Virus record (IMG/VR): IMGVR_UViG_3300037882_004961
Coordinates: 1-43,884 of that record
DNA: 43,884 bases
Strand: one strand, 5' to 3'
DNA from: a virus
Shown here: positions 1 through 43,884 of the stretch, piece after piece
How the letters are laid out: each line of letters starts with the position of its first letter
Numbering within the stretch: the first letter of the stretch is position 1
The notes under the pieces: model-generated
Database searches by the model: none
Told to the model about the DNA's origin: nothing
What the model saw: only the letters and a program-made list of their open reading frames with translations
Translations under genes and position numbers: made by a program

Positions 1-99
1 TGTACCCAAAGCCGATTTTTAACAAAATCATAGAACCCTTTGCCGGTTCGGCTCGGTACGCCCTAAAATACTTTGACAGGGATGTTCTTCTTGTGGACA
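1..99. repeat. terminal redundancy, left copy
   Basis: This stretch is repeated exactly at 43786-43884. Joining the two copies restores one open reading frame for the D12 methyltransferase, so the window is a closed circle or circularly permuted genome with a 43,785-bp unit. A 99-bp overlap is also a typical assembler overlap length, so it need not be a physical terminal repeat. Confidence 0.95.
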
Positions 100-665
100 A
101 GTATGAGGCGGTGGTTCGCATCTGAAAGTTTTTACAACAATGTAGCCCCAAGGATATACTTGGATTGCCAAAGCTCACAAGGGGATTAGATTTAACATCC
201 TTGGGGCTTTCGGAGGACGAGGTTTTATTCTTGGGGTTCATTGCTGGAGCGGGGACTGCTGAACCGCGCAAAACTGTTAGCCCATTCGGTGCGTTTGTTG
301 GGAAAAGGCGTGCCAACACATACAAGCGTATCGCTGACAACCTGTACAAAATTAGGCATTGGGAGGTTCGGCTGGGTTCTTATGAGGATATTCCGAACCA
401 AGAGGCTACTTGGTACATTGACCCGCCTTATGTGTTTGGTGGAGAGGCTTACAAGAAAAGTTCTAAGAAGCTGGATTTTGGGAATTTGGCGGACTGGTGC
501 AAGGCTCGGATTGGGCAAAGTATTGTCTGCGAAAACATCAAAGCGGGCTGATTGCCCTTTAAGCCAATGGTTACCCGCAAAGGTGCATCCAACCTTTACA
601 ATACGGAGGCTATTTGGTCAAACCTGCCTACCAATTACGATTTTGTACAGGGCAACCTGTTTTAA
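1..665 (+). CDS. D12-class DNA N6-adenine methyltransferase, 3' part, reads UGA as Trp
   Basis: This is the main part of a 234-residue Dam-like enzyme whose first 13 codons lie at 43746-43785. It should methylate adenine in a short DNA target using S-adenosylmethionine. Visible motifs are FNYYGSK at the N terminus, motif I as PFAGSARYAL (residues 26-35) and the catalytic DPPY at residues 154-157. The frame is broken only by two TGA codons, at 123-125 (residue 55, before KFLQQ) and 549-551 (residue 197, in a G-W-LPF context typical of this family). It ends with TAA at 663-665. TGG is also used for Trp in the same gene. Read with a standard code the protein loses its C-terminal segment. A bidirectional terminator follows at once. 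The methyltransferase family is clear; the recoding is inferred from the motif fit. Confidence 0.88.
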
Positions 666-667
666 GC

Positions 668-705
668 AAAAAAGCCCCTACAGACTAATCTGTAGGGGCT
701 TTTTT
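668..705. terminator. bidirectional terminator between converging genes
   Basis: A 17-bp perfect stem (A6, then GCCCCTACAGA, pairing with its complement and T6) surrounds a 4-nt loop. It has T runs on both strands. It lies between the end of the D12 methyltransferase on the plus strand and the end of the leftward gene, whose TAG stop sits in the loop. Confidence 0.9.
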
Positions 706-1542
706 ATTTCTTTCCCTTAGGTTGGCATAAATAATTTTATTAAAATTCTCTACGAAGCGCTCATATCCCCAGCTATATCTAAAAGTGATATTACAAGAAT
801 TGGGGTTGGGTCTACCAAAACATTTAGGCACACGCTCAAATATTCCTCTCAACGCTGCATGAAGATGATTTTGTGTAATGTGGTCAAAAGTTGCATCTAT
901 ATTTAAATCAATCTGTATAGTGGTAAGCGTTGCAGAACGAATGGTTTCAAGAAATGGGATAATATCATACTCCGAAAGGCAAACCCTTATATAGTCAATT
1001 TTGGGCAAATATTGAATATCATTAACCGATGCCATATCCATTTTAAAATTTAGCAATTCTTTCAAATTTGGAATATTAAACAGCGATTTTAACCCATTCT
1101 TGACAATGGTAGTGCTTTTTTTGTGTTCTGCTTGTGTAAAGACATTTTCATTGTTAAAATCAGCAGATAACACCTGCAAATTAGGCAGTTTGTCCAATCC
1201 AAAAAAATCCCTATTGCCATCCAAAACTGCACTCCCCGCAATTTTTAAGGTTGTATGTGGTATGGGGCAATTCGCGAACCCAGCAAAGGGATAGGCGGTT
1301 TCTCCTTGTGCATTTAGGGTAACCAAATTGGGCAACAACCAAGTTTTTAAAAAATAACTGTTTATATGGGACAAACCAGCCTTTGCCATTAATTTTTTGG
1401 GAGTAATCTTTAGCGTACCCCTGCATAGCTGGATAGCCAAATCAACGTTTGCAGGTACTTGGGTTGCCCACATACCAAGGACGTTTTTTTCCTCTTCTGT
1501 TAGGTCTTGATATGGTAGTTCGTGTATGGGTGGAGTTTGCAT
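685..1542 (-). CDS. leucine-rich-repeat-like protein, unknown function
   Basis: A 285-residue protein. Residues from about 110 to 215 show irregular leucine-rich segments (for example LPNLQVL, IPNLKELL, LPKIDYI, ATLTTIQI) spaced like degenerate leucine-rich repeats, which suggests a protein-binding surface. There is no signal peptide or membrane segment. It is the last gene of the leftward module and ends inside the bidirectional terminator. I do not recognise a closer family, so the LRR label is only a shape-level reading. Confidence 0.8.
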   Translation of the reverse strand: MQTPPIHELPYQDLTEEEKNVLGMWATQVPANVDLAIQLCRGTLKITPKKLMAKAGLSHINSYFLKTWLLPNLVTLNAQGETAYPFAGFANCPIPHTTLKIAGSAVLDGNRDFFGLDKLPNLQVLSADFNNENVFTQAEHKKSTTIVKNGLKSLFNIPNLKELLNFKMDMASVNDIQYLPKIDYIRVCLSEYDIIPFLETIRSATLTTIQIDLNIDATFDHITQNHLHAALRGIFERVPKCFGRPNPNSCNITFRYSWGYERFVENFNKIIYANLRERNKKAPTD

Positions 1543-1562
1543 TTGGTAGGTTGGTTGAGCTG

Positions 1563-1650
1563 TTTTTGAAAAACGGCAATATCACGGTCTTAAAAACCTA
1601 AATCAATTTTTGAAAAAATGCTATAGTACGGGCTTAAAAATCTTGACCAA
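1563..1650. repeat. imperfect 44-bp tandem duplication
   Basis: Two adjacent 44-bp units (1563-1606 and 1607-1650) share about three quarters of their bases. Each starts with TTTTTGAAAAA and contains ACGG(T/G)CTTAAAAA. The second unit forms the 3' end of the DUF2693-like gene and the first lies in the gap after it. It looks like a local duplication of a gene end. Confidence 0.6.
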
Positions 1651-1944
1651 TCTTTGGAAGTTGCGCGGTCGGAAACTTGCCCAAGATGATGAATAAAAAT
1701 CGTAGTAGTTGATGAGTTCGGGGTGGGCTTTGCGCTTGCTGGTACCCTTTGGGCGTTTGTCTGTGGGGATAAGTTCGGGATTGGTTGTTCCGAATGCGTA
1801 TCGAATTGTTCCATCATCCTTTAGGTAGATAAAAGATACCGCCCGTTTCTTCATTCGCTTGGTTAGTTTGCCGAGCTCGGTAAGGGTTGGGAGCATTTCT
1901 TTGGTTATGTATGGGAGCGCTACAGCTTGGGTGGTGGGTTTCAT
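1621..1944 (-). CDS. DUF2693-like SH3-beta-barrel protein
   Basis: A 107-residue protein with the layout I associate with DUF2693 proteins of Bacteroidetes and their phages: a basic segment, then IYLKDDGTIRYAFGTTNPEL (residues 39-58), a Lys-rich stretch, and YYDFYSSSWASFRPRNFQRL near the C terminus. The family is predicted to have an SH3-like barrel, and its role is unknown. Its promoter region carries the CGTAACC-N15-CGTTTATGTATG element also found before the rightward gene at 10646. Confidence 0.78.
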   Translation of the reverse strand: MKPTTQAVALPYITKEMLPTLTELGKLTKRMKKRAVSFIYLKDDGTIRYAFGTTNPELIPTDKRPKGTSKRKAHPELINYYDFYSSSWASFRPRNFQRLVKIFKPVL

Positions 1945-1955
1945 AGTTGTATATT

Positions 1956-1993
1956 TTTACATACATAAACGACCGTTCCGCCCCAAGGTTACG
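1956..1993 (-). promoter_or_regulatory. bipartite promoter/operator element, copy B
   Basis: Reading leftward, CGTAACC (1987-1993) is followed after exactly 15 nt by CGTTTATGTATGTAAA (1956-1971), 12 nt before the ATG at 1944. The same two boxes at the same spacing occur at 10591-10628 on the plus strand, and a related pair at 3791-3823. It probably acts as a promoter or regulator site for the gene at 1621-1944. Confidence 0.6.
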
Positions 1994-2109
1994 CTTTTCG
2001 CTTTGTTTGTGCTTATTTCTTTGGCTTTCAGCCTTTTATCTTGTTTTAAAACGTTATTTAACATAATAAAGGGACAAAAAAGCCCGCTGAATTAGCGGGC
2101 GGGGTGGGC
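1994..2109. other. intergenic stretch with leftward terminator
   Basis: No gene is supported here. The stretch holds the terminator at 2076-2100 that ends the transcript coming from the right. The rest up to the bipartite promoter element is T-rich, with no other recognisable feature. Confidence 0.6.
2076..2100 (-). terminator. intrinsic terminator
   Basis: GCCCGCT (2082-2088) pairs with AGCGGGC (2094-2100) around a 5-nt loop. On the minus strand it is followed by a run of six T. It lies just downstream of the gene at 2110-2541. Confidence 0.8.
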
Positions 2110-2541
2110 TTATAACATTGGTTCGTTTTCTTCTAAAAAACTACTTATTTCCACCTCCTCCCAATGTTCTGATTCTTTATCGGATGAGCTCAATTTGTAG
2201 AATAACATTGAGTTTGGTGGAATTTGTTTTATAGTCTTGTAAATCTCATACTTAAGCCCCATATCCACGTCTCCTAAGCACTCTTCATGATTAATAATAC
2301 ATTGACGACAGTGGCTCGCTTTGCGCTCCACAAACCAATCTGTCATTGTTTTGATATGCTCGGTGTTGGGCGTTTGGGTGTATTTGTAGATTTCTTTTTG
2401 GATAGCCCCTAACCAAACAATTGGCACGGCTCGGAATTCTACCTTAGTGCCTTCATCTATGGGGTTAATATTTTGGGCGCTGATACTATGGTCAACCCAC
2501 CCAATTGTTCCCACTTGGATAAAACTGCCTAATCTTTTCAT
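2110..2541 (-). CDS. hypothetical protein
   Basis: A soluble 143-residue protein that I do not recognise. The start is the ATG at 2541; an upstream in-frame TTG at 2547 is less likely. A CRQC-x4-HEEC cluster in the middle could hold a metal ion, but four ligands are not clearly conserved by eye. It is flanked by terminators on both sides (2548-2578 and 2076-2100), so it may be its own short transcription unit. Confidence 0.75.
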   Translation of the reverse strand: MKRLGSFIQVGTIGWVDHSISAQNINPIDEGTKVEFRAVPIVWLGAIQKEIYKYTQTPNTEHIKTMTDWFVERKASHCRQCIINHEECLGDVDMGLKYEIYKTIKQIPPNSMLFYKLSSSDKESEHWEEVEISSFLEENEPML

Positions 2542-2547
2542 AATCAA

Positions 2548-2578
2548 AAAATTAAAGCGCCCCGACTGGAGCGCTTGG
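2548..2578 (-). terminator. intrinsic terminator
   Basis: Leftward reading gives a hairpin with AAGCGC pairing with GCGCTT, extended by CC/GG, followed by AATTTTTT. It ends the transcript of the MazG-like gene. Confidence 0.7.
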
Positions 2579-2585
2579 TTAGAAA

Positions 2586-3095
2586 TTATTCAAACTTTAC
2601 CTCGCAGAAGTTCTCCAAAGCTTTTATAAGCGGTTTGGGCGCTACTGAATGCTTGAGGAGCATAAGGACAGCGGATTTTGCCATGTCCTCCAAGTGGGCA
2701 AATTCAATAACGCATTTGCTTACATCCACTTCATTGACTTGCTTGGCAACATTGCCCAATTTGATTGTGGTAAGCAGCATCCACCTTTCGGGTTTAAAAT
2801 CCCCTGTTGCATATACGAAAGGTTTCGGAAAATCCCAATCTTTGAAATGTAGGTCGGGGCTTTCGTTTTGCATGATATGCGATTTTGCAGAAGCTGAAAC
2901 CGCCGCTACCTGTATAAGCTCTATCAGCGCTTTATCAACTTCAGAAGCGAGAAAATCAAACCCCGCCTCTCCAACCTCCTCAGTAACTATTGAAACCCAC
3001 TGGGATAGGCTATTGTTTTCATTCTGAATACCGTGTAGCCCATTGGCGCGTTTCTGTTCAGACTCCACGCATTTTGAAATAAATTGTTGGTACAT
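2586..3095 (-). CDS. MazG-like nucleotide pyrophosphohydrolase
   Basis: A 169-residue all-alpha protein. Residues 33-60 carry the acidic helix pattern of MazG/dUTPase-fold NTP pyrophosphohydrolases (EEVGEAG, then EVDKALIELIQVA). A weaker second half (LGNVAKQVNEVD then EFAHLEDMAKSAVLML) looks like a second copy. Such enzymes bind magnesium through the Glu/Asp clusters and hydrolyse non-canonical or excess NTPs. In phages they shape the nucleotide pool or lower alarmones. The family call rests on motif pattern only; the substrate is unknown. Confidence 0.68.
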   Translation of the reverse strand: MYQQFISKCVESEQKRANGLHGIQNENNSLSQWVSIVTEEVGEAGFDFLASEVDKALIELIQVAAVSASAKSHIMQNESPDLHFKDWDFPKPFVYATGDFKPERWMLLTTIKLGNVAKQVNEVDVSKCVIEFAHLEDMAKSAVLMLLKHSVAPKPLIKALENFCEVKFE

Positions 3096-3111
3096 TTTTT
3101 ATAGAGTTGTT

Positions 3112-3387
3112 TTAAATTGTTTTAAAATCGGGATGTTCTAAGCCTTTGGTTTCAACCCAAACAATACCTTTCCATCGAGAGCAATACATTGATGTAAAGT
3201 TTCCCCGCCGCTCATATACAAATCCAGCACCGCCAAACGCACGAGGCATAACGTAGAAAAGAGTTGATGTTGTAACCCTTCCAATTGACTTGGGATTTTC
3301 TGTAAAAGCATCTTCAGGCAAATAAACATCGGTAAGGTGCTCATCAAAACAATATGCTGGGCGGTTGGGGCTTATGTTGTAGTTCAT
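3112..3387 (-). CDS. hypothetical protein
   Basis: A 91-residue protein rich in aromatic residues and glycine, with no recognised family. Its ATG at 3385-3387 directly abuts the stop of the upstream gene (3388-3390), so the two are probably translationally coupled. Confidence 0.7.
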   Translation of the reverse strand: MNYNISPNRPAYCFDEHLTDVYLPEDAFTENPKSIGRVTTSTLFYVMPRAFGGAGFVYERRGNFTSMYCSRWKGIVWVETKGLEHPDFKTI

Positions 3388-3762
3388 TTATTTAGGTCTA
3401 TTTTCGGGCAAAGTTGCCTCGTAGTTAGGGAATTGTTCACCGACCGTTTTCATATCCTTGCTGTTCTCGCAGTTCATCAAAGCAATACGCACGGAGATAT
3501 TATTGTTTTGGGCTTGGTTGAGCATATAGCCAATGCAGGTACCCGATAATCCATCCGTTGCTTCGTGCATATGACAAGTCATAAAATGTGGCTGGGAACG
3601 CGCTATTTGCATAAGGTCTTCACCGCTTTGGATATTATCGCAGCGAATGGTTTGGGCTAAGTCCCTGTGCATATCCTCATTATATTCGGATATTTTGGAA
3701 AGGTTGCTGGATACTTTCCATGGGCAATTCTTACATTGTACAGGCTGTTTGTGTTTCCACAT
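3388..3762 (-). CDS. DUF6283-like cysteine-rich protein
   Basis: A 124-residue protein beginning with a CKNCPW motif (residues 10-15) and holding later cysteines in a TCHMHE context and in GTCIGY. This is the layout I associate with DUF6283 proteins of phages and actinobacteria, whose function is not known. The Cys/His set suggests metal binding. It is first in a two-gene unit whose promoter-like element is at 3791-3823. Confidence 0.7.
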   Translation of the reverse strand: MWKHKQPVQCKNCPWKVSSNLSKISEYNEDMHRDLAQTIRCDNIQSGEDLMQIARSQPHFMTCHMHEATDGLSGTCIGYMLNQAQNNNISVRIALMNCENSKDMKTVGEQFPNYEATLPENRPK

Positions 3763-3790
3763 AGTTTTATATAGTTGGTTGATAATCAGT

Positions 3791-3823
3791 TATATATACG
3801 CTTTTTGGGCGGGATAGGTTACG
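3791..3823 (-). promoter_or_regulatory. bipartite promoter/operator element, copy C
   Basis: Leftward, CGTAACC (3817-3823) and CGTATATATA (3791-3800) are separated by 16 nt, close to copies A and B (15 nt). It lies in the 62-nt gap before the gene starting at 3762. Confidence 0.5.
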
Positions 3824-3824
3824 C

Positions 3825-4253
3825 TTATTTATCAATTTCAACCTCAATGTCGGGTCTCTTTTCTTTGACCAAAGAAACAAACTCTTCTGAAACCTCGCTG
3901 GGAAAGTATATCAACTTACATTTTTGGCATTTAAGGTTAAAATCTAAAACACCCTTAAATATTTCTTTCGCATGAACAAATGCCAATTCCCTTGCATAGG
4001 TTTGAAGAAGCTCAAAGAAACGCGTGTAGTCCCAAGTATGTGAAACAAAAATGCAGCGCTTGTTTAAAAAGCCTGCAGTATATACGCTCACAAAGCCCAA
4101 AGCGGGCGGATAAATACGGTATTTGTAAAAATCATCAAGTTGGGAAAACTTCACTCTTTGCTCTAAAAGCACGTCAACAAGCTTAATATTACCCTTGTCC
4201 CCAGTGAATAAAAGCTCCTTGATGTGTTCTAATTCTTGTTCTGAAATACCCAT
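3825..4253 (-). CDS. hypothetical protein
   Basis: A 142-residue soluble protein without a recognised family. A CQKC pair near residue 109 is the only motif. The ATG at 4253 is preferred to the in-frame TTG at 4262. It follows the gene at 4272-4772 by 18 nt, so the two are probably cotranscribed. Confidence 0.72.
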   Translation of the reverse strand: MGISEQELEHIKELLFTGDKGNIKLVDVLLEQRVKFSQLDDFYKYRIYPPALGFVSVYTAGFLNKRCIFVSHTWDYTRFFELLQTYARELAFVHAKEIFKGVLDFNLKCQKCKLIYFPSEVSEEFVSLVKEKRPDIEVEIDK

Positions 4254-4271
4254 TTTGGTCAAAATTGAATG

Positions 4272-4772
4272 TTAGAGGCTGGGGAATTGTTCGGCTGCTT
4301 CTGCTAATGGTTCGGATAATTGTTTGAGTAGCGAGCTTTGGTTTTTGTGCTTTTTCCTTAAAAAGTGTTGCACTTCTTCAAGCTTAACATACTCCCCAAA
4401 AGGCATCTCTGCAATTTTTTTTAGGTGCTCAACTTCCGCCCTTACATGCCACAAGTGTTCAAGAACAGAATTCCGAATAGCGTTGTAAGCTTCGCTTAAG
4501 GCAAAAAACTTACCTCCGTGTGGTGTTGCAAAGTATGAGCTTTGGGCATAAGTAAGCTCTACCAAAGTGGCTTCTGATTCGTGAAATGCCCGCGCCAACA
4601 CCTTAAAATATTTCCCATCCTCTTTTTCTTCTACCACAATATGAAAAAGTGTAATCCCGTTTTGGGCAATTGCAGGCGCAAAAGTGTATAAATCCTTACC
4701 ATTTGCAAACATCTTGTCAAATTCCCCAGCTTCAAATTGTTCAAAGGGCTTAAAAATTTGTTTTACTTGCAT
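4272..4772 (-). CDS. hypothetical protein
   Basis: A 166-residue protein, mostly helical in its C-terminal half (about residues 85-160, rich in Glu, Lys and Leu). I see no membrane segment, signal or known catalytic motif. It sits in the leftward module between the PP-loop gene and another unknown gene, with a 20-nt gap upstream. Confidence 0.72.
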   Translation of the reverse strand: MQVKQIFKPFEQFEAGEFDKMFANGKDLYTFAPAIAQNGITLFHIVVEEKEDGKYFKVLARAFHESEATLVELTYAQSSYFATPHGGKFFALSEAYNAIRNSVLEHLWHVRAEVEHLKKIAEMPFGEYVKLEEVQHFLRKKHKNQSSLLKQLSEPLAEAAEQFPSL

Positions 4773-4792
4773 TTTAGAATATTGTGTTATTG

Positions 4793-5689
4793 TTAAAAAA
4801 TCATTTGCATTTGTTCTTCTTCAGCTGCGAGCCGAGCGCGTCCTTGCTGGATGGTTATTCCTTGCTGGTAAGAGAAGCCCGTTTCCTGTTCCTTTTGGTG
4901 TATCCAGTCGGCAAGTTCGGGGTTGTGCTTGATACCATTCAAAAAATCATTCCTTGATGCGAGTACGCAGATTGCACAGCTTAAGCGAGTGTTGCCCATA
5001 GCATACGCAGGGTGGATTTTCCAATCATTGGGAACTGTGCCTAAGGTTTTGTATTGCCACCGCCCAAGGTTGTATTCGGATTCAGTCATCCCACAGGCTT
5101 CCAGCACATTTTGTTCGGTGTAGTTGATGATTGCGTTCCAAGTGAAACCCATAGAACCGCCTTTCTTTTTGAAGCCCGCCCTACGTTCAAAGATAGGTTT
5201 TTGGGAGCGGGCTTTTGACTCATCCCACCGAATTCCCTCAATGCTGATAAAGCGAGGGAATTGTTTTAGGTAGGCGTTGATTGGGTCGGTTTTTAGGTCG
5301 CTGGTGCAATACCTTTGCTGGAAGCTCGGATAGATGGGCGTTTTCTTTTCCCGTGCCTGTGCTTCCAGCTGGGCTTGTCTTAGTTCTATTTTGTCCAAAA
5401 GGTCAATCCTTTGCCCGTTGTGAGTTGCGAAAACTTCTACCAGCTCAATTTGGTAGGTTTCGCAGAGTTGGCGGACAAACCCGTTGGTTTGCGCCCATTC
5501 AGCACGCCCCAAGTCTGCGTGGATAGCAAATATTTTGTTGGTTAGGTTGTTGGCTTTGTACCAGCTCAACACGGACACGAGTAGCGCTTGGCTATCCTTT
5601 CCGCCTGAAATAGAAATAGCCAAAACAGCGCCTAAATTTACTTGCTCTGTAATATCAGCAGTCAGATATGGGGTTATGAATGGTTGCAT
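4793..5689 (-). CDS. PAPS-reductase-family PP-loop protein
   Basis: A 298-residue protein of the adenine-nucleotide alpha-hydrolase fold. Residues 26-36 hold the PP-loop SISGGKDSQAL, which binds the phosphates of an adenylyl group. Further landmarks are a CTSDLKTDP segment, GIRWDESKARSQ and a C-terminal CAIC pair. Phages often carry such proteins. Roles in sulfur transfer, in DndC-like DNA modification or in adenylylation are all known in the superfamily, and the sequence alone does not decide among them. An 8-nt gap separates it from the small coiled-coil gene upstream. Confidence 0.8.
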   Translation of the reverse strand: MQPFITPYLTADITEQVNLGAVLAISISGGKDSQALLVSVLSWYKANNLTNKIFAIHADLGRAEWAQTNGFVRQLCETYQIELVEVFATHNGQRIDLLDKIELRQAQLEAQAREKKTPIYPSFQQRYCTSDLKTDPINAYLKQFPRFISIEGIRWDESKARSQKPIFERRAGFKKKGGSMGFTWNAIINYTEQNVLEACGMTESEYNLGRWQYKTLGTVPNDWKIHPAYAMGNTRLSCAICVLASRNDFLNGIKHNPELADWIHQKEQETGFSYQQGITIQQGRARLAAEEEQMQMIF

Positions 5690-5697
5690 GGTTGGGG

Positions 5698-5940
5698 TTA
5701 TTTGGGTTTGTCAAAAAAAAGGTGCAACAGGTGCTCAACATCAAAATGAAACTTTTCGTCCAAAGAATGAGCTTCTTCTTCAAAATCGCAAATTTGGGAT
5801 TGAACTGAATTTATATCCGAGACTTTTTGGAGGGTTTTAAGTGTTCCCCTTAAAGCATCTCGCTTAGCTTGTATTTGGTGATATTGAATTCGTAGCTGGT
5901 GGGCTTCTTTCAGCTTGCTGATAAATATTTTTTCAGTCAT
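5698..5940 (-). CDS. small coiled-coil protein
   Basis: An 80-residue protein, almost entirely helical and rich in Lys, Gln, Leu and Glu, with a likely coiled coil at residues 8-65. The function is not recognised. It lies 8 nt upstream of the PP-loop gene, so the two are probably expressed together. The hairpin at 5957-5977 lies just before its start. Confidence 0.7.
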   Translation of the reverse strand: MTEKIFISKLKEAHQLRIQYHQIQAKRDALRGTLKTLQKVSDINSVQSQICDFEEEAHSLDEKFHFDVEHLLHLFFDKPK

Positions 5941-5956
5941 TGTGCTGGAAAATTAT

Positions 5957-5977
5957 AAGCCCGCGCTGGGCGGGCTT
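5957..5977 (-). terminator. GC-rich hairpin, copy 1 (terminator or leader)
   Basis: An 8-bp stem (AAGCCCGC with GCGGGCTT) around a 5-nt loop. In transcription sense it is identical, base for base, to the hairpin at 17785-17805. The following T run is weak (ATAATTTT). It lies between two cotranscribed genes, so it could be an attenuating terminator or an RNA-processing or stability element. Confidence 0.55.
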
Positions 5978-5984
5978 GGGTTAC

Positions 5985-6458
5985 TTAATCCTCATCTTCA
6001 TCCAAGAATTCGGGGGAAACTTTCTCAAAGTTTTCCTTAGCATAAGTAGCGAACTCTTTGGCAAATTCGGTAAATAAATCTAAATGGGCAAAAGCATATT
6101 GTACTTGGTCGGCAAGCAAATGACCACATAGATTTTCTATAAGGTCAACAAGCTGTTTATCAATATTTCTTTGGCTGTTTCCCAAAATACCCATGTTGGT
6201 AGATTCTTGTACTAAAGCATCTAATTTGACGCTAAGTTTATCTTCAAACTGCCAATGCTTTGCTTTATTGTTTGCCAATTCTGCGATTTCAGCTTTCAGC
6301 GCTGCCACTTTGGCGGTGCTTTCTTTTAGGCGTACATAAGACTCAAGCCGACACCTAAGCGCAAACATAGCAGCAGCTGCATCGGTGTTTGTATTTTTGC
6401 AGTTTGCAACAGCGTTCAAAAGCCCGGGTTGGGCGGGGAATTTGATTTTTTTAGTCAT
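5985..6458 (-). CDS. hypothetical helical protein
   Basis: A 157-residue protein with a long helical and Ala-rich middle (about residues 28-75, coiled-coil prone) and a very acidic C-terminal tail (EFLDEDED). No family is recognised. Its ATG overlaps the TGA that ends the HNH gene (ATGA), a usual phage coupling arrangement. Confidence 0.72.
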   Translation of the reverse strand: MTKKIKFPAQPGLLNAVANCKNTNTDAAAAMFALRCRLESYVRLKESTAKVAALKAEIAELANNKAKHWQFEDKLSVKLDALVQESTNMGILGNSQRNIDKQLVDLIENLCGHLLADQVQYAFAHLDLFTEFAKEFATYAKENFEKVSPEFLDEDED

Positions 6459-6745
6459 TTTCGGTGGTTGGTTGGTTGGTTGGTGAATAAATCGGGTTGG
6501 GTTTTGAATACGTCCTTGCCGTACTTTCGCTTTTGGATGTGCCTGTGAAGGTCGTATTTGAGGTGGCAACCTTGGCACAGTGAACGCAGCCTATCAATGG
6601 TTATATCCCAATTTTCGGGGTCGTGGTCAAGGTGGGCTGTAGTGAGTACGATTTTGTTGTTTGGACTTTTTCGGGTGGGCTTGGGCGTACCGTTTGGTAT
6701 TCCGCAATGCTCGCAGCAGTTATTGGCTATCTCTAACCTTTGCAT
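6455..6745 (-). CDS. HNH endonuclease
   Basis: A 96-residue HNH nuclease. CEHCG (residues 11-15) and CQGCH (54-58) form the structural zinc site. The AHLDHDPEN stretch and the final histidines (KYDLHRH) supply the metal-binding His/Asn of the beta-beta-alpha fold. Such small proteins are homing-like nucleases or packaging partners. It ends with TGA in an ATGA overlap with the next gene. If UGA were read as Trp here, it would run on about 40 codons over its neighbour, which is unlikely; this is the best case in the window for UGA still acting as a stop. Confidence 0.85.
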   Translation of the reverse strand: MQRLEIANNCCEHCGIPNGTPKPTRKSPNNKIVLTTAHLDHDPENWDITIDRLRSLCQGCHLKYDLHRHIQKRKYGKDVFKTQPDLFTNQPTNHRK

Positions 6746-7139
6746 TCGTAGGGCTTTCTAGTTGGGTGGATACCGCTTTTTGTCCCAAGGCATAAGCGTA
6801 GGAATTTGGAATTTTTTCAAAAATCAAATGATAATACCAAGGCTGTAGTCCGTTGAGTGCTTTTATAACTAAACTATCCTCATGTACCATGAAAAGATTA
6901 CTTTCAAAGACTGGTCTCATTAGAAAGCGTATGGCTTGAGACTTGAGGTCGTATAATAAGAAATGGGCGCCTACAAACTCATTCAATCCATACAGATAAA
7001 TGTTGTAACAACAGCCGTATTCTAAGGGGTTGTTGGCAGTATCGCAGACTTGCCCAAAATTAGACAGGATATTATTCCAGTCTCTTATTGCTGTTTCGTA
7101 TAACCTGTCAAGGGTTAGGAAGCGTTTCGTTATATCCAT
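6720..7139 (-). CDS. hypothetical protein
   Basis: A 139-residue soluble protein rich in Tyr, Leu and Phe, without recognised motifs. The start chosen (ATG at 7139) overlaps the previous gene by 10 nt. Its 3' end overlaps the HNH gene start by 26 nt, so the three genes form a tightly packed unit. Confidence 0.7.
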   Translation of the reverse strand: MDITKRFLTLDRLYETAIRDWNNILSNFGQVCDTANNPLEYGCCYNIYLYGLNEFVGAHFLLYDLKSQAIRFLMRPVFESNLFMVHEDSLVIKALNGLQPWYYHLIFEKIPNSYAYALGQKAVSTQLESPTNAKVRDSQ

Positions 7140-7411
7140 TCGTCGTCCATGTGTTCGCAGTGAGGAAAACAAACCGCTATGGCTTTTTCATATTCGGCTT
7201 GGGATAATTGTTTGAAGGATTTTTGTAGGTTTTCCACCCCAATTTTAGGATATAACCAAGCTGCAATTTTCGCTTTAGCCTCAAACGTGTCGCTTTTATA
7301 CTTTTGCTTGGAAAGGCTTACAAGGTAATCTATCATCTTCAGCGCGTCGCTTTGGATGTCCTTGTGGGTTTGTTTGCCATCCGTTCTGAGGATGTTGGAT
7401 ATGGTTGCCAT
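7130..7411 (-). CDS. hypothetical protein
   Basis: A 93-residue soluble, helical protein with no known motif apart from an acidic C terminus (EHMDDEWI). It follows a terminator hairpin at 7438-7461, so it may start a new transcript or be expressed by read-through from the unit driven by the 7931-7962 promoter. Confidence 0.7.
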   Translation of the reverse strand: MATISNILRTDGKQTHKDIQSDALKMIDYLVSLSKQKYKSDTFEAKAKIAAWLYPKIGVENLQKSFKQLSQAEYEKAIAVCFPHCEHMDDEWI

Positions 7412-7437
7412 TTAAAAAGAATATTTTTCGTGAAAAA

Positions 7438-7461
7438 TAGCCCCTACAAACGCAGGGGCTT
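7438..7461 (-). terminator. intrinsic terminator
   Basis: On the minus strand AGCCCCT pairs with AGGGGCT around an 8-nt loop, followed by ATTTTT. It lies right after the gene at 7470-7904. Confidence 0.8.
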
Positions 7462-7469
7462 TGTGATGA

Positions 7470-7904
7470 TTAGTTACCAAAAAACCTGCTGGCTGCTGCC
7501 TGTTCGGCTGTTTCCAACTCTTTGAGTTTGTTTTCCGCCCAAATTGCGGTAAAATCGTCGCTGCTTCCAGCTTGTTCCCAAAGTTGTTTTTTAAGGTCTT
7601 TGATGTATGATTCATACACGGGGCGGAATGCAGCCCGTACCTCGCTATCCGCGTAAATTAGGATGCTTTCGTAGTGGTACAGGTGGTTGGGGTTAGATAA
7701 CCTCCCGATAGTTTCCGCCCAATCATCAGCTCCGAAAAATACAAAGCAGTTGCTTTCGGTTGCAAAATGCTCAAATCCGATAGTCGGCTCTACCTCAAGG
7801 TCTGAAGCACATTCGGATAAGGTTTCGGATAATTGCTCAAGCTGTGAGCAGGTAAGCGCGTTTTTTAATTCGCTGATAGCGAACTCTTTAAGTGTTGGTT
7901 TCAT
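7470..7904 (-). CDS. hypothetical protein under a palindrome-linked promoter
   Basis: A 144-residue acidic, helical protein (many Glu, Asp and Ala) without a recognised family. Its 5' leader and promoter are, apart from two bases, identical to those of the rightward gene at 11443, down to the first seven bases of the coding sequence. The two genes should therefore be expressed at the same time and under the same control. A terminator at 7438-7461 makes it a single-gene unit. Confidence 0.75.
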   Translation of the reverse strand: MKPTLKEFAISELKNALTCSQLEQLSETLSECASDLEVEPTIGFEHFATESNCFVFFGADDWAETIGRLSNPNHLYHYESILIYADSEVRAAFRPVYESYIKDLKKQLWEQAGSSDDFTAIWAENKLKELETAEQAAASRFFGN

Positions 7905-7930
7905 ATTGTTGATTGCGTTGGTTTGCAATA

Positions 7931-7962
7931 CAAAGATACGCCAACATTTTAAAACGTCCAAA
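7931..7962 (-). promoter_or_regulatory. Bacteroidetes-type promoter
   Basis: Leftward, TTTG (7959-7962) and TATCTTTG (7931-7938) are separated by 20 nt, an exact match to the Bacteroidetes -33/-7 consensus (TTTG, TAnnTTTG). The -33 box overlaps the end of the palindrome at 7960-8001. It drives the gene starting at 7904. Confidence 0.85.
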
Positions 7963-8001
7963 TAAAAACGGACTTTTTTTAAAAAAAGTCCGTTTTTATT
8001 T
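7960..8001. repeat. 42-bp perfect palindrome, copy 1
   Basis: The sequence is fully self-complementary: AAATAAAAACGGAC, then T7-A7, then GTCCG and the mirrored T-rich end. Identical or near-identical copies lie at 10545-10580 and 11346-11387. Each touches the -33 box of a promoter. As RNA it would form a long hairpin with a T run, so it may terminate the leftward gene at 8023. The perfect symmetry would also suit binding of a dimeric regulator. Confidence 0.9.
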
Positions 8002-8022
8002 TAAAACCAACGAATTTAGAAC

Positions 8023-8253
8023 CTAAATACCCATAGTATTGACCGTTGGGTAATAAATGGGCGGGGTTTCATGCGAATAGGCAAACCAAATAATCCACCC
8101 AAAAAACAGAATCCAACCCAAGCCCTCTTTCCAATCTAATGGCAGAATGAATAAAAACTTGGGCGGGGCTTTTAGCTTTTGGTTAGCAACTATTTGGCTA
8201 ATAAAAACTGTAAGCATCACACAGAATAAAATACCCAGCAAAAAATTAAGCAT
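8023..8253 (-). CDS. small membrane protein
   Basis: A 76-residue protein with two hydrophobic segments, about residues 2-24 and 44-60 (the latter rich in Trp and Phe), separated by a short basic stretch. It is likely an inner-membrane protein. The size would fit a holin, a superinfection protein or an early host-takeover peptide, and the sequence does not tell which. It lies 12 nt after the gene at 8266-8703. Confidence 0.72.
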   Translation of the reverse strand: MLNFLLGILFCVMLTVFISQIVANQKLKAPPKFLFILPLDWKEGLGWILFFGWIIWFAYSHETPPIYYPTVNTMGI

Positions 8254-8265
8254 ATTGATAGGAAG

Positions 8266-8703
8266 TTAGTTACTAATATTTTCGGGCGCGGACTGCTCGG
8301 ATGGTGTTTCGGGTTCGGCTTCAGCTGGTAGCAGGTGCTGATACTTTTGGATATAAGCATCAATTGCTTTGGTAGTTTTTTCCCGTGTACGCACAAAATT
8401 AGAATTGCTTTTTGCCTTCATGCGATACTCAAAAAAACGTCTGTGGTCAATTGGGCAACTTGTAAAAATTTGGAATTGCTCTTCAGTAAGCTCACTGGGA
8501 CAAGATTTTGCCAAAAAACATTTTTCCACACTAATCGCATCTCGCACCCTTTTGCCAGGAGCACCCCAATTCGGAATAACAGTAGCCCAAATTTTAGCCA
8601 CCGTTTCAATTTTTTCAAAACTCATTAATGCAGGAGTATTTATCCTTTGGCGTTCATAGGAATAAGTTATCCCGCCTCTTGTTACCTTTTGTATGGTTTT
8701 CAT
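8266..8703 (-). CDS. hypothetical protein
   Basis: A 145-residue basic protein with an acidic, Pro/Glu-rich C-terminal tail (AEAEPETPSEQ). No family is recognised. It follows the initiator-like gene by 19 nt in the same direction, so a role in replication is possible from context only. Confidence 0.7.
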   Translation of the reverse strand: MKTIQKVTRGGITYSYERQRINTPALMSFEKIETVAKIWATVIPNWGAPGKRVRDAISVEKCFLAKSCPSELTEEQFQIFTSCPIDHRRFFEYRMKAKSNSNFVRTREKTTKAIDAYIQKYQHLLPAEAEPETPSEQSAPENISN

Positions 8704-8722
8704 ATTTAAAATTAGTTTTTGG

Positions 8723-10492
8723 TTATTTAAAATATTGGCGCATAAAATTCTCTGCAGTATTATAATCTGCAAAAAACAATTCCCAATCCGCTTGTTGGAA
8801 TTCTTTGGTTTCGGCTTCATATCGCATACTTATCCAGCTTTGCATTTCTTGAATGCGAGAAATATAAGGCAAGGCATCAGTAAAATCGTCGTCCTCCCAT
8901 AATTTCATTATGAATTGTTCATGTTTTATGGTAAGTGAAGCTTCTTTTTCAACTTTGGGCGCCGGTTGGAAAGTTTTGTAAGGTGCTGGAGAAGTTGCTG
9001 CTGTAATTTTGGTTTGGGTGGTCGGTGGATTTTTCGGGGCGGGCTTTGCTGGAGCTGGTGGGAAAATTACATTCCAAAATTCTGCAAAAATTGGGCTGCT
9101 AAGTATTGATGTGCTTTTACGCAAATCCAAAAAATAAGATTTGAGGCTTGGCGGAAAATATAGGGCGGTGCTGCTTGGGGCTACTTTCCAAATTGGGCTG
9201 CGCTTGGACTTCTCAACGTATTGCCCACCAGTTACCCATTTGCTAAAAAAGCCCATACGCTCCTGTACGCTGGAGCTTTCCGTTCTTGGTTTGACTGAAA
9301 GTTTATTGTCCACATTTTGTTTGATGTTTTGGTACTCAGCGCCAAGATACTTGGTAAGGTTTGCCAATATTCCAACAAAACCCGCCAAATCAACCCCAAC
9401 AGGCAACTGGGCAACAAAAGCCTTAAATTCGGTTTCGGGGTCTTGCATAAGCCCTCTGCCTGTTAGGGCGTTTCTTAAGCGATTTTCTTTGTCTCCATCC
9501 GCTGCATTTGCTTTCACCTCCCAAGTAAAGGCAGTCGCAAACGCAACCCAAAGGGCGCGGGCTTCTGCACTATCCAGCAGGCTATTAGAAACAACCTCCA
9601 CCGCGTGCTTTTGTACAAGTTTTTGGATGTTTTCCTCATACCAATCCAAAACCGCCCAAGGCTTACCGCTTTTCCCTTTGAGAGCTTGGTTCATGTACTC
9701 CACCAGCACAATATCGGGTGTTTTTTCCGCTTGGGCTTTGTTTAAAAATTTTTGCAATTCTATTTTTTTGGAATTTGCGTCTTTTTTGGTATTTTTTTTA
9801 ATAAAATATTCATTCAATAAAATCCCCAGCCCCTCCGATGCTTGGTAACCAGTTTCTGCAATCCAAGATTTCAATAAATCAGAATTCAAAACCAATTTTT
9901 CAAAACCAACGCCCAAGGTTGGACTTTTGACTCCTACTTTATTTACTTCTTTTATTACTTCTTCTTTACTTACTTCTTCTTTAATAAACGGTTGTTGTTT
10001 TCGTGCAATCGGGGTTGTTGTTTCCATGCAATCGGGGTTGTTGTTTTCGTGCAATCGGGGTTGTTGTTTTTGTGCAGGCGCGGTTGTTGTTTTTATACAA
10101 GCGCGGTTGTTGTTTTTATACAACCCCAAATTAATATTTTTTGCATCTGTTTCGGTGTTTTTGGTAATTATTTCAGCCAAAGCATCAACACCATCAGAAA
10201 CATTAAAAAACTTCAAAAGCCCACGCTCCGAATCTTTGCGGGTTTCGCACAACAATACGCCTACTTCCTTGAGGGTATCTATACAATTTTCCTGCAAAGA
10301 CCGCCCCATACCGATAGCATCTTCTATTTCTTTGAATTTGCAGTAAAACCATGGGTCTGTATAAAAGCTGGATTTGTTCACCAAAAAAGCGTAAAAGCAA
10401 GCAGCCTTAAACCCTACCTTTTGAATGAGCGGGAAAGGGAGTAGCATATAATTAGTATTGTTGAGGATAAGGTCTTGGATGTTCGTTTTCAT
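8723..10492 (-). CDS. replication initiator-like protein with intragenic repeats
   Basis: A 589-residue protein. Residues 1-115 resemble the winged-helix N-terminal domain of phage replisome organisers (FKAACFYAFLVNKS, then a KFKEIEDAIGMG recognition-helix region and LKEVGVLLC). Residues 123-168 are a low-complexity linker of NNN, TTT and QQP blocks encoded by 23-bp tandem DNA repeats. A Lys/Glu-rich segment (169-187) follows, encoded by AT-rich DNA. The C-terminal half is helical with a Pro-rich linker (about 470-510). The arrangement of DNA-binding domain, intragenic iterons, AT-rich tract and C-terminal partner domain is that of lambda O. The homology itself is inferred from layout. It has its own palindrome-linked promoter. 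Confidence 0.7.
   Translation of the reverse strand: MKTNIQDLILNNTNYMLLPFPLIQKVGFKAACFYAFLVNKSSFYTDPWFYCKFKEIEDAIGMGRSLQENCIDTLKEVGVLLCETRKDSERGLLKFFNVSDGVDALAEIITKNTETDAKNINLGLYKNNNRACIKTTTAPAQKQQPRLHENNNPDCMETTTPIARKQQPFIKEEVSKEEVIKEVNKVGVKSPTLGVGFEKLVLNSDLLKSWIAETGYQASEGLGILLNEYFIKKNTKKDANSKKIELQKFLNKAQAEKTPDIVLVEYMNQALKGKSGKPWAVLDWYEENIQKLVQKHAVEVVSNSLLDSAEARALWVAFATAFTWEVKANAADGDKENRLRNALTGRGLMQDPETEFKAFVAQLPVGVDLAGFVGILANLTKYLGAEYQNIKQNVDNKLSVKPRTESSSVQERMGFFSKWVTGGQYVEKSKRSPIWKVAPSSTALYFPPSLKSYFLDLRKSTSILSSPIFAEFWNVIFPPAPAKPAPKNPPTTQTKITAATSPAPYKTFQPAPKVEKEASLTIKHEQFIMKLWEDDDFTDALPYISRIQEMQSWISMRYEAETKEFQQADWELFFADYNTAENFMRQYFK
9935..9989. other. AT-rich strand-asymmetric tract, possible DNA unwinding element
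   Basis: This tract is almost pure T, A and C on the plus strand, with repeated TTACTTCTT units and few G. It lies directly beside the six 23-bp repeats inside the initiator-like gene. In lambda the equivalent AT-rich segment beside the iterons melts first. Confidence 0.5.
9990..10127. repeat. six 23-bp tandem repeats, probable origin iterons
   Basis: Units start at 9990, 10013, 10036, 10059, 10082 and 10105. Each begins with GGTTGTTGTTT, and most continue as TCGTGCAATCGG. The period of 23 bp is not a multiple of three, so the gene reads successive units in all three frames (NNN, TTT, QQP). Selection therefore seems to act on the DNA, not on the peptide. The period is near two helical turns, as expected for protein-binding iterons. 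Confidence 0.85.
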
Positions 10493-10512
10493 ATTATGCG
10501 TGGTTTGTGGTA

Positions 10513-10544
10513 CAAAGTACGACCATTATATTTGAACGTGCAAA
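10513..10544 (-). promoter_or_regulatory. promoter of the initiator-like gene
   Basis: Leftward, TTTG (10541-10544) and GTACTTTG (10513-10520) are 20 nt apart. The -7 box is one step off the TAnnTTTG consensus. The -33 box touches the palindrome at 10545-10580, exactly as at the other two copies. Confidence 0.65.
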
Positions 10545-10580
10545 TAAAAACGGACTTTTTTTAAAAAAAGTCCGTTTTTA
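10545..10580. repeat. 36-bp perfect palindrome, copy 2
   Basis: This has the same core as copies 1 and 3 (TAAAAACGGAC, T7-A7, GTCCGTTTTTA) but lacks the outermost symmetric bases on one side. It lies between divergent genes (starts at 10492 and 10646), where no terminator is needed. This favours a regulatory role over simple termination. Confidence 0.88.
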
Positions 10581-10590
10581 CAGCTATAAA

Positions 10591-10628
10591 CGTAACCATA
10601 TATTTAAAGCAGCGTTTATGTATGTAAA
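10591..10628 (+). promoter_or_regulatory. bipartite promoter/operator element, copy A
   Basis: CGTAACC (10591-10597), 15 nt, then CGTTTATGTATGTAAA (10613-10628), ending 17 nt before the ATG at 10646. It matches copy B (1956-1993, minus strand) at both boxes and in spacing. The spacer contains TATATTTA, a weak -7-like sequence. Confidence 0.6.
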
Positions 10629-10645
10629 TAAAAACAAATACTACC

Positions 10646-11254
10646 ATGAACAAAGACTTGATGCTTTCTAATTTGCTGGATATTTTCTCCGAAAATCCCC
10701 ATGCAACTGATAAACAAGAAGATAAATGTGTGGAGCTACTTTTGGCGGGTTTGTATAACCCCGAACTACTCCAAACCCCATTTTTAAGAATGATGCACCT
10801 AAGCGCCCGCTCCATTGTAAATATTTTGCGGATTTTTGTGCACCAAGCCATGATAAAAAATGATGCGAATTTAAGTGTACGCAAAGGTTGGCTTTGCATA
10901 ACCCAGTTAATAAACCAACCGATGCCAGGCTATGAGGGTGTTTATTCAATGGAGTGGGTATTTGCAGGCAATACCGAAACACGGGTAACTTTGATAGAAA
11001 AAGACTGGGCGCAATCATACAGGGATATAATTTGCGATATTTGGTCTTATTTGCTATCCCTATGCTTTTCCGAAACCCAATACTATAATAAGAGACATAT
11101 TGGCAGGGTTTATTTGGAGCGCTATTTGGATAATAATCCGATTGAGCCCATAGAGCCAATTAAATTTTATATGCCTTTTATGCAGGTAGGTACGGTTTCT
11201 AATTGCCGACCAATACACAAGATTTGCAATCCTTTACGTTACAATAAGAACTAA
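10646..11254 (+). CDS. hypothetical protein, first gene of the rightward operon
   Basis: A 202-residue mostly helical protein with many Leu and Ile and no clear membrane segment or motif. It is divergent from the initiator-like gene, and the two share a 153-bp control region with the palindrome and the bipartite element. The position suggests an early or regulatory gene, but nothing in the sequence identifies it. Confidence 0.75.
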   Translation: MNKDLMLSNLLDIFSENPHATDKQEDKCVELLLAGLYNPELLQTPFLRMMHLSARSIVNILRIFVHQAMIKNDANLSVRKGWLCITQLINQPMPGYEGVYSMEWVFAGNTETRVTLIEKDWAQSYRDIICDIWSYLLSLCFSETQYYNKRHIGRVYLERYLDNNPIEPIEPIKFYMPFMQVGTVSNCRPIHKICNPLRYNKN

Positions 11255-11258
11255 AATT

Positions 11259-11342
11259 ATGCACCCTATTTTGTGGCAAATGTTGATTTTTGGGCTGTTT
11301 GGGCTGCTTTGTTGGGCTTTTTCCGACCAAAACCCACAATAA
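11259..11342 (+). CDS. 27-residue single-span membrane peptide
   Basis: A short frame (MHPILWQMLIFGLFGLLCWA, then SDQNPQ-like polar end) starts 4 nt after the previous stop and ends just before the palindrome at 11346. Residues 4-21 are hydrophobic enough to cross a membrane once. Tight spacing supports translation; the function is unknown. Confidence 0.5.
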   Translation: MHPILWQMLIFGLFGLLCWAFSDQNPQ

Positions 11343-11345
11343 TTA

Positions 11346-11387
11346 AAATAAAAACGGACTTTTTTTAAAAAAAGTCCGTTTTTATTT
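11346..11387. repeat. 42-bp perfect palindrome, copy 3
   Basis: It is identical to copy 1. It lies 3 nt after the small membrane peptide gene and forms the T residues of the -33 box of the next promoter. It could terminate the upstream transcript and at the same time act in control of the downstream promoter. Confidence 0.9.
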
Positions 11388-11416
11388 GGAGGTTTTAAAA
11401 TGTTGGCGTATCTTTG
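11385..11416 (+). promoter_or_regulatory. Bacteroidetes-type promoter
   Basis: TTTG (11385-11388), 20-nt spacer, TATCTTTG (11409-11416): an exact match to the Bacteroidetes consensus. It drives the rightward genes from 11443. The -33 box overlaps the palindrome end. Confidence 0.88.
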
Positions 11417-11442
11417 TATTACAAACCAACGCAATCAACAAT

Positions 11443-12015
11443 ATGAAACGCACCAACCACGCATCCGCTTTCGCAGCGAAATACGCAAACAACTTGTACT
11501 GGAATTCCAAAGGTACAATCACTAAAGCTGAAGCCTTCAGAGAAGCATACGCCTTCTACAGAGCAAACAAAGCGGCTATCCTTGCCGAGCTTGAGGGACA
11601 GCAGGCACCAGCCGAGCAACCAACCCAAACCGTTGCTGAACAAAAACAAGTTCAAGCTGCAACTGTACAAACAATGATGCAGGAACTTTTGGAGTACGTT
11701 GTTACCCAAGCAAATGTTCTAAACGAAACTATTATTGGCGGAATTGGTATCGCTGAAGCGCTCAAAATCGCATACGCACGCTACCAAACAAATATACGTC
11801 GCAAAGCTGTAGTTATCAAATACATCAAATTAGATGGTGAAGAACGCACAGCAAACGTGGAGGCTATCTGCGAGCTCAAAGAAAGAGACGCAAAAAATGG
11901 CAATATCATGCACATGGAGAATATCCCAGGTGAAGACCAACCCAAAGTAAGAACATTCAAAGCCTCACAAATTATATGCGTGTATCCAGCCCAACCGAGA
12001 AAAGAACAAGCTTAG
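11443..12015 (+). CDS. hypothetical protein
   Basis: A 190-residue protein. Two similar segments, near residues 22-45 (TITKAEAFREAYAFYRANK) and 106-125 (GIGIAEALKIAYARYQTNIR), suggest an internal duplication joined by a Gln/Ala/Pro-rich linker. The C-terminal third looks like a small beta domain. No family is recognised. The promoter and leader are shared with the gene at 7470-7904. Its 3' end overlaps the frame-disrupted gene at 11976-12355. Confidence 0.75.
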   Translation: MKRTNHASAFAAKYANNLYWNSKGTITKAEAFREAYAFYRANKAAILAELEGQQAPAEQPTQTVAEQKQVQAATVQTMMQELLEYVVTQANVLNETIIGGIGIAEALKIAYARYQTNIRRKAVVIKYIKLDGEERTANVEAICELKERDAKNGNIMHMENIPGEDQPKVRTFKASQIICVYPAQPRKEQA

Positions 12016-12355
12016 AGATAAGGCTTGGAATCTCAAGCTGGAGGCTAGCCTAGAGTTTAGGGGTTGGCTGTATGAGCTCCAAGAATGGATACAAGCCAAC
12101 CCACTCAAATACCAACACGAAAAATACCAGCTGGATAATATCCAACCCCTTTGGGTCAAAGCATCTCTGCTTGGTTTCGTTTGCGAGCAACTGGAAACGC
12201 TCAGTAGTGGAGTTCAAAACGAAATCCACATTCAGCGAATAGCGCCCGACGTTGCCGCAATCGTTTCAATGTCCGAAACCATGCTAAACGCATACTTGGA
12301 CGCTGCCTTATCAATCATCAACACAAACATTCAAATCCTTTCCGATTATGCGTAA
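11976..12355 (+). CDS. hypothetical protein with a frame break near its start
   Basis: From about 11951 to 12355 one frame is open and protein-like (LRDKAWNLKLEASLEF, then a helical Trp/Leu-rich chain) but has no ATG, GTG or TTG start before a very late ATG. An ATG at 11976 opens the neighbouring frame (MRVSSPTEK). Adding one A to the AAAA run at 12001-12003 and the base before it would join the two into one protein of about 126 residues, starting inside the previous gene. The cause is either a one-base sequence error or mutation, or ribosomal slippage at AAAAG. The end overlaps the next ATG at 12348, in phage style. Confidence 0.55.
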
Positions 12356-12830
12356 CGAAACCTCCTATCCAGCCAAAAAACAAACCGCTGCCAAAATTGG
12401 AAGCATTGACGAACTTGCTACTGATACCCAATCCTTACAAAGGCTTGGCGCGCACATCAAAAGAGAAGGTATTACCATCTTGAGCATCAGCATAAAAAAT
12501 GAAAAACAGCTTGGCAAAAAAACGCTGTTCCAGGTGCTGGAAGCTGAAGGAGTTATCCGAACTCTTGCCAATGCAGGCGTAAAGGAGCTAATTTTTGAAA
12601 AATGCGTTAATGTGGGCTTTCCCCAGTCGGCTATGGCTTACCGAAACTTTGAGCGGGTAACAGTCATGGCAAACAATGTAATGGCTGTAGAAATCTTGGC
12701 ACATAAATCTTACTACTCCAGCAAAGCCCTGTCAGTTCAAAAAGCGCTCAAGGAATTTGGAGACTGCCAATTTTACTTACAAACCCCGCTGCAACAAGGA
12801 GAAATGCAGTTCAATACAAACCCCGCCTAA
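12348..12830 (+). CDS. hypothetical protein
   Basis: A 160-residue alpha/beta-looking protein with several hydrophobic beta-like strings (ITILSISIK, VKELIFEKCV, ERVTVMANNVMAVEIL). The function is not recognised. The start overlaps the end of the preceding frame by 8 nt, and the next gene follows after 2 nt. Confidence 0.75.
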   Translation: MRNETSYPAKKQTAAKIGSIDELATDTQSLQRLGAHIKREGITILSISIKNEKQLGKKTLFQVLEAEGVIRTLANAGVKELIFEKCVNVGFPQSAMAYRNFERVTVMANNVMAVEILAHKSYYSSKALSVQKALKEFGDCQFYLQTPLQQGEMQFNTNPA

Positions 12831-12832
12831 CT

Positions 12833-13212
12833 ATGGTTTTCCTATGTCCACCACCCGAATACTTCACTCACATAAGCGAAAACCTCCAAGATGCTGAGCG
12901 TGTATTTTTTAACCCAGGTAACAACTATTGTAAATTTGTTGAGTGCATAGACACTTCTACAAATTACTACACCTTACCCGACCCACAAGACATACTAAGC
13001 AAACACATGGGATATAATCCGCCCGAAAAAAATGGACAACCTATAACTACGCACTCCAAGAACGAATATTTAAAGCGGGTTATTGGGATGCTTATATTAT
13101 GGATTCCAAAGGCTTTGAGGTTTTGCATCTTGGGCGTGCAAAAGGCGCTATAAACGCCTACAAACTGATTTATAAACATTTCTTAACCATTCTAAAACCG
13201 CGTAAAAAATGA
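12833..13212 (+). CDS. hypothetical protein with -1 frameshift at an A7 run
   Basis: The ATG frame runs to 13153, but from 13033 on the -1 frame is the convincing one: it reads WTTYNYALQERIFKAGYWDA and on to PRKK. The switch falls at A_AAA_AAT (13027-13033), a slippery heptamer. The joined protein has 126 residues and ends in TGA at 13210-13212, overlapping the next ATG and followed at once by TAG. The zero frame alone would leave a 55-nt gap. It could be programmed -1 frameshifting or a missing A in a homopolymer. The function is unknown. Confidence 0.6.
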
Positions 13213-13550
13213 TAGTAGAAATAATTAAAGAATTTGCGGCAATCATGCTTGTTCCCGTTTTTTTAATTGTTTGCTTAATTGGATTAACTTCAATATTACA
13301 GTGGGTGTTGAAACCTCCCAAAAGCATTATAGATTACCAATTACATTTTGAGCGCTTACATAAAACCATTGATTTGCTACAGCGAGACGCTGAAATAAAC
13401 AATCGGATTATCCAAAGAAACAACGAGCGCAACAAATATTACCAAACACTTTTGAAAAAAAACGGGATAAAGTTCAATCCAAACCCAACCCAATCCGACT
13501 GTTATTCCGTTTTCAAAGAAGCCGAACCCACCAAATCTGATGAAGCATAA
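13209..13550 (+). CDS. small membrane-anchored coiled-coil protein
   Basis: A 113-residue protein with a membrane span at about residues 10-34, then a basic, Asn/Gln/Arg-rich helix (about 40-85) likely to form a coiled coil, and a polar tail. It is the first of a run of small membrane proteins. The size and topology resemble spanin- or anchor-type proteins, but no lipobox or clear family mark is seen. Confidence 0.72.
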   Translation: MIVEIIKEFAAIMLVPVFLIVCLIGLTSILQWVLKPPKSIIDYQLHFERLHKTIDLLQRDAEINNRIIQRNNERNKYYQTLLKKNGIKFNPNPTQSDCYSVFKEAEPTKSDEA

Positions 13551-13773
13551 ACCCAAAAATCAAGCTACTGCAGAGTCGACAAAATTTAATCCTTTTTTGG
13601 GCGGGTTGGTGGTGCTGTTTGGGGTTTGCTTAGGTTCATTTTTGCGCGGTCTTTACAACCGCTGGCAACTGCAAAACCCCTTAGTTGATACCGAGCTTGT
13701 TTTTTCGGGGTTGGGCTTTGCCTTTGTACTGCTCCTAATCTTATTCCTAACCATTTCCCAAACCAAAAAATGA
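13540..13773 (+). CDS. two-span membrane protein
   Basis: A 77-residue protein with hydrophobic segments at about residues 20-38 and 56-73 and a short basic hairpin between them. It overlaps the previous gene by 11 nt. It ends KK-TGA at 13771-13773, immediately followed by TAA; the TGA overlaps the next ATG. Reading UGA as Trp would add only one residue. Holin-like topology, function unproven. Confidence 0.7.
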   Translation: MKHKPKNQATAESTKFNPFLGGLVVLFGVCLGSFLRGLYNRWQLQNPLVDTELVFSGLGFAFVLLLILFLTISQTKK

Positions 13774-13928
13774 TAATCATCCTGTTGGTTCTGTTGGCTT
13801 GGATTATTACCGCTCCCAATCCCGCCAATTATTCCCTGTTTGTAATATCCCTGGTGGTGTACGCAGGAATGTATGTTCAGCGGGATTATAACGAACCCGA
13901 ACATAAGCATGGCAAAAAGACAAAGTAG
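13770..13928 (+). CDS. 52-residue membrane protein
   Basis: The frame starts at the ATGA overlap and encodes two hydrophobic stretches (residues 2-13, MIIILLVLLAWII-like, and 22-37) followed by a charged tail (RDYNEPEHKHGKK). It ends with TAG. Overlaps on both sides support its reality despite its short length. Confidence 0.62.
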   Translation: MIIILLVLLAWIITAPNPANYSLFVISLVVYAGMYVQRDYNEPEHKHGKKTK

Positions 13929-14058
13929 GCACACAGATACACCCAAAGACTTGGAAAAATACAGGAGCATAGTCCGTTGGGTGCGTGTGGTTGATTTTAT
14001 AGGTAAATTTGTTATCTCCTTGGCATTCATCCTTTTATGCATTCTAATCGCATTCTAA
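13909..14058 (+). CDS. 49-residue single-span membrane protein
   Basis: A short protein with a basic N terminus (MAKRQSRH) and a C-terminal hydrophobic span at about residues 28-48 (FIGKFVISLAFILLCILIAF). It overlaps the previous gene by 20 nt and is followed after 2 nt by the next start. Tail-anchored topology is likely, role unknown. Confidence 0.62.
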   Translation: MAKRQSRHTDTPKDLEKYRSIVRWVRVVDFIGKFVISLAFILLCILIAF

Positions 14059-14060
14059 CC

Positions 14061-14381
14061 ATGCAAAAAACAAAACGGCAAAAGCGCAAATCCAACAAAC
14101 CGCTAAGCTCTAAAAAAAGATTTCGGGCTACAGTTTTAGAAATAAGAATGTCGGAAAGGTATGGTGGTATGCAAAGCCCACAATACACACCGGGACAAAT
14201 GAAATCTTATTTTAGGCTATACGCTTACTATAATAGCAATTTGGGCGCGGTGGTAAAGAAGATATTTCGGAGTCGCAATCAGGGCGGCAATCTTAGAAAT
14301 ACCTTTGGCAGCTACGAAATAAAAGCAGTATATGAGGTTGTTTTAGCCAAGCGCAACGCAAAAAAATCTTTAACCATATAA
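14061..14381 (+). CDS. small basic protein
   Basis: A 106-residue strongly basic protein (KTKRQKRKSNKPLSSKKR near the N terminus), with Tyr/Arg-rich middle and Lys-rich end. This suggests nucleic-acid binding, though no fold is recognised. The ATG at 14061 sits 2 nt after the preceding stop. Confidence 0.7.
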   Translation: MQKTKRQKRKSNKPLSSKKRFRATVLEIRMSERYGGMQSPQYTPGQMKSYFRLYAYYNSNLGAVVKKIFRSRNQGGNLRNTFGSYEIKAVYEVVLAKRNAKKSLTI

Positions 14382-14394
14382 ACCAAATCCAACC

Positions 14395-14625
14395 ATGAAA
14401 AAAGAATATTATATGCTAACCGTTGAGTTTTACAATAAAACTAAGGTTGAGCTGGATGTTACACCCGAATCTTTGCAGTCGCTTAAAGAACAAAAAGAAG
14501 CTTGGGAAAAGGCAGGTAAGCCAAACGATGAATTTATAAGCATAATTCATACTAAAGGGACTGCGTATTACCTGTTTTCTGAGATAAAAAATCTCTCAAA
14601 CTATTCAATCCCTTATTTCGCATAA
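14395..14625 (+). CDS. hypothetical protein
   Basis: A 76-residue protein with beta-type segments (YYMLTVEFYNKTKVELDV) then a helix and another strand. It looks like a compact beta-alpha-beta domain. No family is recognised. It follows the basic protein by 13 nt. Confidence 0.68.
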   Translation: MKKEYYMLTVEFYNKTKVELDVTPESLQSLKEQKEAWEKAGKPNDEFISIIHTKGTAYYLFSEIKNLSNYSIPYFA

Positions 14626-14660
14626 TTTTCAATCAATCATTTTTTAAACCAATTCCAATC

Positions 14661-15266
14661 ATGGGAAATCCCAATTTATTCAAACTGCGAGTATCAGTAG
14701 TAACACCAGGCACCGATTACGAAACACACCGCGTATTTGTAACCCAATCGCAATTCAATACCTTCAAATTCAACATTGATGTTGCTGATGGTGAAAAACA
14801 GAATCGCATGGTTTATTTAGAACATTCAGGCGGTACGACCGCGTATTCAAGGGACAGCATCTTAAGCTTTGAGCTTTTAAGGTTTGAAGCTGAAAAAGAA
14901 CTCGAGCAGATGATTATCCACTATCCAAGCCTGTCGCTGGAGATTGCAATGCGTGAAACTTACCTCCAGCATATCCGACCACTTGTAAAAGATTTGCGGT
15001 ATGAATCCAAGCTTTTGGAGGAAAGGGTAAAAGAACACATTGGGCGCAACTCTTTCCCGCCCCACGACCCGAAAATCCCAACCGTTGATGAGCTGCGTGC
15101 TCTAAAAGCTGAAGAGTTTCACAAAAAATGTTCAATGGAAAAATACGACCCCAAAGACGACCGCATACTAACAAAGCCCCATTGCTGCGTTCACGAGCAC
15201 GGGCTTATGAGAGAGGCAACCGAACAAGAGCGTTGGAGCGCAATCAAAAAAGCATCCGTACTTTAA
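14661..15266 (+). CDS. hypothetical protein
   Basis: A 201-residue protein. Residues 5-70 are beta-rich and look related in pattern to the preceding small protein (LRVSVVTPGTDYETHRVFV), followed by a long helix (about 73-125) and a polar end with PHCCVHEH that may bind metal. Function not recognised. Confidence 0.72.
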   Translation: MGNPNLFKLRVSVVTPGTDYETHRVFVTQSQFNTFKFNIDVADGEKQNRMVYLEHSGGTTAYSRDSILSFELLRFEAEKELEQMIIHYPSLSLEIAMRETYLQHIRPLVKDLRYESKLLEERVKEHIGRNSFPPHDPKIPTVDELRALKAEEFHKKCSMEKYDPKDDRILTKPHCCVHEHGLMREATEQERWSAIKKASVL

Positions 15267-15287
15267 ACCCGCAACCCCTATTTTCTT

Positions 15288-15572
15288 ATGTACATTTTTG
15301 AATATAATAAAACATCTGAGAATGTTACTGATGAGTTCGCAGATGAGGTGATTGAGCAAATCCAATCCAAAAGCAAATCCGAATTTATCATTATTGGTAA
15401 AGACTTTGTGCTTCCAATTTCGGCTATTAAACTGCTTAAAAAGCTCGACGAGGATATAGCATCCGATGAAGAGTGGCAAACAAACCGCCCACCGATGCCA
15501 GGCTCCGAACAGGATGGTAAAAGCACACACAACGGTGTGGCAATTCCCGACGACCTCAAGCTTGATATTTAA
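15288..15572 (+). CDS. hypothetical acidic protein
   Basis: A 94-residue acidic protein: alternating strands and helices at residues 1-60, then a polar, probably disordered tail with Pro, Gly and Ser. No family is recognised. A strong terminator follows at 15588-15622, so it ends a transcription unit that starts at 11416. Confidence 0.7.
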   Translation: MYIFEYNKTSENVTDEFADEVIEQIQSKSKSEFIIIGKDFVLPISAIKLLKKLDEDIASDEEWQTNRPPMPGSEQDGKSTHNGVAIPDDLKLDI

Positions 15573-15587
15573 TCTTCCAACCACCAC

Positions 15588-15622
15588 CCAACCCGTGACA
15601 AAAATTCACGGGTTGGTTTTTT
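15588..15622 (+). terminator. intrinsic terminator
   Basis: CCAACCCGTGA (15588-15598) pairs perfectly with TCACGGGTTGG (15606-15616) around a 7-nt loop, followed by six T. It separates the 11.4-15.6 kb unit from the membrane-protein genes after it. Confidence 0.9.
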
Positions 15623-15653
15623 CATTCAAAGCCAATTAGCCCAAACGCAGCAC

Positions 15654-15881
15654 ATGATTTATCTCCAAACCCTTATGACTTGGTCGGATATTTTTGAAAG
15701 GTTCAAACAATTCCTACCAACGTACATACTCGTTATTCTTATCCTAGTCGCAACCTTTTTGCTGCTGTACCAATACATGAAAATTCGGATACAACGCACG
15801 AGAGACAGGCAGGAACGCATGGAAGCGCTCAACCAACCAATACCTAACCCAAATCCAAACCCAAACTCTGAAAATGCCTAG
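15654..15881 (+). CDS. single-span membrane protein
   Basis: A 75-residue protein with one strong membrane span at about residues 20-41 (LPTYILVILILVATFLLLYQ), then a basic amphipathic helix and a repetitive NPNPNPN tail. It overlaps the start of the large membrane protein gene by 8 nt, so the two are likely coupled and may act together. Confidence 0.75.
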   Translation: MIYLQTLMTWSDIFERFKQFLPTYILVILILVATFLLLYQYMKIRIQRTRDRQERMEALNQPIPNPNPNPNSENA

Positions 15882-16890
15882 CACAAACACAAACTACCAA
15901 CCCAACCACCGACAAGGCAGCCGTACCGGTACAGGTGCTACAGGTGGCAACGCTCCCAAATTCAAAGACAATACTATTGGGAGTATGAAAGCTATCTTCA
16001 AGCTGGAGAAACTTTTCTTTTCATTCAGTACCGCAACCTCTACCATCTCCTGTTTCATGTTCGCATGGGGTGTAAGCTATAACCCACAGGTATTTGTTGA
16101 AGCTTCAGTCGGATATTATGCACTGGGAGCGCTCATACTCGGTATTTCTTTGAGCATCTGTATGGCAGCCGATTTTGTGTTGGTTGGGGTGGTGCTGAAA
16201 GATGCGATTTACTTAGCCTTTGCGGGTCTCCTGTACAAGGGCTTGACCATTTCCCAATATGTTCGCATGGCAATCATGTTTATCTTTGGGACTGCTGGGG
16301 TTTCCTTCACCGTTTTTACCAGCTTTGAGGGTTCAGCCTTTTCGGAGAAAAAAGCAGGCACCTTGTACAAGGAAGTAGCCCAACACGAACCCATTACCGA
16401 CCTACAGAAGAAATATTCCAAAACCCTCAACGAAACCCTTGCTCCACTCAATGCAGAGGTCAAAGCCCTACAGGCAGAAAAGGACGCTGCAGCAAAGGCT
16501 TTCTTAGGCAAGGACTTGTACAAATTGGCAGTTGAGAAAAAGAATAAATGGGCGGTGGAAAAAGCGGACTCTATGGGTCTAAAAAAAGCCCTATCCCAAT
16601 TTGATGCACGGGAACAACAAATCCGCCAAGATATGGAAGAGCTCCGCAAAAAGAACAAGGCGGGCTTTGAAAGCGATGAGCAGATTATTCGGAAACAGTT
16701 GGACAAAGAGAACGGGCTTACCAATCAGAGCGTGGATATGTCCAGCAAGTTTATATTTGCCTTTGGGTTTATCCCCTGCATCTTGGGCGTTATCATCGCT
16801 ATGACTAAGGGGGCGTACAAAGCCGAGCGCCAATACTTGGTACAGACTGGGCAAGCCGACCCGAACGATGAGGACTTACTCCCAAACTAA
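15874..16890 (+). CDS. multi-span membrane protein, zero-frame product
   Basis: A 338-residue protein. After a polar Gly/Thr/Asn-rich N terminus there are four hydrophobic segments at about residues 48-68, 80-106, 110-122 and 128-150. A long charged coiled coil (about 165-285) follows and then a last span at about 293-312. The function is not recognised; the topology would place the coiled coil on one side of the membrane between anchors. The gene ends CTC-CCA-AAC-TAA. These last codons form a canonical slippery heptamer followed by a stem-loop, so part of the ribosomes should shift to the -1 frame and make a 559-residue form (see 16881-16932 and 16887-17552). Confidence 0.82.
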   Translation: MPSTNTNYQPNHRQGSRTGTGATGGNAPKFKDNTIGSMKAIFKLEKLFFSFSTATSTISCFMFAWGVSYNPQVFVEASVGYYALGALILGISLSICMAADFVLVGVVLKDAIYLAFAGLLYKGLTISQYVRMAIMFIFGTAGVSFTVFTSFEGSAFSEKKAGTLYKEVAQHEPITDLQKKYSKTLNETLAPLNAEVKALQAEKDAAAKAFLGKDLYKLAVEKKNKWAVEKADSMGLKKALSQFDAREQQIRQDMEELRKKNKAGFESDEQIIRKQLDKENGLTNQSVDMSSKFIFAFGFIPCILGVIIAMTKGAYKAERQYLVQTGQADPNDEDLLPN

Positions 16891-16932
16891 GCAGCCCTGC
16901 AAGTAAGCCCACCGCTGCACCACTTGCAGGGC
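16881..16932 (+). promoter_or_regulatory. programmed -1 ribosomal frameshift signal
   Basis: C_CCA_AAC (16881-16887) fits X_XXY_YYZ in the reading frame. After a 6-nt spacer comes a perfect 11-bp stem, GCCCTGCAAGT (16894-16904) with ACTTGCAGGGC (16922-16932), and a 17-nt loop. The zero-frame stop TAA immediately follows the heptamer. The -1 frame is open for 221 more codons. Heptamer, spacer and stem all match known frameshift sites. Confidence 0.85.
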
Positions 16933-17552
16933 AAAGCAAATCCGACAATTCCCACCCCTCTCCCAGCTCTAATTTTAGCATCAAAAAGCCCGAAAAAGCG
17001 ACAAATAGGGGAGTTTTTGAGGTAATTGCGACAAAACAGCGACAAAATTCGGAGCTTTTAAACCCAAAAACGACAAATTTAGAGGGCGCAAAAACGGGCG
17101 TACCGAGCAAAAAAGGAGCGGGGAATTCGGAGATGGAACAGGTGGACGACAAAACTTTTACCTTTACGTTGGTAGCACAGGAGCCCGCGCCCAAGTTTGA
17201 CAAGGTGAATAGCATAGATGATATTGAGGACATGGATGATGTTACCGAGTACTTGGATACCAAATATCAAGAAATATCTGAACGGATAGCAAACGCAGGT
17301 ACGCTCAAGACAAAAAGCGATTGGGAGATGAGAGCCGAGCAACTGAAGGCACAGATTGAAACCTCCGAATCCGCCCTCCAAGCTGCCAAAAAATCATTGG
17401 CAAAAGTCCACGAACGAATGAGAAACGGAACATCCACAGGAAAAACCCTTGTTAAAAACCAAGAGCAGGTTCGTATAGCCGAGCGCCAACTTAGCGAGCT
17501 CAAAACCGAACTGCTCAAAGTTGAATCAATTCTAACAAACCAAACCAAATAA
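16887..17552 (+). CDS. -1 frameshift extension of the membrane protein
   Basis: The -1 frame, entered at the slippery site, is open without any ATG, GTG or TTG for the first 82 codons and runs 221 residues to TAA at 17552. It begins as a Ser/Pro/Lys/Thr-rich linker (LSSPASKPTAAPLAGQSKSD), then an acidic segment (DDIEDMDDVTEYLD) and a long coiled coil (about the last 120 residues). An internal ATG at 17133 could also give a separate 139-residue protein. The 242-nt gap that a stand-alone reading would leave is unusual in this tightly packed operon, which supports the fusion. Confidence 0.75.
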   Translation, partial: LSSPASKPTAAPLAGQSKSDNSHPSPSSNFSIKKPEKATNRGVFEVIATKQRQNSELLNPKTTNLEGAKTGVPSKKGAGNSEMEQVDDKTFTFTLVAQEPAPKFDKVNSIDDIEDMDDVTEYLDTKYQEISERIANAGTLKTKSDWEMRAEQLKAQIETSESALQAAKKSLAKVHERMRNGTSTGKTLVKNQEQVRIAERQLSELKTELLKVESILTNQTK

Positions 17553-17556
17553 ACCC

Positions 17557-17772
17557 ATGCTACATCCACTCACTTATATAATCGTTGCTCTCTTTGCTAT
17601 GGCGGTTGGCGTGCTGGTAAATGCAGCATCGGGTTCGCTGGTAGCGATTGTTTCTCTCTTGGTTTGTTTTGGGCTATTTCCAAGCAACAAGGATGTCGAC
17701 AAAGAATACCAAATAAAAAAAGCAGAAAAAACAGCCTTAGCACCCAACCAGGGCAAACGAAAATCCGATTAG
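17557..17772 (+). CDS. small two-span membrane protein
   Basis: A 71-residue protein with a continuous hydrophobic region at residues 4-46, probably two spans with a short Ala/Ser/Gly turn (VNAASGSL), followed by a highly basic tail (KKAEKTALAPNQGKRK). It follows the frameshifted gene by 4 nt. The layout fits a small holin, but the same is true of several neighbours. Confidence 0.72.
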   Translation: MLHPLTYIIVALFAMAVGVLVNAASGSLVAIVSLLVCFGLFPSNKDVDKEYQIKKAEKTALAPNQGKRKSD

Positions 17773-17784
17773 TATTTTGAACCC

Positions 17785-17805
17785 AAGCCCGCCCAGCGCG
17801 GGCTT
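17785..17805 (+). terminator. GC-rich hairpin, copy 2
   Basis: The same 21 bases, in transcription sense, as the hairpin at 5957-5977. Stem AAGCCCGC/GCGGGCTT, loop of 5 nt. There is no T run after it (ACAAATT), so it is a poor terminator and may be a leader or processing element ahead of the gene at 17822. Confidence 0.5.
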
Positions 17806-17821
17806 ACAAATTCCTAACATT

Positions 17822-18082
17822 ATGTCCAAAAAAGTGGTTATTGAAACTCCAGCAGATTTTGAGGCAACACAGCAAAACGTCCATGCCTTTGCCATTTCCA
17901 AAATTGTCAACTATTGGCAACGTGCTGAAGAGGATGCCAAGCGTACAGGTGAACCCTTTTGCCCCGAATTCCCCGCAGAGATATATTTGGTGAATAGGGA
18001 TAGCATTGAGCCTTTGGCGCAACCCAAACCAAGCGAGCACACCGAAATAAAATTCAAAATGATTAAAACACCCAAAGCATAA
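17822..18082 (+). CDS. hypothetical protein, paralogue of next gene
   Basis: An 86-residue protein with the pattern ISKIVNYWQRAEEDAKRTGE followed by a Pro-flanked strand (FPAEIYLVNRDS). The next gene repeats this pattern (AWNRLAKECKRTGQ, then VFPTR), so the two are probably diverged copies. The function is unknown. Its last base is the first base of the next ATG. Confidence 0.7.
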   Translation: MSKKVVIETPADFEATQQNVHAFAISKIVNYWQRAEEDAKRTGEPFCPEFPAEIYLVNRDSIEPLAQPKPSEHTEIKFKMIKTPKA

Positions 18083-18411
18083 TGTCCCAAAAAATTAGGT
18101 ATCCCAAAATAACAAAAGCCCAAATTATGGAGGCTTGGAATAGGCTTGCCAAAGAGTGTAAACGTACAGGGCAAAATATGCCTTTGGAAGTTTTCCCTAC
18201 AAGGGTGGAAGATAATAGGCTCATAGGCTACATTATTGACCAACCCGACATACTGTACGAAACAGATAGTTTAGTTTCTTACCGCTCATATTGTGATGAG
18301 GGAATTATAAAAACGCTTTCACCAAGACAAATTCCAGCAACCATTTGGGAGTTTGATACTTCCACAGATTTTTTTAACACCATAAACCCACCCGAATCCG
18401 ATGCAAAGTAA
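18082..18411 (+). CDS. hypothetical protein, paralogue of previous gene
   Basis: A 109-residue protein with the W-x-R/L-x6-KRTG helix motif shared with the gene before it, then beta-type strands. Not recognised. It overlaps the nucleoside kinase start by 11 nt. Confidence 0.7.
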   Translation: MSQKIRYPKITKAQIMEAWNRLAKECKRTGQNMPLEVFPTRVEDNRLIGYIIDQPDILYETDSLVSYRSYCDEGIIKTLSPRQIPATIWEFDTSTDFFNTINPPESDAK

Positions 18412-19213
18412 CAAAATGTATATTATTTCTGTATCAGGCCCCATTGCAGCAGGCAAAAGTACCTTTTTGGAAGCCTTTGAGCCAAGGTTCAAATATGAAA
18501 TGGGAGAGCTTAGCCCTAAAATTTGGTTCATGCAAGAGCCTCAATTTTTCAAAGGTTCACAATCCCACGAGCTGGCAGCGGAATATTTCGGAATTACCAC
18601 CGAAACGCCCAAGGATAAAGCTCAAGATATTGTGTATAGGTTTCAGCTCGCTATGCTTCACGACCGCGCAAAGCATATGCAGGAAGCCCAAAACAAAGAT
18701 TGCGCAATTTTCGTAATGGAGCGGTCTCCTTTGGAGGATGAGTTCTTCTGGGATAATTTGCATCAACGGGGCTTACTTTCTGCAAGGGATTTAGCTATTT
18801 TACATAATACAAGGGAGCACCTTTTTGGTGAAGATTTTGCGGTGGATGTGCTTATCAATATCAACATACCCGCCAAGGATGCGTACCAAAACGCGCTGAA
18901 CCGTGCTAAAAGGAACAACGACCGCGCTCCCGAACTAAACGTGTTCCCAATGGAAACCTACGAGCTTATGCACGATTGGTATTTTGGGTTTACAATTAGG
19001 GCTATTTTGGCGGGGTCGGCGCTTGTGGAGGTGCAGTTTTCAAAATTGGTGGAGGATTTGGAAGGTGAAGTGAACAGGATTTGCGAAAAAATACCAAGAC
19101 ACATTTTATTCGGTGGCTTTTTTGATTGTGCGGATGATGTTATTACTCCAGCTTGGACAAACTTGACCGGCTTAATGGACTTGGACGATTCTGAACTCTT
19201 TGAACCTCAATAA
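18401..19213 (+). CDS. deoxynucleoside kinase
   Basis: A 270-residue kinase of the dCK/dGK/TK2 type that phosphorylates deoxynucleosides to monophosphates with ATP in the cytoplasm, supporting phage DNA synthesis. Visible marks: P-loop GPIAAGKST (residues 13-21), the ERSPLEDEFFW segment corresponding to the family's (D/E)RS motif, and an Arg-rich lid (NRAKRNNDRAPE). A second in-frame ATG at 18416 is an equally good start and lies closer to the first strand. The C-terminal 60 residues are longer than in minimal family members. The enzyme family is clear; the preferred base is unknown. Confidence 0.85.
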   Translation: MQSNKMYIISVSGPIAAGKSTFLEAFEPRFKYEMGELSPKIWFMQEPQFFKGSQSHELAAEYFGITTETPKDKAQDIVYRFQLAMLHDRAKHMQEAQNKDCAIFVMERSPLEDEFFWDNLHQRGLLSARDLAILHNTREHLFGEDFAVDVLININIPAKDAYQNALNRAKRNNDRAPELNVFPMETYELMHDWYFGFTIRAILAGSALVEVQFSKLVEDLEGEVNRICEKIPRHILFGGFFDCADDVITPAWTNLTGLMDLDDSELFEPQ

Positions 19214-19216
19214 CGA

Positions 19217-20050
19217 ATGAAACTAACCAAGCAGCGACAAAAGGAAACGGGCGCTTTTTACACGCCCAAGCGGTGGGCGGATTTGGCTGTAGAGTACATA
19301 CAAAAAGCCCTTATTGATGAGTATTCTGATATTAGCCCCAATCTGTGGGATTATTGGTTTTGGGATATGGCTGCTGGAGAGGGCGCTTTGCTGGATGCTT
19401 TACCCGACTATTGTGATAAAATAGCATCTACTTTAGAATGGGGTGATTGCCTGCACTTGATGCGAGAAAAGGATTACCCCTCGTTTAGGTTTGACTTTCT
19501 ATACGGCAACTTGGAGCTGCTTACATTTTTAGAAAAAATTCCCAAACACCGACTTATTGTTTTTACAAACCCGCCCTATGTAAACCTGCCTGCTTCTCAT
19601 AATTCCCCAGCTAAAACCCAATATGGTACAAATGATTCTGTTTTGCTGTTTCATAACAGAATACTAAACGAGATTCAGCCGCTTATGCTTTGCAGCTTTA
19701 ATAAGTCGGACTTATACCAACCTGGTGAAAATATGTTCTCCCGTGTTGCCGATTTGGAATACCATGAAAGAACTATCAATGGGTTTATTACAAGCAGCAG
19801 AACTTGGGGCTTATCGGGTGCTTTTCCTATAGTTTTTGAATGCCTGCACGGACTTTATTACGATATGGGTTTGGCGGGCGGAGACCCTTTTGGCAAGGAT
19901 GGTTATTGTAAAGTTACTTTCCCAATTTATTCGGATGACCCAAACGACCCGAAAGAAGACACATTGTTAAGATTGGGGTGCAAATACAAGCCGTATTTTC
20001 CACCCGAAAAGAAATTACCACCTTCTCCAACCACAGAAACCCTTTTTTAA
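19217..20050 (+). CDS. DNA N6-adenine methyltransferase
   Basis: A 277-residue methyltransferase with motifs in gamma/type IIG-like order: motif X GAFYTPKRWADL (residues 12-23), motif I DMAAGEGALL (about 49-58) and catalytic motif IV NPPY (about 117-120). It should transfer a methyl group from S-adenosylmethionine to adenine N6. Unlike the two methyltransferases near the window ends, this gene has no in-frame TGA. No obvious target-recognition domain is present, so the specificity cannot be read. It begins 3 nt after the kinase stop. Confidence 0.82.
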   Translation: MKLTKQRQKETGAFYTPKRWADLAVEYIQKALIDEYSDISPNLWDYWFWDMAAGEGALLDALPDYCDKIASTLEWGDCLHLMREKDYPSFRFDFLYGNLELLTFLEKIPKHRLIVFTNPPYVNLPASHNSPAKTQYGTNDSVLLFHNRILNEIQPLMLCSFNKSDLYQPGENMFSRVADLEYHERTINGFITSSRTWGLSGAFPIVFECLHGLYYDMGLAGGDPFGKDGYCKVTFPIYSDDPNDPKEDTLLRLGCKYKPYFPPEKKLPPSPTTETLF

Positions 20051-20053
20051 ACC

Positions 20054-20356
20054 ATGTGCGAATTCCATATCCCGCTTCAAGCAAAGCGCCCACCACAAGA
20101 CCCCGAATTTAACACCCCCATTTGGGTGGGTATATTTGGCAGCCCGCCCGTTCAATCTCTACTAACTGAAAATGAGATGATGAAACTGAAGCTAATGCAC
20201 CCACAAGACCCCGAATTTGAAGAGCAACGAGGTATAGGGCGGGTAAGGATTGCCGCCCAACAAATCCTTTTAAACGCAACCAACAATCTTAAACGTAACA
20301 TTCACATTTTAGAAATCATCAACGATGACAAAACAAACTCAAAACCTTACCTATAA
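20054..20356 (+). CDS. hypothetical protein
   Basis: A 100-residue protein with the phrase PQDPEF appearing twice (residues about 13-18 and 50-55), hinting at a short internal duplication. No catalytic motif. It overlaps the next gene by 32 nt. Confidence 0.68.
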   Translation: MCEFHIPLQAKRPPQDPEFNTPIWVGIFGSPPVQSLLTENEMMKLKLMHPQDPEFEEQRGIGRVRIAAQQILLNATNNLKRNIHILEIINDDKTNSKPYL

Positions 20357-20693
20357 GCAAGCCGCTGATATAGCCCGCCAAAAAGGTTATCTATTTACCC
20401 GTGATTCCTACAATGGTAAAGCGCTATTTTTCCGCCCTGGACACCATACAACGGCTGGGGCAATTCAGAATTACACAAGCGCTCCCGATTTGCTAAAGGA
20501 AGTGCTCAATAACATGGATGCTGATACTCCTGTGGAGTTTAGCGATTACCTTTGCATAGCAGATGTATCCGTGAATGGGAAAGTAACCATTGGGCAAAAC
20601 TTTCTACCATCATACAAAGACGTACACGCTTATGATTGGAAGCTTATAACGGATGCGAACCTTTCATCATTTATCAAATTAGCCCACGACTAA
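20325..20693 (+). CDS. hypothetical protein
   Basis: A 122-residue soluble protein with a helix near the start (TYKQAADIARQKGY), then beta-type and aromatic-rich segments. Helix-then-sheet order recalls small DNA-binding or modifier proteins, but nothing specific is recognised. Confidence 0.7.
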   Translation: MTKQTQNLTYKQAADIARQKGYLFTRDSYNGKALFFRPGHHTTAGAIQNYTSAPDLLKEVLNNMDADTPVEFSDYLCIADVSVNGKVTIGQNFLPSYKDVHAYDWKLITDANLSSFIKLAHD

Positions 20694-20698
20694 CCACC

Positions 20699-20959
20699 AT
20701 GCACCCAAACACGCCCTTTTGTAACACGTGTAATGTACCGGCTAAACTCGGTGAAGCTATTGATGTAGCCCTGTATAAAGACCCAATGGAGGGTGTTCCC
20801 GACCATTGGACTGTAAGCCCAGCAGCGTTTGTTGGAAGTGCTCCAACCAGCGAGTGCCTAAAATGTCCTAAATGTGGGCACAGTTGGCAGCCAACCAAAG
20901 AGGAGATGCAACAGGCTAAAGTAGCCTTACAGCATAATAGGTTCAACAATTCGTACTAA
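20699..20959 (+). CDS. zinc-ribbon protein
   Basis: An 86-residue protein with CNTC near residues 8-11 and CLKCPKCGHSW near 60-70. The CxxC...CxxC pairs with CPKCG make a likely zinc ribbon for nucleic-acid or protein contact. It is the last gene of the rightward module, followed by a bidirectional terminator. Confidence 0.75.
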   Translation: MHPNTPFCNTCNVPAKLGEAIDVALYKDPMEGVPDHWTVSPAAFVGSAPTSECLKCPKCGHSWQPTKEEMQQAKVALQHNRFNNSY

Positions 20960-20962
20960 AAT

Positions 20963-21001
20963 AAAAACGCCTGCCTATCCAAAGATAAGCAGGCGTTTTT
21001 T
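20963..21001. terminator. bidirectional terminator
   Basis: AAAAACGCCTGC (20963-20974) pairs with GCAGGCGTTTTT (20989-21000) around a 14-nt loop, with T runs on both strands. It closes the rightward module and backs up the leftward terminator at 21160-21194. Confidence 0.88.
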
Positions 21002-21159
21002 GGTTGCCAAATTTCCTTATTGACAACCAGCCCAGAGCTAGTACACGGGGACTTTCGTGCGCTCATTCTTACTTGAAGCTCGTGAAGGTTTCGCTCCTCC
21101 TATGTAAAGGCGTTTACTTCACAACAGCACGCTTTACACTCACAACTATGCACCGAGCC
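21002..21159. other. non-coding gap between converging modules
   Basis: I find no convincing gene here. A frame from a TTG at 21004 to a TGA at 21196-21198 has no good start and low protein likeness. There is no obvious repeat or promoter. It could hold a small RNA, but nothing shows this. Confidence 0.5.
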
Positions 21160-21194
21160 AAAAAACGCCTAAGGGAGTTCTACACAATAGGCGT
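21160..21194 (-). terminator. leftward terminator after the tRNA-like gene
   Basis: On the minus strand ACGCCTA pairs with TAGGCGT (7 bp, 16-nt loop) and is followed by TTTTTT. It lies about 75 nt downstream of the tRNA-like gene and probably ends the whole structural transcript. Confidence 0.75.
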
Positions 21195-21269
21195 GTGATT
21201 ATCAAATAAGGTTTAGGACAGTTGCACAAACCAAAGCACAATATGATACCAAACGTTACGGAAAAATCG

Positions 21270-21364
21270 TGGGAATGCAGGGATTTGAACCCCGAATAAT
21301 GTCTACCTTTTTTGGTTTCACCGCAAAGGTAGGAGCTTTCGTCGCCAATTAAGCTATCATTCCC
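21270..21364 (-). tRNA. tRNA-like gene with abnormal anticodon arm
   Basis: Read on the minus strand this 95-nt stretch has a perfect 7-bp acceptor stem (GGGAATG/CATTCCC, discriminator A, no encoded CCA), a D arm (AGCTT/AAGCT with GG in the loop) and a T arm CGGGG-TTCAAAT-CCCTG. The anticodon stem CTACC/GGTAG is perfect but encloses 20 nt (TTTGCGGTGAAACCAAAAAA) rather than 7. There is also one extra base between acceptor and D stem. No anticodon can be assigned with confidence. A UCA anticodon, which would read UGA, is not present in the loop. It may need processing, be an unusual tRNA, or be a decayed copy. Confidence 0.6.
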
Positions 21365-21419
21365 GACCAGCTTTTCACTAGCCTTTAAATTATCTAACGG
21401 CAAATATATAAATAGTGTT

Positions 21420-21884
21420 TCATTTGCCACTAAAATTTTGTAACATTTTTTTTAAATCTTCGTGCAGGCTCTTTTGAGCGTCCGTATTCCTATCCAAAGC
21501 AGCCTTTAAGTCTTCGTGTGTATGCTTATTAGTTTCGGTGTTTCTATCCACCGCCTCCTTATTATCATCTACAGCCTTTTCCACCGCTACCTGTCGGCTA
21601 TCCAATTTATCCAATAAAACCCTGTTTGCTTCCAATATTTGGGGAATTGCTCCAATAACCTTGTTATTATCCAAAATTGATGTCTTGAGCACCCAAATTA
21701 GCCCCGCAATGAGTATCCCCACCGTGCTGGTACCCAACGGGTCGGATGTTAGGCTATTACCCGCCTGTGTGGTCGGATGTTCGGGTTGGATACTTTGGGC
21801 AATCGCAGGGATAGCCACAGACAAAATGATAAGCACCACGCAAATACAGAGTAAAATGTTGATTTTGATATTTAAATTTTTCAT
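21420..21884 (-). CDS. holin-like membrane protein
   Basis: A 154-residue protein with an N-terminal signal or anchor (about residues 8-29, ILLCICVVLIILSVAIPAIA) and a second span at about 53-70, then a long charged helix (75-150) with near repeats (DLKAALDRNTDAQKSLHEDL). Position at the end of the virion operon and topology suggest a holin or spanin-like role; this is inference. It ends with TGA at 21420-21422; if UGA is read as Trp here, nine further residues follow before TAA at 21390-21392. Confidence 0.62.
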   Translation of the reverse strand: MKNLNIKINILLCICVVLIILSVAIPAIAQSIQPEHPTTQAGNSLTSDPLGTSTVGILIAGLIWVLKTSILDNNKVIGAIPQILEANRVLLDKLDSRQVAVEKAVDDNKEAVDRNTETNKHTHEDLKAALDRNTDAQKSLHEDLKKMLQNFSGK

Positions 21885-21912
21885 GATGTTGATATTGGGA
21901 TGATTAAAAAAG

Positions 21913-21950
21913 AAAAGGGCTGCATGATTCGTACCATGCAGCCCTTTTTT
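21913..21950. terminator. bidirectional terminator
   Basis: AAAAGGGCTGCATG (21913-21926) pairs with CATGCAGCCCTTTT (21935-21948) around an 8-nt loop. It starts about 6 nt beyond the TAA at 21956-21958 of the leftward gene upstream, but 36 nt beyond that gene's TGA. Confidence 0.88.
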
Positions 21951-21955
21951 GGGTA

Positions 21956-22378
21956 TTATAATTCGGTACTTGCCTTAAATTCCGTTCATGCAGGGAATTT
22001 TTCCGCCAATGCTTGCCCCAATAGGCTAGCCTCAAAGTCCGCTTTGTCCTTGATGCGAGCTTCGTTGGCGGTTGCATCTGTTAGGACTGCACTCAGCTGA
22101 ACCATAAATTCAGCGTATATTGTTCCCATTCCATCCCATTTGGTTTGCGCTGCTGTAAGCCGAGCTTGTTGCTTCGTTTTTTGAGCCTGCAGCGATAAGA
22201 TGATGTTGTTGTGATTGCCGATTTGAACCGCTTGTGCTGGAATAGCGGGGTTCAGCAGCGCAATTGCAGCTTGATTTTTGGAGATATTGGCATCTGTTGC
22301 CTCTATATCCTTTAGGGCGCTGTTGAGTTGTGCAAAGGCAGCACTCAGCAGTAGAAATTTGGAATATGCTTTTAGCAT
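21956..22378 (-). CDS. hypothetical helical virion-module protein, possible UGA read-through
   Basis: A helical, Ala-rich protein of 130 residues up to a TGA at 21986-21988, or 140 residues if that UGA is read as Trp (extension W-TEFKASTELL, ending TAA at 21956-21958). The terminator hairpin begins right after the TAA, which slightly favours the longer form. The N terminus (LLLSAAFAQLNSALKD) may be a signal-like or amphipathic helix. Residues 60-100 are likely coiled coil. Function not recognised. Confidence 0.62.
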
Positions 22379-22442
22379 GATATTTTCAATTATTTTTGAA
22401 AGTTAAAACAAACTTTTTGCGCTGAATTTGGTCGGGAACGTG

Positions 22443-22892
22443 CTAGGAGAATAGCTGATTCCGTTGGATGCCTGCAAGGAAGTCAATCAAGCGGTTGCCG
22501 TTTTCGGGCGTGCCTTCTGAAAAGCCCTGGTTGAATGCTCCACCGACCTCCATAGCCAATAAGCCCTTTCCTCCATACTGCTGAGTAAGCGTATCAAAGG
22601 TGTTCTGTGGGCTACCATTGACATAGTTTTGGCAAAAGTCAAAAATGTTCATACAATGTTTAACAAAGAATTCCTTTGCAATTGCATAGTATGAACGTGC
22701 ATCCGCTGAAACGCTGCGAGCGGTTGCCACAAGCTGGTCGTAAATCTCCTGTGGGTCAACACCATAGCCCATTTCTAAAGGAGTGGGAATATACGAGTTG
22801 CGCGGTACAAGATATTTCTCAGCGCTATCCTTGAGCGCTAATACAAATTGTTCCTCTATGATTTCCTCATAGTTTGGAATGGTAGCTGCCAT
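22443..22892 (-). CDS. hypothetical virion-module protein
   Basis: A 149-residue protein starting at MAATIPNYEE (ATG at 22892). It is helical with a Gly/Asn-rich C-terminal third. It lies just downstream of the 300-residue protein with an 11-nt gap. No family is recognised; the position suggests a virion or assembly component. Confidence 0.7.
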   Translation of the reverse strand: MAATIPNYEEIIEEQFVLALKDSAEKYLVPRNSYIPTPLEMGYGVDPQEIYDQLVATARSVSADARSYYAIAKEFFVKHCMNIFDFCQNYVNGSPQNTFDTLTQQYGGKGLLAMEVGGAFNQGFSEGTPENGNRLIDFLAGIQRNQLFS

Positions 22893-22903
22893 GATGACAA
22901 GAT

Positions 22904-23806
22904 TTAAGTATGTGAAAGAAAAAGACTGCACGAGTTGGCGGCTACTGGTGTGGCTTCTGTATCAGTAGCTCCAGCCGTAATGATTACTGATAGCCCAAGG
23001 CTAAGGGGTATAGGCGGAATTTCTATGGTGCCAATCCCCGAAACTACACCTGTCCAAACAAGCGCTCCCAAATTAGTTGTTGGGTTGGGTGCTGATAGCG
23101 CCCAATTGTAAACTTTCACCTGTTTGGTCCCAGTTGTTCGGGAATTGAATTGACCGCCCAAAATTTCACAGGGTGAAGCTTTTACCACAGTTGCATTGAT
23201 ACCAGCAGCAGCGACTATTCTTCTGCTAATACCGCCCGTGTTCTTCTGCCTTTGGTCTTTGGCAATTGAGCGGAGTAGTTGGTGGGTAGTCGCTGAACCT
23301 GTCAAATTTCCCGCGTCGGTTGGGTCGTTGATGTCTCCTTGAGATTGGCGAATGTTTTGCAATAACCCCGTTTGAGTGAGTGTTTCACCAAATTGCAAGG
23401 ATGCGTAATTTGACTGGTACTCCAACTCTGACAATTGGTCTTCTTGGAGGGCTGCTGTTGCCCCGCTACCGCCTCCACCTCCAGCCGATGCTGTGAATAC
23501 TGTGGTAAGCAACGTATTGGAGAACAGGGGTAAAGTTGCTGCGTTTTCTACACCATTGATATAGAACTGTTCTTTTTTTGTTACTGCGATGGTTACAGAT
23601 GATGCTCCCTCGCTAAGAATAAACGAACCCGCGTCGGGATTTGTGGCAGCAGCTTGGAAAGCGGGCTTATATTCAATGGTTGCGGCTCGCTGAACGCTTA
23701 TCCAGTTCTCCCAAATTGGCGGGTCTGCTACTGGATTGCGTGCTACTTGCACAATAACCCGACCCGCAACTGTGGACGTGTCAAAATTGTATCTCGGTTT
23801 TGTCAT
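22904..23806 (-). CDS. putative virion surface or fibre-like protein
   Basis: A 300-residue beta-rich protein full of Thr, Ser, Gly, Ala and Val, with a Gly-rich hinge at about residue 112 (ASAGGGGGSGAT), a helical middle, and a beta C terminus. This composition is typical of capsid-surface, decoration or fibre proteins. There is no sequence-level family recognition. It follows the connector-like gene by 3 nt. Confidence 0.65.
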   Translation of the reverse strand: MTKPRYNFDTSTVAGRVIVQVARNPVADPPIWENWISVQRAATIEYKPAFQAAATNPDAGSFILSEGASSVTIAVTKKEQFYINGVENAATLPLFSNTLLTTVFTASAGGGGGSGATAALQEDQLSELEYQSNYASLQFGETLTQTGLLQNIRQSQGDINDPTDAGNLTGSATTHQLLRSIAKDQRQKNTGGISRRIVAAAGINATVVKASPCEILGGQFNSRTTGTKQVKVYNWALSAPNPTTNLGALVWTGVVSGIGTIEIPPIPLSLGLSVIITAGATDTEATPVAANSCSLFLSHT

Positions 23807-23809
23807 GGC

Positions 23810-24388
23810 TTAATATGATGGTGGAGCAAAATAAAAACTGCTTTCTTTTTTTGGAACAAGGGTATCGCTACCATTGCACCCACACCCCGACTCGCAGATA
23901 CTTTTATCCAATAGGGGATAATCATCCACATTCTTACAAAGGTATTCTTTTAGCAAGTCCCGATACTTTGATGCTGCATCTTTGGCGCTTTTTACAGTAC
24001 TAAGGCGCTCATCCCTTGGCGCTGCCTTTATCCCCGATATTTCGTAAAAATCAACCCCTGTATTGCTTACCTCTACGTTTCGGAATGTGAGCATGGTAGC
24101 AAGCATTTCGTAACCCAATGCGTAAAAAATAAACTCTACGAATATTTTCTCATAGTTCGCATTGGCTGGGAAAAGTTTGACGGGCGGGTCTTCATCGTAG
24201 TCATACTCTTGCGTGTTTCGGACAAGCATCATATCTTCAAACATGGCAATACCCACAATGCTTTTGATAGATAGCTCTACCAAATTTATGTGCATCGCTA
24301 AAGATGTTGCATCAAACTTAGCGCTGTAGTCGTTGTTCCGAAACTCGCTACCTTTTGCATATTCGGCTGAACGCAGGAGGTTTCTCAT
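23810..24388 (-). CDS. putative head-tail connector protein
   Basis: A 192-residue protein whose ATG is 1 nt after the portal gene's stop. Mostly helical (residues 1-140), with a Cys-rich end (ESGCGCNG) that could bind metal or form cross-links. The position immediately downstream of the portal suggests a head-completion or adaptor protein; the sequence itself gives no clear family. Confidence 0.65.
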   Translation of the reverse strand: MRNLLRSAEYAKGSEFRNNDYSAKFDATSLAMHINLVELSIKSIVGIAMFEDMMLVRNTQEYDYDEDPPVKLFPANANYEKIFVEFIFYALGYEMLATMLTFRNVEVSNTGVDFYEISGIKAAPRDERLSTVKSAKDAASKYRDLLKEYLCKNVDDYPLLDKSICESGCGCNGSDTLVPKKESSFYFAPPSY

Positions 24389-24389
24389 G

Positions 24390-25955
24390 TTATGGGTTGG
24401 TGCTTGGGTTAGGATTTGGATTTTGGTCGGGTTGCGCGTTTGCCTGTTGCGATAACCAAAGCTGCGTGTAGAAAGGTAGCAGATTTTGGGGAACATACAT
24501 AAGGCGCTGTAAAATCGGGTCGTCAGGCAAAGGCACGTCTTCATACCCTTGCAAAGTCCTTGTTTCTATTGTATTTAAAACCCCTAATTCGGTAAGGCTT
24601 ATCGGCGGTGCATCTTTTATCCCAATAAAATCCTCAATAAAAGTAGTTTTATATACCTCATCTAACCATTTGAAAAGTGGAATAAACAATTCCTTTGCAA
24701 GATACATCTGCATTGGGCGTATCATGGAATTGTACACCAGTGTATAAGCATCCTTTAGTTCTTTTGAGCTGCCAAGTTTGCCCGAAACCTCTTGTGAGGC
24801 AAGCGCGGGCGGAAACCTGTGCGTTTGGTATATCCCTTCTCTCGTTTTTTGCTCAAGCTCTAAGAATTCCCCTTCGTTACGTCTTGTAAGGTCTATAATC
24901 TCAATATTTGAACCGCCCTCGCTTTTCCCCGTTGCTTCCATAAATATAGGCGTGTGGGAATTTTGCAAGCCGTTGGTAGATTCCACAAACCTTTCCATTT
25001 TCTCAAGCAGCGCCTTTTGATTTTCCCCATAAAAAACAACCATATACTTAGGCATCAAGCCGCGTACAAATGCCTGTTCTTGGTACCGAGAAATATAATA
25101 TTGGGTCTTGTACAATAGAATCCCCGCGTTGTGGTCGGGTAAGCCCCAGTACTCTCTGTCCCCTTTGGGGTTTTTTACAAAAAACACGGTTGCATCTGTA
25201 AGGTCGGGTATTGTTTCTCCTTTATCATTCAGCTTATAGCCCATGTTCACGGTTGACGTACGTGGATAAATTGGCGCTCGGTAAGTGGTGATATTATCCG
25301 CAAACGCTCGCTGTTTATCAAAGGCAATAATCATTTTTTTAAGGTCAACCTGTCCCTGTGTTTCTATCCTGCAATACTTTACTCGCCAATGGTCTATAAT
25401 CCCTTTTTTAGTAGCATACACGCAACAATTCCCATAATTTATATACTGATATACTGCATCTTCCAAAATGCCAAATAAGCCTAAATTAGTAGCTATTTGG
25501 TTATTGTATTCCCAGCGATTGGCTTCTTGCTCTGTGCTTTTTTTGGATGCACCCTTGAAATCAAATCCTCCACCGATTGTAAAGTTTGTCTTTTGGTCAA
25601 TAATAGCCTTGTTACTGTATGATTGTTCGTATGCTTCCTGTAGCTTGATGTGTAAGCCTCTATCATAATCTATAAAAGTCTGCGTTTGTTTGGTGCCTGG
25701 TAACGGCTCATTATGTGCATCGCTTGGCATAACAAAGCTATCCTTGGGGGCAACCCCTGCAATTGCTTTGTACCTTTTATAAAATTCTTTCCATTGTTCG
25801 GGCGTACCGATGTTTTCAGAATCGTCGGTGGTTATGCTTATTTCACCATTTTCATCCCTTGCCAAAAGCACCTCGCTTTTTTTACCACTCCCATCTGTAA
25901 CAATACCCTTAAAAATTGTATTTGTAGAGGGGTTTAAATCTTTAGGAATATTCAT
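24390..25955 (-). CDS. portal protein
   Basis: A 521-residue portal, of the usual length for siphovirus portals. Twelve copies should form the DNA channel at one capsid vertex. Support: an alpha/beta N-terminal region with QKTNFTIGGGFDF, the clip/stem-like middle (GLFGILEDAVYQYINYGNC), the ERFVESTNGLQNSHTP to DLTRRNEGEFLELEQKTREG helix and RFPPALASQEVSG segment typical of Bacteroidetes phage portals, and a Pro/Asn/Gln-rich tail. Context with capsid protein and protease agrees. A terminator-like hairpin lies in the gap upstream. Confidence 0.82.
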   Translation of the reverse strand: MNIPKDLNPSTNTIFKGIVTDGSGKKSEVLLARDENGEISITTDDSENIGTPEQWKEFYKRYKAIAGVAPKDSFVMPSDAHNEPLPGTKQTQTFIDYDRGLHIKLQEAYEQSYSNKAIIDQKTNFTIGGGFDFKGASKKSTEQEANRWEYNNQIATNLGLFGILEDAVYQYINYGNCCVYATKKGIIDHWRVKYCRIETQGQVDLKKMIIAFDKQRAFADNITTYRAPIYPRTSTVNMGYKLNDKGETIPDLTDATVFFVKNPKGDREYWGLPDHNAGILLYKTQYYISRYQEQAFVRGLMPKYMVVFYGENQKALLEKMERFVESTNGLQNSHTPIFMEATGKSEGGSNIEIIDLTRRNEGEFLELEQKTREGIYQTHRFPPALASQEVSGKLGSSKELKDAYTLVYNSMIRPMQMYLAKELFIPLFKWLDEVYKTTFIEDFIGIKDAPPISLTELGVLNTIETRTLQGYEDVPLPDDPILQRLMYVPQNLLPFYTQLWLSQQANAQPDQNPNPNPSTNP

Positions 25956-25963
25956 AATTTGGG

Positions 25964-26003
25964 TAAATAAAAACCCTTCAATAAATGAAATACTGAAGGG
26001 TTT
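25964..26003 (-). terminator. intrinsic terminator or attenuator before the portal gene
   Basis: On the minus strand AAACCCTTCA pairs with TGAAGGGTTT around a 13-nt loop, followed by TTTATTT. It lies between the gene at 26016 and the portal gene, so it may lower portal expression relative to the capsid genes. Confidence 0.75.
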
Positions 26004-26015
26004 GTGATAGTTGGT

Positions 26016-26618
26016 TTAAATTACGTTTGCTGCTCTCAAAGCTGCTGTTGTAAGCGAAACTTTGCGCAATTGCCCTTTGGTGGAGGCGGTGCGTGTCAAA
26101 GCGATTGTAGTGGTTGCTTTGTCGGTTGCTACCAATTTGGAGTCGGATACAGATTCTCCGTTCACAAGCTTGCCAAGACCGCCAAAAATACCCGCTGATG
26201 TAGGGCTTATATCGCTGGAAAGTACAAACCATTGGTCGTCGGATTCATCATCCAAAATACCGCGTTTCCGCAAAAGGACAGTGAGACCGCAATCGCAATT
26301 CAAAATCTTATTGATTGCCAACCAGTGCTGGTTGCTTGTTGCTGCGATGCCTGGGATAGTCCAATTCACATTGTAAACGCCTTTGCCTTTGTTGATTGTA
26401 CCCGTGTATTGGATTGTATCTTCTACAGCTGCGATATAAACGTATTTTTTACCCGAGGCCATGGTAATTGTTCCAACGGTGGTCTCCAGCCCAAGAGTTG
26501 CAGAAAGCGCAAACGCGGATACGTCGCTACGAGCCGCAAGCCAAACCTCGTCAAAACCACCCGAATCGTTACCACATATAATATCGGAGAGCTCCTCCAA
26601 TTCTTCACATGCTGCCAT
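26016..26618 (-). CDS. hypothetical virion protein, possible tail tube or head protein
   Basis: A 200-residue protein with a beta-rich central part (TMASGKKYVYIAAVEDTIQYTG, NVNWTIPG, CGLTVLLRKRG) and a basic C terminus rich in Thr and Ala. It lies between capsid and portal genes. The beta pattern would fit a tail-tube or head-decoration fold, and I cannot choose. The start is the ATG at 26618. Confidence 0.62.
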   Translation of the reverse strand: MAACEELEELSDIICGNDSGGFDEVWLAARSDVSAFALSATLGLETTVGTITMASGKKYVYIAAVEDTIQYTGTINKGKGVYNVNWTIPGIAATSNQHWLAINKILNCDCGLTVLLRKRGILDDESDDQWFVLSSDISPTSAGIFGGLGKLVNGESVSDSKLVATDKATTTIALTRTASTKGQLRKVSLTTAALRAANVI

Positions 26619-26665
26619 GATATGTTTTTGAATTGTTAAGAATAAAATTAAACACAAAAAACAAA

Positions 26666-26692
26666 ATTATGTAGCCCATTGGGCTACATAAT
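26666..26692 (-). terminator. palindromic hairpin after the capsid gene
   Basis: A 27-bp palindrome (ATTATGTAGCCC, 3 nt, GGGCTACATAAT) covers the last codons and stop of the major capsid gene. On the minus strand it is followed by TTGTTTTTT, so it can end or slow the capsid transcript. TAATTTTG within it also matches a -7 box. Confidence 0.65.
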
Positions 26693-27757
26693 CATAGAGA
26701 GCGTTTCGGGCAACAATACTTTTGCACCGTGTACGCTACTAGCCTCAAATCGTACATTTGATTTAGAAGAGGCGGACTCTCTGTAGTAGTTGATAACGCC
26801 CGTGTTATTAGCAGCTTTACCCTCAAAACCCGCCCTAAAAGTGTTGGTTGGTCTAATCACAGCAAGGTGGGCTGTACCTGTTGTGATAGTGTTGTTGTAC
26901 GTTTTGTACAAATCCGACCAAGCAGGGTTTAGAACCACTTTAACTCCACCGTATTGTGGCAAGCTGATGCCATTTACCAAGTCTGCTCTTGGTTGTGCAG
27001 TTCCAAATCCTGTAGTGAGTCCAACGTCCAAGGCCAAAGCTTTATAAAAATCGCTTGAGCACTCAATGATTACATCCATTGGGTTGTAATTGGCAATGCG
27101 CTCGTTTGCGTTGTAAACTTGTTCAATAAGCCCAATAGCTTGCCCCGAACCGCCTGTGACAGTTGTACCCGCAATCCCTGTAACAATTTGAGAGGCTGCG
27201 TTTGCACTAAGATAGGAAGCCGCCTGTTGGATAAATCCATCATAAGCACCAAATGCCTGTATGGCTTCGGGTGTTGAGAATGAACGCCCCGATATTTGAG
27301 TGTCTCCAAAAAACATAGTCTGCAGTTTGGCACGGATTACCTTTTTTGCAAACGTTTGCAATGCAGCCGAAAATAAATCGCTGGCAAGCAAACCATCCGT
27401 TGTTGGTTGCATTGTATCTTGGAGGATATGATTAATATCCTCACAAGGACTTACCCAACCATCATGTGAAAACGGCAAGCATTCAATGTAATCCCCGCCA
27501 ACTTTTATGCTACCAGTTGAGTTGAAATCACAAAAGGATGCGTTGTTTGGCACAGGAATTCCTGTGATGTCGTTTTCCACACCAATGATAGGAATTTTCC
27601 CATTGATTGCACCATAATCGGCTACAACGTTGGCAAGGGCTTGCTCTTGGTTGTACATATTTTGCAAAATCAACAGTATGTACAACTGTTGATTTTTAGA
27701 CATCTTAGAAATAGAAGACGCAGGATATAACTGGTCAAAAGGAATTTTGGCAATCAT
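26684..27757 (-). CDS. major capsid protein, HK97-fold type
   Basis: A 357-residue protein of the size and composition of HK97-type capsid proteins. It has an N-terminal helical part, a long Ala/Gly/Ser/Thr-rich middle and a C-terminal segment GYNNTITTGTAHLAVIR-like leading into the P-domain region (VRFEASSVHGAKVLLPETLS). It is placed after the head protease and a small decoration-like protein, which is the standard head order. There is no obvious pro-domain; the scaffold appears to be fused to the protease. The call rests mostly on context and shape. Confidence 0.78.
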   Translation of the reverse strand: MIAKIPFDQLYPASSISKMSKNQQLYILLILQNMYNQEQALANVVADYGAINGKIPIIGVENDITGIPVPNNASFCDFNSTGSIKVGGDYIECLPFSHDGWVSPCEDINHILQDTMQPTTDGLLASDLFSAALQTFAKKVIRAKLQTMFFGDTQISGRSFSTPEAIQAFGAYDGFIQQAASYLSANAASQIVTGIAGTTVTGGSGQAIGLIEQVYNANERIANYNPMDVIIECSSDFYKALALDVGLTTGFGTAQPRADLVNGISLPQYGGVKVVLNPAWSDLYKTYNNTITTGTAHLAVIRPTNTFRAGFEGKAANNTGVINYYRESASSKSNVRFEASSVHGAKVLLPETLSMIM

Positions 27758-27760
27758 AAC

Positions 27761-28171
27761 TTAGTTATTGAAAGTTTGTGAGAAATTTTGGCTTGCTGGG
27801 AAATTGGTGCTCCCCAATAGCGGGGCGTAAGCAATTCCATTGACAGGGTCTGTAGTACCATGTGCAAACACCTTGAAACAACTGTCGCTGCTTTTATATA
27901 AGCCAAGCGTGCTAATGGTTACTGGCAAAGGAGTTGCAAGGTTCACCTCTGCAACCTTAGGCACGCCCAACTCATCCTGCACGGTTATCCGCAAAAATTT
28001 GAGGTTGGCGTCCAAGTTGGTAGGCGTTGCAACAACGGTATTGGCAGTTGCATCATACACAATGGCAATTGTACCGCCTGGGATAGGGTTGTGTTTGGGT
28101 ACCGTGTTTTGGATATGATACGCATTTCTCGCACCCTTTTTATAATTCGGAGAATTTTGGTCGAAACTCAT
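27761..28171 (-). CDS. putative capsid decoration protein
   Basis: A 136-residue beta-rich protein with many Thr, Val, Asn and Pro (GTIAIVYDATANTVVATP, LKFLRITVQDE). Small beta proteins between protease and capsid genes are usually decoration proteins of the lambda gpD or Shp type. This is inferred from position and composition only. Confidence 0.6.
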   Translation of the reverse strand: MSFDQNSPNYKKGARNAYHIQNTVPKHNPIPGGTIAIVYDATANTVVATPTNLDANLKFLRITVQDELGVPKVAEVNLATPLPVTISTLGLYKSSDSCFKVFAHGTTDPVNGIAYAPLLGSTNFPASQNFSQTFNN

Positions 28172-28242
28172 GGTAAATATATTTACAAAAATTAAAAATG
28201 GCTGTTTTTTCTGAAAAACCGATTTGTGGAGTTGGATATTTA

Positions 28243-29523
28243 TTAAGCGTCTTTAACGCTTTTCATATCTGCTGCCACGTTCACAATCAAACCTTTTAAA
28301 AGGTCTGCGTGCTCGTCCTTTTTTTGTTGCTCTCCGCCCTTGTTTTCTGTGCCATTAGCACCGGGGTTAGAGCTTGGTTTTGTGTGGGCTGCGAGCTCCG
28401 ATTCTTTGAGCTTCAACTGCTTCTCAACTTCAGCCAATTTGTCGGCTGCTGCCTTGTGCTCGGTTTCCAGCTTTTTCAAAGCCTCGTCCTTTGCCTTGTT
28501 CTCAGTTTCCAGCTTGGTTTGAATTGCCACAATTTGGTCTTTTAAAGAGTTTAAGGTATCGGCTTCGGCTGCCTTGGCTGCATCCTCTTTCTTTTTTTGT
28601 TCAGCCGCCAATTTTTTAGCCTCTTCAGCAGCTTTTGCATCGTCGTTTTCCTTGTTCTCGGTTTCGGCTTTGGTTAAGCCCAATTCTTTGAGCTCTTCAT
28701 TGGTTGCGGTGCCAAAAAAACCTTTTACTTTTTCAAAAAATCCCATTTTTTTAGGTTCGTTTTTTTGATTAATAAATGTTGTTTCAAATTTTTCACGGTC
28801 GCTTGTGGGTAATGAAATTGCTAAATTTTGGTAACCCTCCGCAACCTCTTTGCTTGGTTTGTAGCCCCTTACATCTTTCTGTACGTCCGCTATAATACCC
28901 AAATATTCACTATCCAAATTAACATTTGTAGCGGTGGATTCGGTATTAACCGACTTAATGATTTTGCTCCCATTTTGGGGAATAATACCATCAATGATTC
29001 CCAATTCCAACGCCTTTTTGTCGCTCAGATAGTTATCCTTTTCCATGAGGTTCAGAAAGTATTTTTTAGTCTCCTCAAAGTTGCTATTAATCAGCTTGCC
29101 ATTAGACTGCACTTTTTTAGCATACATATCAGCGACTACATTCTGAATCCGCTCAAGGTCTATTTTTATCGCTTCAGCATCTGCTATGCTTACCCCGTTT
29201 TCGGGCAACCTGCGAGCTGGGTGTATAAGCATTTGTGAGTTTTCGTAAAGATAGAAACGTTCTGCCATTGCTGCGATATAGGTTGCAGCGCTTGAGATAG
29301 CACCGAATCCGATAATCACAATGTTTTTCTCTTGAAAATTCACCAGCTGGGCAATAGCCATACCTGCGTTGATGCTCCCACCAGGAGAGTTGACAAGCAT
29401 AGTTACTTTTTTGCCCGGCTTCTTTGCCTTCATGTTGTTAATGGCATCTACAAAGTAACTGCTATCATAGGTAGATAGCACCCCTTCAGCCACAATGTTT
29501 TCACCATCCGTTGTGAATACCAT
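28243..29523 (-). CDS. ClpP-like head maturation protease fused to scaffold
   Basis: A 426-residue protein. Residues 1-190 are an S14 (ClpP-type) serine protease: NSPGGSINAG (45-54), the catalytic-serine region GFGAISSAATYIA (72-84, Ser 77 or 78) and catalytic His at LIHPARR (His 101). Residues about 265-390 are a Lys/Glu/Ala coiled coil typical of scaffolding domains, and the last 30 residues probably bind the capsid protein. It should cleave scaffold during prohead maturation. A promoter-like TATTTTTG lies at 29546-29553. Confidence 0.88.
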   Translation of the reverse strand: MVFTTDGENIVAEGVLSTYDSSYFVDAINNMKAKKPGKKVTMLVNSPGGSINAGMAIAQLVNFQEKNIVIIGFGAISSAATYIAAMAERFYLYENSQMLIHPARRLPENGVSIADAEAIKIDLERIQNVVADMYAKKVQSNGKLINSNFEETKKYFLNLMEKDNYLSDKKALELGIIDGIIPQNGSKIIKSVNTESTATNVNLDSEYLGIIADVQKDVRGYKPSKEVAEGYQNLAISLPTSDREKFETTFINQKNEPKKMGFFEKVKGFFGTATNEELKELGLTKAETENKENDDAKAAEEAKKLAAEQKKKEDAAKAAEADTLNSLKDQIVAIQTKLETENKAKDEALKKLETEHKAAADKLAEVEKQLKLKESELAAHTKPSSNPGANGTENKGGEQQKKDEHADLLKGLIVNVAADMKSVKDA

Positions 29524-29545
29524 AGAATTACCTGTTTAATAAATA

Positions 29546-29553
29546 CAAAAATA
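29546..29553 (-). promoter_or_regulatory. possible -7 box before the head genes
   Basis: TATTTTTG on the minus strand fits TAnnTTTG exactly, 23 nt before the protease start in a 64-nt gap. A matching -33 TTTG at about 20 nt upstream is not clear, so this is tentative. Confidence 0.35.
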
Positions 29554-29587
29554 GTGCAAAAAATAATACTTTTAATTATGCAGGCAT

Positions 29588-29929
29588 TTATTTTTTGCTG
29601 TTGTATGAAAAATAAGCGCTTGCAAGAGCTCGCTGTAGCCAATCCTTATAACTTTGGCAGGAAAAGGTAAGCCACTTGGTAAATACTGTTTTTTCCCGCT
29701 CCTTCATAAATTCAGCATCATAAGCCATTTTTCGGGCGGTCTCTTGGGTTTCATTATGCACTAACCATGCATAATAATAAACCAACAAACGCATATGCTC
29801 TTCCTTGATAGGAAGATTCCGAAAGGTAGAATCGGATAAGCGTCGGCTAAAAAGTTGCTTAAGCTCTTCATACCTTTCGGGTTTTTGCTCATCCAGCAAA
29901 ACAAAAAAGTTTTTATCTTTGGGCTGCAT
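29588..29929 (-). CDS. hypothetical protein
   Basis: A 113-residue helical protein rich in aromatic and charged residues (LLVYYYAWLVHNETQETARK). It lies between the tape measure and the head protease. No family is recognised; it could be a tail or assembly helper by position. Confidence 0.68.
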   Translation of the reverse strand: MQPKDKNFFVLLDEQKPERYEELKQLFSRRLSDSTFRNLPIKEEHMRLLVYYYAWLVHNETQETARKMAYDAEFMKEREKTVFTKWLTFSCQSYKDWLQRALASAYFSYNSKK

Positions 29930-29934
29930 AATTT

Positions 29935-32900
29935 TTATTTTAAAACGCGTGCTTTCTTTACGTCGGCAACATCCTTAGAAAAAGCATTCAAATCGTTGAG
30001 GCTCAAATTTACGCTTAAATTTTTGGTTTTCGCATCAATGGTTGAATTAATAATTTGGGCTAGTGCTTCCATATCAACCACTTGTGCATTTTGGGCGGGT
30101 GCAGGTTGGCTTGTAGGCACTCTCGGAGCTTTCATAGAAACAGGACGAGCGCCAACAACTCCACCGCCTGCGAATCCAGGCACACCAGCACGAGCCAATG
30201 TATTGTATCCTATTTTTAGCTGTTGGGTTTTATTGATAACCGCCTCGTCCTCATTGAGATAAGCCAAAACCTTGTCCCCGCGTTGGGTTGCGGGTGCGTT
30301 CTGCTTAACCTTTCCCTTTAGCTTGCCCTGTCCCGATGATAGGTCATAAATGTTAGTATCTCCAGCTTTGACCAAACCACCATCTGCGAATTCCTTAGCA
30401 GCAATCGCAGCAATTTGAGCAGCGCCTGCGATACTCACGGCTATACCCGCAATTATACCCTGCGTTGCAAAAGCCCGTGTAATAGCCAACGCAACATTTA
30501 TGCCCGCTTCAATCAAAGCCGACTGTTTGGCTCTTTTTCTGCGTTCAGCTTCCAAAGCTTCCTTTTCGGCTTCTATTTTCTGCTGTGCCTGCGTTTCCTC
30601 TTCAATTTGTTGGTTAAGGTATTCGGTTCTAAGCGCTGATGCACCGTTCAGTTCCTGTTTCAGGCTCTCAATGCGTTTGTTGGAACGCTCCGATTCTTTG
30701 TCAAGTCGCTTTTGGTCTGCATCATCAATCTGTGTTTGTGCTTGGGTAAGAATATCCAGTCCCTGCTGTGCGAACCCCGCAATAGCCTCAAAGGTACTAA
30801 GCCAATCCTCTTTCCGTTTCTTTTGGAATTCCGCCTCGTCGTCTGCATCTGCTTTCCGTGCTGCCTTCTTCTTGTCGTTCAGCTCCAATTCGGCTGCTAA
30901 AATCGCATTGTCTATGCGTTTCTTTTCGGTCAAACGCTCCTGCGATAATTCTTTGTCCGAATCCAAGCCTGTAAGCGCAATTTGTGCAGCCTCTTGGTTG
31001 AACCGTTCCTGCTGCTTTTTGAGCTCGTTATACTTCAGCTGTGCCTGCTGTACTGATAAATTCCGCTCCGATAATCCGCCCTTTTGTAGGAGCAGTAGGA
31101 AGTTTTCATTATCCAGCGCCTCCTGTTCGGCTATGCGTGCATTGATGTTTTGGGTTTGGGCTAGTGCTTTCTCGGCTAATTCCTTTTTATTCTGTAGAAT
31201 GAACTCGTTCTTTTCAGCTTCTATTTGTTCCTGCTCATTTGCCTGCTGTTGGGCTTTGGCTGTGTCAATCTCTGCATATTTAGCATTGATGTCGCTTATC
31301 AGTTCTCGGGTGCGTTGAGCCCGCTCCAATGTGAGCTTATCCCGTTCACCGACTTTCTTGGCAAATTCCGCCTGTTCTTGCTCCAAGTTTTTAACCTCTG
31401 TAGCCTTGGCAGCCGCGCGGTCTTGTGTAGCCTGTTCAAATGCAAGTCGGGACTGTTCCTTTTGCTTGGCAAAATCATCTTTGAGCAGTTCCGCCCGTGT
31501 ATTGACCAGTTCCCGCTCCAGCGAAAGGAGTATGGTGTAATATTCAGCTTCTCTCTTTACGTCTTCCTTGATTGCGTCCGCCCGTTCTTTGGCAAATTCC
31601 TTACGCTCCTTAGACCGTTCTTTGGCTCGTTCCTCTGCTGCCTTTTTGGCTTCCTCTGTAAGCTGTTGGTTGGCTGCTGCTGCCTCTTTTTGGGCTAGTG
31701 TGGTCAAATCCGCACCAGCAGCGGACAGGTTTTGTATTCCAGCAGTAAAACCCTCATCAAAGGCAGTCGCTGTATCCTTGCCTGCTGATAGGGCTGCATT
31801 CTGTGCGTTTACAAAGGCAAATTCAAAAGCGAGGGATTGTTCGGTTGTGAGTTGGTCAACAAAATCCTTTCCGTATATTTTGGTTAATTTGCTGGAGAAC
31901 GATTGTTGGAGCGCCTCCCTTTCTTTTAAAAAGGCATTTTCATTCGCTGCAGCTTGTCTTTGGGCTTCTGAGGTTATGCCAACAAAATCCGTAACAGCTT
32001 GCCCAGCCTCATAGATTGCGTTGGCTGTAGCCTTGACCACATTTATGTACCCAACCCAAATATCAACGAAATACCCCAAGCCCTTTATAAGGAGCGGTAA
32101 AACGACGCTTGCAAATTGGCTAAACTGCTCCTTGAGCGGTGCAAACTTTTTCACAAGGTCGGATTGGGCTTTTGCCAATTCCCTGTTTGCGTCCAAATCT
32201 GCCTGTTTGCGTTTGGAAAATTCGCTAAGGCTATCCGATGCATCCTTGAACTTGCTTGGCAAATCAACGATTCCCTTGAGGTATTCCTCATTATCTTTTT
32301 GACCGCTCACAAGCCCTTTCTGAATCCGAGCCAAAGCATCATTGAAAGATGTCCCGCTTTGCAATGCTAGCTGTTCCGCCGCTTGGCTTATCTGTTCAGC
32401 CGATACATCAAAGGCTTTAGACGTGGATAGCACCTCCTGCGTTTGCTTATCAAGGGCTTCACCGTTGGCTTTGGAATACTTTTGAACTGTGTCGGATGCA
32501 TCGGTGTACTCGTTTGAGAAATTCACCACAGCAGCACCAGCAGCGACAGCAGCTGCAGCGATTGCCACAAAGGCAGCAGCGCCAACGGCAAAGGCTTGGA
32601 TGCTTTTCCCAAACCCACCCAATGATTTGGTAGCCGTATTCACCGCCAACCCCACATTTTTACCAAAAACCCGACCAACCAAAGCGCCCAGCTTGTTCGC
32701 TTTGCGCTCGGTGTCTCCCATCTCATCCTGTAGCTCTATGAGTGCTTTCTCTATGTCGTCCGCCTCTTTCTTAAGGTTTTTCCCAAAATCCGACTGTAGG
32801 GCTTCCTTGTTGAGTAGCTGTAGCTGTCCGCGCGTATCTGCGAGCCGTTTCTGTAAGTCCTTGTATGAGCCTTCAGGGATTGGGTCGGCTGCCTTTTTGG

Positions 32901-33300
32901 CTGTATTGGTTATTTCCCCACGCAACCGCTTAAATTCAGCCTCCAATTCAATGGATTGCTGCTTGAGCTTACTCCCAAATTCCCCTTTAAGCTCATCATC
33001 ACTAAGCAATTGAAGCTGTTTGCGGGTTTCGGCTAATTGCGCCTGTATGTCCTTGTATGAACCTTTGGCGGGGATTGGCTTGCTCAACTGTTCGGCTGCC
33101 TTTTTTCCCGTGTTGGTAAGCGCTTTGAGCTCGGCTTCTGTTTCCTTTATTTTTTTATCAAGGTCTTTGAACGCATCGCTTTTTATTTCGGTGGTCTCCA
33201 GTTCCTTCTTTAGGACTTTTAGGTTGTCCCTTATTTTTTTGATAGTGTTTTCGGCTCCAGCATCTACAATTCTAATCCTTAGGGCTATCTCTTCAGGCAT
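29935..33300 (-). CDS. tail tape measure protein
   Basis: An 1121-residue protein that should set tail length and pass into the host envelope during DNA delivery. Residues 15-200 contain coiled coil with two similar blocks, each starting with GSYKD(I/L)Q and continuing to LQLL. A hydrophobic span follows at about 240-262 (AAAFVAIAAAAVAAGAAV). A very long Glu/Lys/Ala/Gln-rich coiled coil covers about 540-930. A second hydrophobic stretch lies at about 945-980 (GIIAGIAVSIAGAAQIAAIA). The length predicts a tail of roughly 160-170 nm at 0.15 nm per residue. Confidence 0.9.
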   Translation of the reverse strand: MPEEIALRIRIVDAGAENTIKKIRDNLKVLKKELETTEIKSDAFKDLDKKIKETEAELKALTNTGKKAAEQLSKPIPAKGSYKDIQAQLAETRKQLQLLSDDELKGEFGSKLKQQSIELEAEFKRLRGEITNTAKKAADPIPEGSYKDLQKRLADTRGQLQLLNKEALQSDFGKNLKKEADDIEKALIELQDEMGDTERKANKLGALVGRVFGKNVGLAVNTATKSLGGFGKSIQAFAVGAAAFVAIAAAAVAAGAAVVNFSNEYTDASDTVQKYSKANGEALDKQTQEVLSTSKAFDVSAEQISQAAEQLALQSGTSFNDALARIQKGLVSGQKDNEEYLKGIVDLPSKFKDASDSLSEFSKRKQADLDANRELAKAQSDLVKKFAPLKEQFSQFASVVLPLLIKGLGYFVDIWVGYINVVKATANAIYEAGQAVTDFVGITSEAQRQAAANENAFLKEREALQQSFSSKLTKIYGKDFVDQLTTEQSLAFEFAFVNAQNAALSAGKDTATAFDEGFTAGIQNLSAAGADLTTLAQKEAAAANQQLTEEAKKAAEERAKERSKERKEFAKERADAIKEDVKREAEYYTILLSLERELVNTRAELLKDDFAKQKEQSRLAFEQATQDRAAAKATEVKNLEQEQAEFAKKVGERDKLTLERAQRTRELISDINAKYAEIDTAKAQQQANEQEQIEAEKNEFILQNKKELAEKALAQTQNINARIAEQEALDNENFLLLLQKGGLSERNLSVQQAQLKYNELKKQQERFNQEAAQIALTGLDSDKELSQERLTEKKRIDNAILAAELELNDKKKAARKADADDEAEFQKKRKEDWLSTFEAIAGFAQQGLDILTQAQTQIDDADQKRLDKESERSNKRIESLKQELNGASALRTEYLNQQIEEETQAQQKIEAEKEALEAERRKRAKQSALIEAGINVALAITRAFATQGIIAGIAVSIAGAAQIAAIAAKEFADGGLVKAGDTNIYDLSSGQGKLKGKVKQNAPATQRGDKVLAYLNEDEAVINKTQQLKIGYNTLARAGVPGFAGGGVVGARPVSMKAPRVPTSQPAPAQNAQVVDMEALAQIINSTIDAKTKNLSVNLSLNDLNAFSKDVADVKKARVLK

Positions 33301-35537
33301 TATGTTACGATTGGGCTAATGGGTGAATTAATAATTTGTCCAACAATGCTGAACCTATCAAAAGGCTCGGGTTCTAAGAGTAACTGCGTGGGGCTTTCGG
33401 GCTGGAGTGGGTTAAAATTTTCAATTGAAACCACCTTGTAATAAATGTTTTGGAAAAATATTTTTTTGCGAAAGTCAAACGATTGAACATCGGATACACT
33501 TAGGAAAAAGAACGCAGATAAAATCTTACTGTTCAGCAATTTGCTTCCAAAATACTCAGCATAAAACCGCCCCACAAGCCCAACGTAGAAGTTTGCCCCA
33601 ACCTGCAAGTTGCCCAAGGTTAAAGGCATATCCCAACCGTTGGTATTTTGCATATTAGCCACGTATGCGATAGGATACCTCATATTGGTAAGGTTGGCGG
33701 TGGTTTGCCCAAACGTATATTTTAGAGCACCATCATCATTCCAATCCGATTGTCTCCGAAACACTAATATGCGAGGCAAAAAATTAAACTTATCATTTTC
33801 GTTTACACTACTTGTTTGGAGCATGAGCGGGACTTGTATAGAATTGACCACTGTTAGGTCTGTAATAGCTGCTGCTGCTCTGTAGGTAGCGGTAATATCA
33901 AAAATTTGAGCCGTGCCTGCAAAAAAAGCATTCTCCCTTGTTTCGCTGTTTTCGTTTGCCATTCCTTGAAGGACTGCCTTACATCCTAAAATAGGGATTT
34001 GCTCTTTGTCCCCACTTTTCATGTACTCGTCGTTTGGGTCTTTCTTGTAGTTATAGAATTGGCTCGCAAATCTGAACGCGTCCGCGCTGGTGGATGCTGG
34101 TTGGGAGAAGTCTATCTTTTGCCCTATGGTATCTTGTGGGTTACGCTGATAAAACCCCTGCTTTAGGTTCGGGGCTTCAAACCTTTCCGAATACCAGTAG
34201 TCGCTTGCAGGCTCTACAAACACACGGTTGCCCATTTTGCTGGTTTGCCATTTTAGCCGAAACAGTTGGGTCAAGCCCTTGATAAAATCCTTTACCTGCC
34301 AATCCCTAAAAAGGTATTTGGGATAACTTGGCTGGTTGGCTGCTCCATACTCTACATAAGCCTCACCTGTAACCTGTACGATTGTATTCGTAGCGCTCCC
34401 AGTAACCAAAGTAAAAAACTGTAGTGTTCGGAAAGTTATCACATCTCCAGCGTTCAAGGCTAGTACCATGGAAGTAGCACAGGGTAAATCGGGCGGTGGT
34501 ACACCCGAACCCGGTACATTGTAGCTGTAGCCCTCTAAGCTGGAGTCGGCAACCAAAACCCCGTTCTTATACATACCTAAAGCGCCCATTTGACCAAAAG
34601 AGGTGGGGCTAGGTGGAACAATATAAGTGAACACGGTTGAGTACATAAACTTGTATGTGCCTTTGTATGGAGCGGTGAATTCCCCTGTAGAGAAATTCAA
34701 CCAGGGCGCGCCAACAATTGGGGACTGCGTGCTGTAGTCAAAAATTATTGGATTGTTGGGCGCAACTGCATCATTATCCCCAACAATCATGTCCAAATAA
34801 TCCTGTGCAAACGTACCCGCCAACACTTTGACTGCTGGCAGGGGAATGATTAGGGTTTTAAACCAACCAGTATTAAAAAAATCGCTAACAAATTCTATCC
34901 CAGCATCTTGTTGAATCAAATCCAGCAAATGTTTAACAAAAACAAAACGGGTAAACTCCGAAAGGTCGGGGTAAAGCGTACCGCCTCCTGTTTTTGTCTG
35001 CCAAGTGCTCCCGTATTTGACCAATAAATATCCAAAATTAAGCACTCCATACTTAGCATCTATACCAACCAGCACATTCGCATCATTTTGAAGCTGGTCG
35101 TGGTCAGTATAATCGTAGTCAGCAAGCAGTTTATTGGCAAGCTCTGAGAACCACGAAGCATTCCCACCAAAAAGCTGCACCGAATAAGCCCCGTTTTTGA
35201 GCTTAAAACCGTTGTTGGCGTGCTTGGTGCTCTTGATAACCGCGTATCCCCTAAGCGAGTCCAAACCGTTGATTTTAAGCAACATATTTTTTTGCTGCTC
35301 GGTTACGCTTGCCCGAACTTCAGGCACACCATAAAATCCGAATATTTTAGCATTGTTGGCGGTTTCGGGCAACTCTATGCTAGTATCAACAGCATCCGCA
35401 ACCGCAACAGAATCCCAATCCTCATCTGTTATCTGCATAGTCATGGATAGCTGTGGGATGCTTTCCTGTGCTATGTCCATGATAACAGGAAACCCATTTT
35501 TATCAATAAAACTGAGCTCTATTTGTGGAGGGTTCAT
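33300..35537 (-). CDS. putative tail/baseplate protein
   Basis: A 745-residue protein rich in Phe, Tyr, Asn and Gly. It begins IELSFIDKNGFPVIMDI with a following STxELPET-like stretch and contains FRDWQVKDFIKGLTQLFRLKW near residue 420-440. This resembles large tail proteins next to the tape measure in Bacteroidetes phages (distal-tail/baseplate hub). It overlaps the tape measure start by 1 nt. The tail assignment is by position and resemblance, not by a definite motif. Confidence 0.7.
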   Translation of the reverse strand: MNPPQIELSFIDKNGFPVIMDIAQESIPQLSMTMQITDEDWDSVAVADAVDTSIELPETANNAKIFGFYGVPEVRASVTEQQKNMLLKINGLDSLRGYAVIKSTKHANNGFKLKNGAYSVQLFGGNASWFSELANKLLADYDYTDHDQLQNDANVLVGIDAKYGVLNFGYLLVKYGSTWQTKTGGGTLYPDLSEFTRFVFVKHLLDLIQQDAGIEFVSDFFNTGWFKTLIIPLPAVKVLAGTFAQDYLDMIVGDNDAVAPNNPIIFDYSTQSPIVGAPWLNFSTGEFTAPYKGTYKFMYSTVFTYIVPPSPTSFGQMGALGMYKNGVLVADSSLEGYSYNVPGSGVPPPDLPCATSMVLALNAGDVITFRTLQFFTLVTGSATNTIVQVTGEAYVEYGAANQPSYPKYLFRDWQVKDFIKGLTQLFRLKWQTSKMGNRVFVEPASDYWYSERFEAPNLKQGFYQRNPQDTIGQKIDFSQPASTSADAFRFASQFYNYKKDPNDEYMKSGDKEQIPILGCKAVLQGMANENSETRENAFFAGTAQIFDITATYRAAAAITDLTVVNSIQVPLMLQTSSVNENDKFNFLPRILVFRRQSDWNDDGALKYTFGQTTANLTNMRYPIAYVANMQNTNGWDMPLTLGNLQVGANFYVGLVGRFYAEYFGSKLLNSKILSAFFFLSVSDVQSFDFRKKIFFQNIYYKVVSIENFNPLQPESPTQLLLEPEPFDRFSIVGQIINSPISPIVT

Positions 35538-36892
35538 TAGTAATATGCGTTTGCGGGTTTAAAAATAATTTCTCCTGTTAAAATATCGTCGTACTCTGCC
35601 TTGGTCTGAATGCTCCCATCCTCAATAACAATAGGTAGAAATCGGGTTGGCTCCAAGTTGGTATCGTCCACGTATTCGGGCAAGCCCTCGTTTTCCACGT
35701 AGGCTTCTTCTGTTTGTAGCAAAGACCACACCGCGCGGGCTTCTGGAATACCCGAATATAGCTCAAAGGATAGTTTCACCGACGCGGATACCTGTACACC
35801 ATATTTGAACTCTCCTCTGTAGGTTGCCCTGTACCTTTCGGGTAAGCCTATGGTTTTCATGTCAAACTTTTGCGGTAAAATTCCCCGTGAACCAGTCGTT
35901 TGCATACTGCGAACACTCAAGGCTTCAGCGAATCGGGTGGTATCAAAACCGCCTAATGGGTTGCGTGCATAGACTGCGAGCGTTTTGCAGGTTCGGAATT
36001 CAACCTTATAGAAGTATGAACCATACGTAATGTGTTGATAATTTCCACCACCCAAAGGAATAGCCAATCCGAAAGCAATCCCGATTCTATCCCAGCCTGC
36101 GTTCACATTAGCCAAATTTGCCAAGAAGTTGGGCGTGGTGGTCGTTGAATCAAAAATGTATGAGAGTATGTTTTGCGGACTTATGGAAACAGTTACCAAG
36201 TTTCGGAATTGCACGGGCGGGGCTAGCCTTGCCAGCCCTGTACCATACCAATTGCCACCGCTCCCAACCACTCCATCCCTAAGCTGGAACGACACAAAGG
36301 GAACGCCCACACCACCATCAAATAAAAAGGATAAGTACGCCCCGTGGTTGTAATATTCCAAGCTTGGCATATTCTCATCATCTCCGACAGCATTCCCAAA
36401 GCGGACATAGGTAAGCGGTTTCATTCCAAGCGAAAACCTATAAGGGGAAAGAATCGTGCGTTCCTGCGTTTGCACCTTAGCATTTACAACGGCTATCTCA
36501 ATGGTATCCTCATCTGTATCTATTACTTCTTGATTTAGTGAATTTATGCTGATATACTCAATGGATAGATAAACGCGCTTTATCATATCCGCTGAATACT
36601 TGTTGAATGCAACCTGATACCCAAATTCGTAATTTATGGTATCGGTGGGTTTTTGGGGATTTAGGAATGATTGCAGTAAAAGCCCCGACACGTCAAATTC
36701 AAAGTTATAGAACCCTGGATAATCGTCGTCGGGATAAGGTGAAGCCACAAGCTCAGCGAACACCGCTCCATTAACATATACCAATGCTCTCGCAAATGAT
36801 ATGTTTGGAAATACGCTGCCATCTTGTTGCATCCGCCAAATGATTGGGCGGTGAGCGGAGGTTAAGCCATTGGGTGCTATGAGTGTGGACAT
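35537..36892 (-). CDS. putative tail protein
   Basis: A 451-residue beta-rich protein with many aromatic residues. Its C terminus (ELYSGIPEARAVWSLLQTEE and YVDDTNLEPTRFLPIVIEDG) has the look of a tail or receptor-binding component. It overlaps the next gene by 1 nt and follows the 106-residue gene by 1 nt, so it belongs to the same tail cassette. No definite family. Confidence 0.66.
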   Translation of the reverse strand: MSTLIAPNGLTSAHRPIIWRMQQDGSVFPNISFARALVYVNGAVFAELVASPYPDDDYPGFYNFEFDVSGLLLQSFLNPQKPTDTINYEFGYQVAFNKYSADMIKRVYLSIEYISINSLNQEVIDTDEDTIEIAVVNAKVQTQERTILSPYRFSLGMKPLTYVRFGNAVGDDENMPSLEYYNHGAYLSFLFDGGVGVPFVSFQLRDGVVGSGGNWYGTGLARLAPPVQFRNLVTVSISPQNILSYIFDSTTTTPNFLANLANVNAGWDRIGIAFGLAIPLGGGNYQHITYGSYFYKVEFRTCKTLAVYARNPLGGFDTTRFAEALSVRSMQTTGSRGILPQKFDMKTIGLPERYRATYRGEFKYGVQVSASVKLSFELYSGIPEARAVWSLLQTEEAYVENEGLPEYVDDTNLEPTRFLPIVIEDGSIQTKAEYDDILTGEIIFKPANAYY

Positions 36893-36893
36893 A

Positions 36894-37214
36894 TTAGGAG
36901 TATAAGTTATTGAACCAATAAATAAAACTATTTTTGGCGGGGTCGTTTAGTGCTGCTTCTGTGGCTAACATAGAAACATTGACCATGTTTTTTTTAACCG
37001 CGTCTGTGCCTTCTTCAAACGTAGCCACTAGGGCGGTCGGAATCAGTGTAATAGATTCTTCTACCAAATCAGCGCCTTGATAGCGTCGGTAAACCACAAA
37101 GCGATAATCGGCAGACATTGTCGAGTTCGCGAATTGGGTTGCGTATTGAGCGGTTTGGTTGCCTGCATCCCTTTCGGGGTTATTGCAATAGGCTACAACT
37201 TCTTCTATGTTCAT
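36894..37214 (-). CDS. hypothetical virion-module protein
   Basis: A 106-residue protein, with helical start and end and a central beta part (YRFVVYRRYQGADLVEESITLIP). It sits between tail genes with 1-nt gaps on both sides. The position would suit a small tail-assembly or neck protein; the identity is unknown. Confidence 0.68.
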   Translation of the reverse strand: MNIEEVVAYCNNPERDAGNQTAQYATQFANSTMSADYRFVVYRRYQGADLVEESITLIPTALVATFEEGTDAVKKNMVNVSMLATEAALNDPAKNSFIYWFNNLYS

Positions 37215-37215
37215 G

Positions 37216-37767
37216 TTAGAATTTTATTTTTTCGCTGTACACCTCAAGCAATAAGTAACTAAAAGTTTCCTTGATAGTTTGATAGATGATTGCAGGTATC
37301 TTGTTGTTTTGGAGGTCTTCCAGCGACGTTTTGATAAATCCCGTGCGTTTGCCTGTTTTGCTAAACCTTAGCGAACCCGTTGTGGGGTTTCCATCTCTTT
37401 TTTGGGCGCGTGCAATTTTGAAGGCAACCTTTAGCGCCTCCTCCGTGCCAACGCCTATTTTCTCAATTGCGTACCGGTAAAGCGCCTGTATAAAATCGGA
37501 GGTTTCGGCGGTGCCGTTTGAGTTGCCAAAGGGTATGTTTTGCGGGTTGATACCTGCATCAACAATAAGCCCATAGCTTTCCATGTACACTTCAACAAGC
37601 AAGTCCCCGCCCTCATACTTTATTTCCACTCTGATACTCTTTTCCAACCTACCAGTAAAGGTGTGTCCTTGCTCCTGTAGGTTGAATATAAGGGCGTTTC
37701 TAACCACAAATACCAGTGAAGCCTCAAAGGTGGATTTGTCGGGGACTGATTGCCAAATGCTACTCAT
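37216..37767 (-). CDS. HK97 gp10-like neck/tail-completion protein (putative)
   Basis: A 183-residue protein with the flow of HK97 gp10-type proteins: an N-terminal helix, TGRLEKSIRVEIKY leading to strands (GGDLLVEVYMESYGLIVDAG), then Lys-rich middle and a C-terminal helix. Such proteins link head and tail. It overlaps the preceding gene by 8 nt. Confidence 0.62.
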   Translation of the reverse strand: MSSIWQSVPDKSTFEASLVFVVRNALIFNLQEQGHTFTGRLEKSIRVEIKYEGGDLLVEVYMESYGLIVDAGINPQNIPFGNSNGTAETSDFIQALYRYAIEKIGVGTEEALKVAFKIARAQKRDGNPTTGSLRFSKTGKRTGFIKTSLEDLQNNKIPAIIYQTIKETFSYLLLEVYSEKIKF

Positions 37768-38371
37768 ATTTTAGAATGTCTTTATCAATGATTGGCTTAT
37801 CTGCACCTGTCAATGTATCAAAAGGCGGTAAAATTGCGCCCGGTGTATCGTTGCACGGGCTTTCTAATTGCATCTCTATCATAAACCGAACATCCGACCT
37901 GTAGCAGGATTCGTCCCCATCCAACATCCTGCCTTGTGAAAACTGTACGCTTTTGGTGTCCAGATCAATGTTTTTAAATCCAGGTTGCGCTAAGATGCTT
38001 TTTAAGGCAACCAAAAAGTTCTTAGCCGTTGCGCTTGCCATAGCCGTGCCTTCCAAATAGCTTAAATCTTTGGGCTTCGCCTTTGTCCTAGTTTCAACGG
38101 CTGAAATAGCGAAAACCATTGAGATATTAAATTTCTCGGTGTACTTATTCTCAAACACTGCAATGGTGGAATTTAGAGGGGTGGACACCCAAGCGCGTGG
38201 ATACTTGTTTTGTTTGCCCTTATTAAAAATATTGGTGCTATTCGCATCTTTAGCCACCTGTGGCAAAAGCGAATAACTAAGGTCTATTTGTTTGGGAGTT
38301 TGTGCACAGGCAAGGGCAAAGGCGTTACCCAATGCCATAATATTGGGAGATAGTTCGGGCAAGAAGCTCAT
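37760..38371 (-). CDS. putative tail protein
   Basis: A 203-residue protein with a beta-rich middle (YPRAWVSTPLNSTIAVFENK, FNISMVFAIS) and Lys/Thr-rich linker. The position among neck and tail genes suggests a tail terminator or related protein. No motif allows a firm name. It starts 4 nt after the stop of the -1 frame of the upstream gene. Confidence 0.62.
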   Translation of the reverse strand: MSFLPELSPNIMALGNAFALACAQTPKQIDLSYSLLPQVAKDANSTNIFNKGKQNKYPRAWVSTPLNSTIAVFENKYTEKFNISMVFAISAVETRTKAKPKDLSYLEGTAMASATAKNFLVALKSILAQPGFKNIDLDTKSVQFSQGRMLDGDESCYRSDVRFMIEMQLESPCNDTPGAILPPFDTLTGADKPIIDKDILKYE

Positions 38372-38375
38372 AGGT

Positions 38376-38474
38376 TTATCTGTTTAAGTCCAACGAATCC
38401 ATTATTTCAATCTCTAAGGTTTGTAAAACCAGCTTTGTATCCGTGTCCATAACGACCTCGATTTGGTTGCTGTA
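38376..38474 (-). CDS. -1 frame extension of the upstream gene (predicted frameshift)
   Basis: Shifting at C_CCA_AAT (38480-38474, minus strand) replaces the last 19 residues of the upstream protein with 32 others (YSNQIEVVMDTDTKLVLQTL and on) ending at TAA, only 4 nt before the next gene. The zero-frame stop would leave a 42-nt gap, out of keeping with the 0-4 nt gaps around it. Position between terminase and tape measure fits the G/GT type of tail-assembly chaperone. Confidence 0.5.
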   Translation of the reverse strand, partial: YSNQIEVVMDTDTKLVLQTLEIEIMDSLDLNR

Positions 38475-39370
38475 TTTGGGGCTTGAGCTGGTGAAGATTG
38501 GGAGCTTTGCGAGGTCTTGAACGGTTTTATCCCACTTGTATTTGCTTGCCGCGCGTGAAGCTCCTCCTTCATTTTGGCTAGCTCCATCGCCTTTGAATAC
38601 AAAAGGGAATTTTTGTGCGTAGTATGCGCAATTTTTTGCAAAAAAAAACCAATATCCTTGAGCAGGTACATTGGAACATCTTTGAATGCTTCTTCTCGTG
38701 CAGTTATTTCTTTTTTGTTGTAGCCTTTTACCCATTGACCGCCCACCTTGGGCTTAGCCAATACTGCGAGCATAGCAGCAGCAATATCCCACTCATCCGA
38801 TTTTATCTCTTTCCCTTGTTTCTTAGCCTTCGTGTTGATTTTGTTCTTATCGTTTTGATTGGACAGCTTATCGCTGAATGCCTGTAGTTGCTGGAGCCGA
38901 ACAAACTCCTCCATTTTGGTCTCATCAAATCCCTTAGCAGGCAAAAAGTACTCCACACCCTTGTGTATAAACGAGCCTTTGATATTATTGAAGGCTGAAT
39001 TTTTATTATTCGCATTCATAGCGAGCTCTTGCTCATACTTTTGGAGCGCTTCAAATGCGTGGATAACCTTGTACACCAAGCCTTCAAAATATTCCCCGCT
39101 CTCCACAGTCCCGCCCAATAGATAGCTGGGAGGCAACTCCCAAAGCATATCCTCACTACAATTTGAAAAGAGGGCGCAAACTTGTACAGCCCACTCGCAA
39201 ACGTCGGAAAAATCCGCGTCCCAATCGTCGTCGGCTGTTATTTGGGGCTGTATGGGCAATATGGTTTTAAAATATTGCCGATGCTTATCAAGGGCTATTT
39301 CTTGGTAAGTATCAATAATAGCGTACTGATGCACAGCACCAGTACGCGTTTCTATTTCAAATTTATACAT
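38414..39370 (-). CDS. putative tail-assembly protein with possible frameshifted form
   Basis: A 318-residue protein (ATG at 39370; a TTG at 39376 is less likely). It has a helical core with a FIHKGVEYFLPAKGFDETKM segment and a Gln/Asn/Lys-rich linker, WDIAAAMLAVLAKPKVGGQW, then a Ser/Gln/Pro-rich end. Two slippery heptamers fall in frame: T_TTT_TTG near 38643-38649 and C_CCA_AAT at 38474-38480. The -1 frame is open through both. No downstream stem is obvious, so the frameshift is less certain than at 16881. The function is inferred from gene order. Confidence 0.66.
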   Translation of the reverse strand: MYKFEIETRTGAVHQYAIIDTYQEIALDKHRQYFKTILPIQPQITADDDWDADFSDVCEWAVQVCALFSNCSEDMLWELPPSYLLGGTVESGEYFEGLVYKVIHAFEALQKYEQELAMNANNKNSAFNNIKGSFIHKGVEYFLPAKGFDETKMEEFVRLQQLQAFSDKLSNQNDKNKINTKAKKQGKEIKSDEWDIAAAMLAVLAKPKVGGQWVKGYNKKEITAREEAFKDVPMYLLKDIGFFLQKIAHTTHKNSLLYSKAMELAKMKEELHARQANTSGIKPFKTSQSSQSSPAQAPNTATKSRSLWTRIQSWFYKP

Positions 39371-39378
39371 GGGCAAAT

Positions 39379-40419
39379 CTATTTTTTAGGTGCCTTTTTG
39401 GTTTTGGGTGTTTCAGCTGGCTGTTCGTCCGTTGCGGTCTCTGTATCTTGGTCGGTTTCCTCTGTGCTGGTTTCGGCTGGTTCCTCAACCTTGGGCGTTT
39501 CCGTGTCTTTGGCTGGTTCCTCTGTGCTGGTTTCGGCTGGTTCCTCAACCTTGGGTGTTTCCGTGTTGGCAGCAACTGCGTTGTCGACAGTTTTGGGATT
39601 CAATAGTTCAGCCTGCAATTCTGCCTGTTGTTCTGCCTTGACTGTCTCAACCTTGGCGTATTCCGCAACAGCTTGTTTCGCAACCTCGTCCTTTTTCTTT
39701 ACATCGGCTTCCAAAAAGATGAGTGCTTTCTCTGTGAGGACATTAACACCATAGCCGACAGAAATCGGCAATTTAACCTCTTGAGCCAAGGCTAGGTATT
39801 TTTGGTAAATATCAATCCAAACAGATAGTTTTTCCGAAAGTCTAAGCATCCGCTCAAAGAACTTGTTTTTCAACAGGCGGTCAAAGATTGGGAAAAGTTC
39901 CCGTGCCTTTGTAATAAAGGCTTTGGGGTCGTGTGCCTGTACTGAATCCCGATAAGCATCAATGAGCGCCTTGATGTCGGAAAATAAGCCCCGACTGCCT
40001 GCCTTGGGCTCAGCGCTGATGTTGCTAATCTTATCCGCAAATTCAGCCGTTTGGATATATCCACCAATCAAAACATCTTCTTTGCCCTCAATGTCATCCA
40101 CCAACGTTTTGGCTTCAGCCTCCAACTGCTGAAGCAAAGAATCATAGGCACTTTGGTGGGCTGTGATACCTTTCTCAAGCTGGAATGCTTGACCCAATCC
40201 GAGCGCGTTAGGATTGGCTAAAATACCCTCAAGGTTTTGCAAGGGTTTGAGCAAATATTTGTCTTTGCCTGCTGAGCATAGGGGTGCAGCCTGTTCAAAG
40301 GCAGCCTTAACCTTTTCTTTGGCTTCTGTAAGGATAGCCTTAGCAAGTGCTGCAGGGCAAGGTTGCGATTCACGTGCTGGTTTAGCTTCAGCTGTAGAAT
40401 CTTGATTCAATTCTTCCAT
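39379..40419 (-). CDS. hypothetical virion-module protein with repeat tail
   Basis: A 346-residue mostly helical protein. Residues 1-280 hold an Ala/Lys/Glu-rich chain (AILTEAKEKVKAAFEQAAPL), then a low-complexity acidic C-terminal tail with a 20-residue unit (TETPKVEEPAETSTEE and four more) present twice. It directly follows the large terminase. Neither scaffold nor tail identity can be proved from sequence. Confidence 0.68.
   Translation of the reverse strand: MEELNQDSTAEAKPARESQPCPAALAKAILTEAKEKVKAAFEQAAPLCSAGKDKYLLKPLQNLEGILANPNALGLGQAFQLEKGITAHQSAYDSLLQQLEAEAKTLVDDIEGKEDVLIGGYIQTAEFADKISNISAEPKAGSRGLFSDIKALIDAYRDSVQAHDPKAFITKARELFPIFDRLLKNKFFERMLRLSEKLSVWIDIYQKYLALAQEVKLPISVGYGVNVLTEKALIFLEADVKKKDEVAKQAVAEYAKVETVKAEQQAELQAELLNPKTVDNAVAANTETPKVEEPAETSTEEPAKDTETPKVEEPAETSTEETDQDTETATDEQPAETPKTKKAPKK
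39459..39578. repeat. two 60-bp tandem repeats in coding sequence
   Basis: Units 39459-39518 and 39519-39578 are nearly identical and code for a 20-residue Pro/Glu/Thr-rich motif. A third, partial and diverged unit precedes them in plus-strand order. It probably varies in copy number by slippage. Confidence 0.85.
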
Positions 40420-40448
40420 GTTGGTTTGAATTAAGGTTGAATAAAATA

Positions 40449-41732
40449 TTATTTGTAATTTAAGAAACGATATGACAATACGACATACCGAGCAGCGTCC
40501 CAGAGATGTTTGTCCTTATTGATAGGCTTAGACTCTCCTGTATTGATATTCGTTTTATAAACATAATTTTTAGAGGCTCGGATAAAATTCGGAGATTGCA
40601 AAGTTATGTAAATATTTTCAAATCCGTTTAGAATATTTATGCCTCGTTCAACACTACCAGGAGATTTTTGAGCATCAGCAACAATAAACCCCGACTGTCT
40701 TAGCTTTTTGGTAGCCATTACGTTGTTTGTGTCCGCGTGTATCCTTAGGTCGTATGTTTGGCAAATATCTAAAATACCTTTATCTATAAGCACCTCATCA
40801 ATAAACTGGTCGGATATGTGGTCGCTTTGGTATAGAAATTCTCGGAGATAAATATCCTTTCCATGAACGCAGGCAAGCACCAAGGCATAGGGGTCGGTTC
40901 CACCCATATCCAAACCAAAATCCATAAAGTCAGCGTCTTGTATGTGTGGACATTCCGCCTCATCTATGATGCTTACCTTTGGGTGAACCAAGCCCTCCAG
41001 CTTACCCAAATACCCCAAACCATAAACGTGGTAACGACTGGGGTCTGTTTTTTTCCAGCCCTCAATTTGTTGGATTTTAGAAACCGAAAGGTTCTCTAAA
41101 TTTTGCTGGTAATTCCATTGGTAAAAACTTACATCCGCTCTTTTTATGTAGGTGTTGCCATCGTCGTCTTGGGATAGGTAGCCTTCAGTGTGCAGCCAAA
41201 ACGGGCGGGTTGGGTTATAGTCCATAATAATACCGCGCTCCGAACGGCTATCTATTTCCTTGACTGTTTCATAGGGGATGGTATTTGCTTCATTCAAAAA
41301 AACCAAGTCATACTTGCCGCCCAGCGCTTTGCTTGGGTCATCCAAGCTTACAAACTGAATGGTAGAATAAACAGGCTTGCCACGCTTCGTTCCTTTTTTA
41401 AACATGAACATTTGGTCTGTCATGTTATACTTGTAGTCCGCGTTATTAGACTGTAAGACCTTTATGAAATCATCAATAGCACCGTTTTTTAGGTGTTTCA
41501 TTGTCATACCAACCACCCGAATCTTAAGCGTTTGCGGATGATGCTCAATGATTTGATGGATACCATACAGGATGCTCATGGTTTTGCCTGCATAGGTACC
41601 GCCCTGATTGACCATATACCGCTTGTGGGTATCCCGCTCAAACCAGTACATGGTATCCATAGCGATGCTTGTCATGGAGACCTCTCTCGCTATGTACAGA
41701 CTGGGCTTGGTATCAATATTATTCTCCTTCAT
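40449..41732 (-). CDS. terL: terminase large subunit
   Basis: A 427-residue packaging motor. The N-terminal ATPase shows Walker A GGTYAGKT (residues 44-51) and Walker B YDLVFLNEAN (141-150, catalytic Glu). The C-terminal RNase-H-like nuclease shows MDFGLDMGGTDP (Asp 271 and 275), HADTNN (Asp 334) and a terminal Asp in HLWDAARYV. The overall pattern is of the PBSX/phage terminase-3 type. It translocates DNA into the prohead and cuts it. The start overlaps the small-subunit gene by 14 nt. Confidence 0.94.
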   Translation of the reverse strand: MKENNIDTKPSLYIAREVSMTSIAMDTMYWFERDTHKRYMVNQGGTYAGKTMSILYGIHQIIEHHPQTLKIRVVGMTMKHLKNGAIDDFIKVLQSNNADYKYNMTDQMFMFKKGTKRGKPVYSTIQFVSLDDPSKALGGKYDLVFLNEANTIPYETVKEIDSRSERGIIMDYNPTRPFWLHTEGYLSQDDDGNTYIKRADVSFYQWNYQQNLENLSVSKIQQIEGWKKTDPSRYHVYGLGYLGKLEGLVHPKVSIIDEAECPHIQDADFMDFGLDMGGTDPYALVLACVHGKDIYLREFLYQSDHISDQFIDEVLIDKGILDICQTYDLRIHADTNNVMATKKLRQSGFIVADAQKSPGSVERGINILNGFENIYITLQSPNFIRASKNYVYKTNINTGESKPINKDKHLWDAARYVVLSYRFLNYK

Positions 41733-42267
41733 CGCTTTCCTCCTTATCTATTGATTCTATACCCCGACTGTGGGGTGGTTTGTAATTGAACTTTTGTAGA
41801 ATTTCGGAAAGGGTTGGTTTCGGGGCTGTTTCTATTTGTTGCTCTTCAGGTATATTTGGAGAAAGCGCCAATTTGCCCGCGCGGGTGGTTTTCATAATGG
41901 TTTTTATAATCTCTACTTTCACCATTGCCGGGATAGGTGCGTTGTCAATAACCTTGCCCATAAAAAGCGTTTTATTGCCCTTTTCTACCATTTTGTAGAA
42001 TTGAGCCATGCACCATTCAAGCCGCGAATCTTGTACTATTTCGTCCGCTATTTCATAACAGGTTGCAAAGCTTGGGTTTTCTTTTTTCCATCTATAAAAA
42101 GTAGCGCGGGATATGCCAATGTTGGCAAATATCTGACTTTTAACACCCGTTGTATTTGATATTAAATCAGATAAAAAAAGGAGTTGTTTTTCATTTAGCC
42201 TTTGGGCGTGTTCCCCAAAAATGTCAGTATCGCTTTCCCTTTTAATTGGTTTTTCATTTTTTGCCAT
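41719..42267 (-). CDS. terS: terminase small subunit
   Basis: A 182-residue DNA-recognition subunit. Residues 22-60 hold a helix-turn-helix (NEKQLLFLSDLISNTTGVKS, GISRATFYRWKKENPSF), followed by an oligomerisation helix and an acidic tail (KEESDEGE) that may contact the large subunit. It is first in the leftward virion operon. Three 10-bp direct repeats lie 33 nt upstream and could be its binding site. Confidence 0.85.
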   Translation of the reverse strand: MAKNEKPIKRESDTDIFGEHAQRLNEKQLLFLSDLISNTTGVKSQIFANIGISRATFYRWKKENPSFATCYEIADEIVQDSRLEWCMAQFYKMVEKGNKTLFMGKVIDNAPIPAMVKVEIIKTIMKTTRAGKLALSPNIPEEQQIETAPKPTLSEILQKFNYKPPHSRGIESIDKEESDEGE

Positions 42268-42299
42268 AGCGATATAAAAATGTTTAAATTCACTTAAAG

Positions 42300-42329
42300 T
42301 GTCTCATTCTGTCTTATTTTGTCTCATTG
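42300..42329. repeat. three 10-bp direct repeats upstream of the terminase genes
   Basis: TGTCTCATTC, TGTCTTATTT and TGTCTCATTG follow one another without a gap. The spacing of 10 bp puts them on one face of the helix. In this control region they may be the packaging (pac/cos) recognition site for the small terminase, or an operator for the late operon. Confidence 0.7.
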
Positions 42330-42407
42330 CGCCCAAAATCCCAAACAGGCGCTACAGGCTAACATTTACAAAATTAGGTAAAAATTATTTTTTATTGCTC
42401 CGAAACC

Positions 42408-42436
42408 TTGACATTTAAAATAAAAATATACTTTTG
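42408..42436 (+). promoter_or_regulatory. Bacteroidetes-type promoter of the methyltransferase unit
   Basis: TTG (42408-42410), 18 nt, TACTTTTG (42429-42436), an exact match to TAnnTTTG. It lies 39 nt before the ATG at 42476 and faces away from the terminase operon. No matching promoter for the leftward operon is clear in the same gap. Confidence 0.75.
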
Positions 42437-42475
42437 CGCCCGATTGCAGTGCTTATTTATTTTCTTTTTTATTTT

Positions 42476-43705
42476 ATGCTTTTATCAGATTTAAAACAAA
42501 GTGCCAAAAACCCGCGCAAAATTAGCAGGGAAAACTTGGACAAGCTCAAGAAGAGCATTAGTGAATTCCCTAAGGGGATGGAGTTTCGGGGTATCGTTTA
42601 CGACGATTGAACGAAAGAAATTTTAATCGGGAATCAACGGTACAAGGCTCTGTTAGAGCTTGGATATACCGAGATTCCCGACAGCTGAACGCGTCCTGCT
42701 TCTTCACTTACAGAGGACGAGAAAAAACGGCTGCAAATCCTTGACAACGTATCTTATGGTTCATGGGATGCTGATATTTTGGCAAATGATTGGGATTTTT
42801 CGGAGCTTGAGAATTGGGCGGTGGATTTTGCCTTTGAGGACATCCAAATACCGCAAATTGATGAGGAGCTTTTCGGTATGGAAGATGCAGACCCAACCAT
42901 TGGGGATGATGATTTTGAGATGCCAGACCCGAAAGAGATTAAAACGGATATTGTGGCTGGGGACTTGCTGGAGATTGGTTCGCACAGGCTAATTTGTGGC
43001 TCGTGTACCGAATCTGCTACCTTTGCCCAGCTTATGCAGGACAAGCAAGCCGACCTTATCCTTACCGACCCACCATACAACGTAAATTATCAAGGAGGAG
43101 CAGCGAAAAACCGCGCCAAAATTGCTAATGACAATTTGTCGGATGAGCATTTTGAACAATTCCTAAACAAATTCTACTCGCTTTCAGCAGCCCACACCAA
43201 AAAGGGCGCGGCTTGGTATGTGTTCCACGCAGATAGTGCTGGGTACATTTTCCGAAACGAAATGAAAAAAGCGGGGATTAGCCTAAAGCAATGTTTGATT
43301 TGGGTTAAGCAGCATTTTGTTTTAGGAAGGCAGGACTACCAGTGGCAACACGAACCTATCCTGTACGGCTGAATAGAGGGAAAGGCTCACAAGTGAAGAG
43401 CAGACCGCAAACAAACGACCATACTCAATTTTGACAAGCCACAGCGCAACGCTGAGCACCCTACCATGAAACCCATTGAGCTACTCGCTTACCTTATGGG
43501 GAATTCCTCCGATACTGGAGATGTGGTCTTAGACCCTTTCTTAGGGAGTGGGAGCACAATGGTAGCGGCTGAACAATTGGGGCGGGTTTGTTTCGGGGTG
43601 GAATTAGAGCCAAAATACTGCCAAGTAATTGTTGAGCGTATGAAACGGCTAAACCCCGAATTGGAGGTCAAAAAGAACGGGGTGGTTTGGGATACAACAT
43701 GATAA
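42476..43705 (+). CDS. ParB-domain/DNA methyltransferase fusion, reads UGA as Trp
   Basis: A 409-residue protein when UGA is read as Trp. Residues 1-110 are ParB/Srx-like (NPRKISRENLDKLKKSISE, IGNQRYKALLELGY). Residues 160-409 are a beta-class N4/N6 methyltransferase with catalytic DPPY (198-201) and AdoMet-binding DPFLGSGS (353-360). In-frame TGA codons are at 42608 (residue 45), 42686 (71), 43370 (299), 43394 (307) and 43700 (409), followed by TAA at 43703. Residues 299 and 307 fit the family's conserved HEPILYGW...AHKW pattern. With a standard code the catalytic and AdoMet motifs fall on separate fragments, so an active enzyme needs the recoding. TGG codons for Trp occur as well. Confidence 0.88.
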
Positions 43706-43745
43706 CAAAAAAGGGCTTGTCAGGCCCTGGTAAGTATTTGCGCAA

Positions 43746-43884
43746 ATGTTCAACTATTACGGTTCTAAATCAAAGATAATCCACCTGTACCCAAAGCCGA
43801 TTTTTAACAAAATCATAGAACCCTTTGCCGGTTCGGCTCGGTACGCCCTAAAATACTTTGACAGGGATGTTCTTCTTGTGGACA
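43746..43884 (+). CDS. D12-class DNA methyltransferase, 5' part
   Basis: Start of the D12 adenine methyltransferase (MFNYYGSKSKIIHLYPKP). It continues across the circular join to 1-665, bases 43786-43884 being the repeated copy. It lies 40 nt after the TAA of the ParB-methyltransferase, in the same direction; a short 5-bp hairpin (43712-43728) in the gap has no T run, so the two are probably cotranscribed. Confidence 0.88.
   Translation, partial: MFNYYGSKSKIIHLYPKPIFNKIIEPFAGSARYALKYFDRDVLLVD
43786..43884. repeat. terminal redundancy, right copy
   Basis: Exact copy of bases 1-99; see the left copy. Confidence 0.95.

Follow-up and report, generated by a model that had tools for sequence, protein, structure and literature searches.

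In the 43,884-base virus record IMGVR_UViG_3300037882_004961 (the window, that is, the whole stretch of DNA analysed), the gene of a membrane protein (ORF1) ends in a slippery heptamer joined to its stop codon, a stable hairpin follows, and the -1 frame runs on for 221 codons. Programmed -1 ribosomal frameshifting is by far the best explanation of this arrangement and, judged from sequence, very likely the right one: the signal is exact, it is conserved in a relative, no good conserved start was seen for the second frame, and CCCAAAC-TAA also ends a phage tail gene. Since the signal is kept in a sister phage it looks real; slippage at the site is to be expected, probably at a low rate because the A-site codon is AAC.

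Shift site and its conservation

The coordinates of all features are collected in Table 1. The 3' end of ORF1 reads ...CTC CCA AAC TAA, and the stem arms (16894–16904 and 16922–16932) are 100% complementary and separated from the heptamer by a 6-nt spacer, which places a stable structure within the range of about 5–9 nt downstream. The initial annotation had described heptamer and TAA, 6 nt, a perfect 11-bp stem and a 17-nt loop, and a 221-codon -1 frame with no ATG, GTG or TTG in its first 82 codons; both descriptions were exact on recheck, and the two product lengths that it had proposed, 338 and 559 residues, match the reading frames. Between 16872 and 17552 the -1 frame stays open, and within the extension ATG 17133, the 83rd codon, is the earliest ATG, GTG or TTG. 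The predicted sequence across the fusion junction is ...DEDLLPNLSSPASKPTAAPLAGQSK, and the predicted junction-spanning peptide of the 559-aa product is QYLVQTGQADPNDEDLLPNLSSPASKPTAAPLAGQSK.

Table 1. Features at and around the proposed shift site (window positions).
Feature	Position	Strand	Evidence
Gene of a 75-aa protein with a hydrophobic stretch (by eye); 3' end overlaps the ORF1 start (ATGCCTAG)	15654..15881	+	Sequence, ORF map
ORF1, multi-pass membrane protein, 338 aa	15874..16890	+	ORF map; 59% identity to the ORF1 of the relative
Slippery heptamer C_CCA_AAC	16881..16887	+	X_XXY_YYZ phase of ORF1; identical in the relative
0-frame stop TAA, directly behind the heptamer	16888..16890	+	Identical in the relative
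-1 frame linker, cationic (pI about 10), predicted disordered, without ATG, GTG or TTG	16890..17132	+	Sequence, structure model
Proposed stimulatory hairpin, 11-bp stem, 17-nt loop, -20.3 kcal/mol	16894..16932	+	Fold; stem kept in the relative
Five CGACAAA repeats in the linker and just beyond, in all three frames; possibly a DNA-level element	16999..17154	+	Kept in the relative
C-terminal part of the -1 extension, three predicted helices (coiled coil)	17133..17552	+	AlphaFold model
Gene that follows, encoding a 71-aa protein; hydrophobic stretch seen by eye; high-scoring start context	17557..17772	+	Sequence, start scoring

The 73 nt 3' of the heptamer fold at -22.9 kcal/mol (z = -4.79), and none of 200 dinucleotide shuffles was as stable. 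The bare hairpin has a stability of 0.52 kcal/mol per nt; a mean of 0.452 kcal/mol per nt is given for the hairpins of 271 IS3-family members in the accessible text of PMC4066793. When both strands were folded in 39-nt segments at every third base, 23 of 29,230 segments, the hairpin itself included, were as stable or more so, and these 23 represent four places (the hairpin on either strand and sites near 0.67, 20.98 and 21.93 kb), with a site at 15.6 kb just below. A reading of the hairpin as an intrinsic terminator was rejected because there is no T tract, the stem being followed by AAAGCAAATC; T tracts are present at other hairpins (668–705, 20963–21000 and 15588–15616). The hairpin is absent from, and 15588–15616 present in, a list of terminator-like structures made with a scan that admits loops of 3–8 only. 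Transcriptional slippage was rejected as the site has no long homopolymer, and stop readthrough as the gain would be small (44 codons in the window, 17 in the relative). As to a pseudoknot with the loop, no exact complement of more than 5 nt was found within 53 nt upstream or 68 nt downstream.

The initial annotation had called the site textbook, a term that fits the architecture and fails for the A-site codon: the most efficient heptamers of E. coli have AAG or AAA in the A site, not AAC, according to the accessible text of PMC4066793, and C_CCA_AAC is outside that efficient class in E. coli. The same text names A_AAA_AAC and G_GGA_AAC as weak in E. coli, yet very likely used by IS elements.

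The rarity of the combined signal was determined in the window and 226 further loci (2.87 Mb with 4191 ORFs of at least 100 aa), nearly all of them collected, from viral contigs and genomes, on the strength of a related terminase. Of the 4191 ORFs, 43 had a heptamer immediately in front of the stop codon and 24 a perfect stem of at least 9 bp, 4–9 nt after the sense codons. Heptamers within the last four codons numbered 137, two of them with a -1 frame of at least 150 codons that is free of starts in its first 60; the best stem in the other of these two cases has 3 bp. ORF1 of the window is alone among the 4191 in combining heptamer, a stem of at least 8 bp, a -1 frame of at least 150 codons and no start in the first 60.

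A relative was found in viral contigs with a DNA pattern consisting of heptamer, TAA and GCCCTGC (7 stem bases). These elements were therefore required in any match, while the remaining bases of the 5' arm, the entire 3' arm and an open -1 frame were left free. The pattern returned eight stretches, one with an ORF1 homologue (L228, also L237; IMGVR_UViG_3300046331_000696, 42,866 nt), one with a tail gene (L229, see below) and six without a comparable gene end. ORF1 of the relative has 341 aa and is 59% identical to that of the window (dN/dS 0.205, dS 1.4). Heptamer, TAA, the following GCA and the 22 stem bases are identical save for one A to G change, which turns a U-A into a U-G pair, so that all 11 pairs are kept, 10 of them identical. 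The spacer is kept, the loop differs in sequence and has 20 nt instead of 17, and the hairpin of the relative folds at -19.3 kcal/mol. In the consensus fold of the two sequences no pair is changed on both sides; this is thus a stem conserved around a free loop and not covariation, and with a single relative the conservation rests on a two-sequence comparison. The last eight codons for conserved residues before the heptamer are all identical, a weak sign since a run of 11 such codons occurs elsewhere in the gene. The initial annotation had named conservation of heptamer and stem in related phages as a check on its claim, and in the one relative found both are kept together with stop and spacer, the two frames persisting at 59% and 43% identity while the loop has diverged, all of which supports a programmed -1 frameshift.

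This comparison also bears on a simpler origin of the split, in which a single gene of about 560 aa was broken at the heptamer by a one-base indel or an assembly error. A similar break may exist elsewhere in the record (12016–12347, with the gene intact in the relative), but the split recurs, together with this heptamer, stop and stem, in a separate record with only 59% identity in the first product, which largely contradicts such damage and makes it extremely improbable.

The -1 extension: coding, internal starts and repeats

In a single-sequence AlphaFold model of the extension about 110 mostly unstructured residues are followed by three helices, the last two with block pLDDT values of 82–97, in agreement with the linker and coiled coil proposed initially. 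The extension has 221 codons in both phages and aligns with 43% identity over residues 1–219 (E = 3.4e-40) without stops. In the C-terminal part third positions differ more than the others (p = 5e-5), with dN/dS 0.33 and dS near saturation, which points to clear protein selection 3' of 17133. The linker is open in both phages, its sole indel being 3 nt in the loop. Its 243 nt have a coding score of 0.188, inside the range of 21 training genes (0.055–0.306), and none of 342 open linker shuffles reaches this value; its other two forward frames also score positive (0.134 and 0.104). Between the two phages the third-position excess of the linker is not significant (p = 0.195), dN/dS is 0.63 and synonymous divergence (pS) is 0.42 vs 0.64 in ORF1, so that nucleotide-level constraint accounts for part of the linker's conservation.

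The stronger coding signal of the C-terminal part and the lack of significant coding bias among the linker substitutions would also suit two genes, ORF1 ending normally and a coiled-coil gene starting at ATG 17133 or a nearby TTG, with the 242 nt between them untranslated. We regard this as improbable. The context of ATG 17133 scores -11.4, below each of 49 reference starts (-9.1 to 10.2; each scored with itself left out, the references being analyst-chosen ORFs and not proven genes) and lower than 94% of 660 non-start ATGs. Its -3 base is G; in Flavobacterium initiation is favoured by A at this position (accessible text of PMC6847099). This ATG is not conserved: the relative has Gly at the aligned position, and its earliest in-frame ATG comes at codon index 118, inside the conserved region. 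A TTG of the relative, two codons 5' of the position aligned to ATG 17133, does have an average context (-0.34), and TTG 17169 of the window scores -0.67. The Bacteroidota -7 motif TAnnTTTG has no exact copy on the plus strand between 16752 and 17982, and copies with one mismatch are located at 16970 and at three places past the start. In sum, no good conserved internal start was seen and the second part may have a weak internal start; separate genes would leave the heptamer, the stem and the open linker in two phages as coincidence.

The CGACAAA repeats lie at +112, +142, +153, +184 and +260 from the heptamer end in the window and +115, +145, +156, +167 and +202 in the relative, which also has five. 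In 30 first-order Markov simulations no 7-mer reached five copies in 160 nt (maximum 4); one other 7-mer of the window does reach five in 160 nt. The region could accordingly be read as a DNA element, for example a replication origin or operator array made up of the repeats and the inverted repeat, with the -1 frame and the heptamer accidental. Five copies in 156 nt spread over three frames, an array kept in the relative with shared spacings of 30 and 11 nt, and the low synonymous divergence of the linker all speak for such an element, but a DNA element would leave unexplained both the heptamer in phase next to the stop and the -1 frame, 221 codons long in both phages, that leads into a clearly coding part. 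As for chance openness of the frame, 1.7% of linker shuffles are open, and a non-coding open frame (64 codons, simulated at 30–45% divergence) stays open in 9–16% of runs. A purely DNA-level reading is therefore judged very improbable. Repeats and frameshifting are mutually compatible, however: a CGACAAA DNA element may lie inside a translated linker and would explain its low synonymous divergence.

Genome context, searches and likely host

ORF1 is part of a plus-strand cluster of mostly small genes, between the genes of the 75-aa and 71-aa proteins, and a deoxynucleoside kinase gene is located about 1.5 kb downstream. Order is kept in the relative for all 17 matched window frames (ORF1, the C-terminal part of the extension and a further 15, among which three or four match weakly); the counterpart of the 75-aa protein is 55% identical over 58 aa, again in the same order, and that of the 71-aa protein 46% identical. 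With the genes chosen by the analyst, 18 of 20 gaps between consecutive cluster genes measure between -32 and 108 nt. The two large gaps are 242 nt, obtained when the extension is left out and the second largest of the 20, and 332 nt (12016–12347). The latter contains a broken frame in the window and, in the relative, an intact overlapping gene with its own ATG; this break is a different matter from the frameshift site and a reminder that single-base breaks occur in the window record.

Profile matches to terminase, tape-measure protein and head protease, and a weaker one to portal protein, are all on the minus strand, with the tape-measure gene at 29935–33300. The window terminase gave 509 matches in the phage collection, every one below 60% identity; the best-ranked were Bacteroides phages, then Flavobacterium phages, and Salmonella phages were the most numerous (131), those among a spread of listed matches covering about 20–35% of the query. 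The sequence upstream of most of the 49 reference ORF starts is A/C-rich with G scarce (on average 1.65 per 20 nt), and the accessible text of PMC6847099 describes an absence of Shine–Dalgarno sequences in Bacteroidetes. From these start contexts and the terminase ranking we infer a host of Bacteroidota type.

Hydrophobic stretches of ORF1 lie within about residues 46–67, 73–154 and 286–316, with a long helical region at about 160–281; its AlphaFold model is poor (mean pLDDT 53.8). For ORF1 no hit in Pfam, PHROGs, NCBIfam or the PDB sequences exceeded the cut-offs. In PHROGs no tail-chaperone profile matched and only an anti-sigma factor came up (E = 0.052), and ORF1 of the relative matched nothing there at E 0.01. 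The type VI secretion protein TssO (PF17561) was rejected as an identity at 15.9 bits, below the Pfam cut-off of 29.2. The extension gave nothing above cut-offs in Pfam or NCBIfam, Rfam gave nothing near a gathering score on 16600–17400, and neither ORF1 nor the extension matched a transposase profile. The best viral fold matches of ORF1 (E = 0.029) and of the extension (E = 0.003) were not used.

No relative came from scanning viral_contigs with single proteins (ORF1, the extension, terminase, deoxynucleoside kinase and protease). The phages collection contained no match to ORF1, the extension or ORF1 of the relative, nor to the portal-type protein or the protein encoded at 39379–40419, and ORF1 had no match in plasmids or genome_contigs. 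Scans with a terminase alignment were run twice on viral_contigs, 80 matches being kept each time (some loci shared), and once on genome_contigs (80); ORF1 matched 0 of 43 and 0 of 46 records (30 viral, 16 genomes) in the parts of these terminase loci that were searched. A scan of 1193 frames in fetched loci for ORF1-like topology gave five besides ORF1, three of which (L022, L150, L182) were judged spurious, leaving L076 and L082; a single phmmer match (L104, E = 0.008) was also judged spurious. Among 396 genomes of the order of a Saprospiraceae MAG two weak ORF1 matches were found and read as RND-type pumps. No match was found to ORF1 in 395 genomes of the phylum or to the extension in 298 genomes. 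A two-row profile (A4) matched in 2 of 396 and 0 of 395 genomes (draws that overlap the earlier ones), once at positions 219–314 of a 733-aa frame and once in a frame with four stops.

Proposed mechanism and known systems

Under programmed frameshifting most ribosomes would stop at TAA 16888 and release the 338-aa multi-pass membrane protein. A minority would be paused by the hairpin 6 nt downstream with CCA in the P site and AAC in the A site; a paired slip back onto CCC and AAA would then add 221 further codons. The 559-aa product would consist of the membrane protein, a basic flexible linker and a helical coiled coil at the C-terminus, and the C-terminus of ORF1 would face the cytoplasm. 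By analogy with capsid and tail frameshift pairs, the long form might be a minority subunit mixed with the short form in a membrane assembly, tying a soluble partner, or DNA, to the membrane; that its basic arm and coiled coil recruit a partner is the weakest part of this proposal. A wider version appears rather unlikely as a whole. In it, a family of phages with Bacteroidota-type hosts would set the ratio of two membrane-protein forms by frameshifting, the minority form carrying a cytoplasmic arm; a single stretch of DNA would act as slippery signal, as coding sequence for the linker of the arm and, through its conserved CGACAAA array, as a site of DNA binding or an origin, and phage DNA would perhaps be held at the host membrane by the protein encoded there.

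The mechanism itself is already known; the gene context was not met in the literature searched. There, phage frameshifts concern mostly tail chaperones and virion proteins, and no frameshift in a phage membrane protein is described in the titles and abstract openings covered. The initial annotation had named no described site of this kind other than the tail chaperones. Further phage genes with frameshifts are known (PMC5009743, accessible text), so the unusual part is the membrane protein. A conserved site in a non-structural membrane protein would show that frameshifting fixes the ratio of two membrane forms, and would provide a natural C_CCA_AAC site in phages of likely non-Shine–Dalgarno hosts. 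Ordinary gene calling would here yield two genes, the second with a doubtful start, and the CGACAAA copies within the linker offer a testable lead towards a DNA element.

The tail gene returned by the pattern search (L229; phrog_2115 'tail protein', E = 1.6e-24; phrog_183, tail chaperone, 0.003) ends in CCCAAAC-TAA followed by an 84-codon -1 frame, and the frame after it looks by eye like a tape measure. A 15-pair helix predicted there starts some 19 nt 3' of the heptamer instead of 6, and the signal is therefore not the same in full; this gene would be a second use of CCCAAAC-TAA, with a presumed slip, where frameshifting is common. Tail assembly chaperones (lambda G/GT) resemble the present case in a -1 slip near the end of the first frame and a minor, C-terminally extended product, and differ from it in that ORF1 is a multi-pass membrane protein and its extension is long (221 codons). 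Whereas a tail chaperone adjoins the tape measure upstream on the same strand, ORF1 is on the plus strand and the tape measure on the minus strand.

The IS1/IS3 transposases share heptamer and structure with the site, and low-efficiency AAC-type heptamers are very likely used by them (accessible text of PMC4066793), but neither ORF1 nor its extension is transposase-like by profile. Unpublished dnaX-type shifts that yield the long form and have a stop right after the site are mentioned in the accessible text of PMC5009743; the 0-frame stop directly after the slippery site is common to both, while DnaX homology is lacking here and the heptamer is different. The same text lists frameshifted coat and tail proteins of T7/T3 (gene 10), phage A2 and the Listeria phages A118, A500 and PSA, in which, as proposed here, a single gene encodes a short product and a longer one extended at the C-terminus. 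These carriers are virion proteins, and Ig-like extensions occur in several of them (PMC5009743, accessible text), whereas ORF1 is a membrane protein encoded outside the structural genes, and its extension consists of a linker and a predicted coiled coil.

Palindromes, hairpin and repeat array

A long perfect palindrome around GGACTTTTTTTAAAAAAAGTCC was found in three copies in the window, two of which adjoin near-identical promoter-like stretches with TATCTTTG at their 3′ end; these stretches look as if a single promoter module served both directions. ORF1, the 338-aa membrane protein gene, is preceded by a gene for a 75-aa protein, and immediately 5′ of the latter lies a terminator-like hairpin (11-bp stem followed by TTTTTT); the part of the cluster containing these two genes may therefore have a promoter of its own. 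Five copies of CGACAAA, spread over three reading frames, were clustered within the −1 frame linker, the first part of the extension downstream of ORF1, and slightly past its end. The array was retained in the sister phage (IMGVR_UViG_3300046331_000696), including the 30- and 11-nt spacings; it is iteron-like and is perhaps an origin or operator array.

Coordinates of features in the window
Feature	Position	Strand
PAPS-reductase/PP-loop domain protein (PF01507, E = 4e-14)	4793-5689	-
Promoter-like stretch ending TATCTTTG	7938	-
Palindrome copy	7960-8001	
Palindrome copy	10545-10580	
Palindrome copy	11346-11387	
Promoter-like stretch ending TATCTTTG	11409	+
190-aa gene	11443-12015	+
Terminator-like hairpin	15588-15616	+
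CGACAAA cluster	16999-17154	+
Deoxynucleoside kinase (PF01712, E = 2e-13)	18401-19213	+
122-aa protein	20325-20693	+

Genes compared with the sister phage

Beyond the 190-aa gene, an open frame continues to 12355 (+), for most of its length without a start codon. The corresponding protein of the sister phage is encoded by an intact gene with its own ATG, which overlaps the preceding gene. As a one-base gap separates the two records in the 11443-12355 region, the window copy is broken, mis-assembled or recoded. The 122-aa protein gave a Pfam match to Tad2-like (Thoeris anti-defence 2; E = 2e-4) at 22.2 bits, below the cut-off of 25; its counterpart in the sister phage is 49% identical.

Matches in other genomes

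In a bacterial genome (G228, locus L238), a 733-aa frame matched the ORF1 profile over positions 219-314 (E = 1.6e-5), which probably reflects mere similarity of coil and membrane helix. In another phage stretch, L229, a tail gene (about 1720-2334) carries CCCAAAC-TAA and a −1 frame, followed by a frame read as tape measure; heptamer and stop are identical to those at the end of ORF1, and the predicted helix of L229 sits further downstream.

Follow-up and report, generated by a model that had tools for sequence, protein, structure and literature searches.

Recoding of UGA to tryptophan is already known in phages. In the TGA-recoded phages of the Bacteroidota, it falls mostly on late structural and lysis genes (PMC10136315, PMC12386605), and a suppressor tRNA matching the TGA recoding is present in only 35% of TGA-recoded genomes (review PMC10136315). 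In the zeta crAss-like phages, Lera among them (PMC12386605; PMC10136315), UGA stands for Trp at conserved Trp columns, the host probably uses the standard code and a suppressor tRNA often goes unfound; both the placement of UGA and the unfound suppressor recur in the phage described here. Lera itself (PMC12386605) has 41 recoded ORFs, among which late structural and lysis functions predominate, and it carries a tRNA-Sup-TCA, whereas our phage, of ~44 kb, has clean late genes, holds nearly all of its recoding in two methyltransferases and contains no recognisable suppressor. The code-11-compatible phages of Gracilibacteria and Absconditabacteria (PMC10746230) offer a different likeness, in that they too are nearly TGA-free and readable under two codes, but they have no genes with in-frame TGA and UGA means Gly in their hosts, whereas here two genes need UGA to be read as Trp. 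A search of the open-access literature found no earlier report of a TGA-poor genome with two recoded methyltransferase genes, and the novelty of the present case lies in the recoding of two adjacent methyltransferases within a nearly TGA-free genome, stable over a long divergence.

The window, that is, the whole stretch of 43,884 nucleotides analysed here, begins and ends with the same 99 bases (1-99 = 43786-43884), which leaves a circular length of 43,785 bases (~43.8 kb). A second phage genome, IMG/VR 3300046331_000696 (hereafter G001), is collinear with it; its ends match at 166 of 170 bases, and its length is ~42.7 kb. Given these near-identical ends, both genomes look complete and circular, and the window record probably represents an entire genome, circular or circularly permuted. 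Relatives of the terminase, at ~30% identity, are mostly phages of Bacteroides and Flavobacterium, and both phages have ahead of the methylase gene a TTG-TAnnTTTG element, the Bacteroidota-type promoter consensus, a match that is weak alone, as such sites number 14 against an expected 9. From these two weak lines the host can only be guessed; it likely belongs to the Bacteroidota, and a genome scan for hosts bearing the Dam-like gene described below returned none. Elsewhere the window encodes a PAPS reductase-like protein (4793-5689, - strand), a deoxynucleoside kinase (18401-19213, + strand) and, at 20325-20693 (+ strand), a protein with a weak Tad2-like (anti-Thoeris) match slightly under the Pfam cut-off. 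An HNH-like frame has TAG at 6758-6760 (- strand) where G001 has TGG, and the window gene may begin at a later ATG.

The first of the two recoded genes and its associated features are the following:

42408..42436, + strand: promoter-like TTG-18-TAnnTTTG, 40 bases 5' of the methyltransferase gene, with a counterpart at the equivalent place in G001
42476..43705, + strand: gene for a beta-class DNA methyltransferase (N6-adenine or N4-cytosine) preceded by a ParB-like domain; it holds four internal TGA codons and ends in TGA-TAA
42608..42610, + strand: TGA codon 45, TGA in G001 too
42686..42688, + strand: TGA codon 71, TGG (Trp) in the G001 column
43370..43372, + strand: TGA codon 299, likewise TGA in G001; all 80 relatives have Trp here
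43394..43396, + strand: TGA codon 307, likewise TGA in G001; 66 of the 80 relatives have Trp here
43700..43702, + strand: TGA codon 409, immediately 5' of the TAA in the window and in G001

The frame runs from ATG to TAA, the latter being codon 410 after 409 residues; it includes seven TGG codons and is free of internal TAA, TAG and frameshifts. This agrees with the first-pass annotation, which had reported five TGA codons in an otherwise intact 409-codon frame without TAA or TAG, and the second genome has such a frame as well. The remark that the last TGA is backed by a TAA likewise applies to both phages. Since codon 409 abuts the TAA, however, only four TGAs of this gene are informative; codon 409 may be a terminal Trp or one half of a tandem stop, and the use of all five codons as evidence is upheld for codons 45, 71, 299 and 307 and given up for codon 409.

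The product appears to combine a ParB-like N-terminal domain with a beta-class N6/N4 DNA methyltransferase. It matches Pfam PF01555 (N6_N4_Mtase) with 100.6 bits, and DPPY (residues 198-201) lies N-terminal to FLGSG (residues 355-359), the DPPY-before-FxGxG order of the beta class. An AlphaFold model with a mean pLDDT of 80 shows two domains, the methyltransferase part of which matches M1.HpyAVI and CcrM. The ParB_N match reaches 21.3 bits in the window protein, under the cut-off of 26.3, and 28.8 bits, above it, in a relative (L003). The methyltransferase part of the fusion proposed at first sight is thus borne out by domain match, motifs and model, as is the claim that the two motifs would fall on separate peptides if UGA were not recoded: codons 299 and 307 sit between DPPY and FLGSG, and a stop there would part them.

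The protein resembles the phage ParB-domain DNA methyltransferases of the N6_N4_Mtase family in domain order and motifs and has ~40-55% identity to many of them. Only one of its 80 IMG/VR relatives is close, namely the protein borne by G001 (L002), which is 74% identical over the entire length; unlike the window gene, the 79 others are devoid of TGA, with 658 TGG codons and 0 TGA. The close relative has TGA at the columns of codons 45, 299, 307 and 409, TGG at 71 and a further TGA at 114, where the window has TGG, and its frame contains no stops besides those TGAs and no frameshifts. Column 299, in the HEPILYG-W motif, closes a strand of the methyltransferase domain according to the AlphaFold model and is Trp in all 80 relatives, and column 307 (AHK-W) is Trp in 66 and Phe in 14, so that these positions are indeed normally Trp, as had been claimed. 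Residues 45 and 71 belong to a variable N-terminal part in which the relatives mostly have a gap or a non-Trp residue. They hence provide no test of the Trp assignment, and the alignment of TGA columns suggested as a check speaks for Trp at 299 and, allowing for the Phe-bearing relatives, at 307, but not at 45 or 71.

Recoding extends past the gene originally noted to the adjoining Dam-like gene, which is split by the window ends and was for this reason hard to notice at first reading:

43746..43884, + strand: 5' part of a Dam-like (D12) N6-adenine methyltransferase gene, running on at window position 1
1..665, + strand: remainder of the gene (235 codons in total), with TGA codons 55 (123-125) and 197 (549-551)

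Its protein has a MethyltransfD12 domain (25.9 bits, cut-off 22) and falls under the NCBIfam threshold for Dam proper. Codons 55 and 197 are TGA in both phages, and the corresponding columns are Trp in 10 of 10 other relatives. A short hairpin (AGGGC/GCCCT) is found between the two methylase genes, at window 43712-43732 (+ strand), and is also present, with changes, in G001. Similarity between the two phages climbs along the operon, from a dS of about 2-3 in the first gene to 0.55 in the Dam-like gene, a gradient that suggests past recombination close to the latter.

The carriers of this feature are two genomes only, the window and G001, which may or may not stem from separate samples. A scan with a degenerate pattern for TGA at the equivalent of column 299 in further methylases gave one true match, G001, its other hits (L105-L108) being unrelated chance matches, and the TAA/TAG variant of the scan gave none. 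Further members sought through the Dam-like gene, the terminase, a replication-region protein (8723-10492) and the gene at 21986-22378 yielded just G001 or TGA-free relatives. A TGA in the G001 counterpart of 8723-10492 is an artefact of joined overlapping contig ends and was excluded.

The location of TGA at conserved Trp columns indicates that UGA stands for Trp, and we consider this assignment almost certain for the two methyltransferase genes. Selection on the two proteins was gauged from dN/dS between the window and G001, computed by the Nei-Gojobori method. The ratio is 0.084 for the first gene, with a dS of about 2.3 (near saturation) and a pS of 0.71, and 0.079 for the Dam-like gene, with a dS of 0.55. 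Long stretches on either side of the TGAs of the first gene give values of 0.06-0.08 where computable, and the ratio stays low after the last informative TGA of each gene (0.067 over residues 308-409 in the first methyltransferase and 0.025 over residues 197-235 in the Dam-like protein). These comparisons point to strong purifying selection, under which both phages have kept the same TGAs in spite of their divergence. A selenoprotein, with UGA read as Sec, was discarded on the grounds that the TGA columns are Trp and not Sec or Cys, and programmed readthrough of a single stop was set aside because there are several UGAs per gene (four informative ones in the first and two in the second), with all the kept ones inside domains.

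Within the two methylases, the alignment of the phages comprises 10 TGG:TGG, 6 TGA:TGA and 2 mixed pairs, and, of the Trp codons, TGA makes up 7 of 18 in the window and 7 of 19 in G001 if the terminal TGA is counted. The next base is A at five of six informative TGAs in the window and at five of six in G001, and no TGG of either gene precedes an A. This could suggest a readthrough context in which UGA is used only before A, but the codons for Lys, Glu, Gln, Leu and Arg show an equal bias: across all predicted genes of both phages, two-fold codons ending in A or G prefer the A-ending form before A, with an odds ratio of 2-3. Because this bias is general in both phages, we do not read the A after TGA as a signal; it is what plain synonymy of TGA and TGG within the two genes would give.

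How far recoding reaches beyond these genes cannot be read directly from gene calls under table 11, which end at every TGA and produce genes that are TGA-free partly by construction. A tblastx comparison of the window and G001 under code 4 was therefore used instead, keeping stretches free of TAA and TAG; it covers conserved stretches only, amounting to 3,724 codons outside both methylases. In these codons there are 42 TGG:TGG pairs, no TGA:TGG pair and one uncertain TGA:TGA pair, and the late genes tile under table 11 with short gaps only. Sense TGA across many genes, mainly late ones, as seen in code-4 phages, was thus encountered neither in the code-4 tblastx nor in the tiling of the late genes. 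A single further candidate emerged:

21956..22378, - strand: possible third recoded gene, with TGA at 21986-21988, then nine codons (TEFKASTEL) and a TAA

G001 shares this TGA together with six of the nine residues that extend the gene at 21986-22378, the proteins of the two phages being 48% identical, and no relatives other than G001 were found. This TGA may be a third case of UGA read as Trp, in which event recoding would not be limited to the methylases, or it may precede a conserved non-coding stretch. On the whole, it is very probable that recoding is restricted to both methylases and perhaps one gene more.

The same observations bear on the possibility of an ordinary genome-wide code 4, whereby UGA means Trp in every gene of the host and the phages are recent arrivals that obtained their methylases from a lineage long adapted to this code, TGA having yet to enter their remaining genes. 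Such a history would fit the small number of genes that end in TGA, which, methylases apart, are 2 of the 43 predicted in the window and 5 of 42 in G001, as well as the conserved extension past the TGA in the gene at 21986-22378. It would also fit the description of TGA-avoiding, two-code phages for recoded hosts (PMC10746230) and the lower share of A-ending Lys, Glu and Gln codons in the window methylases with respect to other genes (0.50 vs 0.65). Nonetheless, the two phages are far apart, with dS above 1 in the other shared genes for which it was estimated, and yet in the conserved coding stretches outside the methylases neither uses TGA for Trp, bar one uncertain codon. Moreover, the PAPS reductase gene of G001 stops at a TGA that is aligned to the TAA of the window, the codon usage of the methylases lies inside the range of both phages' own genes, and recoded Bacteroidota are not named in the available portion of a large bacterial survey (PMC13092985). 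We therefore regard a genome-wide code 4 as unlikely, and a code change concentrated in the methylation genes as the better account.

If UGA is read as Trp in these genes, something must decode it. ARAGORN detects nothing in the window; in G001 it reports a single odd tRNA, assigned to Ile, and this element also matches the Rfam tRNA model with 45.2 bits. The window has a syntenic counterpart:

21271..21363, - strand: tRNA-like element, 24.6 bits against the Rfam cut-off of 29, syntenic with the G001 element

A transcript-like unit (window 20960-21440, - strand; L084 11850-12310, + strand) encloses the tRNA-like element with its abnormal anticodon arm. The phage might hence have a decoder of its own, a strongly diverged suppressor tRNA, perhaps this very unit, that tRNA finders miss. 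In keeping with this notion, the element is syntenic in both phages and lies in each between a promoter-like stretch and a terminator-like hairpin that the two have in common, and recoded phages without a detected suppressor tRNA are common, as the figure of 35% cited above attests (PMC10136315; see PMC12386605). However, neither element has UCA or CCA at the anticodon place, the anticodon arms differ between the phages, and the normal 7-base loop is missing. The base 3' of the acceptor stem is A, whereas bacterial tRNA-Trp has G as the base after the acceptor stem. Furthermore, a dedicated scan for UCA and CCA tRNAs produced chance-level candidates only, scoring at most 22 against 27 for the control. 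A decoder encoded by the phage is, on this balance, quite improbable.

Pfam likewise identifies no release factor or tRNA ligase among ~40 of the proteins of the window and, since a recognisable suppressor tRNA, release factor or tRNA ligase is lacking, the decoder is probably supplied in trans. A conceivable source is illustrated by a tRNA-Trp(CCA) with a 4-bp anticodon stem that acts as a UGA reader (PMC13092985). A tRNA of this kind would give a host UGA-to-Trp decoding without a UCA tRNA.

Decoding in trans must also be weighed against basal leaky reading of UGA by the normal tRNA-Trp, the UGAs merely holding methylase output very low. UGA is the leakiest stop, and UGA-A is slightly leakier than UGA-T in E. 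coli (PMC10959953), which would agree with the A next to most informative TGAs were it not that this A fits the general codon bias of the phages. At ~1% per codon (PMC10959953), moreover, four UGAs in series would let through about one chain per hundred million; selection hardly sees so little product, yet dN/dS is 0.07 past the last UGA, and leaky reading becomes a very remote prospect. Finally, pseudogenes, sequencing error or assembly error are scarcely credible, for in-frame stops are the usual sign of decay, but the same TGAs, found only at Trp, recur in two genomes whose synonymous sites mostly differ, and two genes free of TAA, TAG and frameshifts evolve with a dN/dS of about 0.08, all of which reinforces the initial contention that the placement at Trp positions speaks against decay.

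The reading that we favour, with moderate confidence and leaving aside any lock purpose, is that UGA is read as Trp largely within the two methylases and decoded in trans. Two adjacent phage methyltransferase genes would be written with UGA as an ordinary Trp codon, with little or none of it in other genes, and UGA would be efficiently decoded by a tRNA or an altered release supplied by the host or by a co-resident element. Full-length methylases would then be made only where and when UGA means Trp, the remaining genome being translatable under either code, and the UGA codons would act as a translational lock on the modification of phage (or host) DNA. That these codons lock methylation and are decoded in trans is put forward here tentatively. 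It is possible, in the same measure, that in this lineage the genes for replication and the virion stay in the standard code and the methylation operon is readable only where UGA is Trp, by means of a decoder that the phage does not encode.

The current view is that phages recode stop codons as a means of timing their late lytic genes. The two complete-looking small genomes described here make it testable what reads UGA and why DNA modification, instead of lysis, should be gated. Our results also suggest that, with nearly all genes looking normal, cases of this kind would escape tests for recoding that are applied genome-wide. If the interpretation is true, the two methylases would embody a genetic-code lock placed on one function, to be opened by a decoder from a host variant or a co-resident element.
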